A stretch of DNA of 38,586 nt from an uncultured Clostridia bacterium (GTDB lineage: Bacteria > Bacillota > Clostridia > Oscillospirales > Acutalibacteraceae), in the NCBI GenBank assembly GCA_905235625.1, contig CAJOLX010000001.1:1-38586 (forward strand), written 5' to 3'. A program made the translations under genes and the position numbers. Under the pieces are notes generated by a model, which made no database searches, was not told the origin of the DNA, and saw nothing but the letters and a program-made list of their open reading frames with translations. This document shows positions 1 through 38,586 of the stretch, piece after piece; the stretch's first letter is position 1; each line of letters starts with the position of its first letter.

Positions 1-438
1 ATCGAGCATTGCGGCAAGAAGGTTGTTTGCCGCGCCGATTGCGTGAAAGTCGCCCGTGAAATGAAGGTTAATGTCTTCCATGGGCACGACCTGAGCGTAT
101 CCGCCGCCGGCAGCGCCGCCCTTAACACCGAAAACGGGGCCGAGGGAGGGCTCTCTGAGAGCTACGTTCACGTTTTTGCCAATGCGCTTGAGGCCGTCGG
201 CAAGACCGATAGTCGTGGTGGTTTTGCCTTCGCCCGCGGGAGTGGGGGTAATTGCCGTTACGAGGATGAGTTTGCCGTTTTCTTTGTCGGTATCTTTTAT
301 TACCGCAGGGTCGATTTTAGCTTTGTATCTGCCGTATTGCTCAACGTATTTTTCGTCGATACGGGCTCTTTCCGCTATCTCGGTTATGGGCCTCATTTCA
401 CATCTTTGAGCAATTTCAATGTCGGATAAGTACGCCAT
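1..438 (-). CDS. fhs: Formate--tetrahydrofolate ligase, N-terminal part (cut by window edge)
   Basis: The product joins formate to tetrahydrofolate with ATP, giving 10-formyl-THF, the one-carbon donor for PurN and the AICAR transformylase encoded upstream in the same operon. The first 146 residues are visible. They begin [10 protein letters not shown] and carry the P-loop [11 protein letters not shown] at about residues 64-74, followed by the family's glycine-rich [19 protein letters not shown] segment and HFTGDFHAI. The start ATG at 438 follows an AGAGGAGAG ribosome binding site. It lies 23 nt after purL on the same strand, so it is probably the last or a late gene of the purine transcript. 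The family is about 550 residues long, so roughly three quarters lies outside the window. It is cytoplasmic. The identification is very secure. Confidence 0.96.
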
Positions 439-461
439 TTTACATCTCTCCTCTTAAAATT

Positions 462-3400
462 CTATTTAAAATATTTGACTGCTGCTTTAAACATTCCTAT
501 GTCGTAGTTGCCGGGCACGTTTTTGTAAAGACCGCTGCCCACACGCTCGCAGTGACCCATTTTGCCGAATACTCTGCCGTCGGGGGAGGTAATGCCCTCA
601 ATAGCGTAAACGGAATTGTTGGGGTTGTATCTCACGTCATAGGTCGCGTTGCCGTCAAGGTCAACGTACTGAGTTGCGATCTGACCGTTTTGAGCAAGCT
701 GCTTTACGAGCTCTTCATCGGCAAGAAATCTGCCTTCGCCGTGAGAAATAGGCATTGAATAAATATCGCCTGTTTCGGTGAGAGAGAGCCACGGTGATTT
801 GTTGGAAGAAATTCTCGTTCTGATTATCTTGCTCTGGTGCCTTGAAATGGTGTTGAAGGTCAGAGTGGGGCAGTTTTCGTCAGTATCAATAATCTTGCCG
901 TAAGGCACAAGACCGAGCTTAATGAGCGCCTGGAAGCCGTTGCAAATGCCGCACATAAGGCCGTCGCGGTTGTCAAGAAGGTCAGTAACACCGTCTTTGA
1001 TAACGCCGTTGCGGAAGAATGCGGTTATGAATTTGCCGCTGCCGTCGGGCTCGTCGCCGCCGGAAAATCCGCCGGGGATGAATATCATCTGAGCCTGCTT
1101 GAGCTTCTCCGCGAAGGTGTCTATGCTCTCTTTAATCGCGGAGGAGGTAAGATTTTTGATAACGATTATTTCGGGCTCCGCTCCCGCGTCTCTCATCGCT
1201 TTGGCGGAGTCGTATTCGCAGTTGGTGCCGGGGAACGCGGGGATAAGCACTCTCGGCTTTGCGCATTTTACGGCGGGAGCGGGGTAAGACGAAGCTTTGT
1301 ATTCAAAGTTTTCTATCTTGCCGTCGGAGCCTTTCACGTTGCAGGAATAAACGCTTTCAAGCTTGCTCTCATAAATTTCGTCAAGCTCCGAAACGCTCAC
1401 TTTTTCGCCCGAGTAGGTGAAATCGCTGCCGTTTGTTATAACGCCTATGGGCTTGCCGCTTCCTATATCTTCCGTCGTTTCAAGCAGGAACGAGCCGTAG
1501 CTGTAGCCGAATATCTCGTCAAGGGTGAGGCTGTCGGAAAATTCAAATCCGAAGCCGTTGCCCATGCTCATCTTGAGCACGGCTTCCGCTATGCCTCCGA
1601 TGCCGGGGGTGTAGCAGGCAACCGCTTTGCCGCTTCTGAGAAGAGAAGTCACTTCGTCAAAAACCTTGAGCAGAGACGAGGTAACGGGCAGGCCGTTTTC
1701 GTCGTGTTCGGGGGATATTATAATCACTTTGCGCCCCGCCTGTTTGAATTCGGGCGACACTATGGACGACACCTTGTCGGTGGTGACGGCGAATGAAACG
1801 AGAGTGGGGGGAACGTCGAGATTTTCAAACGAACCGCTCATTGAGTCTTTGCCGCCGATAGAAGCGATTTTGAGCTCTTCCTGAGCTTTGAACGCGCCGA
1901 GAAGGGCGGCGAGGGGTTTGCCCCAGCGTTTGCCGTCCTTGCCGGGATGCTCAAAATACTCCTGGAAGGTGAGATAAACGTCTTTAAAATCGGTGCCGGT
2001 CGCTATGAGCTTCGCAACGGATTCTATTACCGCAAGGTAAGCGCCGTGATAAGGGCTCTGCTCCGTGATATAGGGATTGTAGCCCCACGACATGAGCGAG
2101 CAGTCGTCGGTGTGCTTTTTCTCAACGGAAATCTTGTGCACCATCGCCTGAATGGGCGTTAACTGATTTTTGCCGCCGAAAGGCATGAGCACGGTGCCCG
2201 CGCCTATGGTGGAGTCAAATCTTTCGGAAAGCCCTCTCTTTGAGCAGACGTTGAGGTCGCCCGCGAGAGCTTTCATATTTTCGCCGAACGAGCCGCTCAC
2301 ATCCTTTTTAACGGAAGCGCTCGGGGCGGGGGTTATGTCAATGTGCTTGTCGGCGCCGTTTGAATTGAGGAATTCTCTCGAAACGTCAACGATTTTTTTG
2401 CCGTTCCAGGTCATCGTGAGCCTCGGCTCGGCTTTAACTGCCGCAACGGGGCATGCCTGCAAGTTTTCGGAATAAGCGAGCTTAAGAAAAGCGTCAACGT
2501 TTTCTTTTTCAACGACGACCGCCATTCTCTCCTGAGATTCGCTTATCGCAAGCTCGGTGCCGTCAAGGCCCTCGTATTTTTTGGGCACGGCGTTAAGGTC
2601 AATGTCAAGGCCGTCCGCAAGCTCTCCTATGGCGACCGATACGCCGCCTGCGCCGAAGTCGTTGCAGCGCTTTATCATCTTTGTCGCTTCGCCGTTTCTG
2701 AAGAGCCTCTGAAGCTTTCTTTCTTCGGGAGCGTTGCCCTTCTGAACCTCGGCTCCGCAGGTCTCAACCGAATGGGAGGTGTGAGCCTTTGACGAGCCCG
2801 TGGCTCCGCCTATGCCGTCGCGGCCCGTTGAGCCGCCGAGAAGTATGACCACGTCGCCGGGCTGAGGCACCTCGCGGCGCACGTTTTCGGCGGGGGCGGC
2901 GGCTATAACAGCGCCTATTTCCATTCTCTTCGCTTCGTAGCCGGGGTGATAAATCTCGTCAACTATGCCCGTCGCAAGTCCAATCTGGTTGCCGTAGGAC
3001 GAATATCCCGCCGCGGCTCCGGTAACGATGCTTCTTTGCGGCAGCTTGCCGGGTATGGTTTCGCTCACGGGCTTTAAGGGGTCGGATGCGCCCGTAATTC
3101 TCATCGCGGCGTAAACGTAGCTTCTGCCCGAGAGCGGGTCGCGTATGGCGCCGCCTATGCAGGTCGCCGCGCCGCCGAAGGGCTCAATCTCCGTGGGATG
3201 ATTGTGAGTCTCGTTTTTGAAGAGAAGCAGCCATGGAGTTTTAACTCCGTCTTCTTCTACCTCGATTTTAACGGTGCAGGCGTTGATTTCTTCGCTCTCG
3301 TCGAGCTTATCGAGCAAGCCCTGCGCTTTAAGGTGCCTTGTGGCTATAGTTGCAAGGTCCATAAGGCAAATGGGCTTCGTTCTGCCGAGCTCTTTTCTTA

Positions 3401-4151
3401 CGGCAACGTAATCGTCGTAAGCCTTTTGAAGCAGGGGGTCTTCAAACTTAACCGAGTCAATGACCGTGAGGAACGTGGTGTGACGGCAGTGATCCGACCA
3501 GTAGGTGTCAATCATGCGAATTTCCGTAATAGTGGGGTCACGGTGTTCGCTCTTAAAGTAAGTCTGGCAAAACTCAATGTCGTCCGCGTCCATTGCGAGG
3601 CCGTAATCCTCGGTGAACTTTTCGAGCCCCGCTCTGTCAAGCGCGTTAAAGCCGTCAAGGGTTGCGACGCTTTCGGGCAGGTCGTAATTCGCCTTGAGGG
3701 TTTCGGGCTTTTCGAGAGCGGCTTCTCTCGACTCAACGGGATTTATAACGTAATTTTTAATCTGAGCTATGTCTTCGTCGGTGAGCGCTCCGTAGAGCTT
3801 GTAAACCTTGGCAGACCTTATGAGCGGTCTCTCGCCCTGAGAGATTATCTGAATGCACTGCGCCGCCGAATCGGCTCTCTGGTCAAACTGACCGGGCAGA
3901 TATTCAACCGCGAAGGTGTAAGAGCCGTCGTCCTCAAGCGAAGAGGTCGCAATATCGAGCTGAGGCTCCGAGAAGACGGTCTTCACGGCGTAGTCAAACA
4001 GCTCTTCGGTTATGTTTTCCGCATCGTAGCGGTTAAAGAGCCTTATCGCCTCAAGATTTTTTATTTCGAGCAGGTTTACCGCGTCGGAACAAAGCTTCTG
4101 AGCTTCGTAGGCAAGCTCTTTTTTCTTTTCAACGTAAATTCTGTATACCAC
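462..4151 (-). CDS. purL: Phosphoribosylformylglycinamidine synthase, single-chain clostridial type
   Basis: This enzyme converts FGAR, glutamine and ATP to FGAM, the fourth step of purine synthesis. All parts are in one chain of 1229 residues: a PurS-like N-terminus, two AIR-synthase-like ATP domains (ETHNHPTEIEPFGGAATCIG lies in the first), and a C-terminal class I glutaminase. The glutaminase has the cysteine nucleophile at about residue 1070 in GICNGFQ and the histidine in PISHGEGRF. I chose GTG at 4151 (giving MVYRIYVEKK) because GGGAGG lies 7 nt upstream. The longer frame to 4286 would run back through the end of purD. Only 4 nt separate it from the purD stop, so its ribosome binding site lies inside the last purD codons. 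B. subtilis instead uses separate PurS, PurQ and PurL. Confidence 0.97.
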   Translation of the reverse strand: MVYRIYVEKKKELAYEAQKLCSDAVNLLEIKNLEAIRLFNRYDAENITEELFDYAVKTVFSEPQLDIATSSLEDDGSYTFAVEYLPGQFDQRADSAAQCIQIISQGERPLIRSAKVYKLYGALTDEDIAQIKNYVINPVESREAALEKPETLKANYDLPESVATLDGFNALDRAGLEKFTEDYGLAMDADDIEFCQTYFKSEHRDPTITEIRMIDTYWSDHCRHTTFLTVIDSVKFEDPLLQKAYDDYVAVRKELGRTKPICLMDLATIATRHLKAQGLLDKLDESEEINACTVKIEVEEDGVKTPWLLLFKNETHNHPTEIEPFGGAATCIGGAIRDPLSGRSYVYAAMRITGASDPLKPVSETIPGKLPQRSIVTGAAAGYSSYGNQIGLATGIVDEIYHPGYEAKRMEIGAVIAAAPAENVRREVPQPGDVVILLGGSTGRDGIGGATGSSKAHTSHSVETCGAEVQKGNAPEERKLQRLFRNGEATKMIKRCNDFGAGGVSVAIGELADGLDIDLNAVPKKYEGLDGTELAISESQERMAVVVEKENVDAFLKLAYSENLQACPVAAVKAEPRLTMTWNGKKIVDVSREFLNSNGADKHIDITPAPSASVKKDVSGSFGENMKALAGDLNVCSKRGLSERFDSTIGAGTVLMPFGGKNQLTPIQAMVHKISVEKKHTDDCSLMSWGYNPYITEQSPYHGAYLAVIESVAKLIATGTDFKDVYLTFQEYFEHPGKDGKRWGKPLAALLGAFKAQEELKIASIGGKDSMSGSFENLDVPPTLVSFAVTTDKVSSIVSPEFKQAGRKVIIISPEHDENGLPVTSSLLKVFDEVTSLLRSGKAVACYTPGIGGIAEAVLKMSMGNGFGFEFSDSLTLDEIFGYSYGSFLLETTEDIGSGKPIGVITNGSDFTYSGEKVSVSELDEIYESKLESVYSCNVKGSDGKIENFEYKASSYPAPAVKCAKPRVLIPAFPGTNCEYDSAKAMRDAGAEPEIIVIKNLTSSAIKESIDTFAEKLKQAQMIFIPGGFSGGDEPDGSGKFITAFFRNGVIKDGVTDLLDNRDGLMCGICNGFQALIKLGLVPYGKIIDTDENCPTLTFNTISRHQSKIIRTRISSNKSPWLSLTETGDIYSMPISHGEGRFLADEELVKQLAQNGQIATQYVDLDGNATYDVRYNPNNSVYAIEGITSPDGRVFGKMGHCERVGSGLYKNVPGNYDIGMFKAAVKYFK

Positions 4152-4155
4152 GGCT

Positions 4156-5421
4156 TTACCTCCCTGCCTTGAGGGCTCTTGCCCCAATGTCGCTGCGATA
4201 AAATGCGTTATCGAACGATATTTTCTTAACGAGCTCGTAGGCGCCTTTAACTGCGTCTTCGAGAGTGTCGGCGGTTTCGACCGCACCGAGCACTCTGCCG
4301 CCGCTCGTTACGAGCTTGCCGTCCTTGAGCGCCGCTCCCGCAACGTAAACGCTGCCCGAAATTTCATCGGGTATTGCTATTTCATAGCCCTTTTCGTAAG
4401 AAACGGGATAGCCCTTTGAAGCCATGATAACGCAGCAGGCGTTTTTATCGGCAAATTTTACTTCGGTGCTCTCGAGCGTGCCGTTTGTCGTGGCCTGCAT
4501 TATTTCAAGCAGGTCGCTTTCGAGCAGGGGAAGCACGACCTGGGTTTCGGGGTCTCCGAAGCGGCAGTTGTATTCTATGACCTTGGGGCCGTTCGGCGTT
4601 ATCATAAGGCCGAAATAAAGGCAACCCTTGAACGTTCTGCCCTCGGCGTTCATCGCGTTTATCGTGGGGATGAATATCTTTTCCATGCACTCTGCGGCAA
4701 CCTCGGGGGTGTAGTAGGGATTGGGCGCTACCGTGCCCATTCCGCCCGTGTTAAGGCCCGTGTCGCCGTCGCCGGCTCTCTTGTGGTCCATTGAAGACAC
4801 CATGGGCTTAACGGTTTTGCCGTCGGTGAACGCAAGCACCGAAACCTCGGGGCCCGTTAGGAATTCCTCAACTACAACGCTCTCACCGCTCTTGCCGAAC
4901 GCTTTATCCTGCATCATCGAAATTACGGCTCTCTTCGCGTCGTCGTGAGTTTCGGCGATTATAACGCCTTTTCCGAGAGCGAGACCGTCAGCCTTGATGA
5001 CCGTCGGCACGGGAGCTTTTTCAACGTAAGCAAGCGCTTCGTTAAGGTCGGTGAAGGTTTCGTATTCGGCGGTGGGTATGCCGTATTTTTTCATAAGGTT
5101 TTTGGAAAACACCTTGCTGCCCTCGATTATCGCCGCTTTCGCCTCGGGGCCGAAGCAGGGTATTCCCTTTGCCTCAAGAGCGTCAACGCAGCCGAGCACG
5201 AGGGGGTCGTCGGTCGCTACCACCGCATAGTCAACGCCTTCCTTTACGGCAAAATCGGTTATTCCGTCAATGTCCGTTGCGCCTATAGGCACGCAGACGG
5301 CGTCGGCGGCTATTCCTCCGTTGCCGGGAAGGGCGTAAATGGTTTCAACGTTTTTGTTTTCTTTAAGCTTTTTGATAATGGCGTGTTCTCTTCCGCCGCT
5401 GCCAACAACCAAAAGTTTCAT
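4156..5421 (-). CDS. purD: Phosphoribosylamine--glycine ligase (GARS)
   Basis: It ligates phosphoribosylamine and glycine with ATP to give GAR, the second purine step. The protein has 421 residues, the usual size. It starts with the characteristic MKLLVVGSGGREHAI and has the ATP-grasp segment GPEAKAAIIEGSKVFSKN. The substrate-binding stretch GGMGTVAPNPYY and the metal/ATP site NCRFGDPETQ are also present. The ATG at 5421 is preceded by AAGGAG with 7 nt spacing. It lies 19 nt after the AICAR transformylase gene and 4 nt before purL, firmly inside the operon. Nothing is missing or unusual. It is cytoplasmic. Confidence 0.97.
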   Translation of the reverse strand: MKLLVVGSGGREHAIIKKLKENKNVETIYALPGNGGIAADAVCVPIGATDIDGITDFAVKEGVDYAVVATDDPLVLGCVDALEAKGIPCFGPEAKAAIIEGSKVFSKNLMKKYGIPTAEYETFTDLNEALAYVEKAPVPTVIKADGLALGKGVIIAETHDDAKRAVISMMQDKAFGKSGESVVVEEFLTGPEVSVLAFTDGKTVKPMVSSMDHKRAGDGDTGLNTGGMGTVAPNPYYTPEVAAECMEKIFIPTINAMNAEGRTFKGCLYFGLMITPNGPKVIEYNCRFGDPETQVVLPLLESDLLEIMQATTNGTLESTEVKFADKNACCVIMASKGYPVSYEKGYEIAIPDEISGSVYVAGAALKDGKLVTSGGRVLGAVETADTLEDAVKGAYELVKKISFDNAFYRSDIGARALKAGR

Positions 5422-5440
5422 ATCGGGGCTCCTTGTTATA

Positions 5441-6625
5441 TCAGTGATGGAAAAGTCTCATGCCGGTGAACGCCATGGCGATGCCGTATTTGTCGCAGCA
5501 TTCGATAACGGCGTCATCTCTGATTGAGCCGCCGGGCTCCGCGATGTATTTTACGCCGCTGCGGTAAGCTCTTTCAATGTTGTCGCTGAAGGGGAAGAAA
5601 GCGTCGGAGCCGAGAGCGACGTCGGTCTGCTTCGCAAGGAACTCTTTGGCTTCCTCGTCGGTGAGAGGCGAGGGCTGAGAGGTGAAATATTTCTGCCAGT
5701 TGCCGTCTGCGCAAACGTCTTCTTCATTCTTGTTGATGTAGCCGTCGATAACGTTGTCTCTGTCAGGTCTGCCGATGTCGGGCTTAAAGGGGAGGTTAAG
5801 AACCTTCTCGTGCTGACGAAGGAACCAGGTGTCCGCCTTTGAGCCTGCGAGACGGGTGCAGTGAATTCTTGACTGCTGACCCGCTCCCACGCCTATGGCC
5901 TGGCCGTCAACGGCGTAGCAAACGGAATTTGACTGGGTGTATTTAAGAGTAATGAGTGAAATTATAAGGTCGCGCACTGCGCTTTCGGGCAGGTCTTTGT
6001 TTGCGGTGACAACGTTTGAGAGCAGCTCTTTGTTTATTTCAAAATTGTTTCTGCCCTGCTCGAAGGTGATGCCGTAAACCTGCTTGCGCTCGGTGGGCTC
6101 CGGCACGTAGTCTGGATCGATCTTAACTATGTTGTAGCTGCCTTTTCTCTTTGACTTGAGAATTTCGAGAGCTTCGGGCTCATAGCCGGGAGCGATAACG
6201 CCGTCGGAAACCTCTCTCTTTATCATCTTTGCGGTGGTAACGTCGCAAACGTCCGAGAGCGCTACCCAGTCGCCGAAGGAGCACATACGGTCGGTGCCTC
6301 TCGCTCTTGCGTAAGCGCAGGCGAGGGGAGAATCGTCAAGGCCTTCTATATCGTCAACGAAGCAGGCCTTCTTGAGAGTGTCGGAAAGGGGAATGCCGAC
6401 CGCCGCCGAGGTGGGGCTCACGTGCTTAAAGGAGGTTACGGCGGGGAGGCCGAGAGCTTCCTTTAATTCCTTAACGAGCTGCCATGAATTGAAAGCGTCA
6501 AGGAAATTGATGTATCCGGGCTTGCCGCAGAGGATCTCTATGGGCAGGTCGTCGCCGTTTGCCATAAATATTTTGGAAGGCTTCTGATTGGGGTTGCAGC
6601 CGTATTTGAGTTCAAATTCTTTCAT
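5441..6625 (-). CDS. purH: AICAR formyltransferase without the IMP cyclohydrolase domain (PurH-type)
   Basis: It formylates AICAR with 10-formyl-THF to FAICAR, the ninth step of the pathway. The 394-residue protein corresponds to the AICARFT domain of PurH only. It begins MKEFELKYGCNPNQKPSKIF and has the catalytic Lys-His pair at about residues 67-68 (TSFKHVSP). Other family blocks are RGTDRMCSFGDWVA, the QSNSVCYA segment, VGAGQQSRIHCTRLAG and DAFFPFSDNIERA. The MGS-like IMP cyclohydrolase domain found at the N-terminus of usual PurH (about 520 residues) is absent. The following gene in the operon, encoded at 6642-7364, supplies a PurO-type cyclohydrolase instead. The ATG at 6625 follows a GGAGAGGAG site. 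Confidence 0.93.
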   Translation of the reverse strand: MKEFELKYGCNPNQKPSKIFMANGDDLPIEILCGKPGYINFLDAFNSWQLVKELKEALGLPAVTSFKHVSPTSAAVGIPLSDTLKKACFVDDIEGLDDSPLACAYARARGTDRMCSFGDWVALSDVCDVTTAKMIKREVSDGVIAPGYEPEALEILKSKRKGSYNIVKIDPDYVPEPTERKQVYGITFEQGRNNFEINKELLSNVVTANKDLPESAVRDLIISLITLKYTQSNSVCYAVDGQAIGVGAGQQSRIHCTRLAGSKADTWFLRQHEKVLNLPFKPDIGRPDRDNVIDGYINKNEEDVCADGNWQKYFTSQPSPLTDEEAKEFLAKQTDVALGSDAFFPFSDNIERAYRSGVKYIAEPGGSIRDDAVIECCDKYGIAMAFTGMRLFHH

Positions 6626-6641
6626 GTTTTTTCTCCTCTCC

Positions 6642-7364
6642 TTATTTAACGTATTTGTTTACGAGTCTGTTTTCGATTTCTCCGGTTTCAAGGTCAATGT
6701 AGCGAACGTAAAGAGAAATCTTATTGTCTTCGTTAAGACCGTTCCAGAGCGTGTTTGTAAATTCATCTATGCTGTCGGGTATCTGCACTCTTTCGGGCTC
6801 TCCCTGGAATGAGGGGATGGGGCCGCCGTCGCAGACATAGGTGTGCAGGAAATGGCCCACTCCGTTAAGCGGAGCGTAAGAGAAGGTAAATCTGTTGCAT
6901 GCGGAGCCTACAGCGTCCGCGCTCTTGAGAATGCTCATCTCATAGGTGAAATTGTCTTTGTCGAGATTGAGCACCGCGCTGATTCTCGGCGTGTAATTGG
7001 GGCTGTCGGGCTCGAATTCTCTCGTTGCGAGAGCTCCCGAAAAGCTGCCGCCCGCCTTGACGCCTTCATAAATGGTGTCGGTCTGGTCGCCGTTTGTGAC
7101 GATGAGCTTATTGCCGAGTGTGCGAACGGCGGCGTAAATGATGAGGCTCGGGTCTTCAACCTTTGAGGAATCGAAGGGCTCGGTGAAAACTTCGCCGTTT
7201 CTTTCGGCAAAAACGCGGTTTCTGCTGTTTGCGCTTCTGCCCATGATGAAGTAGGCGGCAACTGCCTTCTTGCCGTCACTTGATTTGCCCGCGACAATTC
7301 CTCTGCCTACGTAGGAATTGTCTTTGATGAGCTCGCCGATGTCGTTTACCTTGTAAATGTCCAT
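6642..7364 (-). CDS. purO: IMP cyclohydrolase, PurO type
   Basis: It is predicted to close the FAICAR ring to IMP, the last step of the pathway. The 240-residue protein matches the PurO/IMP_cyclohyd fold first described in archaea. The family signature IMGRSANSRNRVF is near residue 50, NGDQTDTIYEG near 110, and YTPRISAVLNL follows. ATG at 7364 (MDIYKVNDIG) is preferred because GGAGG lies 9 nt upstream. The longer reading from 7382 would start at GTG and translate through that ribosome binding site. It sits 16 nt before the truncated PurH gene, which lacks this very activity, so the context supports the assignment strongly. Biochemical function in this lineage is inferred from family and context. 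Confidence 0.9.
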   Translation of the reverse strand: MDIYKVNDIGELIKDNSYVGRGIVAGKSSDGKKAVAAYFIMGRSANSRNRVFAERNGEVFTEPFDSSKVEDPSLIIYAAVRTLGNKLIVTNGDQTDTIYEGVKAGGSFSGALATREFEPDSPNYTPRISAVLNLDKDNFTYEMSILKSADAVGSACNRFTFSYAPLNGVGHFLHTYVCDGGPIPSFQGEPERVQIPDSIDEFTNTLWNGLNEDNKISLYVRYIDLETGEIENRLVNKYVK

Positions 7365-7409
7365 TTTGTGATACCTCCACACAGATTTATTTGAGTCGCC
7401 TTATTGATT

Positions 7410-8027
7410 TTATTGCCTTTCAGCCAGCATCTTTTTGCTGACTTCCTCCGCCGAAGCGGGTAAAATTATCCATTCAGCCTGCTCCATGACCCTTCTTTGC
7501 AGGATTTCCGGAGTGTCGCCGGGCTCAACGTTAACGGCCTTTTGCATTATGATTTCTCCGCCGTCGGGAATTTCATTCACAAAATGCACCGTGGCTCCCG
7601 TCACTTTAACGCCCTTTTCGAGCGCCGCCTTATGCACCCTCAGGCCGTAAAAGCCCTCGCCGCAGAAGGACGGAATGAGCGACGGATGAACGTTGATTAT
7701 TCTGTTTCTGAAGTGAGAAGTGAAATTCTCGCTGAGAATTACCATAAATCCGGCAAGAATGATAAGGTCGGTGCTGTTGTCGTCAATGAGCTTAATAAGG
7801 TCTTTTTCAAAATCGGATTTGTCCCGATAGCTCTTTTTTTCGATAACCGCGGTCTTTACTCCGGCGTTTTCGGCTCTTGTCAGAGCGTAGGCGTCGGGCT
7901 TGTCGGATACAACGAGAGAAATCTCGCCGCTTTTAAGCACACCGCTTTTCTGAGCGTCCAGAAGAGCCTGCAGATTGGTGCCTCCTCCGGAAACGAGCAC
8001 CGTTATTTTTATTTTTTTATTATTCAT
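7410..8027 (-). CDS. purN: Phosphoribosylglycinamide formyltransferase
   Basis: It transfers a formyl group from 10-formyl-THF to GAR, giving FGAR (third step). The 205-residue protein has the N-terminal ITVLVSGGGTNLQALL loop and the catalytic block NVHPSLIPSF with its histidine. It also has VTGATVHFV and the acidic PDGGEII segment that carries the catalytic aspartate. It overlaps the end of the formate-channel gene by 8 nt (8020-8027), so the two are probably translationally coupled. That coupling is notable because PurN depends on formate-derived one-carbon units. The length is normal. Confidence 0.95.
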   Translation of the reverse strand: MNNKKIKITVLVSGGGTNLQALLDAQKSGVLKSGEISLVVSDKPDAYALTRAENAGVKTAVIEKKSYRDKSDFEKDLIKLIDDNSTDLIILAGFMVILSENFTSHFRNRIINVHPSLIPSFCGEGFYGLRVHKAALEKGVKVTGATVHFVNEIPDGGEIIMQKAVNVEPGDTPEILQRRVMEQAEWIILPASAEEVSKKMLAERQ

Positions 8028-8631
8028 TTCTTTTGCCCTCTTTGAACAAAGTCAGCGCGCAGAGAAGAATCGCGCCGATTGAGTTGCCGAGAATTACAGT
8101 CACTATGAAGGCGAGAGTTCTCAGTGAGAATATGCCCGCCGCCGCGAAATAATACATATCGGCGATTGAGTGCTCAAAGCCGCTGAGAATGAATACGGGT
8201 ATGCAAAAGAGAATTGCGAGCGGAGTCTTGTGGTCTCTGAAAATGCTCACGGCAAGATACATCAGCACGCCGCAGAAAATTCCTCTGATTAAAGACTGCG
8301 GAAGCTGCTGGCCGAGCTTCGCGTTGCAGATAACCGCCGCCGCGTCTCTTATGCCGGGAATTGCGTAAGCGGTAAGAATGCCGCAGAGAGCGGAAGCTAT
8401 CGTGTTGCCGAGCAGGCCCAGAAAGAGAACGGACAGCTCCTCTTTGCCGTGCTTTTCGGGCAGATAACCAACCTTGCCGGTAAACAGGGAGTAGCCCTTG
8501 TAGCAGATGCAAAGCAGCGCTACCGAAAAGAAGAAGGCTCCCGCGTATCTGTTTTCGCAGGCAAGGAACACCGTGCCGCCGATGGAAATGAGAATACCGG
8601 CGTTAATGCCGTTTACGGTTTTTCTCAGCAT
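8020..8631 (-). CDS. Formate/nitrite transporter (FNT) family channel, short form
   Basis: This is a membrane protein of 203 residues with about six hydrophobic segments. FNT-like features are [15 protein letters not shown] at the start, a repeat-like [12 protein letters not shown], then [27 protein letters not shown] and [14 protein letters not shown]. FocA/NirC proteins are usually 250-290 residues; here the N- and C-terminal tails and some loops are short. It overlaps purM by 7 nt and purN by 8 nt, so it is locked into the purine operon. Family members pass formate, nitrite or hydrosulfide. Formate is the natural guess here because fhs, purN and the AICAR transformylase lie in the same operon, but the substrate cannot be read from the sequence. 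Confidence 0.85.
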
Positions 8632-9668
8632 ATCGTTATTTTCTCCCCGGATTTTATTATTTCTCCGATTACGTAAGCGTCCTGACCGTTCGCCTTGAGA
8701 ATTTCAAGGGATTTGTCAACGTCTTCGGGCGATACGATTATGCTCATGCCAACGCCCATGTTAAACGTGTTGAACATATCTCTCTCGCTGATGCCGCCCT
8801 TTTCCGCTATGAAATTGAATATGGGCAAAACTTTCACGCTGCTCTTTTGGATTTGAGCGCCGAGTCCGTCGGGAATGCTTCTGGGTATGTTTTCGTAAAA
8901 TCCGCCGCCCGTTATGTGAGAAATGCCTTTTACCTTGACCTCGTCAATAAGAGCGAGCACGGGCTTCACGTAAATCTTCGTGGGCTCAAGCAGAGTTTCG
9001 CCTATGCTCTTGCCGCCGAGCTCTGGGCAGGGGGACTTAATGTCGGCGTTTTCAACGTCGAGCACTTTTCTCACGAGCGAAAATCCGTTTGAATGAACGC
9101 CGCTTGAGGGCAGAGCGATTATAACGTCGCCGGGAGCCATCGCGGAATTGTCGATTATTTTGCTCTTATCGACAACGCCCGTGCAGTAGCCCGCAAGGTC
9201 GTATTCGTCAACGGGATAAAACCCGGGCATTTCGGCGGTTTCTCCGCCTATGAGAGCGGCTCCGCTCTGAACGCAGCCTTCGCACACGCCCTTGACTATA
9301 TCGGCGATTTTTTCGGGGTAGTTTTTGCCGCAGGCGATGTAATCGAGGAAGAAGAGAGGTTTCGCTCCGCAGCAGATGATATCGTTTACGCACATCGCAA
9401 CGCAATCAATGCCCACGGTGTCGTGCTTATCCATGAGGAAAGCGAGCTTGAGCTTCGTGCCAACGCCGTCCGTGCCGCTTACGAGCACCGGCTTCGTAAT
9501 GCCTTCAAGGTCGAGCTCAAACAGGCCGCCGAAGCCGCCTACGTCAGAGCAAACGCCGCTCGTAACGGTTTTTGCAATGTGCTGCTTCATAAGTTCAACC
9601 GCTTTGTAGCCGGCGGTGATGTCAACGCCCGCAGCGGCGTAGCTTTCAGATTTGGAATTGAGATTCAT
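8625..9668 (-). CDS. purM: Phosphoribosylformylglycinamidine cyclo-ligase (AIR synthase)
   Basis: It closes FGAM to AIR with ATP (fifth step). The 347-residue protein shows the family start [18 protein letters not shown] and the nucleotide-binding [11 protein letters not shown]. It also has [11 protein letters not shown] and the C-terminal [13 protein letters not shown] and FNMGVGM blocks. The ATG at 9668 lies 3 nt after the purF stop, with AAGGAA inside the end of purF as its ribosome binding site. Its own stop overlaps the FNT channel start by 7 nt. Length and motifs are ordinary. Confidence 0.97.
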
Positions 9669-9671
9669 AAA

Positions 9672-11093
9672 TTATTCCTTTCCGCTCCAGCAATAGGTGC
9701 AAAGCTCGTCTTCGTCAATGCCTATCGCTTCGATAATTCCGCTGAGTGTTTGGAAATCGAGTGAATCGAAGTTGAGCTTTTTGCATATCGTATTGCGCAG
9801 GTTTTTGCCTCTTTCGGTGCTGCCGTCGCAGTATTCGTCAATGTGCTTAAAGCCTTCTTCGCCCTCAAGCTCCATTATGGTGCTTCTTGAGATAAGCTCC
9901 ATATCGCTCGTTGCGCGGGAGAAATTGAGATATTTGCAGCCGTACATGATCGGAGGGCAGGCGGAGCGCATGTGCACTGATTTCGCGCCGTTTGAGTAGA
10001 GAAATTCAACCGTTTCTCTGAGCTGTGTGCCTCTTACTATGGAGTCGTCCACAAACAGAAGGTCTTTGCCGTTAATGAGGTCGTTAACGGGCAGCAGCTT
10101 CATCTTGGCTACTTTGTTTCTGTCGCTCTGATTTGTCGGCATAAAGCTTCGAAGCCACGTTTGAGTGTATTTGATGAACGGTCTGCCGAAGGGAGTGTCG
10201 CAGTTGTTTGAATATCCTATGGCGTGAGCCGTGCCCGAATCGGGAACGCCGGCAACGAAGTCAAGGTGGCTGTCAAAGCCCTTTTCCCTGTCGTTTCTCG
10301 CCATTATTTCGCCGTTTTTAACGCGCATTACCTCAACGTTTACGCCCTCGTAGGTCGCGGTCGGGTAGCCGTAATAAGACCAGAGGAACGCGCAAATCCT
10401 CTTCTTTTTGCCGGGAGGCGTGAGCGTGGTAACTCCGTCGGCTGTCATCTCAACCGCTTCGCCGGGGCCGAGCTCGCGATAATCGGAATAGCCGAGCTTC
10501 TGATATGCGAAAGACTCAAACGAAACGCAGTAGCCGTCTTCGCGCTTGCCCAGAATTACCGGAAGCCTGCCGACCTTGTCCCTCGCGGCGATGATTTTGC
10601 CGTCTTCGGTAAGAATGAGAATGGAGGCGGTGCCTTCAATCTTTTCCTGAGCGTAACGAATGCCCTCGGCAAAGCTGTTTTTGCGGCTGATGAGAGCGCC
10701 GATAAGCTCGGAGTTGTTCGTTTCGCCCTTTGTCATGGCGTTTAACGTTGCGCCGCCGTCGATGCAGTCGTCAATTATTTTCTGCTTGTTGTTTATAATT
10801 CCTATCGTGCTTATGGCGAAGGTGCCCAGATGTGATTTAATAAGCAGAGGCTGAGGGTCGGTGTCGCTTATGCAGCCGATTGCCGCCGGGCCGTGCATTT
10901 CATCAAACACCTTGTCAAATTTGGTGCGGAAAGGAGTTTTTTCAATGCTGTGTATCTGGCGCTGAAGACCGAAATCGGGGTCATAAGCCGCCATACCGCC
11001 GCTCCTTGTGCCTAAATGCGAATGATAGTCGGTTCCGAAGAAAACGTCGTTAATTGCGTCCTCTTTGTTAACCGCTCCGAAGAATCCACCCAT
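9672..11093 (-). CDS. purF: PurF-type amidophosphoribosyltransferase lacking the N-terminal catalytic cysteine
   Basis: It should make phosphoribosylamine from PRPP, the first step of the pathway. The 473-residue protein has the PRPP loop LLFVDDSIVRGTQL (about 345-358). It also has the cysteines expected to ligate a 4Fe-4S cluster as in B. subtilis PurF (C234, C379 or C386, C465 and C468). The N-terminal half aligns with an Ntn glutaminase, but the start reads MGGFFGAV where standard PurF has Cys-Gly-(Val/Ile)-Phe-Gly after propeptide removal. No upstream in-frame codon supplies a cysteine, and RGQE is replaced by LGTR. The ATG at 11093 has GGAGAA 9 nt upstream. It may use free ammonia. No other PurF is in the window. 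Confidence 0.9.
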   Translation of the reverse strand: MGGFFGAVNKEDAINDVFFGTDYHSHLGTRSGGMAAYDPDFGLQRQIHSIEKTPFRTKFDKVFDEMHGPAAIGCISDTDPQPLLIKSHLGTFAISTIGIINNKQKIIDDCIDGGATLNAMTKGETNNSELIGALISRKNSFAEGIRYAQEKIEGTASILILTEDGKIIAARDKVGRLPVILGKREDGYCVSFESFAYQKLGYSDYRELGPGEAVEMTADGVTTLTPPGKKKRICAFLWSYYGYPTATYEGVNVEVMRVKNGEIMARNDREKGFDSHLDFVAGVPDSGTAHAIGYSNNCDTPFGRPFIKYTQTWLRSFMPTNQSDRNKVAKMKLLPVNDLINGKDLLFVDDSIVRGTQLRETVEFLYSNGAKSVHMRSACPPIMYGCKYLNFSRATSDMELISRSTIMELEGEEGFKHIDEYCDGSTERGKNLRNTICKKLNFDSLDFQTLSGIIEAIGIDEDELCTYCWSGKE

Positions 11094-11108
11094 ATGTCGC
11101 CGTTCTCC

Positions 11109-11819
11109 TTATTCACCGAAAACTCTGTGCATCATTTCTTTGTAAGCGTCTTCAACGCCGCCCATGTCGCGGCGGAAACGGTCTTTGTCGAGCTTCTCGT
11201 TTGTTTCGGCATCCCAGAAGCGGCAGGTGTCGGGAGAAATCTCGTCCGCAAGCACTATTGCGCCGTCGGAGGTCTTGCCGAACTCAAGCTTAAAGTCTAT
11301 CAGCTTAACGCCGAGCTTGAGGAAATATGCCTTGAGCACGTCGTTAACCTTGAAAGCCATCGCTTTTATCTGCTCTATTTCTTCGGCGGTTGCGAGCTTA
11401 AGAGCCATGGCGTGATAGTCGTTGATGAGAGGATCGTGAAGATCGTCGTTTTTGTAAGAAAACTCTATCGTGGGAGCGTCAAAAACGATGCCCTCCTCAA
11501 CGCCGTATCTCTTTGCGAAAGAGCCTGCGGAAACGTTGCGGATAATGACCTCGAGGGGAACGATAGAAACCTTCTTAACGACGGTTTCTCTGTCGTTGAT
11601 CTCCTCAACGAAGTGAGTGGGCACGCCTTCCTTTTCAAGGATTTGCATAAGGAAGTTTGACATGCGGTTGTTTACGACTCCCTTTCCCGCGATGGTGCCT
11701 TTTTTGGTGCCGTCAAAAGCGGTGGCGTCATCCTTGTAGGAAACGATAACGTAGTTGTCGTCCTCGGTTGCGTAAACCTTTTTTGCTTTGCCTTCATAGA
11801 GCTGTTTTGCCTTTTCCAC
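11109..11819 (-). CDS. purC: Phosphoribosylaminoimidazole-succinocarboxamide synthase (SAICAR synthetase)
   Basis: It condenses CAIR with aspartate using ATP to give SAICAR. The 236-residue protein has [10 protein letters not shown] at the start, DDATAFDG, the [17 protein letters not shown] block and DFKLEFG. The [13 protein letters not shown] motif near the C-terminal third is also diagnostic. I chose GTG at 11819 because GGAGG lies 8 nt upstream; the longer frame begins at TTG and reads through that site. It lies 20 nt after purE and 15 nt before purF. Size and motifs are those of the usual bacterial enzyme. Confidence 0.97.
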
Positions 11820-11839
11820 TGTTATTACCTCCAAATTGT

Positions 11840-12334
11840 TTATTGCTTAAACTGTTTGTTTATTTTTTCGTCTTTTTCGAGCACCGCCTCGGCGTCCTTT
11901 GCGCGCTTTGCGTCGAGCTTTGCGGCAAGAGCAGCGTCTTCAACGGCAAGTATCTGAGCGCAGAGAAGAGCCGCGTTCGCGCCGCCGTTAACGGCTACGG
12001 TCGCAACGGGAATGCCCGAGGGCATCATCACGGTTGAAAGCAGAGCGTCAACTCCGTCCATAACGGAGGATTTGCACGGAATGCCTATAACGGGCAGGGT
12101 GGTGTTTGCCGCAATCGCTCCGGCAAGATGCGCCGCCATACCTGCCGCGGCAATTATCGCTCCGAAACCGTTTTCTCTCGCAGAGAGTGCAAACGCCCTT
12201 GCCTGCTCGGGAGTGCGGTGCGCCGAATACACGTGCACCTCATAAGGTATCTCCAAAGCGTCAAGGGTGTCGGTAGCTTTTTGTATCACGGGAAGGTCGC
12301 TGTCGCTCCCCATTACAATGCCTACTTTTTTCAT
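11840..12334 (-). CDS. purE: N5-carboxyaminoimidazole ribonucleotide mutase / AIR carboxylase, PurE
   Basis: It makes CAIR, from N5-CAIR in the class I system or from AIR and CO2 in class II. The 164-residue protein has [13 protein letters not shown], the SAHRTPEQA loop with its catalytic histidine, and [12 protein letters not shown]. The class I consensus has AGGAAHL at that last position. [13 protein letters not shown] follows. ATG at 12334 is used because AAAGGAGGT ends a few bases upstream; the longer frame would include that site. It is the first gene of the operon, directly after the ZTP riboswitch. No purK is present in the window, so which PurE chemistry is used cannot be decided here. 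Confidence 0.96.
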
Positions 12335-12349
12335 GAAATTACCTCCTTT

Positions 12350-12376
12350 GAAAAGCAAAAGAGCGCACTTGCTCTC
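12350..12376 (-). terminator. Hairpin and U-run after the riboswitch (likely attenuator)
   Basis: On the minus strand GAGAGC-AAGT-GCGCTC forms a short stem with one mismatch and is followed by TTTTGCTTTT. It sits between the riboswitch core and the purE ribosome binding site. This is where an expression platform that stops transcription unless ZTP is bound would be expected. The stem is weak, so its role is inferred from position. Confidence 0.6.
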
Positions 12377-12388
12377 TCAAAAAAGCAA

Positions 12389-12461
12389 GGCGCCCAGACG
12401 GTCGGCTTCAAGAAACTCCGTTCCACTGTGGTGCTCCACAATTATCCGTCAGTAACGGGCT
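12389..12461 (-). promoter_or_regulatory. ZTP (pfl) riboswitch
   Basis: Read on the minus strand, the leader contains ACTGACGGATAA and then a hairpin GTGGAGCACCAC. About 25 nt later come GCCGACCGTCTGGGC, which match the conserved CCGNCUGGGC pseudoknot half of the pfl motif. The first part can pair with the last (CTGACGG region with CCGTC), as in known ZTP aptamers. ZTP/ZMP builds up when 10-formyl-THF is short, and this RNA class switches on purine and folate one-carbon genes. It lies between a sigma-A promoter and purE, at the head of an operon containing fhs, purN and purH, which is a textbook context. Confidence 0.93.
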
Positions 12462-12491
12462 TCCTCTTTTTAACTTTTCAATACTATATGT

Positions 12492-12520
12492 AGTATATCA
12501 TCACCTTTTTTTCAAGTCAA
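12492..12520 (-). promoter_or_regulatory. Sigma-A promoter of the purine operon
   Basis: On the minus strand TTGACT (12515-12520) and TATACT (12492-12497) are separated by exactly 17 nt. Transcription would begin near 12485, about 25 nt before the riboswitch core. Confidence 0.88.
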
Positions 12521-12707
12521 GAGTATCTATGTGTAGAAAAATAAAAATCGCAATTTACACAATATTTCGGCAAAATTTTTTGATATTTTGGTATATAGCG
12601 CAAACGGCTTTTCACTGCAAAAAAATCAGCCGCATTTTTTTCTTTTGATTTTCGCGAATTTCATCGCCCGTTTTGCGCTTTTCGGTCGGATTTTCGGGGC
12701 ATGGCAA

Positions 12708-12736
12708 AGCCCTCCGCGTTTTGCTTTGCGGAGGGC
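12708..12736 (-). terminator. Perfect 10-bp hairpin downstream of the P-loop kinase gene
   Basis: AGCCCTCCGC and GCGGAGGGCT form a perfect 10-bp stem with a 9-nt loop. It lies 28 nt beyond the stop codon of the kinase gene on the minus strand. Only TTT follows on that strand, so it is a plausible but not ideal intrinsic terminator. The rest of 12521-12763 is AT-rich, and I see no gene or other element in it. Confidence 0.6.
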
Positions 12737-12763
12737 TGATTTAAAGCCGATATTTTTGAGAAT

Positions 12764-13327
12764 TCAATCGAGCTTTGCGGAAAGATAGTTGTCGTAAAAA
12801 TCCTTTACCGAGGCGTAAAAATCATCAACGGAGCCGTCGTTTTTAAGCACGTAGTCCGCCATTTTTTCGCTCTCGCTCGTGTGGAAGATCTCTTCCTCGT
12901 GAACGTCGTTTTCACGCAGCTTCTCAACGCTCTTGCCGTCTCTCTCGGAGCCTCTTGCGAGCATTCTCTGATATCTGACCTCATCGTCGCTTATCACAAC
13001 GTCAACGAGCACAAACTTATCGCCGAACGCTTTCTTGAAAACCTCGATGTCCGAAGGCGGCCTTATGCCGGAAACAAGATAGTTTTTGCTGTCGCTTTCC
13101 TTTATCTTCTTCACTATCATTTCCGGGAAAAAGGTCTGCCCGTTTTCGCTCATGTATTTTTTTGACGTAGCGTGCAGATTATCTCTCGTCAGCTCAAGCC
13201 CGTCGGCCGCCGCAAGCTCTCTTACCACGTCGCCTATGGAAATCATGGGGAAGTCGTAAGTTTTTGCAACGTATTCAAGGAAAAAGTCCTTACCGGTGCC
13301 GTTTTTGCCTACTGCTGCAAGTACCAT
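12764..13327 (-). CDS. Small P-loop kinase-like protein (dephospho-CoA kinase / UPF0200-like)
   Basis: The 187-residue protein starts MVLAAVGKNGTGKDFF, a Walker A loop (GxxGxGKD, lysine 13), followed by MISIGDVVREL. That pattern is seen in adenylate kinase-like and UPF0200/dephospho-CoA kinase-like proteins. A LID-like segment RMLARGSERDGKS lies near residue 130. The substrate is unknown to me. It lacks the GLTGGIGSGKS start of true CoaE. The ATG at 13327 follows GGAG. It lies 28 nt after the Gfo/Idh/MocA gene on the same strand and is followed by a hairpin, so it is probably the last gene of a three-gene unit. Confidence 0.7.
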   Translation of the reverse strand: MVLAAVGKNGTGKDFFLEYVAKTYDFPMISIGDVVRELAAADGLELTRDNLHATSKKYMSENGQTFFPEMIVKKIKESDSKNYLVSGIRPPSDIEVFKKAFGDKFVLVDVVISDDEVRYQRMLARGSERDGKSVEKLRENDVHEEEIFHTSESEKMADYVLKNDGSVDDFYASVKDFYDNYLSAKLD

Positions 13328-13355
13328 ACAGTTAAATCTCCTTTATATTTTTCCC

Positions 13356-14498
13356 TTAAATTTCGGGAATTTCGATTTCTATTTCTCTTCCGAGCTCCGC
13401 TGAGCGGCAGATGCCGTCTATGATTGCCTGATTATAAAGAATTTCGCTGCAGGGAACGGGAGCCTCGCCGTGCTCTTTAACGGCGTCGCAGAAGGAGCGA
13501 ATCTTTATGTCGAAGCAGTTTTCGCTGTTGTCCTTTTCGGGGATCACGGTTTCGATCTGCTCGCCGGCTATCTCATGATAAATCACGAGCGGGCCGCCTA
13601 TGGAGCCGTTCCAGCACTCGGTTGAAGGCACTCTCACGGAGCCCTTCGTGCCCATTATGATGGTGTCGCCCGGAGTGTCGAGGTTCATTGCCCACGCAAT
13701 GCGGAAGTCAAGAATGATGTCGCCCTCAAGGCGGATGAAGCCTGCGGCAAAGTCGTCAACGCTGAAAACGTCGCTGTGCTCGTAATCGGGTGATTTTCCG
13801 AAATAATCGGATTTATAGCCCGTAACGGTCAGGGGTTTGGGATAGCCTATTGAGTTGAGCACCATATCGAGAGAATAGCAGCCGATGTCGCCCAGAGCGC
13901 CTATGCCCGCAGTCTCTTTTTCAATGAAAGAGGTGCCGAACGGGGTGGGGATGCCTCTGCGTCTGCCGCCGCCGGTTTGGATATAATAAATCTTGCCGAG
14001 CTCGCCGCTCTGAACAACTCTTTTGAGCATCTTCATGTTTTCGTCAAAACGGGGCTGGAAGCCGATTGAAAGCACTGCGTCGGTCTTCTTTTCGGCTCTG
14101 CAGATAGCAACCGCTTCGTCGAGAGTTACGCACATGGGCTTTTCGAGCAATACGCTCACGTCGTGCTCAAGGGCGTAAATGGTGCATTCCGCGTGAGTCG
14201 CGTTGTAGGTGCAAACGCTCACCGCGTCGCAAAGACCGGAGTCGATAAGCTCCTTGTGGCTCGGGAAAAACTTTACGTCGTCGCCGACGTTATATCTTTC
14301 GCAGAAAGCTTCCGCCTTGCCGGGGATGAGGTCGGCAAGAGCGACTATCTCAACGTCGGGGCACTTTTTGTAGGCGTTCACGTGAGCCTCGGCAATCCAG
14401 CCGGTGCCGATGATGCCTACCTTGAGCTTCTGATCGTAGTCTCTTTCTTTTTCTTCGGCTCTGACTTCTTTAAAAGCGTCAAGAATTTTATCTACCAT
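13356..14498 (-). CDS. Gfo/Idh/MocA family NAD(P)-dependent oxidoreductase
   Basis: The 380-residue protein has the Rossmann motif GIIGTGWIAEAH at about residues 28-38. The family EKP motif is at about 119-121 (LLEKPMC), and the C-terminal half is a dimerisation/substrate domain. About 24 residues precede the Rossmann fold, slightly more than usual. Members oxidise or epimerise sugars, inositols and amino sugars; the substrate here cannot be read. It lies 18 nt after a sugar isomerase/epimerase gene, a common pairing in inositol-like or keto-sugar catabolism. No signal peptide is seen, so it should be cytoplasmic. Confidence 0.9.
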   Translation of the reverse strand: MVDKILDAFKEVRAEEKERDYDQKLKVGIIGTGWIAEAHVNAYKKCPDVEIVALADLIPGKAEAFCERYNVGDDVKFFPSHKELIDSGLCDAVSVCTYNATHAECTIYALEHDVSVLLEKPMCVTLDEAVAICRAEKKTDAVLSIGFQPRFDENMKMLKRVVQSGELGKIYYIQTGGGRRRGIPTPFGTSFIEKETAGIGALGDIGCYSLDMVLNSIGYPKPLTVTGYKSDYFGKSPDYEHSDVFSVDDFAAGFIRLEGDIILDFRIAWAMNLDTPGDTIIMGTKGSVRVPSTECWNGSIGGPLVIYHEIAGEQIETVIPEKDNSENCFDIKIRSFCDAVKEHGEAPVPCSEILYNQAIIDGICRSAELGREIEIEIPEI

Positions 14499-14516
14499 GT
14501 TTTTCTCCTTTCGTTA

Positions 14517-15341
14517 TTACCAATCGAGTGATTTGAGATATTCAATGCTCTGTTTAACGGAATCTATGCGGCTCTCGCCCTTCGCAGGCTCGTCCTGCTC
14601 AACGATGACCCATTCCGCTCCCGCTTTTTTGCTCGCTTCAAGCAGCGCGGGCACGTCCTGAAGACCTCTGCCGAGAGGCATGAATGAGAAGGTGTCTTCG
14701 CCTGCCTGCTCGCCGTCGTCATCAATGCCTATGAGCTTGTAAAGGTTGCCCACTCTTTTGCCGCTCGCCGTGTAATCCTTGAGGTGAACGACGGGGGAGC
14801 GGGAAGTGTAGCTGAGAATGTATTCCGCGGGGTCAACTCCCGCAACCTTTACCCAGCAGGTGTCAACCTCGGTTTTGAGCAGGTCGTCGCTGACGGAGGA
14901 ATAAAGCACGTCGAGAGCGTATTTGCCGTCAATTTTGACAAACTCAAAATCGTGATTGTGATAGAGAAGCTGAATGCCGAGCTTCTTTGCCGATTCGGCT
15001 ATCTTTTTTATTCCCTCGATAGTGGCGGGGAAGCCTTCCGTGCCGGGCCTGCACTCTTCGGTGAGATAAGGCACCGCAACGTATTTGCAGCCTATTTCGG
15101 CATAATCGGAAAGCACCTTCTCAGGATTTTCGAGCATGTCGTAATAGGGCACGTGAGCCGAAATGGGGGTTATTCCCTCTTTTTCGCAAAACGCTTTGAT
15201 TTCACTCGGCGACTGACCGAAAAGTCCGGCAAATTCAATGCCGTCGTATCCGAGCTCTTTCATTTTTTTGATTGTGCCGTAAAAGTCGGTCTCCATCTCG
15301 TCTCTGACGGAATAAAGCTGCACGGCGATTGGTAAACTCAT
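14517..15341 (-). CDS. Sugar phosphate isomerase/epimerase family (xylose isomerase-like TIM barrel)
   Basis: The 274-residue protein has the family opening PIAVQLYSVRDEM and then GYDGIEFAGLFG. Metal-site blocks follow: LLYHNHDFEF, TEVDTCWVKVAG, PVVHLKDY and the acidic VIVEQDEP near the end. This is the AP endonuclease 2 / IolE-IolI fold with a divalent metal. ATG at 15341 is chosen over 15350 because GGAGAGG is 8 nt from it and only 3 nt from the earlier ATG. It is the first gene of the unit that continues with the Gfo/Idh/MocA oxidoreductase. The actual sugar is unknown. Confidence 0.9.
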   Translation of the reverse strand: MSLPIAVQLYSVRDEMETDFYGTIKKMKELGYDGIEFAGLFGQSPSEIKAFCEKEGITPISAHVPYYDMLENPEKVLSDYAEIGCKYVAVPYLTEECRPGTEGFPATIEGIKKIAESAKKLGIQLLYHNHDFEFVKIDGKYALDVLYSSVSDDLLKTEVDTCWVKVAGVDPAEYILSYTSRSPVVHLKDYTASGKRVGNLYKLIGIDDDGEQAGEDTFSFMPLGRGLQDVPALLEASKKAGAEWVIVEQDEPAKGESRIDSVKQSIEYLKSLDW

Positions 15342-15392
15342 AACATACACCTCTCCGTATACGGCTCAAAAAAGCCGTAAAAATTCAATGAT

Positions 15393-15421
15393 ATAGTAAC
15401 ATAACTTTTTACCATACTCAA
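15393..15421 (-). promoter_or_regulatory. Sigma-A promoter for the isomerase-oxidoreductase-kinase unit
   Basis: On the minus strand TTGAGT (15416-15421) and TACTAT (15393-15398) are 17 nt apart. Downstream, before the ribosome binding site, is a small hairpin ACGGCT-AGCCGT (15361-15378). Confidence 0.65.
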
Positions 15422-15448
15422 GAAGATTTTATCGAAAAAAGGAAAAAC

Positions 15449-15477
15449 TTGAAAAAGAACGCTCCGTGTGCTAACAT
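15449..15477 (+). promoter_or_regulatory. Possible promoter for the acyltransferase gene
   Basis: TTGAAA (15449-15454) and TAACAT (15472-15477) are 17 nt apart, divergent from the isomerase promoter. The -10 box is weak, and the start codon is only 21 nt further on. Confidence 0.5.
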
Positions 15478-15498
15478 TGTGAAAAAGAAGGTGAAAAA

Positions 15499-16551
15499 AT
15501 GCCCGAAGCGATAAAGAAAAGAGACGTAAAGTGGGATAACGTAAAATTCATTCTGATTTTTCTCGTGGTGCTCGGCCACATTGCGGATATTTACGCCGAG
15601 GTGTCGTTTGCCACGGGCTGCCTGAGGTTTATAATTTACACTTTTCACATGCCGCTTTTTATGTTCATATCGGGTCTTTTCGGCAAGAGGAACGTTGACG
15701 AAAAACGGTATGACAAAATATTCTCTTTTCTCGTTCTTTACCTTTTCATAAAGGTTCTCGATTTTATCGCGAAATGGATTGTAAACGGCGCGAAGCCAGC
15801 GTTTCACCTGTTTTCTGACGGCAGCGTTCCCTGGTACGCTTTTTGCCTTTTTGCCTTCAGCCTGCTCATTATCGCTCTTAAAAAAGTTGACAAAAAATAC
15901 GTTTTCATTTTTTCGATTTTGCTGGCGCTTGTCGCGGGTTATGACAACGATATAGGCGATTTTCTCTGCCTTTCGAGAATAATCGTATTTTTCCCGTTTT
16001 ATTTCGCGGGCTACTGCCTTGACCCCGACAAGGTGAAGGAAAAGCTTTCGACAAAAAAGATGAAGATTGTTTCAGTTATCATCATTGCGGCGGCGATTGC
16101 CGTAACGATTCTGTGCTATGATGAAATAAAGGATATGAAATTCCTGTTTTCGGGCAGAAATCCCTTCGGCAGGGTAAAGCCCGGCTATCCGCTTTCGTTC
16201 CTTCTGAGGCTCATTTGTTACGCCGTTTCGGCGCTCATGGGCTGCGCCGTTATTTCGCTCACTCCCGGCGGAGAAAAAGAGAGCGTATTCTCACGGGTGG
16301 GCGCCCGCAGCCTTCAGATTTACGCCCTTCACTTTTTCTTCAAAACTCTCTGGTTCGGTCTCGTCAGCGACCCGCTTCACATTGACGGATTTTTCACCTC
16401 AAAGCTGCTCGTTTACGAGCTTATCGTGTCGGTCGCTTTGACCGCCTTGTGCGCTTTGCCTTTCTGGTCGGGCATGTTCAAAAAAATCCTTAAAGTGCCT
16501 TACCGCAAAGACGGCGAAAAAGATAATCAGCAAATCGGGGGAAGCGTATGA
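15499..16551 (+). CDS. Membrane acyltransferase, family 3 (OafA/NolL-like)
   Basis: The 350-residue membrane protein has about ten hydrophobic segments. Its N-terminus carries the acyltransferase-3 signature WDNVKFILIFLVVLGHIAD, whose histidine is expected to be catalytic, then FHMPLFMFISGLFGKR. These proteins usually O-acetylate cell-surface polysaccharides or other envelope glycans. The ATG at 15499 follows AAGAAGGTG. The stop overlaps the cysteine desulfurase start by 4 nt (ATGA), which couples two genes with no obvious functional link. The acceptor substrate is not predictable. Confidence 0.88.
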   Translation: MPEAIKKRDVKWDNVKFILIFLVVLGHIADIYAEVSFATGCLRFIIYTFHMPLFMFISGLFGKRNVDEKRYDKIFSFLVLYLFIKVLDFIAKWIVNGAKPAFHLFSDGSVPWYAFCLFAFSLLIIALKKVDKKYVFIFSILLALVAGYDNDIGDFLCLSRIIVFFPFYFAGYCLDPDKVKEKLSTKKMKIVSVIIIAAAIAVTILCYDEIKDMKFLFSGRNPFGRVKPGYPLSFLLRLICYAVSALMGCAVISLTPGGEKESVFSRVGARSLQIYALHFFFKTLWFGLVSDPLHIDGFFTSKLLVYELIVSVALTALCALPFWSGMFKKILKVPYRKDGEKDNQQIGGSV

Positions 16552-17687
16552 CGGTATATCTTGACAACGCCGCGACGACGGCGCTCAGCGGCAGCGCTTT
16601 AAGCGCAATGGAGCCGATTTTTAAAGAGAATTTCGCAAACCCTTCCTCAAGCCATTCATACGGTCAGAGGGCTAAAAAAGCGCTTGAGGATTCGAGAAAA
16701 ACGATTGCCGGGCTGATAGGCGCTTCTCCATCGGAAATAACCTTTACCTCCGGCGGCTCGGAGTCGGACTGTCAGGCGATTTTGTCGGCGGCGAAAAATG
16801 GCGCTGAAATCGGCAAAACGCACGTAGTTTCAACCGCTTTTGAGCATCACGCGGTTTTAAAACCTCTTGAAAAGCTTCAAAAAGAGGGCTTCGAAGTAAC
16901 TCTCATTTCTCCGGATGAAAACGGCATTGTTTCGCCCGAAAAAGTCCGCAGAGCTATTAACGAAAAGACCTGCCTCGTTTCCGTTATGTACGCAAACAAC
17001 GAGATAGGCGCGATTCAGCCCGTTGCGGAAATCGGCGCCGTTTGCAGGGAACAGGGCGTTATTTTCCACACGGACGCCGTTCAGGCGGCGGGCTATATAA
17101 AATTGGACGTTGACCGTGACTGCGTTGATATGCTCACTCTTTCCGCCCATAAATTTCACGGGCCCAAGGGCATAGGCGCTCTCTACGTGAGAAAAGGCGT
17201 GCCGATAGACAGCGTTATTCTCGGCGGAGCGCAGGAGAGGGGCAAAAGAGCCGGCACCGAAAACGTTGCGGGAGCCGTCGGAATGGCGGCGGCGCTTGAA
17301 GAAGCCGTTTCGGGCATGGAGCAAAATAATTTGTATGTGAAAGAGCTCAGAGACCGCCTTGAAGCGGGGCTGCTCTCAATACCGGGCACGTCCGTTAACG
17401 GAGGGGCAAACCGGCTGCCCGGCACTGTAAATATATGCTTTGACGGCATAGAAGGGGAGGCGCTGCTCTTTTTGCTTGACAGCAGGGGCGTTTGCGTTTC
17501 CGCAGGCTCCGCTTGCGCGTCGGGCTCTCTCGAGCCGAGCCACGTTTTGCTCGCCATAGGCAAAACGAGGGAGCAGGCAAAAAGCTCTCTGCGATTTACT
17601 CTGTCGAGAGAAAATACCCGGGAAGAAATCGATTACGCGATAGAAACGACCCGGGAGCTTGTTTCAAAGCTGAGAGAGGCAAAATAA
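16548..17687 (+). CDS. Cysteine desulfurase (NifS/IscS family)
   Basis: This PLP enzyme takes sulfur from cysteine for Fe-S cluster or thio-cofactor synthesis. The 379-residue protein shows VYLDNAATTALS at the start and SGGSESD where most family members have SGGTESN. It also has the PLP lysine in SAHKFHGPKGIG (K202) and the persulfide cysteine in CVSAGSACASGS (C323). It resembles the NifS-like group that often acts beside ThiI or MnmA in Firmicutes, but neither partner is in the window. The start overlaps the acyltransferase stop by 4 nt. A hairpin at 17696-17742 follows. Confidence 0.95.
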   Translation: MTVYLDNAATTALSGSALSAMEPIFKENFANPSSSHSYGQRAKKALEDSRKTIAGLIGASPSEITFTSGGSESDCQAILSAAKNGAEIGKTHVVSTAFEHHAVLKPLEKLQKEGFEVTLISPDENGIVSPEKVRRAINEKTCLVSVMYANNEIGAIQPVAEIGAVCREQGVIFHTDAVQAAGYIKLDVDRDCVDMLTLSAHKFHGPKGIGALYVRKGVPIDSVILGGAQERGKRAGTENVAGAVGMAAALEEAVSGMEQNNLYVKELRDRLEAGLLSIPGTSVNGGANRLPGTVNICFDGIEGEALLFLLDSRGVCVSAGSACASGSLEPSHVLLAIGKTREQAKSSLRFTLSRENTREEIDYAIETTRELVSKLREAK

Positions 17688-17695
17688 CGAATTAA

Positions 17696-17742
17696 AATCG
17701 GGGAGCGTTGCGGCTGAAAAAAGATATGCGCGTTCCTCGATT
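17696..17742 (+). terminator. Hairpin after the cysteine desulfurase gene
   Basis: AATCGGGGAGCG (17696-17707) pairs with CGTTCCTCGATT (17731-17742) in a 12-bp stem with two G-U pairs, 8 nt after the stop. There is no clear T-run after it, so termination is only likely. Confidence 0.45.
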
Positions 17743-17773
17743 TGCGTTATCAAAAGCAAAACATACGGCAAAT

Positions 17774-17802
17774 TTGACAAAGTGTAACAAAAGTATTATA
17801 AT
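17774..17802 (+). promoter_or_regulatory. Perfect consensus sigma-A promoter before murD
   Basis: TTGACA (17774-17779) and TATAAT (17797-17802) match both consensus boxes exactly, with a 17-nt spacer. The predicted start lies about 45 nt before murD. Confidence 0.92.
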
Positions 17803-17856
17803 AAATAAAATTACATTAGGTTAGTCTGCCCGAAGGCGGCGGACGGAAGGACTCGC

Positions 17857-19197
17857 ATGGACTTAAAAGACAAAGAGGTGCTTGTGGTCGGCCTCGCGAG
17901 AAGCGGAATGGCTGCCGTAAAAGTGCTTAACATACTCGGAGCGAAAATAACTCTCTCCGAAACGAAATCAAAAGAAGACATTCCCGAATTGCCCGAGCTC
18001 GAAAAATTGGGCGTTACCGTAACGGGGCAGGAGCCCGAGGTGTTTGACAAAAAATACGACCTTTGCGTTAAAAACCCCGGCGTGCCTTACAGAAGCCCTC
18101 TCATTGAGAAGCTGAATGCGAACGGTGTGCCCGTGATAACCGAAATAGAGCTTGCTTATCGGGTGGCAAAGCCTCAGCATTACGTTGCCGTTACCGGCAC
18201 AAACGGCAAAACGACAACCACGACCCTCGTTTACGAAATCCTTGCGAAAGCTTTCCCCGGCAAGGCGCACGTTTGCGGCAATATCGGCGTTCCTCTTTGC
18301 GAAACCGTGCTCGAAAACGGGCTTATGGAAGAGGGCGGTCACTACATCGCTCTTGAAATTTCAAACTTCCAGCTTGTCAATATTGATAAATTCAGACCCG
18401 AGGTCGCAACGATAATAAACCTCACCCCCGACCACGTTGATTTTATGGGCGGGCTTGACAATTACTATAAATCCAAAACGGAAGTTTACCGCAACATGCA
18501 GGGCGGCGACGTGTTTATTCTTAACACCGACGACCCGGTGCTTGCCGAATACGTCGGCAAATACCCCGTAAACTGCGATATAACGGATTTTTCACTCGAA
18601 AACAAATCCGCTTCCGTCATTATTGACGGCGGATATATCGTTTACAGGGGAGAAAAGGTTTTGCCGCTCGACTGCATAAAGATTGTCGGCAGGCACAACC
18701 TGCAGAATATCACCATTGCGGTTTGCGCCGCGAAAGCGCTCGGCATTTCAAATGATATTATCACCGAAGTTGTGAGCGGCTTTAACGGCGTTGAGCACAG
18801 AATAGAATTTGTCAGAGAAAAAGACGGCGTCCGCTATTATAACGACTCAAAGGGCACCAACACGGACGCTACGATCACGGCAGTCAAATCGTTTGATAAA
18901 GGCATTATCCTGCTTGTCGGCGGCTTTGAAAAAGGGCTTTCGATGAGCGAGCTCAAAAAAAATCTCTCCGGTGTAAAAAAGGTAATCGGCTACGGCGTGT
19001 GCGGCCCGAGGCTCGTTAAGGAGCTTGTAGGCGAGGGCACGGTGGTCGAAAACCTTGAGCAGGCGGTCGAAGAGGCGGTCAAAGCCGCTCAGCCGGGCGA
19101 CATCGTTTTGCTTTCGCCCACGACCAGCTCGTTTGACCAGTACACCTGCTTTGAGGAGAGAGGAGAACACTTCAAAAAAATAGTAAACGCGCTGTAA
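17857..19197 (+). CDS. murD: UDP-N-acetylmuramoylalanine--D-glutamate ligase
   Basis: It adds D-glutamate to UDP-MurNAc-L-Ala with ATP in peptidoglycan precursor synthesis. The 446-residue protein has the Rossmann-like N-terminal domain (LVVGLARSGMAAVKVL). The Mur ligase ATP loop is VTGTNGKTTTTTLV at about residue 115, with NLTPDHVDFMGG in the central domain. FNGVEHRIEFV and YNDSKGTNTDAT lie before the C-terminal domain, which ends LLSPTTSSFDQYTCFEERGEHF. The ATG at 17857 follows GGAAGGA. It has its own consensus promoter and stands outside a dcw cluster: the next gene is a YhhN-type membrane protein. Confidence 0.97.
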   Translation: MDLKDKEVLVVGLARSGMAAVKVLNILGAKITLSETKSKEDIPELPELEKLGVTVTGQEPEVFDKKYDLCVKNPGVPYRSPLIEKLNANGVPVITEIELAYRVAKPQHYVAVTGTNGKTTTTTLVYEILAKAFPGKAHVCGNIGVPLCETVLENGLMEEGGHYIALEISNFQLVNIDKFRPEVATIINLTPDHVDFMGGLDNYYKSKTEVYRNMQGGDVFILNTDDPVLAEYVGKYPVNCDITDFSLENKSASVIIDGGYIVYRGEKVLPLDCIKIVGRHNLQNITIAVCAAKALGISNDIITEVVSGFNGVEHRIEFVREKDGVRYYNDSKGTNTDATITAVKSFDKGIILLVGGFEKGLSMSELKKNLSGVKKVIGYGVCGPRLVKELVGEGTVVENLEQAVEEAVKAAQPGDIVLLSPTTSSFDQYTCFEERGEHFKKIVNAL

Positions 19198-19249
19198 AAA
19201 CTCCCGTATGTATGATGATGTATGATGAATTTTGAATGGGGGATCACCT

Positions 19250-19969
19250 ATGCTCTTTCCGATTATTTTTACTGCGCTCGGAATGGTTATGCTCGCGGTG
19301 TTTCAGCATTTCCGCATTAAAGGATGCTCACCGTGGACTACCGTTTTGAAATCGTTTACCTCCCTCGGCTTTATGTGCGTTGCCGTGTGCGCTCTTGCCG
19401 CCAACGGCTTCGGCAGGGAGGATGCGAGATATTGCGCGTTCGTTATCCTCGGGCTTCTTTTCGGCTTGCTCGGCGATATCTGGCTCGACCTTAAATTCAC
19501 TCACCCCGAAAGCGGCATTCCTTACACCTACGCAGGCTTTATGGTTTTTCTTTTCGGCCACCTCGTTTACGACGCGGGTCTTATAACGAGGTTTTACGTC
19601 AAGGGTCACCCCATGTATATCATAGTGCCTGTTCTTATTTCCGCGGCTTTCTGCGTTGTGGTGCTGCTTACGGAAGACCTCATGAAGGTGAAATACGGCA
19701 AATTCAAGGGAATAGTTGCCGCTTACAGCCCGGTCGTTATTTCAATTTCCGCTTTCTCGGGCTCTTTCGCGATTCTTTATTCGTTCAAATGTATTCCGCT
19801 TGACGTTTTCTTTATCGCAAGCATTCTCTTCCTTTTTTCGGATCTTATACTCAACGGCACTTATTTCGGAGACGGAAAAAACAGACCCGTTGATATTATA
19901 GTAAACCACACTTCATATTATCTCGCTCAGTACGCCATCGCTTTTTCGCTTTGCTTTTTGAGCAGATAA
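19250..19969 (+). CDS. YhhN family membrane protein (lysoplasmalogenase-like)
   Basis: The 239-residue protein is almost wholly hydrophobic, with about eight membrane segments. It carries GLLFGLLGDIWLDL and GFMVFLFGHLVYD, features of the YhhN/TMEM86 family, some members of which cleave lysoplasmalogens. Plasmalogens are common in anaerobic Clostridia, which would fit, but the activity is only inferred. I use ATG at 19250, 7 nt after GGGGGA; a longer frame from TTG at 19232 would cover that site. The 52-nt gap after murD contains no terminator, so it may be co-transcribed with murD. Confidence 0.82.
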   Translation: MLFPIIFTALGMVMLAVFQHFRIKGCSPWTTVLKSFTSLGFMCVAVCALAANGFGREDARYCAFVILGLLFGLLGDIWLDLKFTHPESGIPYTYAGFMVFLFGHLVYDAGLITRFYVKGHPMYIIVPVLISAAFCVVVLLTEDLMKVKYGKFKGIVAAYSPVVISISAFSGSFAILYSFKCIPLDVFFIASILFLFSDLILNGTYFGDGKNRPVDIIVNHTSYYLAQYAIAFSLCFLSR

Positions 19970-19993
19970 CCTTAAAACAAGGAGGTATGATTT

Positions 19994-21400
19994 ATGCAGC
20001 AGCTTCTTTCTCTGCTCATGTCTGTTCTGATGCTTTTCCTTCAATTTGCCGCAAACTTTATCGGAGGAAATATCGGAGACATCACTATCCCCACAAATCC
20101 CGAAACGCCCACAACTCCGGTCGTTTCGTCGGATATGCGCTGGCCGCTCAGTAAGAGCAGCTACATTTCCGAGGGTTATCCCACCGATTCGGCGGGAAAC
20201 TACCACGGCGGCATCGACATCGTTCTTTCATCGGGCGACAGCGAGGGAGAGCCCTTCTACGCCGTTAAGGACGGCACTGTTTCCATCGCTCTGAACGACG
20301 GTAAAAACAATTCCGGCTTCGGCAACTGCGTGCAGGTTTCCCACTCGTCAACGCTCTCAACTTTTTACGGCCAGGCAAAGTCCATCTCGGTCAAAGCCGG
20401 TGACGCCGTCAAGAAGGGCGACCTTCTGGGATATATCGGCAAAACGGGAAATGCCAAAACCGCTCACCTTCACTTTGAGGTCTGGAGCGGAGCGGGCAGC
20501 AGCATGGAGAGGGTAGACCCGCTCAAATACGTTAAAAATCCCTATGACGACACCTGGACTAAGCCTTCGGATACCGAAGATATGTCCGGCAAGTTTACCT
20601 TCGGCGTTTACGGCTACGGCCACGGCGTGGGCATGAGCCAGGACGGCGCGATAAAGCTTGCGAACGACGGCAAAAAGTACGACGAGATACTTGCTTATTA
20701 TTACCCCGGCACGAGCATTAAAACCGACTCGGCAACGCCCAAAAACGTTACCAAAAACGGCGCTACGGTGTCGCTGCTCGAGTTCCTTTGCAAGACGGTC
20801 GCCCAGGAGATAGGCGAGAGCTCTCCCACTGAGGCTCTCAAAGCCCAGGCGGTTGCGTCCTACACCTATTCAAAGCTTTACGGCTACGGCTCCGGCCAGG
20901 CTTACAAGGCGTCCTTCAGCTACACGGGCACCAACGTTGAAAAGGCTGTTATGGCGGTGCTCGGCATGTCAAAGGCTTCCGACACTCCCAGCGCGAAATA
21001 CGTTGAATACAACGGAAAGCCCGCCGAGACTTATTACTTCGCGAGCGCCGCGGGCAAAACCGCTTCGTCAACTTCCGTTTGGGGCGGCGAAGAGATACCC
21101 TACCTCAAGGGCGGCATCACGAGCCCCGAGCCGCGTCAATATTCCACAAAGACCTACACCGCTCAGGAAATGTACGACCTTATCCAGGCATACGCAAAGG
21201 CCGAGAAAGTAACGATCAACCTCGGCAAAGACCCCTCAACCTGGATTAAAATCGTTTCACACGACGCGTCAATAGATTCCAAAACCGGCTACGTCATCAA
21301 GATAAGCGTCGGCGGAGTTGAAATGAGCGGCAATACGTTCAGAGCGAAGGTGCTGAAATACGGCATCAAATCACATTGCTTCACGGTAAGCTACAAGTGA
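19994..21400 (+). CDS. Cell-wall protein: M23-like domain plus permuted SpoIID/LytB domain
   Basis: The 468-residue protein begins with a hydrophobic stretch (residues 1-20, with no positive charge before it). A short Pro/Thr linker follows, then an M23 LytM-like domain (about 48-180) with HGGID (H71, D75) and HLHFE (H158, H160). The family's YxHL histidine is replaced by Gln (YGQ, Q127). Residues 200-240 match the C-terminal end of SpoIID (GYGHGVGMSQDGA, then EILAYYYPGT). Residues 258-297 match its N-terminal catalytic part (FLCKTVAQE with the glutamate at 272, ALKAQAVASYTY). Residues 345-465 match its middle. Order is therefore rotated compared with SpoIID. It probably acts on peptidoglycan outside the membrane. 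The start follows AAGGAGG. Confidence 0.88.
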   Translation: MQQLLSLLMSVLMLFLQFAANFIGGNIGDITIPTNPETPTTPVVSSDMRWPLSKSSYISEGYPTDSAGNYHGGIDIVLSSGDSEGEPFYAVKDGTVSIALNDGKNNSGFGNCVQVSHSSTLSTFYGQAKSISVKAGDAVKKGDLLGYIGKTGNAKTAHLHFEVWSGAGSSMERVDPLKYVKNPYDDTWTKPSDTEDMSGKFTFGVYGYGHGVGMSQDGAIKLANDGKKYDEILAYYYPGTSIKTDSATPKNVTKNGATVSLLEFLCKTVAQEIGESSPTEALKAQAVASYTYSKLYGYGSGQAYKASFSYTGTNVEKAVMAVLGMSKASDTPSAKYVEYNGKPAETYYFASAAGKTASSTSVWGGEEIPYLKGGITSPEPRQYSTKTYTAQEMYDLIQAYAKAEKVTINLGKDPSTWIKIVSHDASIDSKTGYVIKISVGGVEMSGNTFRAKVLKYGIKSHCFTVSYK

Positions 21401-21438
21401 TAATCGCGGAATAACTTGGAATTTCACTGCCGCGTTAT
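21401..21438 (+). terminator. Weak hairpin after the M23-SpoIID gene
   Basis: CGCGG (21405-21409) can pair with CCGCG (21430-21434), with flanking TAAT and ATTA extending the stem across a 2-nt bulge. No T-run follows. It marks the boundary before the rimP promoter. Confidence 0.35.
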
Positions 21439-21457
21439 TATAAATAATAAAAAACTA

Positions 21458-21486
21458 TTGACATTCCGTGAACGGAGTAGTATAAT
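21458..21486 (+). promoter_or_regulatory. Perfect consensus sigma-A promoter of the rimP-nusA-infB operon
   Basis: TTGACA (21458-21463) and TATAAT (21481-21486) match consensus exactly with a 17-nt spacer. Transcription should begin near 21493, about 70 nt before rimP. Confidence 0.92.
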
Positions 21487-21514
21487 TCTTCACAGTTAGA
21501 ATATCAGAGTAAGC

Positions 21515-21546
21515 AAAGGAGTAGGGCGACCTGCTCTTTTGTTTTT
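21515..21546 (+). promoter_or_regulatory. rimP leader hairpin with U-run (putative attenuator)
   Basis: AAAGGAGTAGG (21515-21525) and CCTGCTCTTTT (21530-21540) form an 11-bp stem closed by a GCGA tetraloop, followed by GTTTTT. It has terminator form yet lies between the promoter and the first gene. Hairpin leaders have been described before rimP in other bacteria. Since the operon encodes NusA, feedback on termination is an attractive inference. Confidence 0.65.
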
Positions 21547-21565
21547 GCAAAAAAGGAGCTTAACT

Positions 21566-22039
21566 ATGGCAAACGGAAAAGGCGGCAATATAGCCGCTGC
21601 GGTCAGAGAGCTTGCGGAGCCCATAGCCGACGGGCTCGGGCTCGAAATCTGGGACGTTCGCTTCGTTAAAGAGGGAGCCGATTGGTTTCTGAGAGTGTTT
21701 ATAGACAAAGACGGCGGAGTGAATATCAACGACTGCGAAGAAATGAGCAAAGCGCTCGACGCTCCTCTCGACGAGCTTGACCCGATAGACCACAGCTATA
21801 CGCTTGAGGTTTCATCGCCCGGGCTTGAGAGAGACCTCGTAAGACCCGAGCATTTTGAAAAGTTTATCGGCGCCGACATCAAGGTCAAATTCATAAGGCC
21901 CGTTGACGGCAAGCGCGAATATTCCGGAGTGCTCGAAAGCAGCGACGGCAAGTCGATAGTTTTGAGGCTTGAAGACGGCAGCGCAATGAACATAGACAAA
22001 AAAGAAACGTCATACATTCGTTTGGATGACTTTGATTGA
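21566..22039 (+). CDS. rimP: Ribosome maturation factor RimP
   Basis: It assists 30S subunit maturation. The 157-residue protein has ELAEPIADGLGLEIWDVRFVKEG and the family core LRVFIDKDGGVNINDCEEMS. LEVSSPGLERDLVRPEHFEKF follows, then a C-terminal SH3-like part. The ATG at 21566 follows AAAAGGAG; a longer frame from 21539 would begin inside the leader hairpin. It is the first gene of the rimP-nusA-ylxR-ylxQ-infB-rbfA operon, the standard Firmicutes order. Confidence 0.96.
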   Translation: MANGKGGNIAAAVRELAEPIADGLGLEIWDVRFVKEGADWFLRVFIDKDGGVNINDCEEMSKALDAPLDELDPIDHSYTLEVSSPGLERDLVRPEHFEKFIGADIKVKFIRPVDGKREYSGVLESSDGKSIVLRLEDGSAMNIDKKETSYIRLDDFD

Positions 22040-22064
22040 TTTTTGAAAGGACTGATTTGAAAAA

Positions 22065-23129
22065 ATGAAAAACAACGAATTCTTTGAAGCAGTAGAGGCT
22101 ATGGCGCATGAAAAGGGCGTGCCCGTTGAAGCGCTTTACGACGCGATTTCAAAATCAATAGTGTCGTCCGTTAAAAGAGATTACGGCGACAGAGATATAG
22201 TTTTTTGCGACATCAATCCCGAAAAGAGCACCCTCAAGATTTATATTCAAAAGAGAGTGGTCGAGCAGGTAGAGGATGAATACGAAGAAATCACTCTCGA
22301 AGACGCAAAGAAGATTAAGAAGAGAGTCGATATAGGCGACACCATCGACATCGAGCTCAACACCAAAGAGGTCAGCCGTATCGCCGCCGTTAAGGGCAAG
22401 CACATCCTGCGCCAGAATATCAAAGACGCCGAAACCGAGCGCAAGATTCAGGAGCTGCAGGAAAAGAACCAGGAGCTTGCCACCTGCAAGATAAACCGCA
22501 TAGACCCCGACACGCTCGACGCTTTCATAGAAATCGGCAAGGTCATAGAGAGGCTGCCCAGAAGCGAGCAGCTGCCTAACGATAATTTCAAAGAGGGCGA
22601 GTACACCAAGGTTTACGTTACCGAGATTGTCGAAACTCCCAGAGGCCCCAAGGCAAGAATATCCAGAACTCATCCCGGCCTTGTAAGGCGTTTGCTTGAG
22701 ATAGAAGTGCCCGAAATAGTTGACGGCACGGTTGAGATAAGGTCGATAGCTCGCGAAGCGGGCTCAAGAAGCAAGATAGCGGTTTATTCTTCCGACGAAA
22801 ACGTTGACCCCGTAGGCGCCTGCATAGGCCAGAGAGGCCAGAGAATAAACAACATCGTTGACGCTCTCGGCGGTGAAAAGATAGACCTTATCAGCTACAG
22901 CGACGATCCGGCAAATTACGTTGCCGCCGCTCTCGCTCCCGCAGACGTTATCTCCGTTGAGATACTCAGCGAAGAAGAAAGAAGCTGCAGAGTGGTCGTG
23001 CCCAACAATCAGCTTTCGCTCGCCATAGGCAACAAGGGCCAGAACGCAAGGCTTGCCGCAAGGCTCACGGGCTGGAAGATAGACATTAATCCGGAGTTTG
23101 AAGAGCCGGTTATAAATTTTGATGAATAA
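22065..23129 (+). CDS. nusA: Transcription termination/antitermination factor NusA
   Basis: It binds RNA polymerase and controls pausing, termination and antitermination. The 354-residue protein is the short Gram-positive form. It has an N-terminal RNAP-binding domain, an S1 domain (around 130-200, with SRTHPGLVRRLLEIEVPEI closing it), and two KH domains (DPVGACIGQRGQRINNIVD and LAIGNKGQNARLAARLTGWK). The acidic C-terminal repeats of E. coli NusA are absent, as usual in Firmicutes. It lies 25 nt after rimP. Confidence 0.97.
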   Translation: MKNNEFFEAVEAMAHEKGVPVEALYDAISKSIVSSVKRDYGDRDIVFCDINPEKSTLKIYIQKRVVEQVEDEYEEITLEDAKKIKKRVDIGDTIDIELNTKEVSRIAAVKGKHILRQNIKDAETERKIQELQEKNQELATCKINRIDPDTLDAFIEIGKVIERLPRSEQLPNDNFKEGEYTKVYVTEIVETPRGPKARISRTHPGLVRRLLEIEVPEIVDGTVEIRSIAREAGSRSKIAVYSSDENVDPVGACIGQRGQRINNIVDALGGEKIDLISYSDDPANYVAAALAPADVISVEILSEEERSCRVVVPNNQLSLAIGNKGQNARLAARLTGWKIDINPEFEEPVINFDE

Positions 23130-23148
23130 TTCACAAGGAGACTGACTG

Positions 23149-23418
23149 ATGGCTGTTCGTCGAAGTGTTCCCATGAGAAAATGCACGGGGTGCGGTGAAA
23201 TGAAGCCCAAAAAAGAGCTCGTTCGCATAGTGAGAAGCCCCGAGGGCGAAATATCCGTTGACCTTACGGGCAAAAAGCCCGGCAGGGGAGCTTATATTTG
23301 CAAAGACAAAGAGTGCCTTGCAAAGGCTGTTAAAGCAAAAAGGCTTCAAAGCGCGTTTTCCTGCGAAATACCCGACGAAATTTTCGGCGGATTGGAGGAA
23401 GAGCTGGAAAATGGATGA
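23149..23418 (+). CDS. ylxR: YlxR family RNA-binding/nucleoid-associated protein
   Basis: The small basic protein (89 residues) has the family signature PMRKCTGCGEMKPKKELVRIV and then KKPGRGAYICKDKECLAKA. It is always found between nusA and infB in Firmicutes. Proposed roles are RNA binding or a nucleoid/transcription-linked function. It lies 19 nt after nusA, and its stop overlaps the next gene by 8 nt. Confidence 0.93.
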   Translation: MAVRRSVPMRKCTGCGEMKPKKELVRIVRSPEGEISVDLTGKKPGRGAYICKDKECLAKAVKAKRLQSAFSCEIPDEIFGGLEEELENG

Positions 23419-23746
23419 ATCCAAATTTCTCTCTCTTCTCGGAATGTGCCGCAAGGCCGGCAGATTAAGCTGCGGGCACGACAGTTCATTGGAGTCAATT
23501 AAAGCTAAGAAAGCGAAATTGTGCATTTTCAGCAGTGATTCCTCCGAGAGACTGAGGAAGGAAATCGAAAAGGAATGTGAGTACGCAAGGCTCGATTTAA
23601 AAACGGTCACCGTAAAAGCCGATATGGAAGAAATAGGCAGAGCGACCGCCCTTAAATCTGCGGTGCTCACGGTGAACGATGAGGGCTTCGCAAAGGCCAT
23701 GCTTAAAGCGCTCGATGAAAACGCGGAGGAGAATGTGAATGATTAA
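23411..23746 (+). CDS. ylxQ: L7Ae/YlxQ family ribosomal-type RNA-binding protein
   Basis: The 111-residue protein begins [19 protein letters not shown], as in YlxQ/L7Ae-like K-turn-binding proteins. It continues with [19 protein letters not shown] and the C-terminal [14 protein letters not shown]. The ATG at 23411 lies inside the last ylxR codons after GGAGGAAGAG; the longer frame from 23258 is only an extension through ylxR. Its stop overlaps infB by 8 nt. Confidence 0.9.
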
Positions 23747-26273
23747 CACTAAAATCAAAGTTTCCGATATTGCAAAAGATTTCGGACTTAAGCCTAACGA
23801 CATTATCGATATTCTCTCAAAGTATTTTGAGGGTAAAAAGACCCGCACGTCAAATCTTGAAAACGACGAGCTCAATATGATTTTTGAGCATCTCGTAAAG
23901 GCCCACGCTCTCGAAAGCCTCGAGCCTTACTTTGAGCTCACCTCAAAGCCCGCCGGCGAAGAGGAGAAGGCGGAGGAAAAAGCCGAGGAGCCTAAAGAGG
24001 ACGAAAAGCCCGAAAAGAGCGAGAAGCCCGAAAAGAGCAAAGAAAAGGCAAAGCCCGAAAAGAGCGAAAAGGAAAAAGCCGCCGAAGAAAAAGAGGCGGC
24101 AAAGAAAAAGGACAAGGCAAAAGAAGAAAAGCCTGCCGAGAAAAAAGAGAAAGAAGCCGAAAAAGGCAAAATCAAAAACGAAGACGCCGACGGCCGTTCC
24201 TCCAAAGCTCCTCAGATGCCCGCAATGCCTCAGAAGAGCAAGGAGACCAAAAAGAAAGACAGCAGCAAGGCGGCTCAGCCCAGAACGAAGGGCGAGCAGA
24301 CTACCGTAAATCTCAGGTCCGACAACGTTGACCTTGAGAAATACAATGAGAAATATGAGCAGATCGCCCCCGCTTCCTCTGCGAGCGCCATGGAAAAGGG
24401 CCCCGCAAAGCAAAAGATAAATCAGAAGAGCAAGCAATACAGAAAGCAGGGCAACCGTCCTCACAGACGCGAGACCGAAAAAGAGAGACTTGAGAGAATT
24501 GCCGCCGAAAGAGCAAAGAAGCCTCAGCTTCACGTTAAGATTCCCGAGGAGATAACCGTCGGCGAGCTTGCGGCAATGCTCAAGAGGACCGCGGCTGACG
24601 TTATCAAAAAGCTGTTTGCGCTCGGTCAGATGTCAACTATAAACGACGTGCTCGATTACGACACCGCCGCAATAGTGGCTGAGGAGCTCGGCGCAAAGGC
24701 GGAAAAGCTCGTCGTTGTTACCATTGAAGACAGAATTATTGACGACAGCGAAGACGATCAGGAGTCGCTCGTTAAGAGAGACCCCGTCGTGGTGGTAATG
24801 GGCCACGTTGACCACGGCAAAACTTCAATTCTTGACGCTATCAGAAACACTTCCGTCACTTCGGGCGAAGCGGGCGGCATAACTCAGCACATCGGCGCGT
24901 CGAGAGTTGTCGTTAACGGTGAGAATATCACCTTCCTTGACACTCCCGGCCACGCGGCGTTCACGTCAATGCGTTTGAGAGGCGCAATGGCAACGGATAT
25001 CGCCGTGCTCGTTGTTGCGGCGGACGACGGCATTATGCCTCAGACCATTGAAGCCATTAACCACGCCAAAGCCGCCGGAGTGCAGATTATAGTTGCCATC
25101 AACAAGATGGATAAACCCACCGCAAATCCCGACAGAGTGCTTCAGCAGCTCACCGAATACGAGCTCGTTCCCGAAGAGTGGGGCGGCGAAACCATTTGCG
25201 TGCCCGTTTCCGCCGTTACGAAGCAGGGCATCGACAAGCTGCTCGAATCCATTTTGCTCGTTGCCGAAATGCAGGAGCTTAAGGCTAACCCCAACCGCCG
25301 CGCGAAGGGCGTTGTCATTGAAGCAAGGCTCGATAAGGGCAGAGGCCCCGTTTCGACCCTTCTCGTTCAAAACGGCACGCTTAAATCCGGCGACATCATC
25401 GTAGCCGGCACTTCGGTCGGCAGAGTAAGAGTTATGACCGACGACAAGGGCAGAAAGGTTAACGAAGCAGGCCCGTCCGTTCCCGTTGAAATAATGGGTC
25501 TTGACGAGGTGCCGCAGGCGGGCGACGCGTTTGATGCCGTTAACGACGAGCGCCTTGCGAGAGAGCTCGTTGAGCAGAGAAAGTCCAAGGCAAAAGAAGA
25601 GCAGTTTAAAGAATTCCAGAAGGTCACGCTTGAAAATCTCTTTGATTCCATTAAAGAGGGCGAGCTTAAGGACCTCAACATCATAATCAAAGCGGACGTT
25701 CAGGGCTCCGCGGAAGCCGTTAAACAGAGCCTTGTCAAGCTCTCAAACGACGAGGTTAAGGTTAAGATTATCCACACGGGCGTCGGCGCAATCAACGACA
25801 GCGACGTTATGCTTGCCAACGCTTCAAACGCGATTATAGTCGGCTTTAACGTAAGACCCGACGCTGCCGCTGCGGAAAATGCCGAGCGTGACAGCGTTGA
25901 CATCAGATGCTACAGAGTTATTTATGACTGCATAAACGAAATCGAGGCAGCCATCAAGGGTATGCTCGCGCCGAAATACAGAGACGTTGACGTGGGCAGA
26001 GCCGAGGTTCGTCAGGTCGTTAAGATTTCGTCAATCGGCAACATCGCCGGCTGCCACGTAACAAGCGGCAAGGTCACGAGAAACTCTATGGTCAGAGTCG
26101 TGCGCGACGGCATAGTAGTCACCGAAGACGAGATTGCCTCTCTTCGCAGATTTAAAGACGACGTTAAAGAGGTTGCCTCGGGCTTTGACTGCGGCATAGG
26201 CCTCACGAAGTTTAACGATATTAAAGAAGGCGACGTTTTCGAATTCTACATCACCGAGGAATACAGAGATTAA
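23739..26273 (+). CDS. infB: Translation initiation factor IF-2
   Basis: This GTPase places initiator tRNA on the ribosome. The 844-residue protein has an IF2N domain at residues 1-60. A long Lys/Glu/Ala-rich linker follows (about 75-200, low complexity). A second IF2N-like domain is near 270, and the G domain lies around residues 350-500 with [17 protein letters not shown] and NKMD. The C-terminal beta-barrels and fMet-tRNA-binding domain end in [10 protein letters not shown]. The charged linker produces long open frames on the other strand that are not genes. The start overlaps ylxQ by 8 nt. Confidence 0.98.
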
Positions 26274-26285
26274 AGAGGATTTGCC

Positions 26286-26657
26286 ATGGCAGGTTACAGA
26301 ATAGACAGGGTATCCGAGGATATTAAAAGAGAGATTGCCGCCATAATCCGCGAGCTGAAAGACCCGAGAGTGCAGGATAAGATGCTGACCGTCGTAAACG
26401 TTGACGTCAGCTCCGACGCTTCATTCGCAAAGGTTTATATCAGCGCTTATGACGGGATAGACACGGCAAAAACAGCCGTCAAGGCTCTCTCTAACGCTAC
26501 GGGATACATTCGCCGCGAGGTGGGGCAGAGGCTTCACCTTCGCAAGGCTCCCGAGCTTAAATTCATAGCGGATGACTCAATAGAAAAGGGTATGCGCATT
26601 GCGGGCCTCATAAATTCGGTTGTGCCCGAAAGCGGAGATGATAACGATGATGATTAA
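26286..26657 (+). CDS. rbfA: 30S ribosome-binding factor RbfA
   Basis: It is required for 16S rRNA maturation and cold adaptation. The 123-residue protein has YRIDRVSEDIKREIAAIIRE, then KDPRVQDKMLTVVNVDVSSD. GYIRREVGQRLHLRKAPELKF and a short acidic tail follow. It lies 12 nt after infB. Its stop overlaps the start of the following nrnA reading frame by 11 nt. It is ordinary in every respect. Confidence 0.96.
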   Translation: MAGYRIDRVSEDIKREIAAIIRELKDPRVQDKMLTVVNVDVSSDASFAKVYISAYDGIDTAKTAVKALSNATGYIRREVGQRLHLRKAPELKFIADDSIEKGMRIAGLINSVVPESGDDNDDD

Positions 26658-27604
26658 CATTGACGAAGCGGCAAAATATTTTCAGTCAAATGATAATTTT
26701 CTGCTTCTTTGCCACATTTCTCCCGACGGAGACACGGTAGGCAGCGCGGCGGCTCTTGCGAGAGCTCTCGCCTCTATCGGCAAAAAAGTGAATATCAAGT
26801 GCGGCGATAAATTCACGCGTGACTTTGATATGCTGCTTGACGGCATTGAGCCGCTCGATTTTGAGCCCGAGCACATCGTTGCCGTGGACGTTGCGGACAA
26901 TAAGCTGCTCGGCAGCGAGCTTAACGCCGTTTACGTCCTTTATCGCCTTGCCGTCTTTCAATACCGAAACGTAGAACGTTACCATCGGCGCAAACACGTC
27001 GAGACATTTTTTTACCGTAGAAATAGTCTATTTCATTATCACCAAAATGGGCGTTGAGATAACGCCCAAAATAGCGACCGCTCTGTTCACGGGCATTTCA
27101 ACCGACACCGGCTGTTTCCGCTTCGGCAACACGACCGTGCGCACGTTTGAAATCGCCGCAAAGCTTGCCGAAAAGGGCGCGGAAACCTTCAAGGTGGTGC
27201 AAACGTTTTTTGAAACTAAAACCAAAACCTACGCCGCCCTCGAAAGGCTTGCGCTCAACGATATGAGGTTTTATTTTTCGGAAAGATGCGCTCTCATCTG
27301 CGTTACGCGCGATATGTATCAGAAAACGGGCTCGGACGAAACCGAAACCGCTCCTTTGGCTAACCTCACAAGGCAGGTCGAGGGAGTGCTCGTGGGCGTG
27401 CTTATGAAAGAGCAAAAGGACGGCTCGTTTAAGGTTTCCGTCAGAACCAACGGCGACGTTGACGCATCCGAAATTTGCGGCAGACTCGGCGGCGGCGGAC
27501 ATGCCGGCGCGGCAGCCTGCACCGTAAACGGCCCAAAGCAAAAAGCCATTAACCTCGTGCTCAAAGAAATAGAGGCGGAAATAGACTCAATCAGAATTGA
27601 TTAA
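26647..27604 (+). pseudogene. nrnA: DHH-family phosphoesterase (NrnA-like), frameshifted and lacking the DHH motif
   Basis: NrnA degrades short RNA oligomers and pAp. The 5' part (26647 to about 26926) has LLLCHISPDGDTVGSAAAL and HIVAVDVAD, motifs I and II. The 3' part (about 27014-27604, in another frame) has EIVYFIITKMGVEI, GISTDTGCFRFGNTT and the DHHA1-domain GRLGGGGHAGAAACTV. The two frames are one base apart and both open over 26975-27057. Total span (about 319 codons) matches the usual length. Yet neither frame of the middle 90-100 nt resembles the family, and the metal-binding Asp-His-His is absent on all frames. It is either a pseudogene or a local assembly or sequencing fault. It is the last gene of the infB operon here. 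Confidence 0.85.
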
Positions 27605-27683
27605 CCCGTTTCCGATATTTTAATTTATTTTATTACCATATATAATCATATATTTTCTGCACATTTTTATATCATAATGCCTT

Positions 27684-27760
27684 CCGCCGGTAGCATAGCT
27701 GGATAATGCATCGGATTCCGATTCCGAAGACCGGGGGTTCAAATCCCTTCCGGCGGGCCA
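27684..27760 (+). tRNA. tRNA-Arg (anticodon CCG)
   Basis: The acceptor stem is CCGCCGG (27684-27690) paired with CCGGCGG, followed by G and an encoded CCA (27758-27760). The D-arm is GCAT...ATGC. The anticodon stem is TCGGA/TCCGA with loop TTCCGAT, giving anticodon CCG, which reads CGG. The T-arm has loop TTCAAAT and two G-U pairs in its stem. All four arms fold cleanly in 77 nt. Confidence 0.95.
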
Positions 27761-27792
27761 GAAAAATCCTCGTCAAAAGACGAGGATTTTTC
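27761..27792 (+). terminator. Strong intrinsic terminator directly after tRNA-Arg
   Basis: AAAAATCCTCGTC (27762-27774) and GACGAGGATTTTT (27779-27791) form a perfect 13-bp stem with an AAAA loop, starting one base after the CCA end. The symmetry (A-run and T-run) lets it act in both directions, which suits the convergent GH125 gene. Confidence 0.9.
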
Positions 27793-27793
27793 A

Positions 27794-27999
27794 GCTATAT
27801 TCGCCTTCGGCGAGTTATATTGCGGTGCAGTTATATTCGGCTTTACGCCGAGTGATATTGCGCTGCGCGCAGTTTACGGCGGATATAATATCACTTTTCG
27901 CGTCAGCGAAAAATATCACGTTTGCCGTAAGGCAAACATATCACATCGAGTGAAAGCAAGATATATCACTTTTTCCTTATCCGGAAACGAGCGATACAC
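27794..27999. repeat. Array of short hairpins separated by ATATCAC / GTTATAT heptamers
   Basis: On the right side ATATCAC occurs at 27888, 27913, 27938 and 27963, exactly 25 nt apart. The 18-nt inserts include two clear hairpins: TTTTCGC-GTCA-GCGAAAA and GTTTGCC-GTAA-GGCAAAC. A degenerate third and fourth follow. On the left side the inverted heptamer appears as GCTATAT, GTTATAT, GTTATAT and GTGATAT (27794, 27814, 27830, 27852). There it alternates with hairpins TCGCC-TTC-GGCGA, CGGC-TTTAC-GCCG and GCGC-TGC-GCGC. The two halves meet at GATAT-A-ATATC (27882-27892). No coding potential is credible here. Function is unknown; a degraded MITE-like or REP-like element is possible. Confidence 0.8.
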
Positions 28000-28012
28000 T
28001 TTGTTCCACCCC

Positions 28013-29296
28013 TCACCCTATTATCCCTTCGTCTACTGCTTTTTCGCAGAGTTCTGCAAAGAGAGAGCAGCTCCAGGTGAACCACGGTCTTGTGAATTCA
28101 TCGGGGTTATCGGCGTTGAAGCCTTCGTGCATGAGCAGAGTGCCGGCGTCGGTCGTTTCGAGCATTCCGAGCAATTCTCTTATTTCATCGGGGTCGTCGG
28201 TCGTTAACCCCTGCATCGAGAGGGCGATATGCCATATATATCCTTTCGGGGTGTGAGGGCTGCCCACTCCCTTTGCGTATTTGCCGGTGTAATAATAAGG
28301 ATTATCCTTGCTCAGAATGAATTTTCTCGTGTTCAGATATATCTCATCGTCCGCTTTGCAATAGCCGAGATAAGGCGCTGAGAGCAGAGAGGGAACGTTT
28401 GCGTCGTCATAGCAGAAATAATTTCCCCTGCCGTCAACTTCGTTAGCGTAAACGTCATTTCCGTATTTATCTTTGACAATGGAATATTTTTTGATGCCGC
28501 TCTCGATTTCTTCTTTAAGCGTTTTGCATTCGTTTATGAAGTTTATATCGTAATTTATGTCGCCGAGCATTTCCGTAAGATGCCCGAGCTCAACGCAGGC
28601 AAACATATTTGAAGCGACGAGATAACCGTAAACGCAGGCATCGTCGCTCGGTCTGAAACCCGACCACGTCATTCCGGTGTAAGACACTTCGTTGCCCATT
28701 CCGTTGTTGTGAATTGTATCTTGCTCGGGGCAGTCTTTGCGCGTGAATCTGTAAGGCGATTTTTCAAAGTGATGCTGCTCGGTTTTCCACAGATTTACGG
28801 TGATTTTCGCGCTCTCGATAAAGTCGCTGCCTAAAACGCTCTTGTCGCCGGTAGCTTTGTAATAAAGATACGTGAGCCTTATCGGGTAGCAAAGCGAATC
28901 TATTTCGTATTTTCTTTCCCACACTATGGGGATGTTAGCGGGGATATCATTGAATATCTGCCTGTCGTCGGGCTCTTTTTTGAAGCCGTTGGCGTAAGGG
29001 TCCTGCTTGAGATAATCCCTTTGCCTCGCTATTACTCCTTTGATGATTTCGGCGGTTTCTTCGTCGTTTACCGCCGCGGGAATGTAATGAGAAACCTGCG
29101 CCGTCGAATCTCTGAGCCACATTGCGGGAATATCCCCGGTGCAGAGAAACACGGTGCCGTCATCAAGGCGTTCCATGCAGGTTTCAATGGTGCTGAGATA
29201 GCATTTTTCATACATTGCCGAGAGCTTTTTGCTGTATTTGCCTATCTTTTCGGCATACTCTTTCGTTCTTTGTTTAAGGCTTTCGGGTGTTTTCAT
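28013..29296 (-). CDS. Glycoside hydrolase family 125 (exo-alpha-1,6-mannosidase)
   Basis: GH125 enzymes are inverting exo-alpha-1,6-mannosidases acting on N-glycan or yeast mannan pieces. The 427-residue protein has the family blocks CTGDIPAMWLRDSTAQ, GMTWSGFRPSDDAC (which carries the predicted catalytic aspartate), and MHEGFNADNPDEFTRPWF (which carries the predicted base glutamate). No signal peptide is seen, so it probably acts on imported oligosaccharides in the cytoplasm. ATG at 29296 is preferred: GGGAG lies 7 nt upstream and overlaps the stop of the preceding gene, 4 nt away. A start at 29314 would read through that site. Confidence 0.92.
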   Translation of the reverse strand: MKTPESLKQRTKEYAEKIGKYSKKLSAMYEKCYLSTIETCMERLDDGTVFLCTGDIPAMWLRDSTAQVSHYIPAAVNDEETAEIIKGVIARQRDYLKQDPYANGFKKEPDDRQIFNDIPANIPIVWERKYEIDSLCYPIRLTYLYYKATGDKSVLGSDFIESAKITVNLWKTEQHHFEKSPYRFTRKDCPEQDTIHNNGMGNEVSYTGMTWSGFRPSDDACVYGYLVASNMFACVELGHLTEMLGDINYDINFINECKTLKEEIESGIKKYSIVKDKYGNDVYANEVDGRGNYFCYDDANVPSLLSAPYLGYCKADDEIYLNTRKFILSKDNPYYYTGKYAKGVGSPHTPKGYIWHIALSMQGLTTDDPDEIRELLGMLETTDAGTLLMHEGFNADNPDEFTRPWFTWSCSLFAELCEKAVDEGIIG

Positions 29297-29300
29297 ATCT

Positions 29301-30824
29301 TTACTCCCATTCAAATTTGATTTCTTTTCCGTTTATCATATATTTTGACGGAGTTTTTGTTTCCATCCAGTCTATCGGCTCGCAAACATCTTTTTGCTCC
29401 GAGGCGAATTTAAACGCCTTTTTCATATCTGAGGAAATTTCTTCGTTGAGAACTTCGGGCTTGCAAGACACAAACAGTGACGTGCCGCTCATCGAAAGCA
29501 GCCTCAGCCACTCTCTGTTGAGCCTGTAATCTATAAGGCCCATTATGCCCACGCAGTCCGCGTCGCAGATATAAAACGAATGATTTTGGCAAAGGCGGAA
29601 AGCGAGCGTGTTCACTCCCATTTTAAGCGTTCTTGCCCATTCTCTTCCGCTCGTGTCGTCTCCCGTTCTGTAAGCGTGAACAAGCCCTGCGCTCAAGTGA
29701 CTCACGGTGTTGCAGCCGAGTATCAGGCAGTCGCCGGCGTTATCAAGTATCAGCTTGTAAAAATCTTTTATAACCTGCGCCGTCGTTTTGCTCCTGTCAT
29801 AAAATCCTTCGTCGGAGCAAACGGCGGTGTCGCCCATATTATTTCCCCAGCCGCCGAGAATATCCGCGGAGGAAAAATCGTGCTTTATCAGCTCAAAACC
29901 GCTTGAAGTGAGAGATTTTACGGTTGATACGATATGCTCTTTAACGGCGGGGTGAGTGGGGTCGAGATATTTTTTGTCTTTTCCGCGCCTTGCCTCATCG
30001 GGCATATCAAGAGCAAAGCATTGGTCGGATAAAAACCTCACCCAGATGCCGGGCTTAACTCCTTTTGAGCGTATTTCGGCTGAAAGACGGGATAATTCCG
30101 GGAATTTGCCGTTATTGGTCCACGGAGGATTCGTTGAATTTACCTGCCATCCGTCATCGACAACGGCAAAGGGCTTGTTTTCGCACCCTTCGGCAAAGCC
30201 GGCGGTTTGAGCGGCGTCTTTCATAAATTCGTCAAAATCGGTGTTGCCGTAGGCGTAATACCAATTGTTTGAGCCGTAAATGATTTGATTTGTTTTAAGC
30301 GGGGCGGGGGAAAGAACGGCGCAATAGGCTTTCAGAGCGTTAAATGCCGATATGTCTCTGTATTCCTCAAAAATAATATCCGCTGCGTGAATTGTTTTTC
30401 CTTCGGCGTCGAGCGGTTTGCCGCCGTTTCTTACGTCTATAAGAAGCTTGATTTCATCGGGCGAATATTTCCAGCAGCAAAAAGCGTCCGGCTGAGTCAT
30501 GACGCCGAAGCATTCGGTTAATCTGCCGGCAAAGTCGGGCGAGCTGTCGCTGCCGTTTGAAACCGCAAAATACCAGGGCAGTGGTCTTTGCGCGTCGGGC
30601 GCCTTCCATTCGAGCTCGCCGTAGCTTCTCTCCCACGCGTCACCGAGCACTTTGACGCTCTCGCGCCTTATTTCGTTATCGGTCAGCTTCCAGATAAGCT
30701 CAAAAAATTCCGGGCTCTTTCCCGCTTTGATATAAACGGCGCATTTTGAGCCGTCATATTCCGTGATTACTTCTGAATTGTCGCCCGAAACGTTTTTTAT
30801 TTCGTTGGGATATCTGAAACGCAT
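29301..30824 (-). CDS. Alpha-galactosidase-like glycoside hydrolase (clan GH-D, GH36/GH27-like)
   Basis: The 507-residue protein has a beta-rich N-terminal domain of about 190 residues and then a TIM barrel. Barrel landmarks are FAVVDDGWQVN, GVKPGIWVRFL and the predicted nucleophile aspartate in LIKHDFSSADILGG. An AYRTGDDTS segment could provide the acid/base aspartate. This layout is that of melibiases, but the overall sequence is divergent and the sugar specificity is uncertain. There is no signal peptide. It is the first gene of a two-gene unit with the GH125 enzyme, 4 nt apart, with its own promoter. Co-use with GH125 suggests breakdown of a mannose- and galactose-containing glycan. Confidence 0.8.
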   Translation of the reverse strand: MRFRYPNEIKNVSGDNSEVITEYDGSKCAVYIKAGKSPEFFELIWKLTDNEIRRESVKVLGDAWERSYGELEWKAPDAQRPLPWYFAVSNGSDSSPDFAGRLTECFGVMTQPDAFCCWKYSPDEIKLLIDVRNGGKPLDAEGKTIHAADIIFEEYRDISAFNALKAYCAVLSPAPLKTNQIIYGSNNWYYAYGNTDFDEFMKDAAQTAGFAEGCENKPFAVVDDGWQVNSTNPPWTNNGKFPELSRLSAEIRSKGVKPGIWVRFLSDQCFALDMPDEARRGKDKKYLDPTHPAVKEHIVSTVKSLTSSGFELIKHDFSSADILGGWGNNMGDTAVCSDEGFYDRSKTTAQVIKDFYKLILDNAGDCLILGCNTVSHLSAGLVHAYRTGDDTSGREWARTLKMGVNTLAFRLCQNHSFYICDADCVGIMGLIDYRLNREWLRLLSMSGTSLFVSCKPEVLNEEISSDMKKAFKFASEQKDVCEPIDWMETKTPSKYMINGKEIKFEWE

Positions 30825-30846
30825 ATAATCACATCCTTTGCGGCTG

Positions 30847-30875
30847 ATTATACCATATATTGTGGTTTATATCAA
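30847..30875 (-). promoter_or_regulatory. Sigma-A promoter of the glycosidase unit with an inverted repeat between the boxes
   Basis: On the minus strand TTGATA (30870-30875) and TATAAT (30847-30852) are 17 nt apart. ATATTG and CAATAT (30857-30862 and 30873-30878) form an inverted repeat overlapping the -35 box and spacer. It could be an operator for a sugar-responsive regulator. Confidence 0.75.
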
Positions 30876-31065
30876 TATTTTTTGCCTTCAAGTCTGCGTT
30901 AATAATGCTTTTATGCAATATTCGTTGACTTATTTTATTTTTTCTCTGTAATAAATTCAGGTTTGAATTGAAAGGCGGTTAAAATATGAAAAATTTTTAA
31001 AAAATTTTTCGCATACGGCGGATTTTGTCGCACTTTTGTAACGCTGTGTAGAGTAAAATACAGTC
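30876..31065. other. AT-rich intergenic stretch without a recognisable gene
   Basis: This holds no credible protein gene. A promoter-like TTGACT (30925-30930) precedes TAATAA by 18 nt. After an AAAGGCGG sequence there is only a four-codon reading frame. Near 31046-31056 the sequence TAGAGTAAAAT could be a -10 region for the RNA that follows, but no good -35 box lies at the right distance. Confidence 0.5.
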
Positions 31066-31300
31066 AGAAACAAGGGGAACGCAATAAACGTTTCGATTGG
31101 TTTTGACATTTCCGCGCTGTTCGGTAAGCGCTCGATTGACGTACTTACCGCTCAAGCGTTATATATTGAGCTTCGGCAGGGTTTTGCGGCTTACCCGCCG
31201 GGGAGCGTCTGATAAATCGGTTTACCCGTTAAGCACAGACGCATGGGCTTCACAGCCCGGAAAAGGCTTGCGGCATTGCGCTGCAGGCCTTTTATTTTTT
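31066..31300 (+). ncRNA. Candidate structured non-coding RNA with intrinsic terminator
   Basis: A chain of perfect hairpins follows one another. They are CGGTAAG/CTTACCG (31122-31150), CTCAA/TTGAG (31151-31170), CGGC-A-GGG/CCC-GCCG (31174-31200), GCGTCTG/CAGACGC (31205-31242) and GGGCT/AGCCC (31245-31258). The last is a terminator, AAAAGGC/GCCTTTT with an inner TGCGGC/GCTGCA stem and TTTTATTTTTTT (31261-31301). It is not followed by a gene on the plus strand, so it is not a leader. I do not see the signatures of tmRNA, RNase P RNA or SRP RNA, and the many small stems do not look like 6S RNA. The identity is unknown to me; the 5' end is uncertain. Confidence 0.65.
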
Positions 31301-31318
31301 TGTCTTATTATATCTTTC

Positions 31319-31347
31319 TTGACTTTTACACCCTTTGGGATTATTAT
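31319..31347 (+). promoter_or_regulatory. Promoter-like pair ahead of a second small RNA candidate
   Basis: TTGACT (31319-31324) and TATTAT (31342-31347) are 17 nt apart on the plus strand, just after the terminator of the preceding RNA. No protein gene follows on this strand. Confidence 0.6.
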
Positions 31348-31353
31348 ATGGGA

Positions 31354-31460
31354 CGAAGGCAGGCGGTTTATTGTTAAACCCTCGCCCCCTGTTTCCGTGC
31401 TTTTCGTTTAAGTTTTCGTAGACTGTCCGAAAAGCACAGGGCTTTATTCTTTTCATTTTT
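31354..31460 (+). ncRNA. Candidate small RNA of about 100 nt ending in a terminator
   Basis: Downstream of a promoter-like pair is a hairpin GGTTTA-TTGT-TAAACC (31365-31380). A long terminator-like stem follows: GTGCTTTTCG (31397-31406) with CGAAAAGCAC (31428-31437), extended by CCCT with AGGG across a bulge. The 3' side is T-rich (CTTTATTCTTTTCATTTTT). The arrangement promoter, hairpin, terminator with no gene suggests a small RNA, though it has no recognised family. Confidence 0.5.
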
Positions 31461-31464
31461 GCAT

Positions 31465-31503
31465 GACAATCCCCACCGGTATTTTCTATCGGTGGGGATT
31501 GTC
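31465..31503. terminator. Perfect 14-bp hairpin between the small RNA and rqcH
   Basis: GACAATCCCCACCG (31465-31478) and CGGTGGGGATTGTC (31490-31503) pair perfectly around an 11-nt loop. It lies 51 nt beyond the rqcH stop on the minus strand. No T-run follows on either strand, so it may be a transcript-stabilising or Rho-linked hairpin rather than a classic terminator. Confidence 0.55.
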
Positions 31504-31554
31504 GTTTATCATTACTCTTTCGATTTGACCTTCGTTTAATGCGGCAGCTCTGTT

Positions 31555-33303
31555 TCACTTTTGCAAAAGTTTTTCGCACAGTTCTTTATCGGGCTTTACC
31601 CACATGGTGTTATAGGTGTGATAAATCACCATGCCCTTTTTGCCGCCCTTCGGTTTTTTAAGCTCTTTTGCAACCGTGTAGTCGACCGGCACGAGTGACG
31701 AATCCGCGGCGGAGCTGTTGCACGCGGCAATGACAGCCGCCTGGCGGCAGGTGCTTTCGGGCAGAATGTCGCCGTTGCCAATGACTATCACGTGAGAGCC
31801 CGAAAACGACTGCACGTGAAACCATGAGTCGTCCTTCGCGGCGGTTTTGAAAGAAAGCTCTTCGTTTTGCGCGTTGTTTCTGCCCACCAAAATGGTGTAG
31901 CCGTCGTCTGAAACGTATTTCACGGGAGGCAGAGCCTTCGGCTGTTTATCCTTTTTGTTTTTGCCCTTTTTAAGATAGCCTTCCTCGGCAAGCTCGGCTT
32001 TTATCTGAGCTATGTCCGAATACCCTCGCGCCCTTTTCGCAAGGTCGAGAGCGCTCTCGAGATATTCCGTTTCGATTTTGCTCTCTTCAATCAGGCCGTC
32101 AAGCAGCTTTTCGGCGTTTTTGAGCTTGTTGTATTCCTTATAATATTTCTGCGCGTTTGCGGAGGGCGAAAGCGCAGGGTCGGCGGCAATTCTCACGGTT
32201 TTGTAGCCGTCATAATAATTCTCCAAATCATAGTAAGCTGAGCCTTTTTGCAATGAATATTGATTTGAAAGAATGAGCTCCGCGTAAATTCTGAGCCTTT
32301 CTTTGTCGGCGCATTTTTCAAGCTCTTCTTTTCTCGCTTCAAGCTTTCTCTTGCTCCTCGCGATGAGGCTTTGAAGAGTTTTTTGCATCTCTCTGCTCTG
32401 ATTTAAGGTTCTCTCCGTTAAGGATTTTTCAGAGTAAAAGCCGTCTATCAGCTCCGAAAAAGTATCGTATTCTTTTGACGAAACGGCAAAACCATATTGC
32501 TTTATGTCTTTGAATGAAAAATCAAGAGGCTTGCCGTCGGATATGAGCATGGTAGGCTTGCATTCTCCGCCGAGGGCTTTTCTCATAGAGCCGAGAGCCG
32601 TTTTGAGCCTGTCAAGCTGAACGGGTGTCATTTCACCCACAGCCACGTCTCCGCCGCAAACTTCGTAAGCCGTTTCTCTCGCTATGAGCGGCGAAACTCC
32701 CTGCAGGGTTTTGAGCGCCGCGGAAGAAAGAAGAGCGTTCGGCTGCAACTTAATTTTTTCAATGATTTCTTCGTCACTGATTTCAAGAATATTCAGCTTG
32801 TCCTGAGCGGGAGGCGGCAGATATTTGAAGCCGGGCAGCACGTGCCTTGCTTCTTCGCTCGAGGGGTCGGATTTTTTGAGCGCTTCGAGAATTATGCCCT
32901 CCGAGTTTATAACGGCGAGATTGCTGTGCTTCGGCATTATTTCGAGAGCTAAAGTGAAAGAGACGGGGTCGCCTATGTCGTTCGCGCCGCTGAGTGAAAT
33001 ATAAACCGTTCTGTCAAGCTCTCTTTGCTCTATGTCGGTTATTACGCAGCCGGTCAGGTGCTTTCTCAAAAACATGCACAGCATCGGCGGAGAGCCGGGG
33101 TTTTCGGGAGCGTTTGACGTGAGATTTATTCTCGGTATGCTCGACGAAGCCGAAACGAAAAGCTTATTTTGCCCCTGCCTTGACCTTAAATGAAACACGA
33201 GCTCGTCTTTTGCCGGCATATGAATTTTTTCTATTCTGCTGCCGACGCACGAGCTTTTGAGCTCGTCGGTGAGCAGATGAAGGGTAAAACCGTCAAGCGG
33301 CAT
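31555..33303 (-). CDS. rqcH: NFACT family protein, Rqc2 homolog RqcH
   Basis: RqcH binds obstructed 50S subunits and adds alanine tails to stalled nascent chains. The 582-residue protein has the NFACT-N domain beginning MPLDGFTLHLLTDEL. The D97-R98 pair (RELDRTV) sits at the same numbers as the essential residues in B. subtilis RqcH. A coiled-coil middle spans about 290-420, and the NFACT-R domain has DDSWFHVQSFSGSHVIV near residue 500. Older annotations call this fibronectin-binding protein. The start overlaps the nif3-like stop by one base (TAATG), so translation is coupled. It is the last gene of a four-gene operon. Confidence 0.93.
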   Translation of the reverse strand: MPLDGFTLHLLTDELKSSCVGSRIEKIHMPAKDELVFHLRSRQGQNKLFVSASSSIPRINLTSNAPENPGSPPMLCMFLRKHLTGCVITDIEQRELDRTVYISLSGANDIGDPVSFTLALEIMPKHSNLAVINSEGIILEALKKSDPSSEEARHVLPGFKYLPPPAQDKLNILEISDEEIIEKIKLQPNALLSSAALKTLQGVSPLIARETAYEVCGGDVAVGEMTPVQLDRLKTALGSMRKALGGECKPTMLISDGKPLDFSFKDIKQYGFAVSSKEYDTFSELIDGFYSEKSLTERTLNQSREMQKTLQSLIARSKRKLEARKEELEKCADKERLRIYAELILSNQYSLQKGSAYYDLENYYDGYKTVRIAADPALSPSANAQKYYKEYNKLKNAEKLLDGLIEESKIETEYLESALDLAKRARGYSDIAQIKAELAEEGYLKKGKNKKDKQPKALPPVKYVSDDGYTILVGRNNAQNEELSFKTAAKDDSWFHVQSFSGSHVIVIGNGDILPESTCRQAAVIAACNSSAADSSLVPVDYTVAKELKKPKGGKKGMVIYHTYNTMWVKPDKELCEKLLQK

Positions 33304-34064
33304 TAGATCGCCCCCGTAAATTTCGTAGGTTTGCTTTGGTTAATGAGCACGCATTCCGCTCCGGAGCCCTTTTTAACAAGCTCCATGAGCGTTTCAACAG
33401 CGGGCGCTTCCGTTTCGTAATGCCCCGCGGCAAGCAGAGCGATGCCCTCGCTTTTTGCGCCGAGAAATTCGTGATGCTTCGCTTCGCCCGTCACAAGAGC
33501 GTCGGCGCCGTATTTCTTTGCGTCCGAATAAAACTCTCCGCCCGCGCCGCCGCAAACGGCGACCTTTTTTATTTTGCCGTCAAACGGCGAATAAGTAACG
33601 GCGGCATTAAGCGCCTTCGAGCAAAGAGCCGAAAGCTCGCTGTCCGAAAGGGGAGAGTCAAGCTCGCCCATCATGCACATTGAGGCTTCGCCTTCGCCGC
33701 AAAGCCGTTTAATGTTAACGAGCCCGAGCTTTTCGGCGAGCGCCGTGTTAACTCCGGGGTCGGATTTATCAAAGGGCGTGTGAACGGACAGCACCGCTAT
33801 TCCGAGCTTTGCCGCAATATAGGCGGGGTCGCCGGGGTTGAGGGCGGAGATAGGGCGGAATATTATAGGATGATGCGTAACAAGCAGCGAGCATCCGTTT
33901 TTCGCCGCCTCTTCTATCGTTTCCGCCGTAGCGTCAAGAGAGAAGCCTATTTTTGAAACTACGTCGTTTTCCGAGCCGACGAGCAAGCCGCAGTTATCCC
34001 ATTCGCATTTGCCCGAAAAAGGGGCGAATGAGTTTATCAGCTCATATATTTCTCTGACTGTCAT
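33303..34064 (-). CDS. Nif3-like dinuclear metal-centre protein (YqfO family)
   Basis: The 253-residue protein has family blocks WDNCGLLVGS, LLVTHHPIIFRP (two metal-binding histidines), VHTPFDKSDPGVNTALAE and, near the end, AAGHYETEAPAVETL. The fold binds two metals; the function is unsettled, and it is sometimes annotated as GTP cyclohydrolase I type 2 homolog. It lacks the long inserted PII-like domain present in B. subtilis YqfO. It overlaps trmK by 23 nt, with GGAGG inside trmK as its ribosome binding site. The trmK-nif3 pair is conserved in Firmicutes. Confidence 0.93.
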   Translation of the reverse strand: MTVREIYELINSFAPFSGKCEWDNCGLLVGSENDVVSKIGFSLDATAETIEEAAKNGCSLLVTHHPIIFRPISALNPGDPAYIAAKLGIAVLSVHTPFDKSDPGVNTALAEKLGLVNIKRLCGEGEASMCMMGELDSPLSDSELSALCSKALNAAVTYSPFDGKIKKVAVCGGAGGEFYSDAKKYGADALVTGEAKHHEFLGAKSEGIALLAAGHYETEAPAVETLMELVKKGSGAECVLINQSKPTKFTGAI

Positions 34065-34737
34065 TGATGCTTTCCTCCGCGCTTAAAATAATTCTTTCGA
34101 GCTTTTTCGCTTCGCTTTCGTCGCCGTATTCCTTTTCGGAGCGGCAGCGGACTTTAAGATATTCTATGGTTCTTTTAACGGTGTAAACAGACGCTTCGTC
34201 GGTATTGTTTATAAGTGCGCCGAAATGCTCATATCCTTCGGGCTTGTCTTGCTTTTTGCCCGTGAATTTTGCGAGCATCGCGTTATAAACTCTTCCTTCG
34301 TCAAATACAGCCGTTTCCTTTTCTATTTCAAAGCCGTTTTCGATCAGAAACCGTCTTACGTCAACGGAATGTGACTGCGGCTGCAAAATAAGGCGTACGT
34401 TTTCATCTTTGAGCCACGGAGCTTTTGACAAAAGCTCCGCCGTGAGCGAGCCGCCCATGCCGCAAATAACGAAGTCGTCCGCTTCTCCGGGCTTTATATT
34501 GTCAAATCCGTCCGACAGGCGAAGCTCAAGCCTGTCTTCAAGATGATATATCTTCGCCGTTTTTTCGGCATTAAGAAGAGGACCCTTGCGCTTATCGCAT
34601 GCAAGGGCCTTATAAACGATATCGTTCAGGAGCAGATAGGCGGGCAGATAGGCGTGGTCGGTGCCGATGTCGGCAACCGCAGAGCCTTTTCTCACAAGCT
34701 CCGCCGCCATTTTAAGCCTTGGACTCAGCTCAAGCAT
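34042..34737 (-). CDS. trmK: tRNA (adenine-22-N1)-methyltransferase
   Basis: It methylates A22 of tRNAs using S-adenosylmethionine. The 231-residue protein starts MLELSPRLKMAAELV. It has the SAM-binding ADIGTDHAYLPAYLL, FVICGMGGSL, and RLILQPQSHSVDVRRFL, all typical of TrmK. A C-terminal helical coiled coil follows. I use ATG at 34737, which lies in the last codons of the DUF1858 gene (8-nt overlap), rather than TTG at 34743. It is in an operon with the nif3-like gene. Confidence 0.94.
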   Translation of the reverse strand: MLELSPRLKMAAELVRKGSAVADIGTDHAYLPAYLLLNDIVYKALACDKRKGPLLNAEKTAKIYHLEDRLELRLSDGFDNIKPGEADDFVICGMGGSLTAELLSKAPWLKDENVRLILQPQSHSVDVRRFLIENGFEIEKETAVFDEGRVYNAMLAKFTGKKQDKPEGYEHFGALINNTDEASVYTVKRTIEYLKVRCRSEKEYGDESEAKKLERIILSAEESINDSQRNI

Positions 34738-34930
34738 CTGCAAGCACCGAGTTTATTTTTGCAACAAACTCGTCAGCGTCAACGCCGTGCACCATGCAGG
34801 CCTGTTCAACGGTCTCGCTTCTTGAAGCGGGGCAGCCGAGGCAATGCATTCCGAGCTCGAGGAAGTAGGGCGCAAGCTCCATGGAATTGTCAAGAATATC
34901 GCCGATTTTCATTTGCTTATCAATAGCCAT
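34730..34930 (-). CDS. DUF1858 domain protein (redox-disulfide type)
   Basis: The 66-residue protein is a single DUF1858 domain. It has MKIGDILDNSMELAPYFLELGMHCLGCPAS with the C30-x-x-C33 pair, then AFxxHGxD-like residues near the end. The family occurs alone or fused to hybrid-cluster proteins in anaerobes; a redox or metal role is suspected. The start at 34930 follows GGGAGG. It leads the operon with trmK, nif3-like and rqcH. Confidence 0.92.
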   Translation of the reverse strand: MAIDKQMKIGDILDNSMELAPYFLELGMHCLGCPASRSETVEQACMVHGVDADEFVAKINSVLADA

Positions 34931-34954
34931 TTCGGTTCCTCCCTTTTTTTATCT

Positions 34955-34983
34955 ATTATTACACATATTTAAACCTTTTTCAA
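34955..34983 (-). promoter_or_regulatory. Promoter of the DUF1858-trmK-nif3-rqcH operon
   Basis: On the minus strand TTGAAA (34978-34983) and AATAAT (34955-34960) are 17 nt apart, about 25 nt before the DUF1858 start codon. Confidence 0.6.
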
Positions 34984-35010
34984 TAGATTAAAAGTTAAAT
35001 TTCATTAAAC

Positions 35011-35039
35011 TTGATTTACTCCGCTTTGTAATGTATAAT
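35011..35039 (+). promoter_or_regulatory. Sigma-A promoter of the flavoprotein pair
   Basis: TTGATT (35011-35016) and TATAAT (35034-35039) are 17 nt apart, divergent from the DUF1858 promoter and about 22 nt before the start codon. Confidence 0.85.
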
Positions 35040-35061
35040 TTAGCTTGCGAGGTATTGTGAA

Positions 35062-36276
35062 ATGAAAGAATATGATTTATGTATATCAGGCGGCGGAGCT
35101 GCGGGGCTTTGCGCTCTCATCGGCGCCGCGAGAAAGCGCCCCGGCATCAAAGCCACGGTTTTTGAGGGCGCGCCGAGGCTCGGCAAAAAAATACTCGTTA
35201 CCGGCAACGGAAGGTGCAATTTAACAAATCTTAACGCTTCGGCGCTCTGTTATTCATCGCCGGAGCTTGTGAAGCCGTGCTTTGATAAATATCCGCCCGA
35301 AAAGGTCGTTGAATTTTTTGAAAGCCTGGGCCTTCTCACAAAGCCGGACGGCGAAGGCAGAGTTTATCCGAGAAGCAACACAGCGGCGAGCGTGCTTGAC
35401 GCTTTGAGGCTCACAGCCGCCGAAACGGGCGCGGATATTTTCACCGATACCGTTGTAAAATCGGTTCAAAAGCGTGAAGACGGCTTTGTGATAAACGGCG
35501 AAGTATTCTGCAAAAATCTCATTATAGCCTGCGGCGGCAAAGCTCAGCCCTCATCGGGCAAAAATACGGGCGGCTACGATATTGCCCGCTCCCTCGGTCA
35601 CACGGTAACGAGGCTTTATCCATCTCTCGTTCCTCTTGCAGTAAAGCCCGAAGACGTTAAGGGCTTAAAGGGAATCAGGGCGCCGGGAGTTGAGCTCACT
35701 CTCACTGTCGGCGAAAAAAGCGTTAAATCCCGCGGAGAGCTGCTCTTTACGGAGAGCGGAATATCGGGAATTTGCGCAATGGAGCTTGCCGCTTCGGCGG
35801 AAAAAGCGCTCGCCGAAAATAAAAAGGCTGTTGTTAAATGCGACTTTTTGCCCGAAATGAGCGAGCAGGAGCTTAAAGCCTACGTTTCATCTTTGGCCGA
35901 AATTAAAAAAGGCAGGCCGCTTGACGATTTGCTGACGGGCGTTCTCGCAAAGCAGCTCGGCATTGCCGTTTGCAAAAAAGCGGGCATTTACTCGGGCTCC
36001 GCCGTTATTTCGGATTTATCGGAGGAGAAGCTCGAAAAGCTTATCGGCGCTCTTAAGCGATACGATTTCACCGTTACCGGCACGAAGGGCTTTGACTCTG
36101 CTCAGGTGACGAGCGGCGGCGTTGCGGCAGGCGAAATAAATTCCGATACGCTTGAGTCTGAAATATGCAAGGGATTGTATTTTGCGGGCGAAATCATCGA
36201 CGTTGACGGGCCCTGCGGCGGATATAATCTGCAATGGGCGTTTGCGTCCGGGCTTATGGCAGGTGAACTGAATTGA
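35062..36276 (+). CDS. HI0933/BaiN-family FAD-dependent oxidoreductase
   Basis: The 404-residue flavoprotein has the N-terminal dinucleotide loop CISGGGAAGLCALIGAA and KKILVTGNGRCNLTN. SGGVAAGEINSDTLES and GLYFAGEIIDVDGPCGGYNLQ near the C-terminus complete the HI0933/YhiN signature. Members include BaiN, linked to bile acid 7-dehydroxylation in Clostridium scindens. Sequence alone does not allow that function here, and many Clostridia carry such a gene as a housekeeping flavoprotein. It overlaps the following flavoprotein by 4 nt. Confidence 0.93.
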   Translation: MKEYDLCISGGGAAGLCALIGAARKRPGIKATVFEGAPRLGKKILVTGNGRCNLTNLNASALCYSSPELVKPCFDKYPPEKVVEFFESLGLLTKPDGEGRVYPRSNTAASVLDALRLTAAETGADIFTDTVVKSVQKREDGFVINGEVFCKNLIIACGGKAQPSSGKNTGGYDIARSLGHTVTRLYPSLVPLAVKPEDVKGLKGIRAPGVELTLTVGEKSVKSRGELLFTESGISGICAMELAASAEKALAENKKAVVKCDFLPEMSEQELKAYVSSLAEIKKGRPLDDLLTGVLAKQLGIAVCKKAGIYSGSAVISDLSEEKLEKLIGALKRYDFTVTGTKGFDSAQVTSGGVAAGEINSDTLESEICKGLYFAGEIIDVDGPCGGYNLQWAFASGLMAGELN

Positions 36277-37877
36277 TAAGAATTAACGAAATAAAACTGC
36301 CGCTTGACAAGGACGAGAGCGAGCTGATAAATTTAAGCGCGCGAAGGCTCGGCTGCCGCGCCGAAGATATTTCCGATTTCAGAATTCTCAAAAAAGCCGT
36401 CGATTCGAGAAAGAAAAACGACGTTCATTTCGTTTATAACGTAGCTTTCGACGTTCGCGGCGGCGACAAGCTGCTCTGGAAAACCGGTGACTCAAAGATT
36501 TCTTATTTTGAAGCGCCCGTTTACTCCGAGCCCGAAAACAAGAGAACGAGCGAATTAAGGCCCGTTATAGCAGGCTTCGGCCCCGCAGGCTTTTTCTCGG
36601 GGCTTATTCTTGCGAGAGCCGGGCTTCGCCCGATAATTTTTGAGCGGGGGAGCGACGTTGACAAAAGAAGCGAAGACGTAAAAAAATTCTGGAGCGGCGG
36701 CGCGCTCAACACCGAGAGCAACGTTCAGTTCGGCGAGGGCGGCGCGGGCACTTTTTCTGACGGCAAGCTGACCACCGGCATAAAAGACCCTTTGTGCATG
36801 AAGGTGCTTGAGGAGCTTGTTCTTCACGGCGCGCCCGAAGAAATTTTATATTCTTCAACGCCCCATATCGGCACCGACAGGCTGCCGGGCGTTGTTAAAT
36901 CCATAAGAAAAGAAATCGAAGCCCTCGGCGGCGAAGTGTTTTTTGACACAAAGCTCGAAGACATTATTATCGCAAACGGCTCCGTGCAGGGCGTCACCGT
37001 TTCGGGCGCGCGCGGAGTGAAAAGAGATATTGAAGCGGACACTTTGCTGCTTTGCATCGGCCACTCATCGAGAGACACTTTTGAAATGCTTTACCGCAAG
37101 GGATTCAATATGATTCAAAAGCCGTTTTCGGTGGGCGTCAGAATTGAGCACCCGAGGCAGATGATAGACAGAGCCCAATACGGCGATTTCGCGGGGCATC
37201 CGAAGCTCGGCGCCGCCGTTTACAAGCTTGCCTGCCACCCTGAGCACGGCAGGGGAGCCTACACGTTTTGCATGTGCCCGGGCGGCACGGTGTCAGCCGC
37301 CGCGAGCGAAGAGCGCGGCTGCGTAGTTAACGGCATGAGCGAATACGCGAGAGACGGCGAAAATTCAAATTCCGCCGTGCTTGTGGGAATTGAGCCGTCG
37401 GATTTCGGCAGCGAGCACGCTCTCGCGGGAGTTGAGCTTCAGCGCAAAATCGAGCGCGAGGCGTTCAGAATGGCGGGCGAGAATTATTCCTGCCCGGGTC
37501 AGACTCTCGGCGATTTTATGCAGGGCAAAACGGGCTCTGCTTTCACTGCAGTTAAACCCACCTGCCCTACGGGCGTTACCCCTTGCGATTTGAATAAACT
37601 GCTGCCTCTCAAGGTCACCGAAACGATGAAGCAGGCTATGGATAAAATGGACAATATGCTAAAAGGCTTCGCCATGCCCGAGGCTGTGCTCACCGCTCCC
37701 GAAACGAGGTCGTCTTCGCCTGTGAGAATTTTGAGAAATGACATTCTGCAAGCAAACATAAGAGGAGTTTATCCCTGCGGAGAGGGCGCGGGCTACGCCG
37801 GAGGAATAGTTTCCGCCGCGGTCGACGGCATAAAATGCGCTCACGCCGTTTTGCTTGACGAAACCGACGAATGGTGA
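36273..37877 (+). CDS. COG2509-type uncharacterized FAD-dependent oxidoreductase
   Basis: The 534-residue protein has an N-terminal ferredoxin-like region of about 90 residues. An FAD fold follows (IAGFGPAGFFSGLILARAG, FERGSDVDKRSEDVKKFW). The family blocks SNVQFGEGGAGTFSDGKLTT, HPEHGRGAYTFCMCPGG and the C-terminal PCGEGAGYAGGIVSAAVDG are present. The reaction is unknown. The start is TTG at 36273, overlapping the previous stop as TTGA, with AGGTGAA upstream. Coupling of two flavoproteins suggests a shared pathway, but none is evident. About 130 nt of AT-rich DNA follow. Confidence 0.9.
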   Translation: MIRINEIKLPLDKDESELINLSARRLGCRAEDISDFRILKKAVDSRKKNDVHFVYNVAFDVRGGDKLLWKTGDSKISYFEAPVYSEPENKRTSELRPVIAGFGPAGFFSGLILARAGLRPIIFERGSDVDKRSEDVKKFWSGGALNTESNVQFGEGGAGTFSDGKLTTGIKDPLCMKVLEELVLHGAPEEILYSSTPHIGTDRLPGVVKSIRKEIEALGGEVFFDTKLEDIIIANGSVQGVTVSGARGVKRDIEADTLLLCIGHSSRDTFEMLYRKGFNMIQKPFSVGVRIEHPRQMIDRAQYGDFAGHPKLGAAVYKLACHPEHGRGAYTFCMCPGGTVSAAASEERGCVVNGMSEYARDGENSNSAVLVGIEPSDFGSEHALAGVELQRKIEREAFRMAGENYSCPGQTLGDFMQGKTGSAFTAVKPTCPTGVTPCDLNKLLPLKVTETMKQAMDKMDNMLKGFAMPEAVLTAPETRSSSPVRILRNDILQANIRGVYPCGEGAGYAGGIVSAAVDGIKCAHAVLLDETDEW

Positions 37878-37942
37878 TTTGTAACAAAAGGTGAAAACTC
37901 TTTGTGCAAAACTCACAAAAATTTATTCAATTTAATCTTATA

Positions 37943-37971
37943 TTGAATTAAATCTTATAAAGTGCTATAAT
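37943..37971 (+). promoter_or_regulatory. Sigma-A promoter of the zinc-ribbon membrane protein
   Basis: TTGAAT (37943-37948) and TATAAT (37966-37971) are 17 nt apart. AATCTTAT occurs twice (37934-37941, 37951-37958), around and within the spacer, and could be a regulator site. Confidence 0.8.
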
Positions 37972-38007
37972 ATCCGAGTATTGTTATCTTAAACGGAGGT
38001 TGCTTAT

Positions 38008-38586
38008 ATGGCGAATTGCCCCAAGTGCGGAAAAAAGCTCAAGTTTTATAACGTAAGCCAGTTTTGCCCGAATTGCGGAGTCAATCTCAGGTTTTATGAT
38101 TTTGAAAGCACTTTTTACCGCGAAGCAAAATATGCGGAGCTTTCAAACGCTGCGGTGCACGTAAAAATACGCAGGCTGAAGGCTTCATTTATCGGCAGCA
38201 AGCTCACGATTTTCAGAATTGTTACCATCCTTTTCCCCTTGGCTGCTCTGCTTGCGCCCGCCGCGGTGTTTTCCCTTTCGCTCGCTTTTCACAGCGAAAA
38301 GGTCAGCTTGAGCGGTTTAGGCCTCTTTCAGGCTTATTCCTCCGGCACGCTGAGTTACATTCTGTCTATGCGTTCGTCCTCGTTTGCGGGCGCGGCGTTT
38401 GACAGCTTTTTTAAGCTGATTTTGCTTTACGGTGTTGCCGCGCTGCTGGCTATCGCTCTCGCGGTGATGACCCTGCTTTGCTTTATCAGCATAAAGAATA
38501 TGCACAAAATCATCTGCGTCGTTTCCGGCGTTGGGATAATCTATTCCGTTTTTGCGTTTTTCTTTATGGGCTGTATTATGAAGCCC
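38008..38586 (+). CDS. Zinc-ribbon membrane protein, N-terminal part (cut by window edge)
   Basis: 193 residues are visible and the frame is still open at the window end. It starts MANCPKCGKKLKF and continues QFCPNCGVNLRF, a double CxxC zinc ribbon. A short basic region comes next. Three hydrophobic segments follow: about 72-95 (IVTILFPLAALLAPAAVFSL), around 135-160, and 170 to the end. The ATG at 38008 follows ACGGAGG. Such proteins are common in Clostridia, with no assigned role; the zinc ribbon is likely cytoplasmic. Confidence 0.85.
   Translation, partial: MANCPKCGKKLKFYNVSQFCPNCGVNLRFYDFESTFYREAKYAELSNAAVHVKIRRLKASFIGSKLTIFRIVTILFPLAALLAPAAVFSLSLAFHSEKVSLSGLGLFQAYSSGTLSYILSMRSSSFAGAAFDSFFKLILLYGVAALLAIALAVMTLLCFISIKNMHKIICVVSGVGIIYSVFAFFFMGCIMKP

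Follow-up and report, generated by a model that had tools for sequence, protein, structure and literature searches.

A Cys-less PurF paralogue in the purine operon

The window, i.e., the whole stretch of 38,586 nucleotides that was analyzed, carries on its minus strand a ten-gene cluster in the order purE-purC-purF′-purM-FNT-purN-purO-purH C-half-purD-purL. The gene under study (purF′) encodes a 473-residue paralogue of PurF (P0001) with the N-terminus MGGFFGAV. The original prediction had put this gene at the head of the operon; it is in fact the third one, after purE and purC. The features of the cluster are given below from its 5′-end.

12385..12466, minus strand: ZMP/ZTP riboswitch (RF01750, 53.9 bits, gathering threshold 39), directly 5′ of purE
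11840..12358, minus strand: purE (TIGR01162, above cut-off)
11109..11834, minus strand: purC (TIGR00081, 255 bits, above cut-off)
11085..11093, minus strand: codons 1-3 of purF′ (M-G-G), with Gly2 at the position of the catalytic Cys1
9672..11093, minus strand: purF′, the Cys-less PurF paralogue P0001 (473 aa)
8625..9668, minus strand: purM (TIGR00878, above cut-off)
8020..8631, minus strand: channel of the FNT (formate/nitrite-transporter) family (PF01226, 90.3 bits)
7410..8027, minus strand: purN (TIGR00639, above cut-off)
6642..7382, minus strand: PurO-type IMP cyclohydrolase (PF07826, 213.7 bits; the NCBIfam PurO models score below their cut-offs)
5441..6625, minus strand: AICAR formyltransferase of the PRK07106 type, the C-half of PurH (NF005492, above cut-off)
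4156..5421, minus strand: purD (TIGR00877, above cut-off)
462..4286, minus strand: purL, large form, whose glutaminase domain has an intact Cys motif (GICNGFQ)

The riboswitch 5′ of purE is presumed to be the control element of this operon. The ATG of purF′ is preceded by AAGGAG, and the stop codon of purC (TAA) lies in frame five codons upstream. Since these five codons hold neither a Cys nor an alternative start, no other start of purF′ can expose a Cys, as had been predicted, and a mis-called start is ruled out. A general loss of glutamine use across the operon was likewise rejected, because the Cys motif GICNGFQ of PurL is intact; the loss of the glutamine site in this operon is thus specific to PurF. 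Among the genes looked for, no dedicated ammonia-supplying partner was seen beside purF′.

Two further features of the operon were observed. IMP is apparently made by the PurO-type cyclohydrolase together with the separate AICAR formyltransferase (5441-7382) and not by a bifunctional PurH. The gene of the FNT channel sits between purM and purN in this ZTP-riboswitch operon and has a homologue within the DNA covered in 16 of 80 loci; such a channel may feed formate to the 10-formyl-folate steps.

Loss of the glutamine site and conservation of the transferase site

As the family we took every reading frame of the loci examined that was closer to P0001 than to canonical PurF. Its 178 distinct members were thus picked by similarity and by no motif, and they were aligned with 19 canonical sequences. 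At the position of Cys1, Gly was present in 169 members and Ser in eight, one sequence was cut, and Cys was found in none, so that the absence of Cys1 noticed in P0001 extends to the whole family. A sequencing or assembly artefact behind this absence is ruled out by the 178 distinct sequences. The alignment also confirmed the predicted start and the change of RGQE to LGTR, with MGGFFGAV and HLGTR in P0001 at the places of (M)CGVFG and HRGQE in canonical PurF. In the family, the Arg of RGQ is replaced by Leu in all 178 members and the Gln by Thr in 176 (Ile once, Met once); the glutamine loop, the stretch with the equivalents of R73 and Y74, is deleted in 178/178; the Asn of HNG is changed to Val, Ile or Thr in 178/178; and the Asp of SDTE is lost in 177/178. 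These residues and the R73/Y74 loop are regarded as parts of the glutamine site. A glutamine loop as such has been described (PMC7056826).

The phosphoribosyltransferase site, on the other hand, is kept. In the PRPP loop, DDS and VRG were found in all 177 readable members, in agreement with the original prediction, and the Thr that follows in 176; the PPi loop PDSG has its Pro, Asp and Gly in 178/178 and its Ser in 177; in the flexible loop, Lys is kept in 178 members and Arg in 176/177. All three loops are kept in P0001 too, and each position checked is retained in 176-178 of the 178 sequences. Five cysteines had been proposed as likely Fe-S ligands. Four of them match canonical PurF, namely C234 (178/178) and C386, C465 and C468 (177/177 readable), and the proposal holds for these; C379, invariant in the Cys-less family, is an extra Cys of the family, because Ser or Ala stands there in 19/19 canonical sequences.

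P0001 scored 171.8 bits against TIGR01134, below the canonical PurF cut-off of 350, and a PDB sequence search with it returned canonical PurFs only. By structural alignment, the predicted model of P0001 matched PurF over the full length, with the Ntn and PRTase domains, so that canonical PurF (EC 2.4.2.14, TIGR01134; B. subtilis 1ao0, E. coli 1ecb) and P0001 probably have the same fold. The two share the PRPP and PPi loops, the Lys and Arg of the flexible loop and the four Fe-S Cys of the B. subtilis type, whereas their identity is about 30% and P0001 is without Cys1, the glutamine loop and nearly all glutamine-binding residues. The Cys-less family also differs from canonical PurF by an insertion near the C-terminus.

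The N-domain of the family has a motif of its own, GTDYHSHLGT (residues 20-29), which together with H48 is nearly invariant, the identity and invariance figures of the family resting here on sequences chosen by their MGG start, a choice that leaves aside the Ser-bearing members and those that start with GTG or TTG. This conservation exceeds what a bare relic N-domain would need.

Eight members (L121, L145, L146, L147, L148, L152, L153 and L157) start with MSG and thus carry Ser at the Cys1 position. Ser is a possible Ntn nucleophile; in these members the rest of the glutamine site is gone. Seven of the eight come from genomes without canonical PurF.

Gene neighborhood in relatives and beyond the order

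The neighborhood of purF′ was compared in 80 loci, nearly all from Clostridia or families within them (L102 is from an uncultured bacterium), with the purine genes of the window as probes. Within 400 bp upstream, the next tested gene was purC in 42 loci and purE in 32, four loci ended with the contig and two had none of the genes; downstream it was purM in 73, canonical purF in five and none in two. Purine genes also surround purF′ in nine genomes without canonical PurF (L131-L136 and L141-L143), some of these loci being cut by the contig end; in L136, the probes from the window revealed no purC, purO or purH half around purF′. Canonical and Cys-less purF are adjacent, in either order, in G264, G611, G422 and G529.

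A ZMP/ZTP riboswitch was likewise observed 5′ of purE in L134, L135 and L137, in the purO-purN gap of L132, and, at a distance of 1.3-1.4 kb, 5′ of purF′ in L054 and L067; L056 has a purine riboswitch at that place.

The family signature was also seen in full-length proteins from outside the order, namely in Peptoclostridium acidaminophilum DSM 3953 (54% identity) and, at 46% identity each, in Bacteroides finegoldii and Parabacteroides distasonis; Phocaeicola massiliensis gave a fourth match (45%), known as a search match only. The accessions of the Peptoclostridium and Bacteroides homologues are WP_025436666.1 and WP_007756110.1. In Peptoclostridium and in the two Bacteroidota, the Cys-less purF lies away from purine genes and is followed by pepT, and then by gcvT in both Bacteroidota (L158:10001-12800, L159:8001-11904 and L160:8001-11783). 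The purF-pepT synteny is thus common to two phyla. Peptide breakdown and glycine cleavage, the reaction of gcvT, both release NH3, and for this reason such neighbors fit an ammonia user; part of the family outside the pur operons may, however, have a different role.

Viral contigs gave 34 pattern matches and no relative.

Distribution of the two forms of PurF

The genome from which the window comes also has a canonical PurF with Cys and RGQE on contig C58 (511.6 bits to TIGR01134), next to genes that resemble parts of a split glutamate synthase. The original prediction had named a second canonical purF in the genome as a finding that would refute it; for this genome that finding is made, and this organism does not have to rely on ammonia for its first purine step. 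The canonical copy leaves the existence of the Cys-less family unexplained.

The Cys-less form was found in 24 of 39 relatives, counting matches of at least 56% identity. In a sample of the phylum it is carried by 20 of 299 genomes (its own included); among the matches listed, these scored at least 685 bits and the next ones at most 227 bits, and each of the 20 carriers had at least one further PurF-type match. We then considered 297 genomes of the order (own included), which are near-complete, most of them probably metagenome assemblies, and whose relatedness is partly controlled for below. Here the Cys-less family occurs in 171 genomes and canonical PurF, above its cut-off, in 217. The suspected lineage trait of Clostridia is thereby borne out, with Bacteroidota and Peptoclostridium as further carriers.

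By class, 109 genomes have both forms, 109 canonical PurF only, 62 the Cys-less form only and 17 neither. The first scoring used the best five candidates per genome at most, and the sole-copy set was rechecked with all candidates. A recheck with the canonical protein in the 63 apparent sole-copy genomes and in G021 and G024 gave a single canonical fragment, in G488; this piece lies at a contig edge and is doubtful, and G488 was counted as having both PurFs. The remaining 62 genomes span 41 genera and 11 families, and their proteins carry Gly (55) or Ser (7) but never Cys at the first position, with the loop deleted in all 62. Incompleteness was rejected as the cause of the sole-copy state, all 62 genomes being at least 95% complete and 15 of them at least 99%. 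Second matches in these genomes were rejected as hidden PurFs, too: the four tested were all GlmS, and the others have the size of GlmS and were covered in the N-domain only.

Of the 62 Cys-less-only genomes, 60 have purD (G339 and G607 do not), and so do four of the 17 genomes without either PurF (G340, G364, G365 and G595); in these four, the assembly has gaps or phosphoribosylamine comes from elsewhere. Five genomes with canonical PurF are without purD. Among the 277 genomes with purD, 108 have both forms, 105 canonical PurF only, 60 the Cys-less form only and four neither, so that the two forms substitute for each other (Fisher p = 2.8e-11). The result was retained with stratification by family (z = -5.8) and when a single genome was drawn from each of 130 genera (500 draws, with p at a median of 9e-7 and at worst 1.3e-4). 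Either PurF seems to be enough for purine-making genomes, few of which are without both.

Two genomes, G195 and G002, have two Cys-less copies together with a canonical-type match.

Association with Amt and other nitrogen genes

A match to Amt was found in 86 of the 109 genomes with both PurFs, in 73/109 with canonical PurF only, in 4/62 with the Cys-less form only and in 1/17 with neither (both versus Cys-less only, p = 1e-21); two of the four Amt matches in the Cys-less-only genomes are weak (G423 and G616). When genomes of up to 3.05 Mb were split by size into three classes, the contrast was seen in each of them (p = 8e-5, 7e-8 and 2e-6), leaving aside the 12 two-PurF genomes above 3.05 Mb. 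It was also seen after stratification by family (z = -7.7) and when each of 81 genera was represented by a single genome (p at a median of 8e-10 and at worst 6e-8). The control gene trpB showed no such difference (70/109 with both versus 41/62 with the Cys-less form only, p = 0.87). The link with Amt is one-sided, since 36 of the 109 canonical-only genomes have no Amt match.

AsnB was compared in a subset of 40 of the 62 Cys-less-only and 40 of the 109 two-PurF genomes; a match was present in 22/40 and 36/40, respectively, and the type of roughly 530 aa, by our reading of the match rows, in 3/40 and 24/40. In several genomes, canonical purF itself lies among nitrogen genes. A run on one strand of G380 (L165:1152-13001) comprises glutamine synthetase (GS) type III, Amt, AsnB, CTP synthase, canonical PurF, CarA and CarB; one in G017 (L129:7400-19917) has GS-III, AsnB, GuaA, CTP synthase, canonical PurF, CarA (inferred from position and size) and CarB; and one in G508 (L166:4395-11349) has GS-III, Amt-PII and AsnB, followed by canonical PurF as judged by position. 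These runs look like a low-ammonium glutamine operon. In G020, canonical purF is found among Amt-PII and glutamate-synthase-like genes, and, as judged from their coordinates, amt and canonical purF are at most about 7 kb apart in G380, G509, G614, G508, G543, G414 and G615. In the tandem genomes G264, G611, G422 and G529, canonical purF is instead inside the pur operon.

Discussion

A PurF paralogue without the N-terminal Cys, named PurF′, has been described near purine genes in Crenarchaeota, where it was suggested, as an untested hypothesis, to be an ammonia-dependent phosphoribosylpyrophosphate aminotransferase (Brown et al., 2011; PMC3261824). The Cys-less PurF′ and the ammonia idea are thus already known for this archaeal group. 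The missing N-terminal Cys and the purine-gene neighbors are also true of the bacterial family; this likeness is one of described features. There are differences as well: each Crenarchaeon studied has a canonical PurF, whereas none was found in 62 of the 171 bacterial carriers, and the Cys1 position holds Ala or Val in many crenarchaeal proteins and Gly, sometimes Ser, in the bacterial ones (PMC3261824). In the open-licence literature, we found no report of a bacterial Cys-less PurF, and only PMC3261824 came close. New here are the bacterial family, its near-uniform loss of the glutamine active site, its position as sole PurF in 62/297 genomes and its link with the absence of Amt.

When Ala or Ser takes the place of Cys1 in E. 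coli PurF, the enzyme still uses ammonia but no longer glutamine (work of Mei and Zalkin, 1989, cited in PMC3261824). These mutants are laboratory forms in which the rest of the glutamine site is intact, whereas purF′ stands for a whole natural family; the Ser mutant is of relevance to the eight members that carry Ser. Carbamoyl-phosphate synthetase I is an enzyme unrelated to PurF, with a glutaminase domain of a different class. In terrestrial vertebrates it has kept this domain, lost the Cys and uses free ammonia (PMC7657897). A natural ammonia-dependent synthase is the simplest reading of purF′.

We favor, with a probability of roughly 78%, the reading that the product of purF′ is an ammonia-dependent phosphoribosylamine synthase, and that canonical PurF serves growth under ammonium-poor conditions. 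The purF′ enzyme would have kept the two-domain fold and the Fe-S and PRPP-transferase sites, would have lost glutamine hydrolysis, and would use free NH3 directly, together with PRPP, for the synthesis of phosphoribosylamine. In two-PurF genomes, the Cys-less enzyme would act in ammonia-replete and the canonical one in ammonium-poor growth, and lineages giving up ammonium scavenging would often have dropped canonical PurF. The reading draws on the sequence with its predicted fold, on the operon, on the way in which the two forms are distributed and replace each other, and on the Amt link; from these we infer the substrate, the kinetics and the division of labor. Points that weigh against it are the canonical PurF of the source genome, the eight members with Ser as a possible nucleophile, the pepT neighborhood outside the pur operons, the strong conservation of GTDYHSHLGT and H48, and the one-sidedness of the Amt link. 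Of the earlier proposal that the first purine step may run on free ammonia, the general part gains from comparative genomics, through the sole-copy genomes and the Amt link, and the part concerning the source genome is weakened by its canonical PurF.

The ammonia might alternatively come from a glutaminase acting in trans, such as canonical PurF in a mixed oligomer, the domain of PurL or another enzyme, and the step would then be fed indirectly by glutamine or amino acids. The side-by-side purF genes of G264, G611, G422 and G529 (five of 80 loci in all have canonical purF next downstream), the intact glutaminase Cys motif of PurL in the same operon and, as another NH3 source, gcvT near the Cys-less gene in two Bacteroidota would agree with this. 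Canonical PurF was, however, not found in 62/297 genomes, and no extra gene recurred in the operons as probed with the window's genes, so we consider such a partner unlikely, at about one chance in eight.

Still less probable to us is a pseudo-enzyme, i.e., a regulator or scaffold that would, for instance, bind PRPP or nucleotides and tune PurF or the hand-over of phosphoribosylamine to PurD. A degenerate glutaminase site and the frequent company of canonical PurF (109/297 genomes) are what such a protein might show, but its transferase active site would hardly be almost invariant in 178 sequences. It would also be the sole PurF in 62 genomes, and since 60 of these keep purD, some enzyme there must make phosphoribosylamine. 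The new conserved N-domain motif, the extra invariant Cys379 and the pepT neighborhood in Peptoclostridium and two Bacteroidota could point instead to a phosphoribosyltransferase for another acceptor, which would be a different amine or a nitrogen derived from an amino acid and would bind in the altered pocket of the N-domain; with purF′ sitting in purine operons and replacing canonical PurF in genomes that keep purD, we give this little credence, as little as the pseudo-enzyme.

A wider view can be put forward, for which we would give even odds, of a two-setting nitrogen economy in gut-type Clostridia. The ammonium-poor setting would be served by clustered glutamine enzymes, canonical PurF together with varying sets of GS type III, Amt, AsnB, CTP synthase, GuaA and CarAB, and the ammonia-rich one by a PurF of its own that takes ammonia only and is encoded in the purine operon. 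In permanently ammonia-rich niches, Amt and the glutamine-dependent PurF would have been lost together, and this joint loss would leave free ammonia as the sole source of nitrogen for the first atom of the purine.

The regular and regulated entry to purine synthesis is taken to be the glutamine-dependent PurF, and in about a fifth of the sampled near-complete genomes of the order (62/297) the Cys-less form is the only PurF found. The annotation 'amidophosphoribosyltransferase' is misleading for this family. The archaeal PurF′ hypothesis of 2011 can now be tested directly with its members from Peptoclostridium acidaminophilum, Bacteroides and Parabacteroides. If the reading is true, many Clostridia would tie purine synthesis directly to environmental ammonia.
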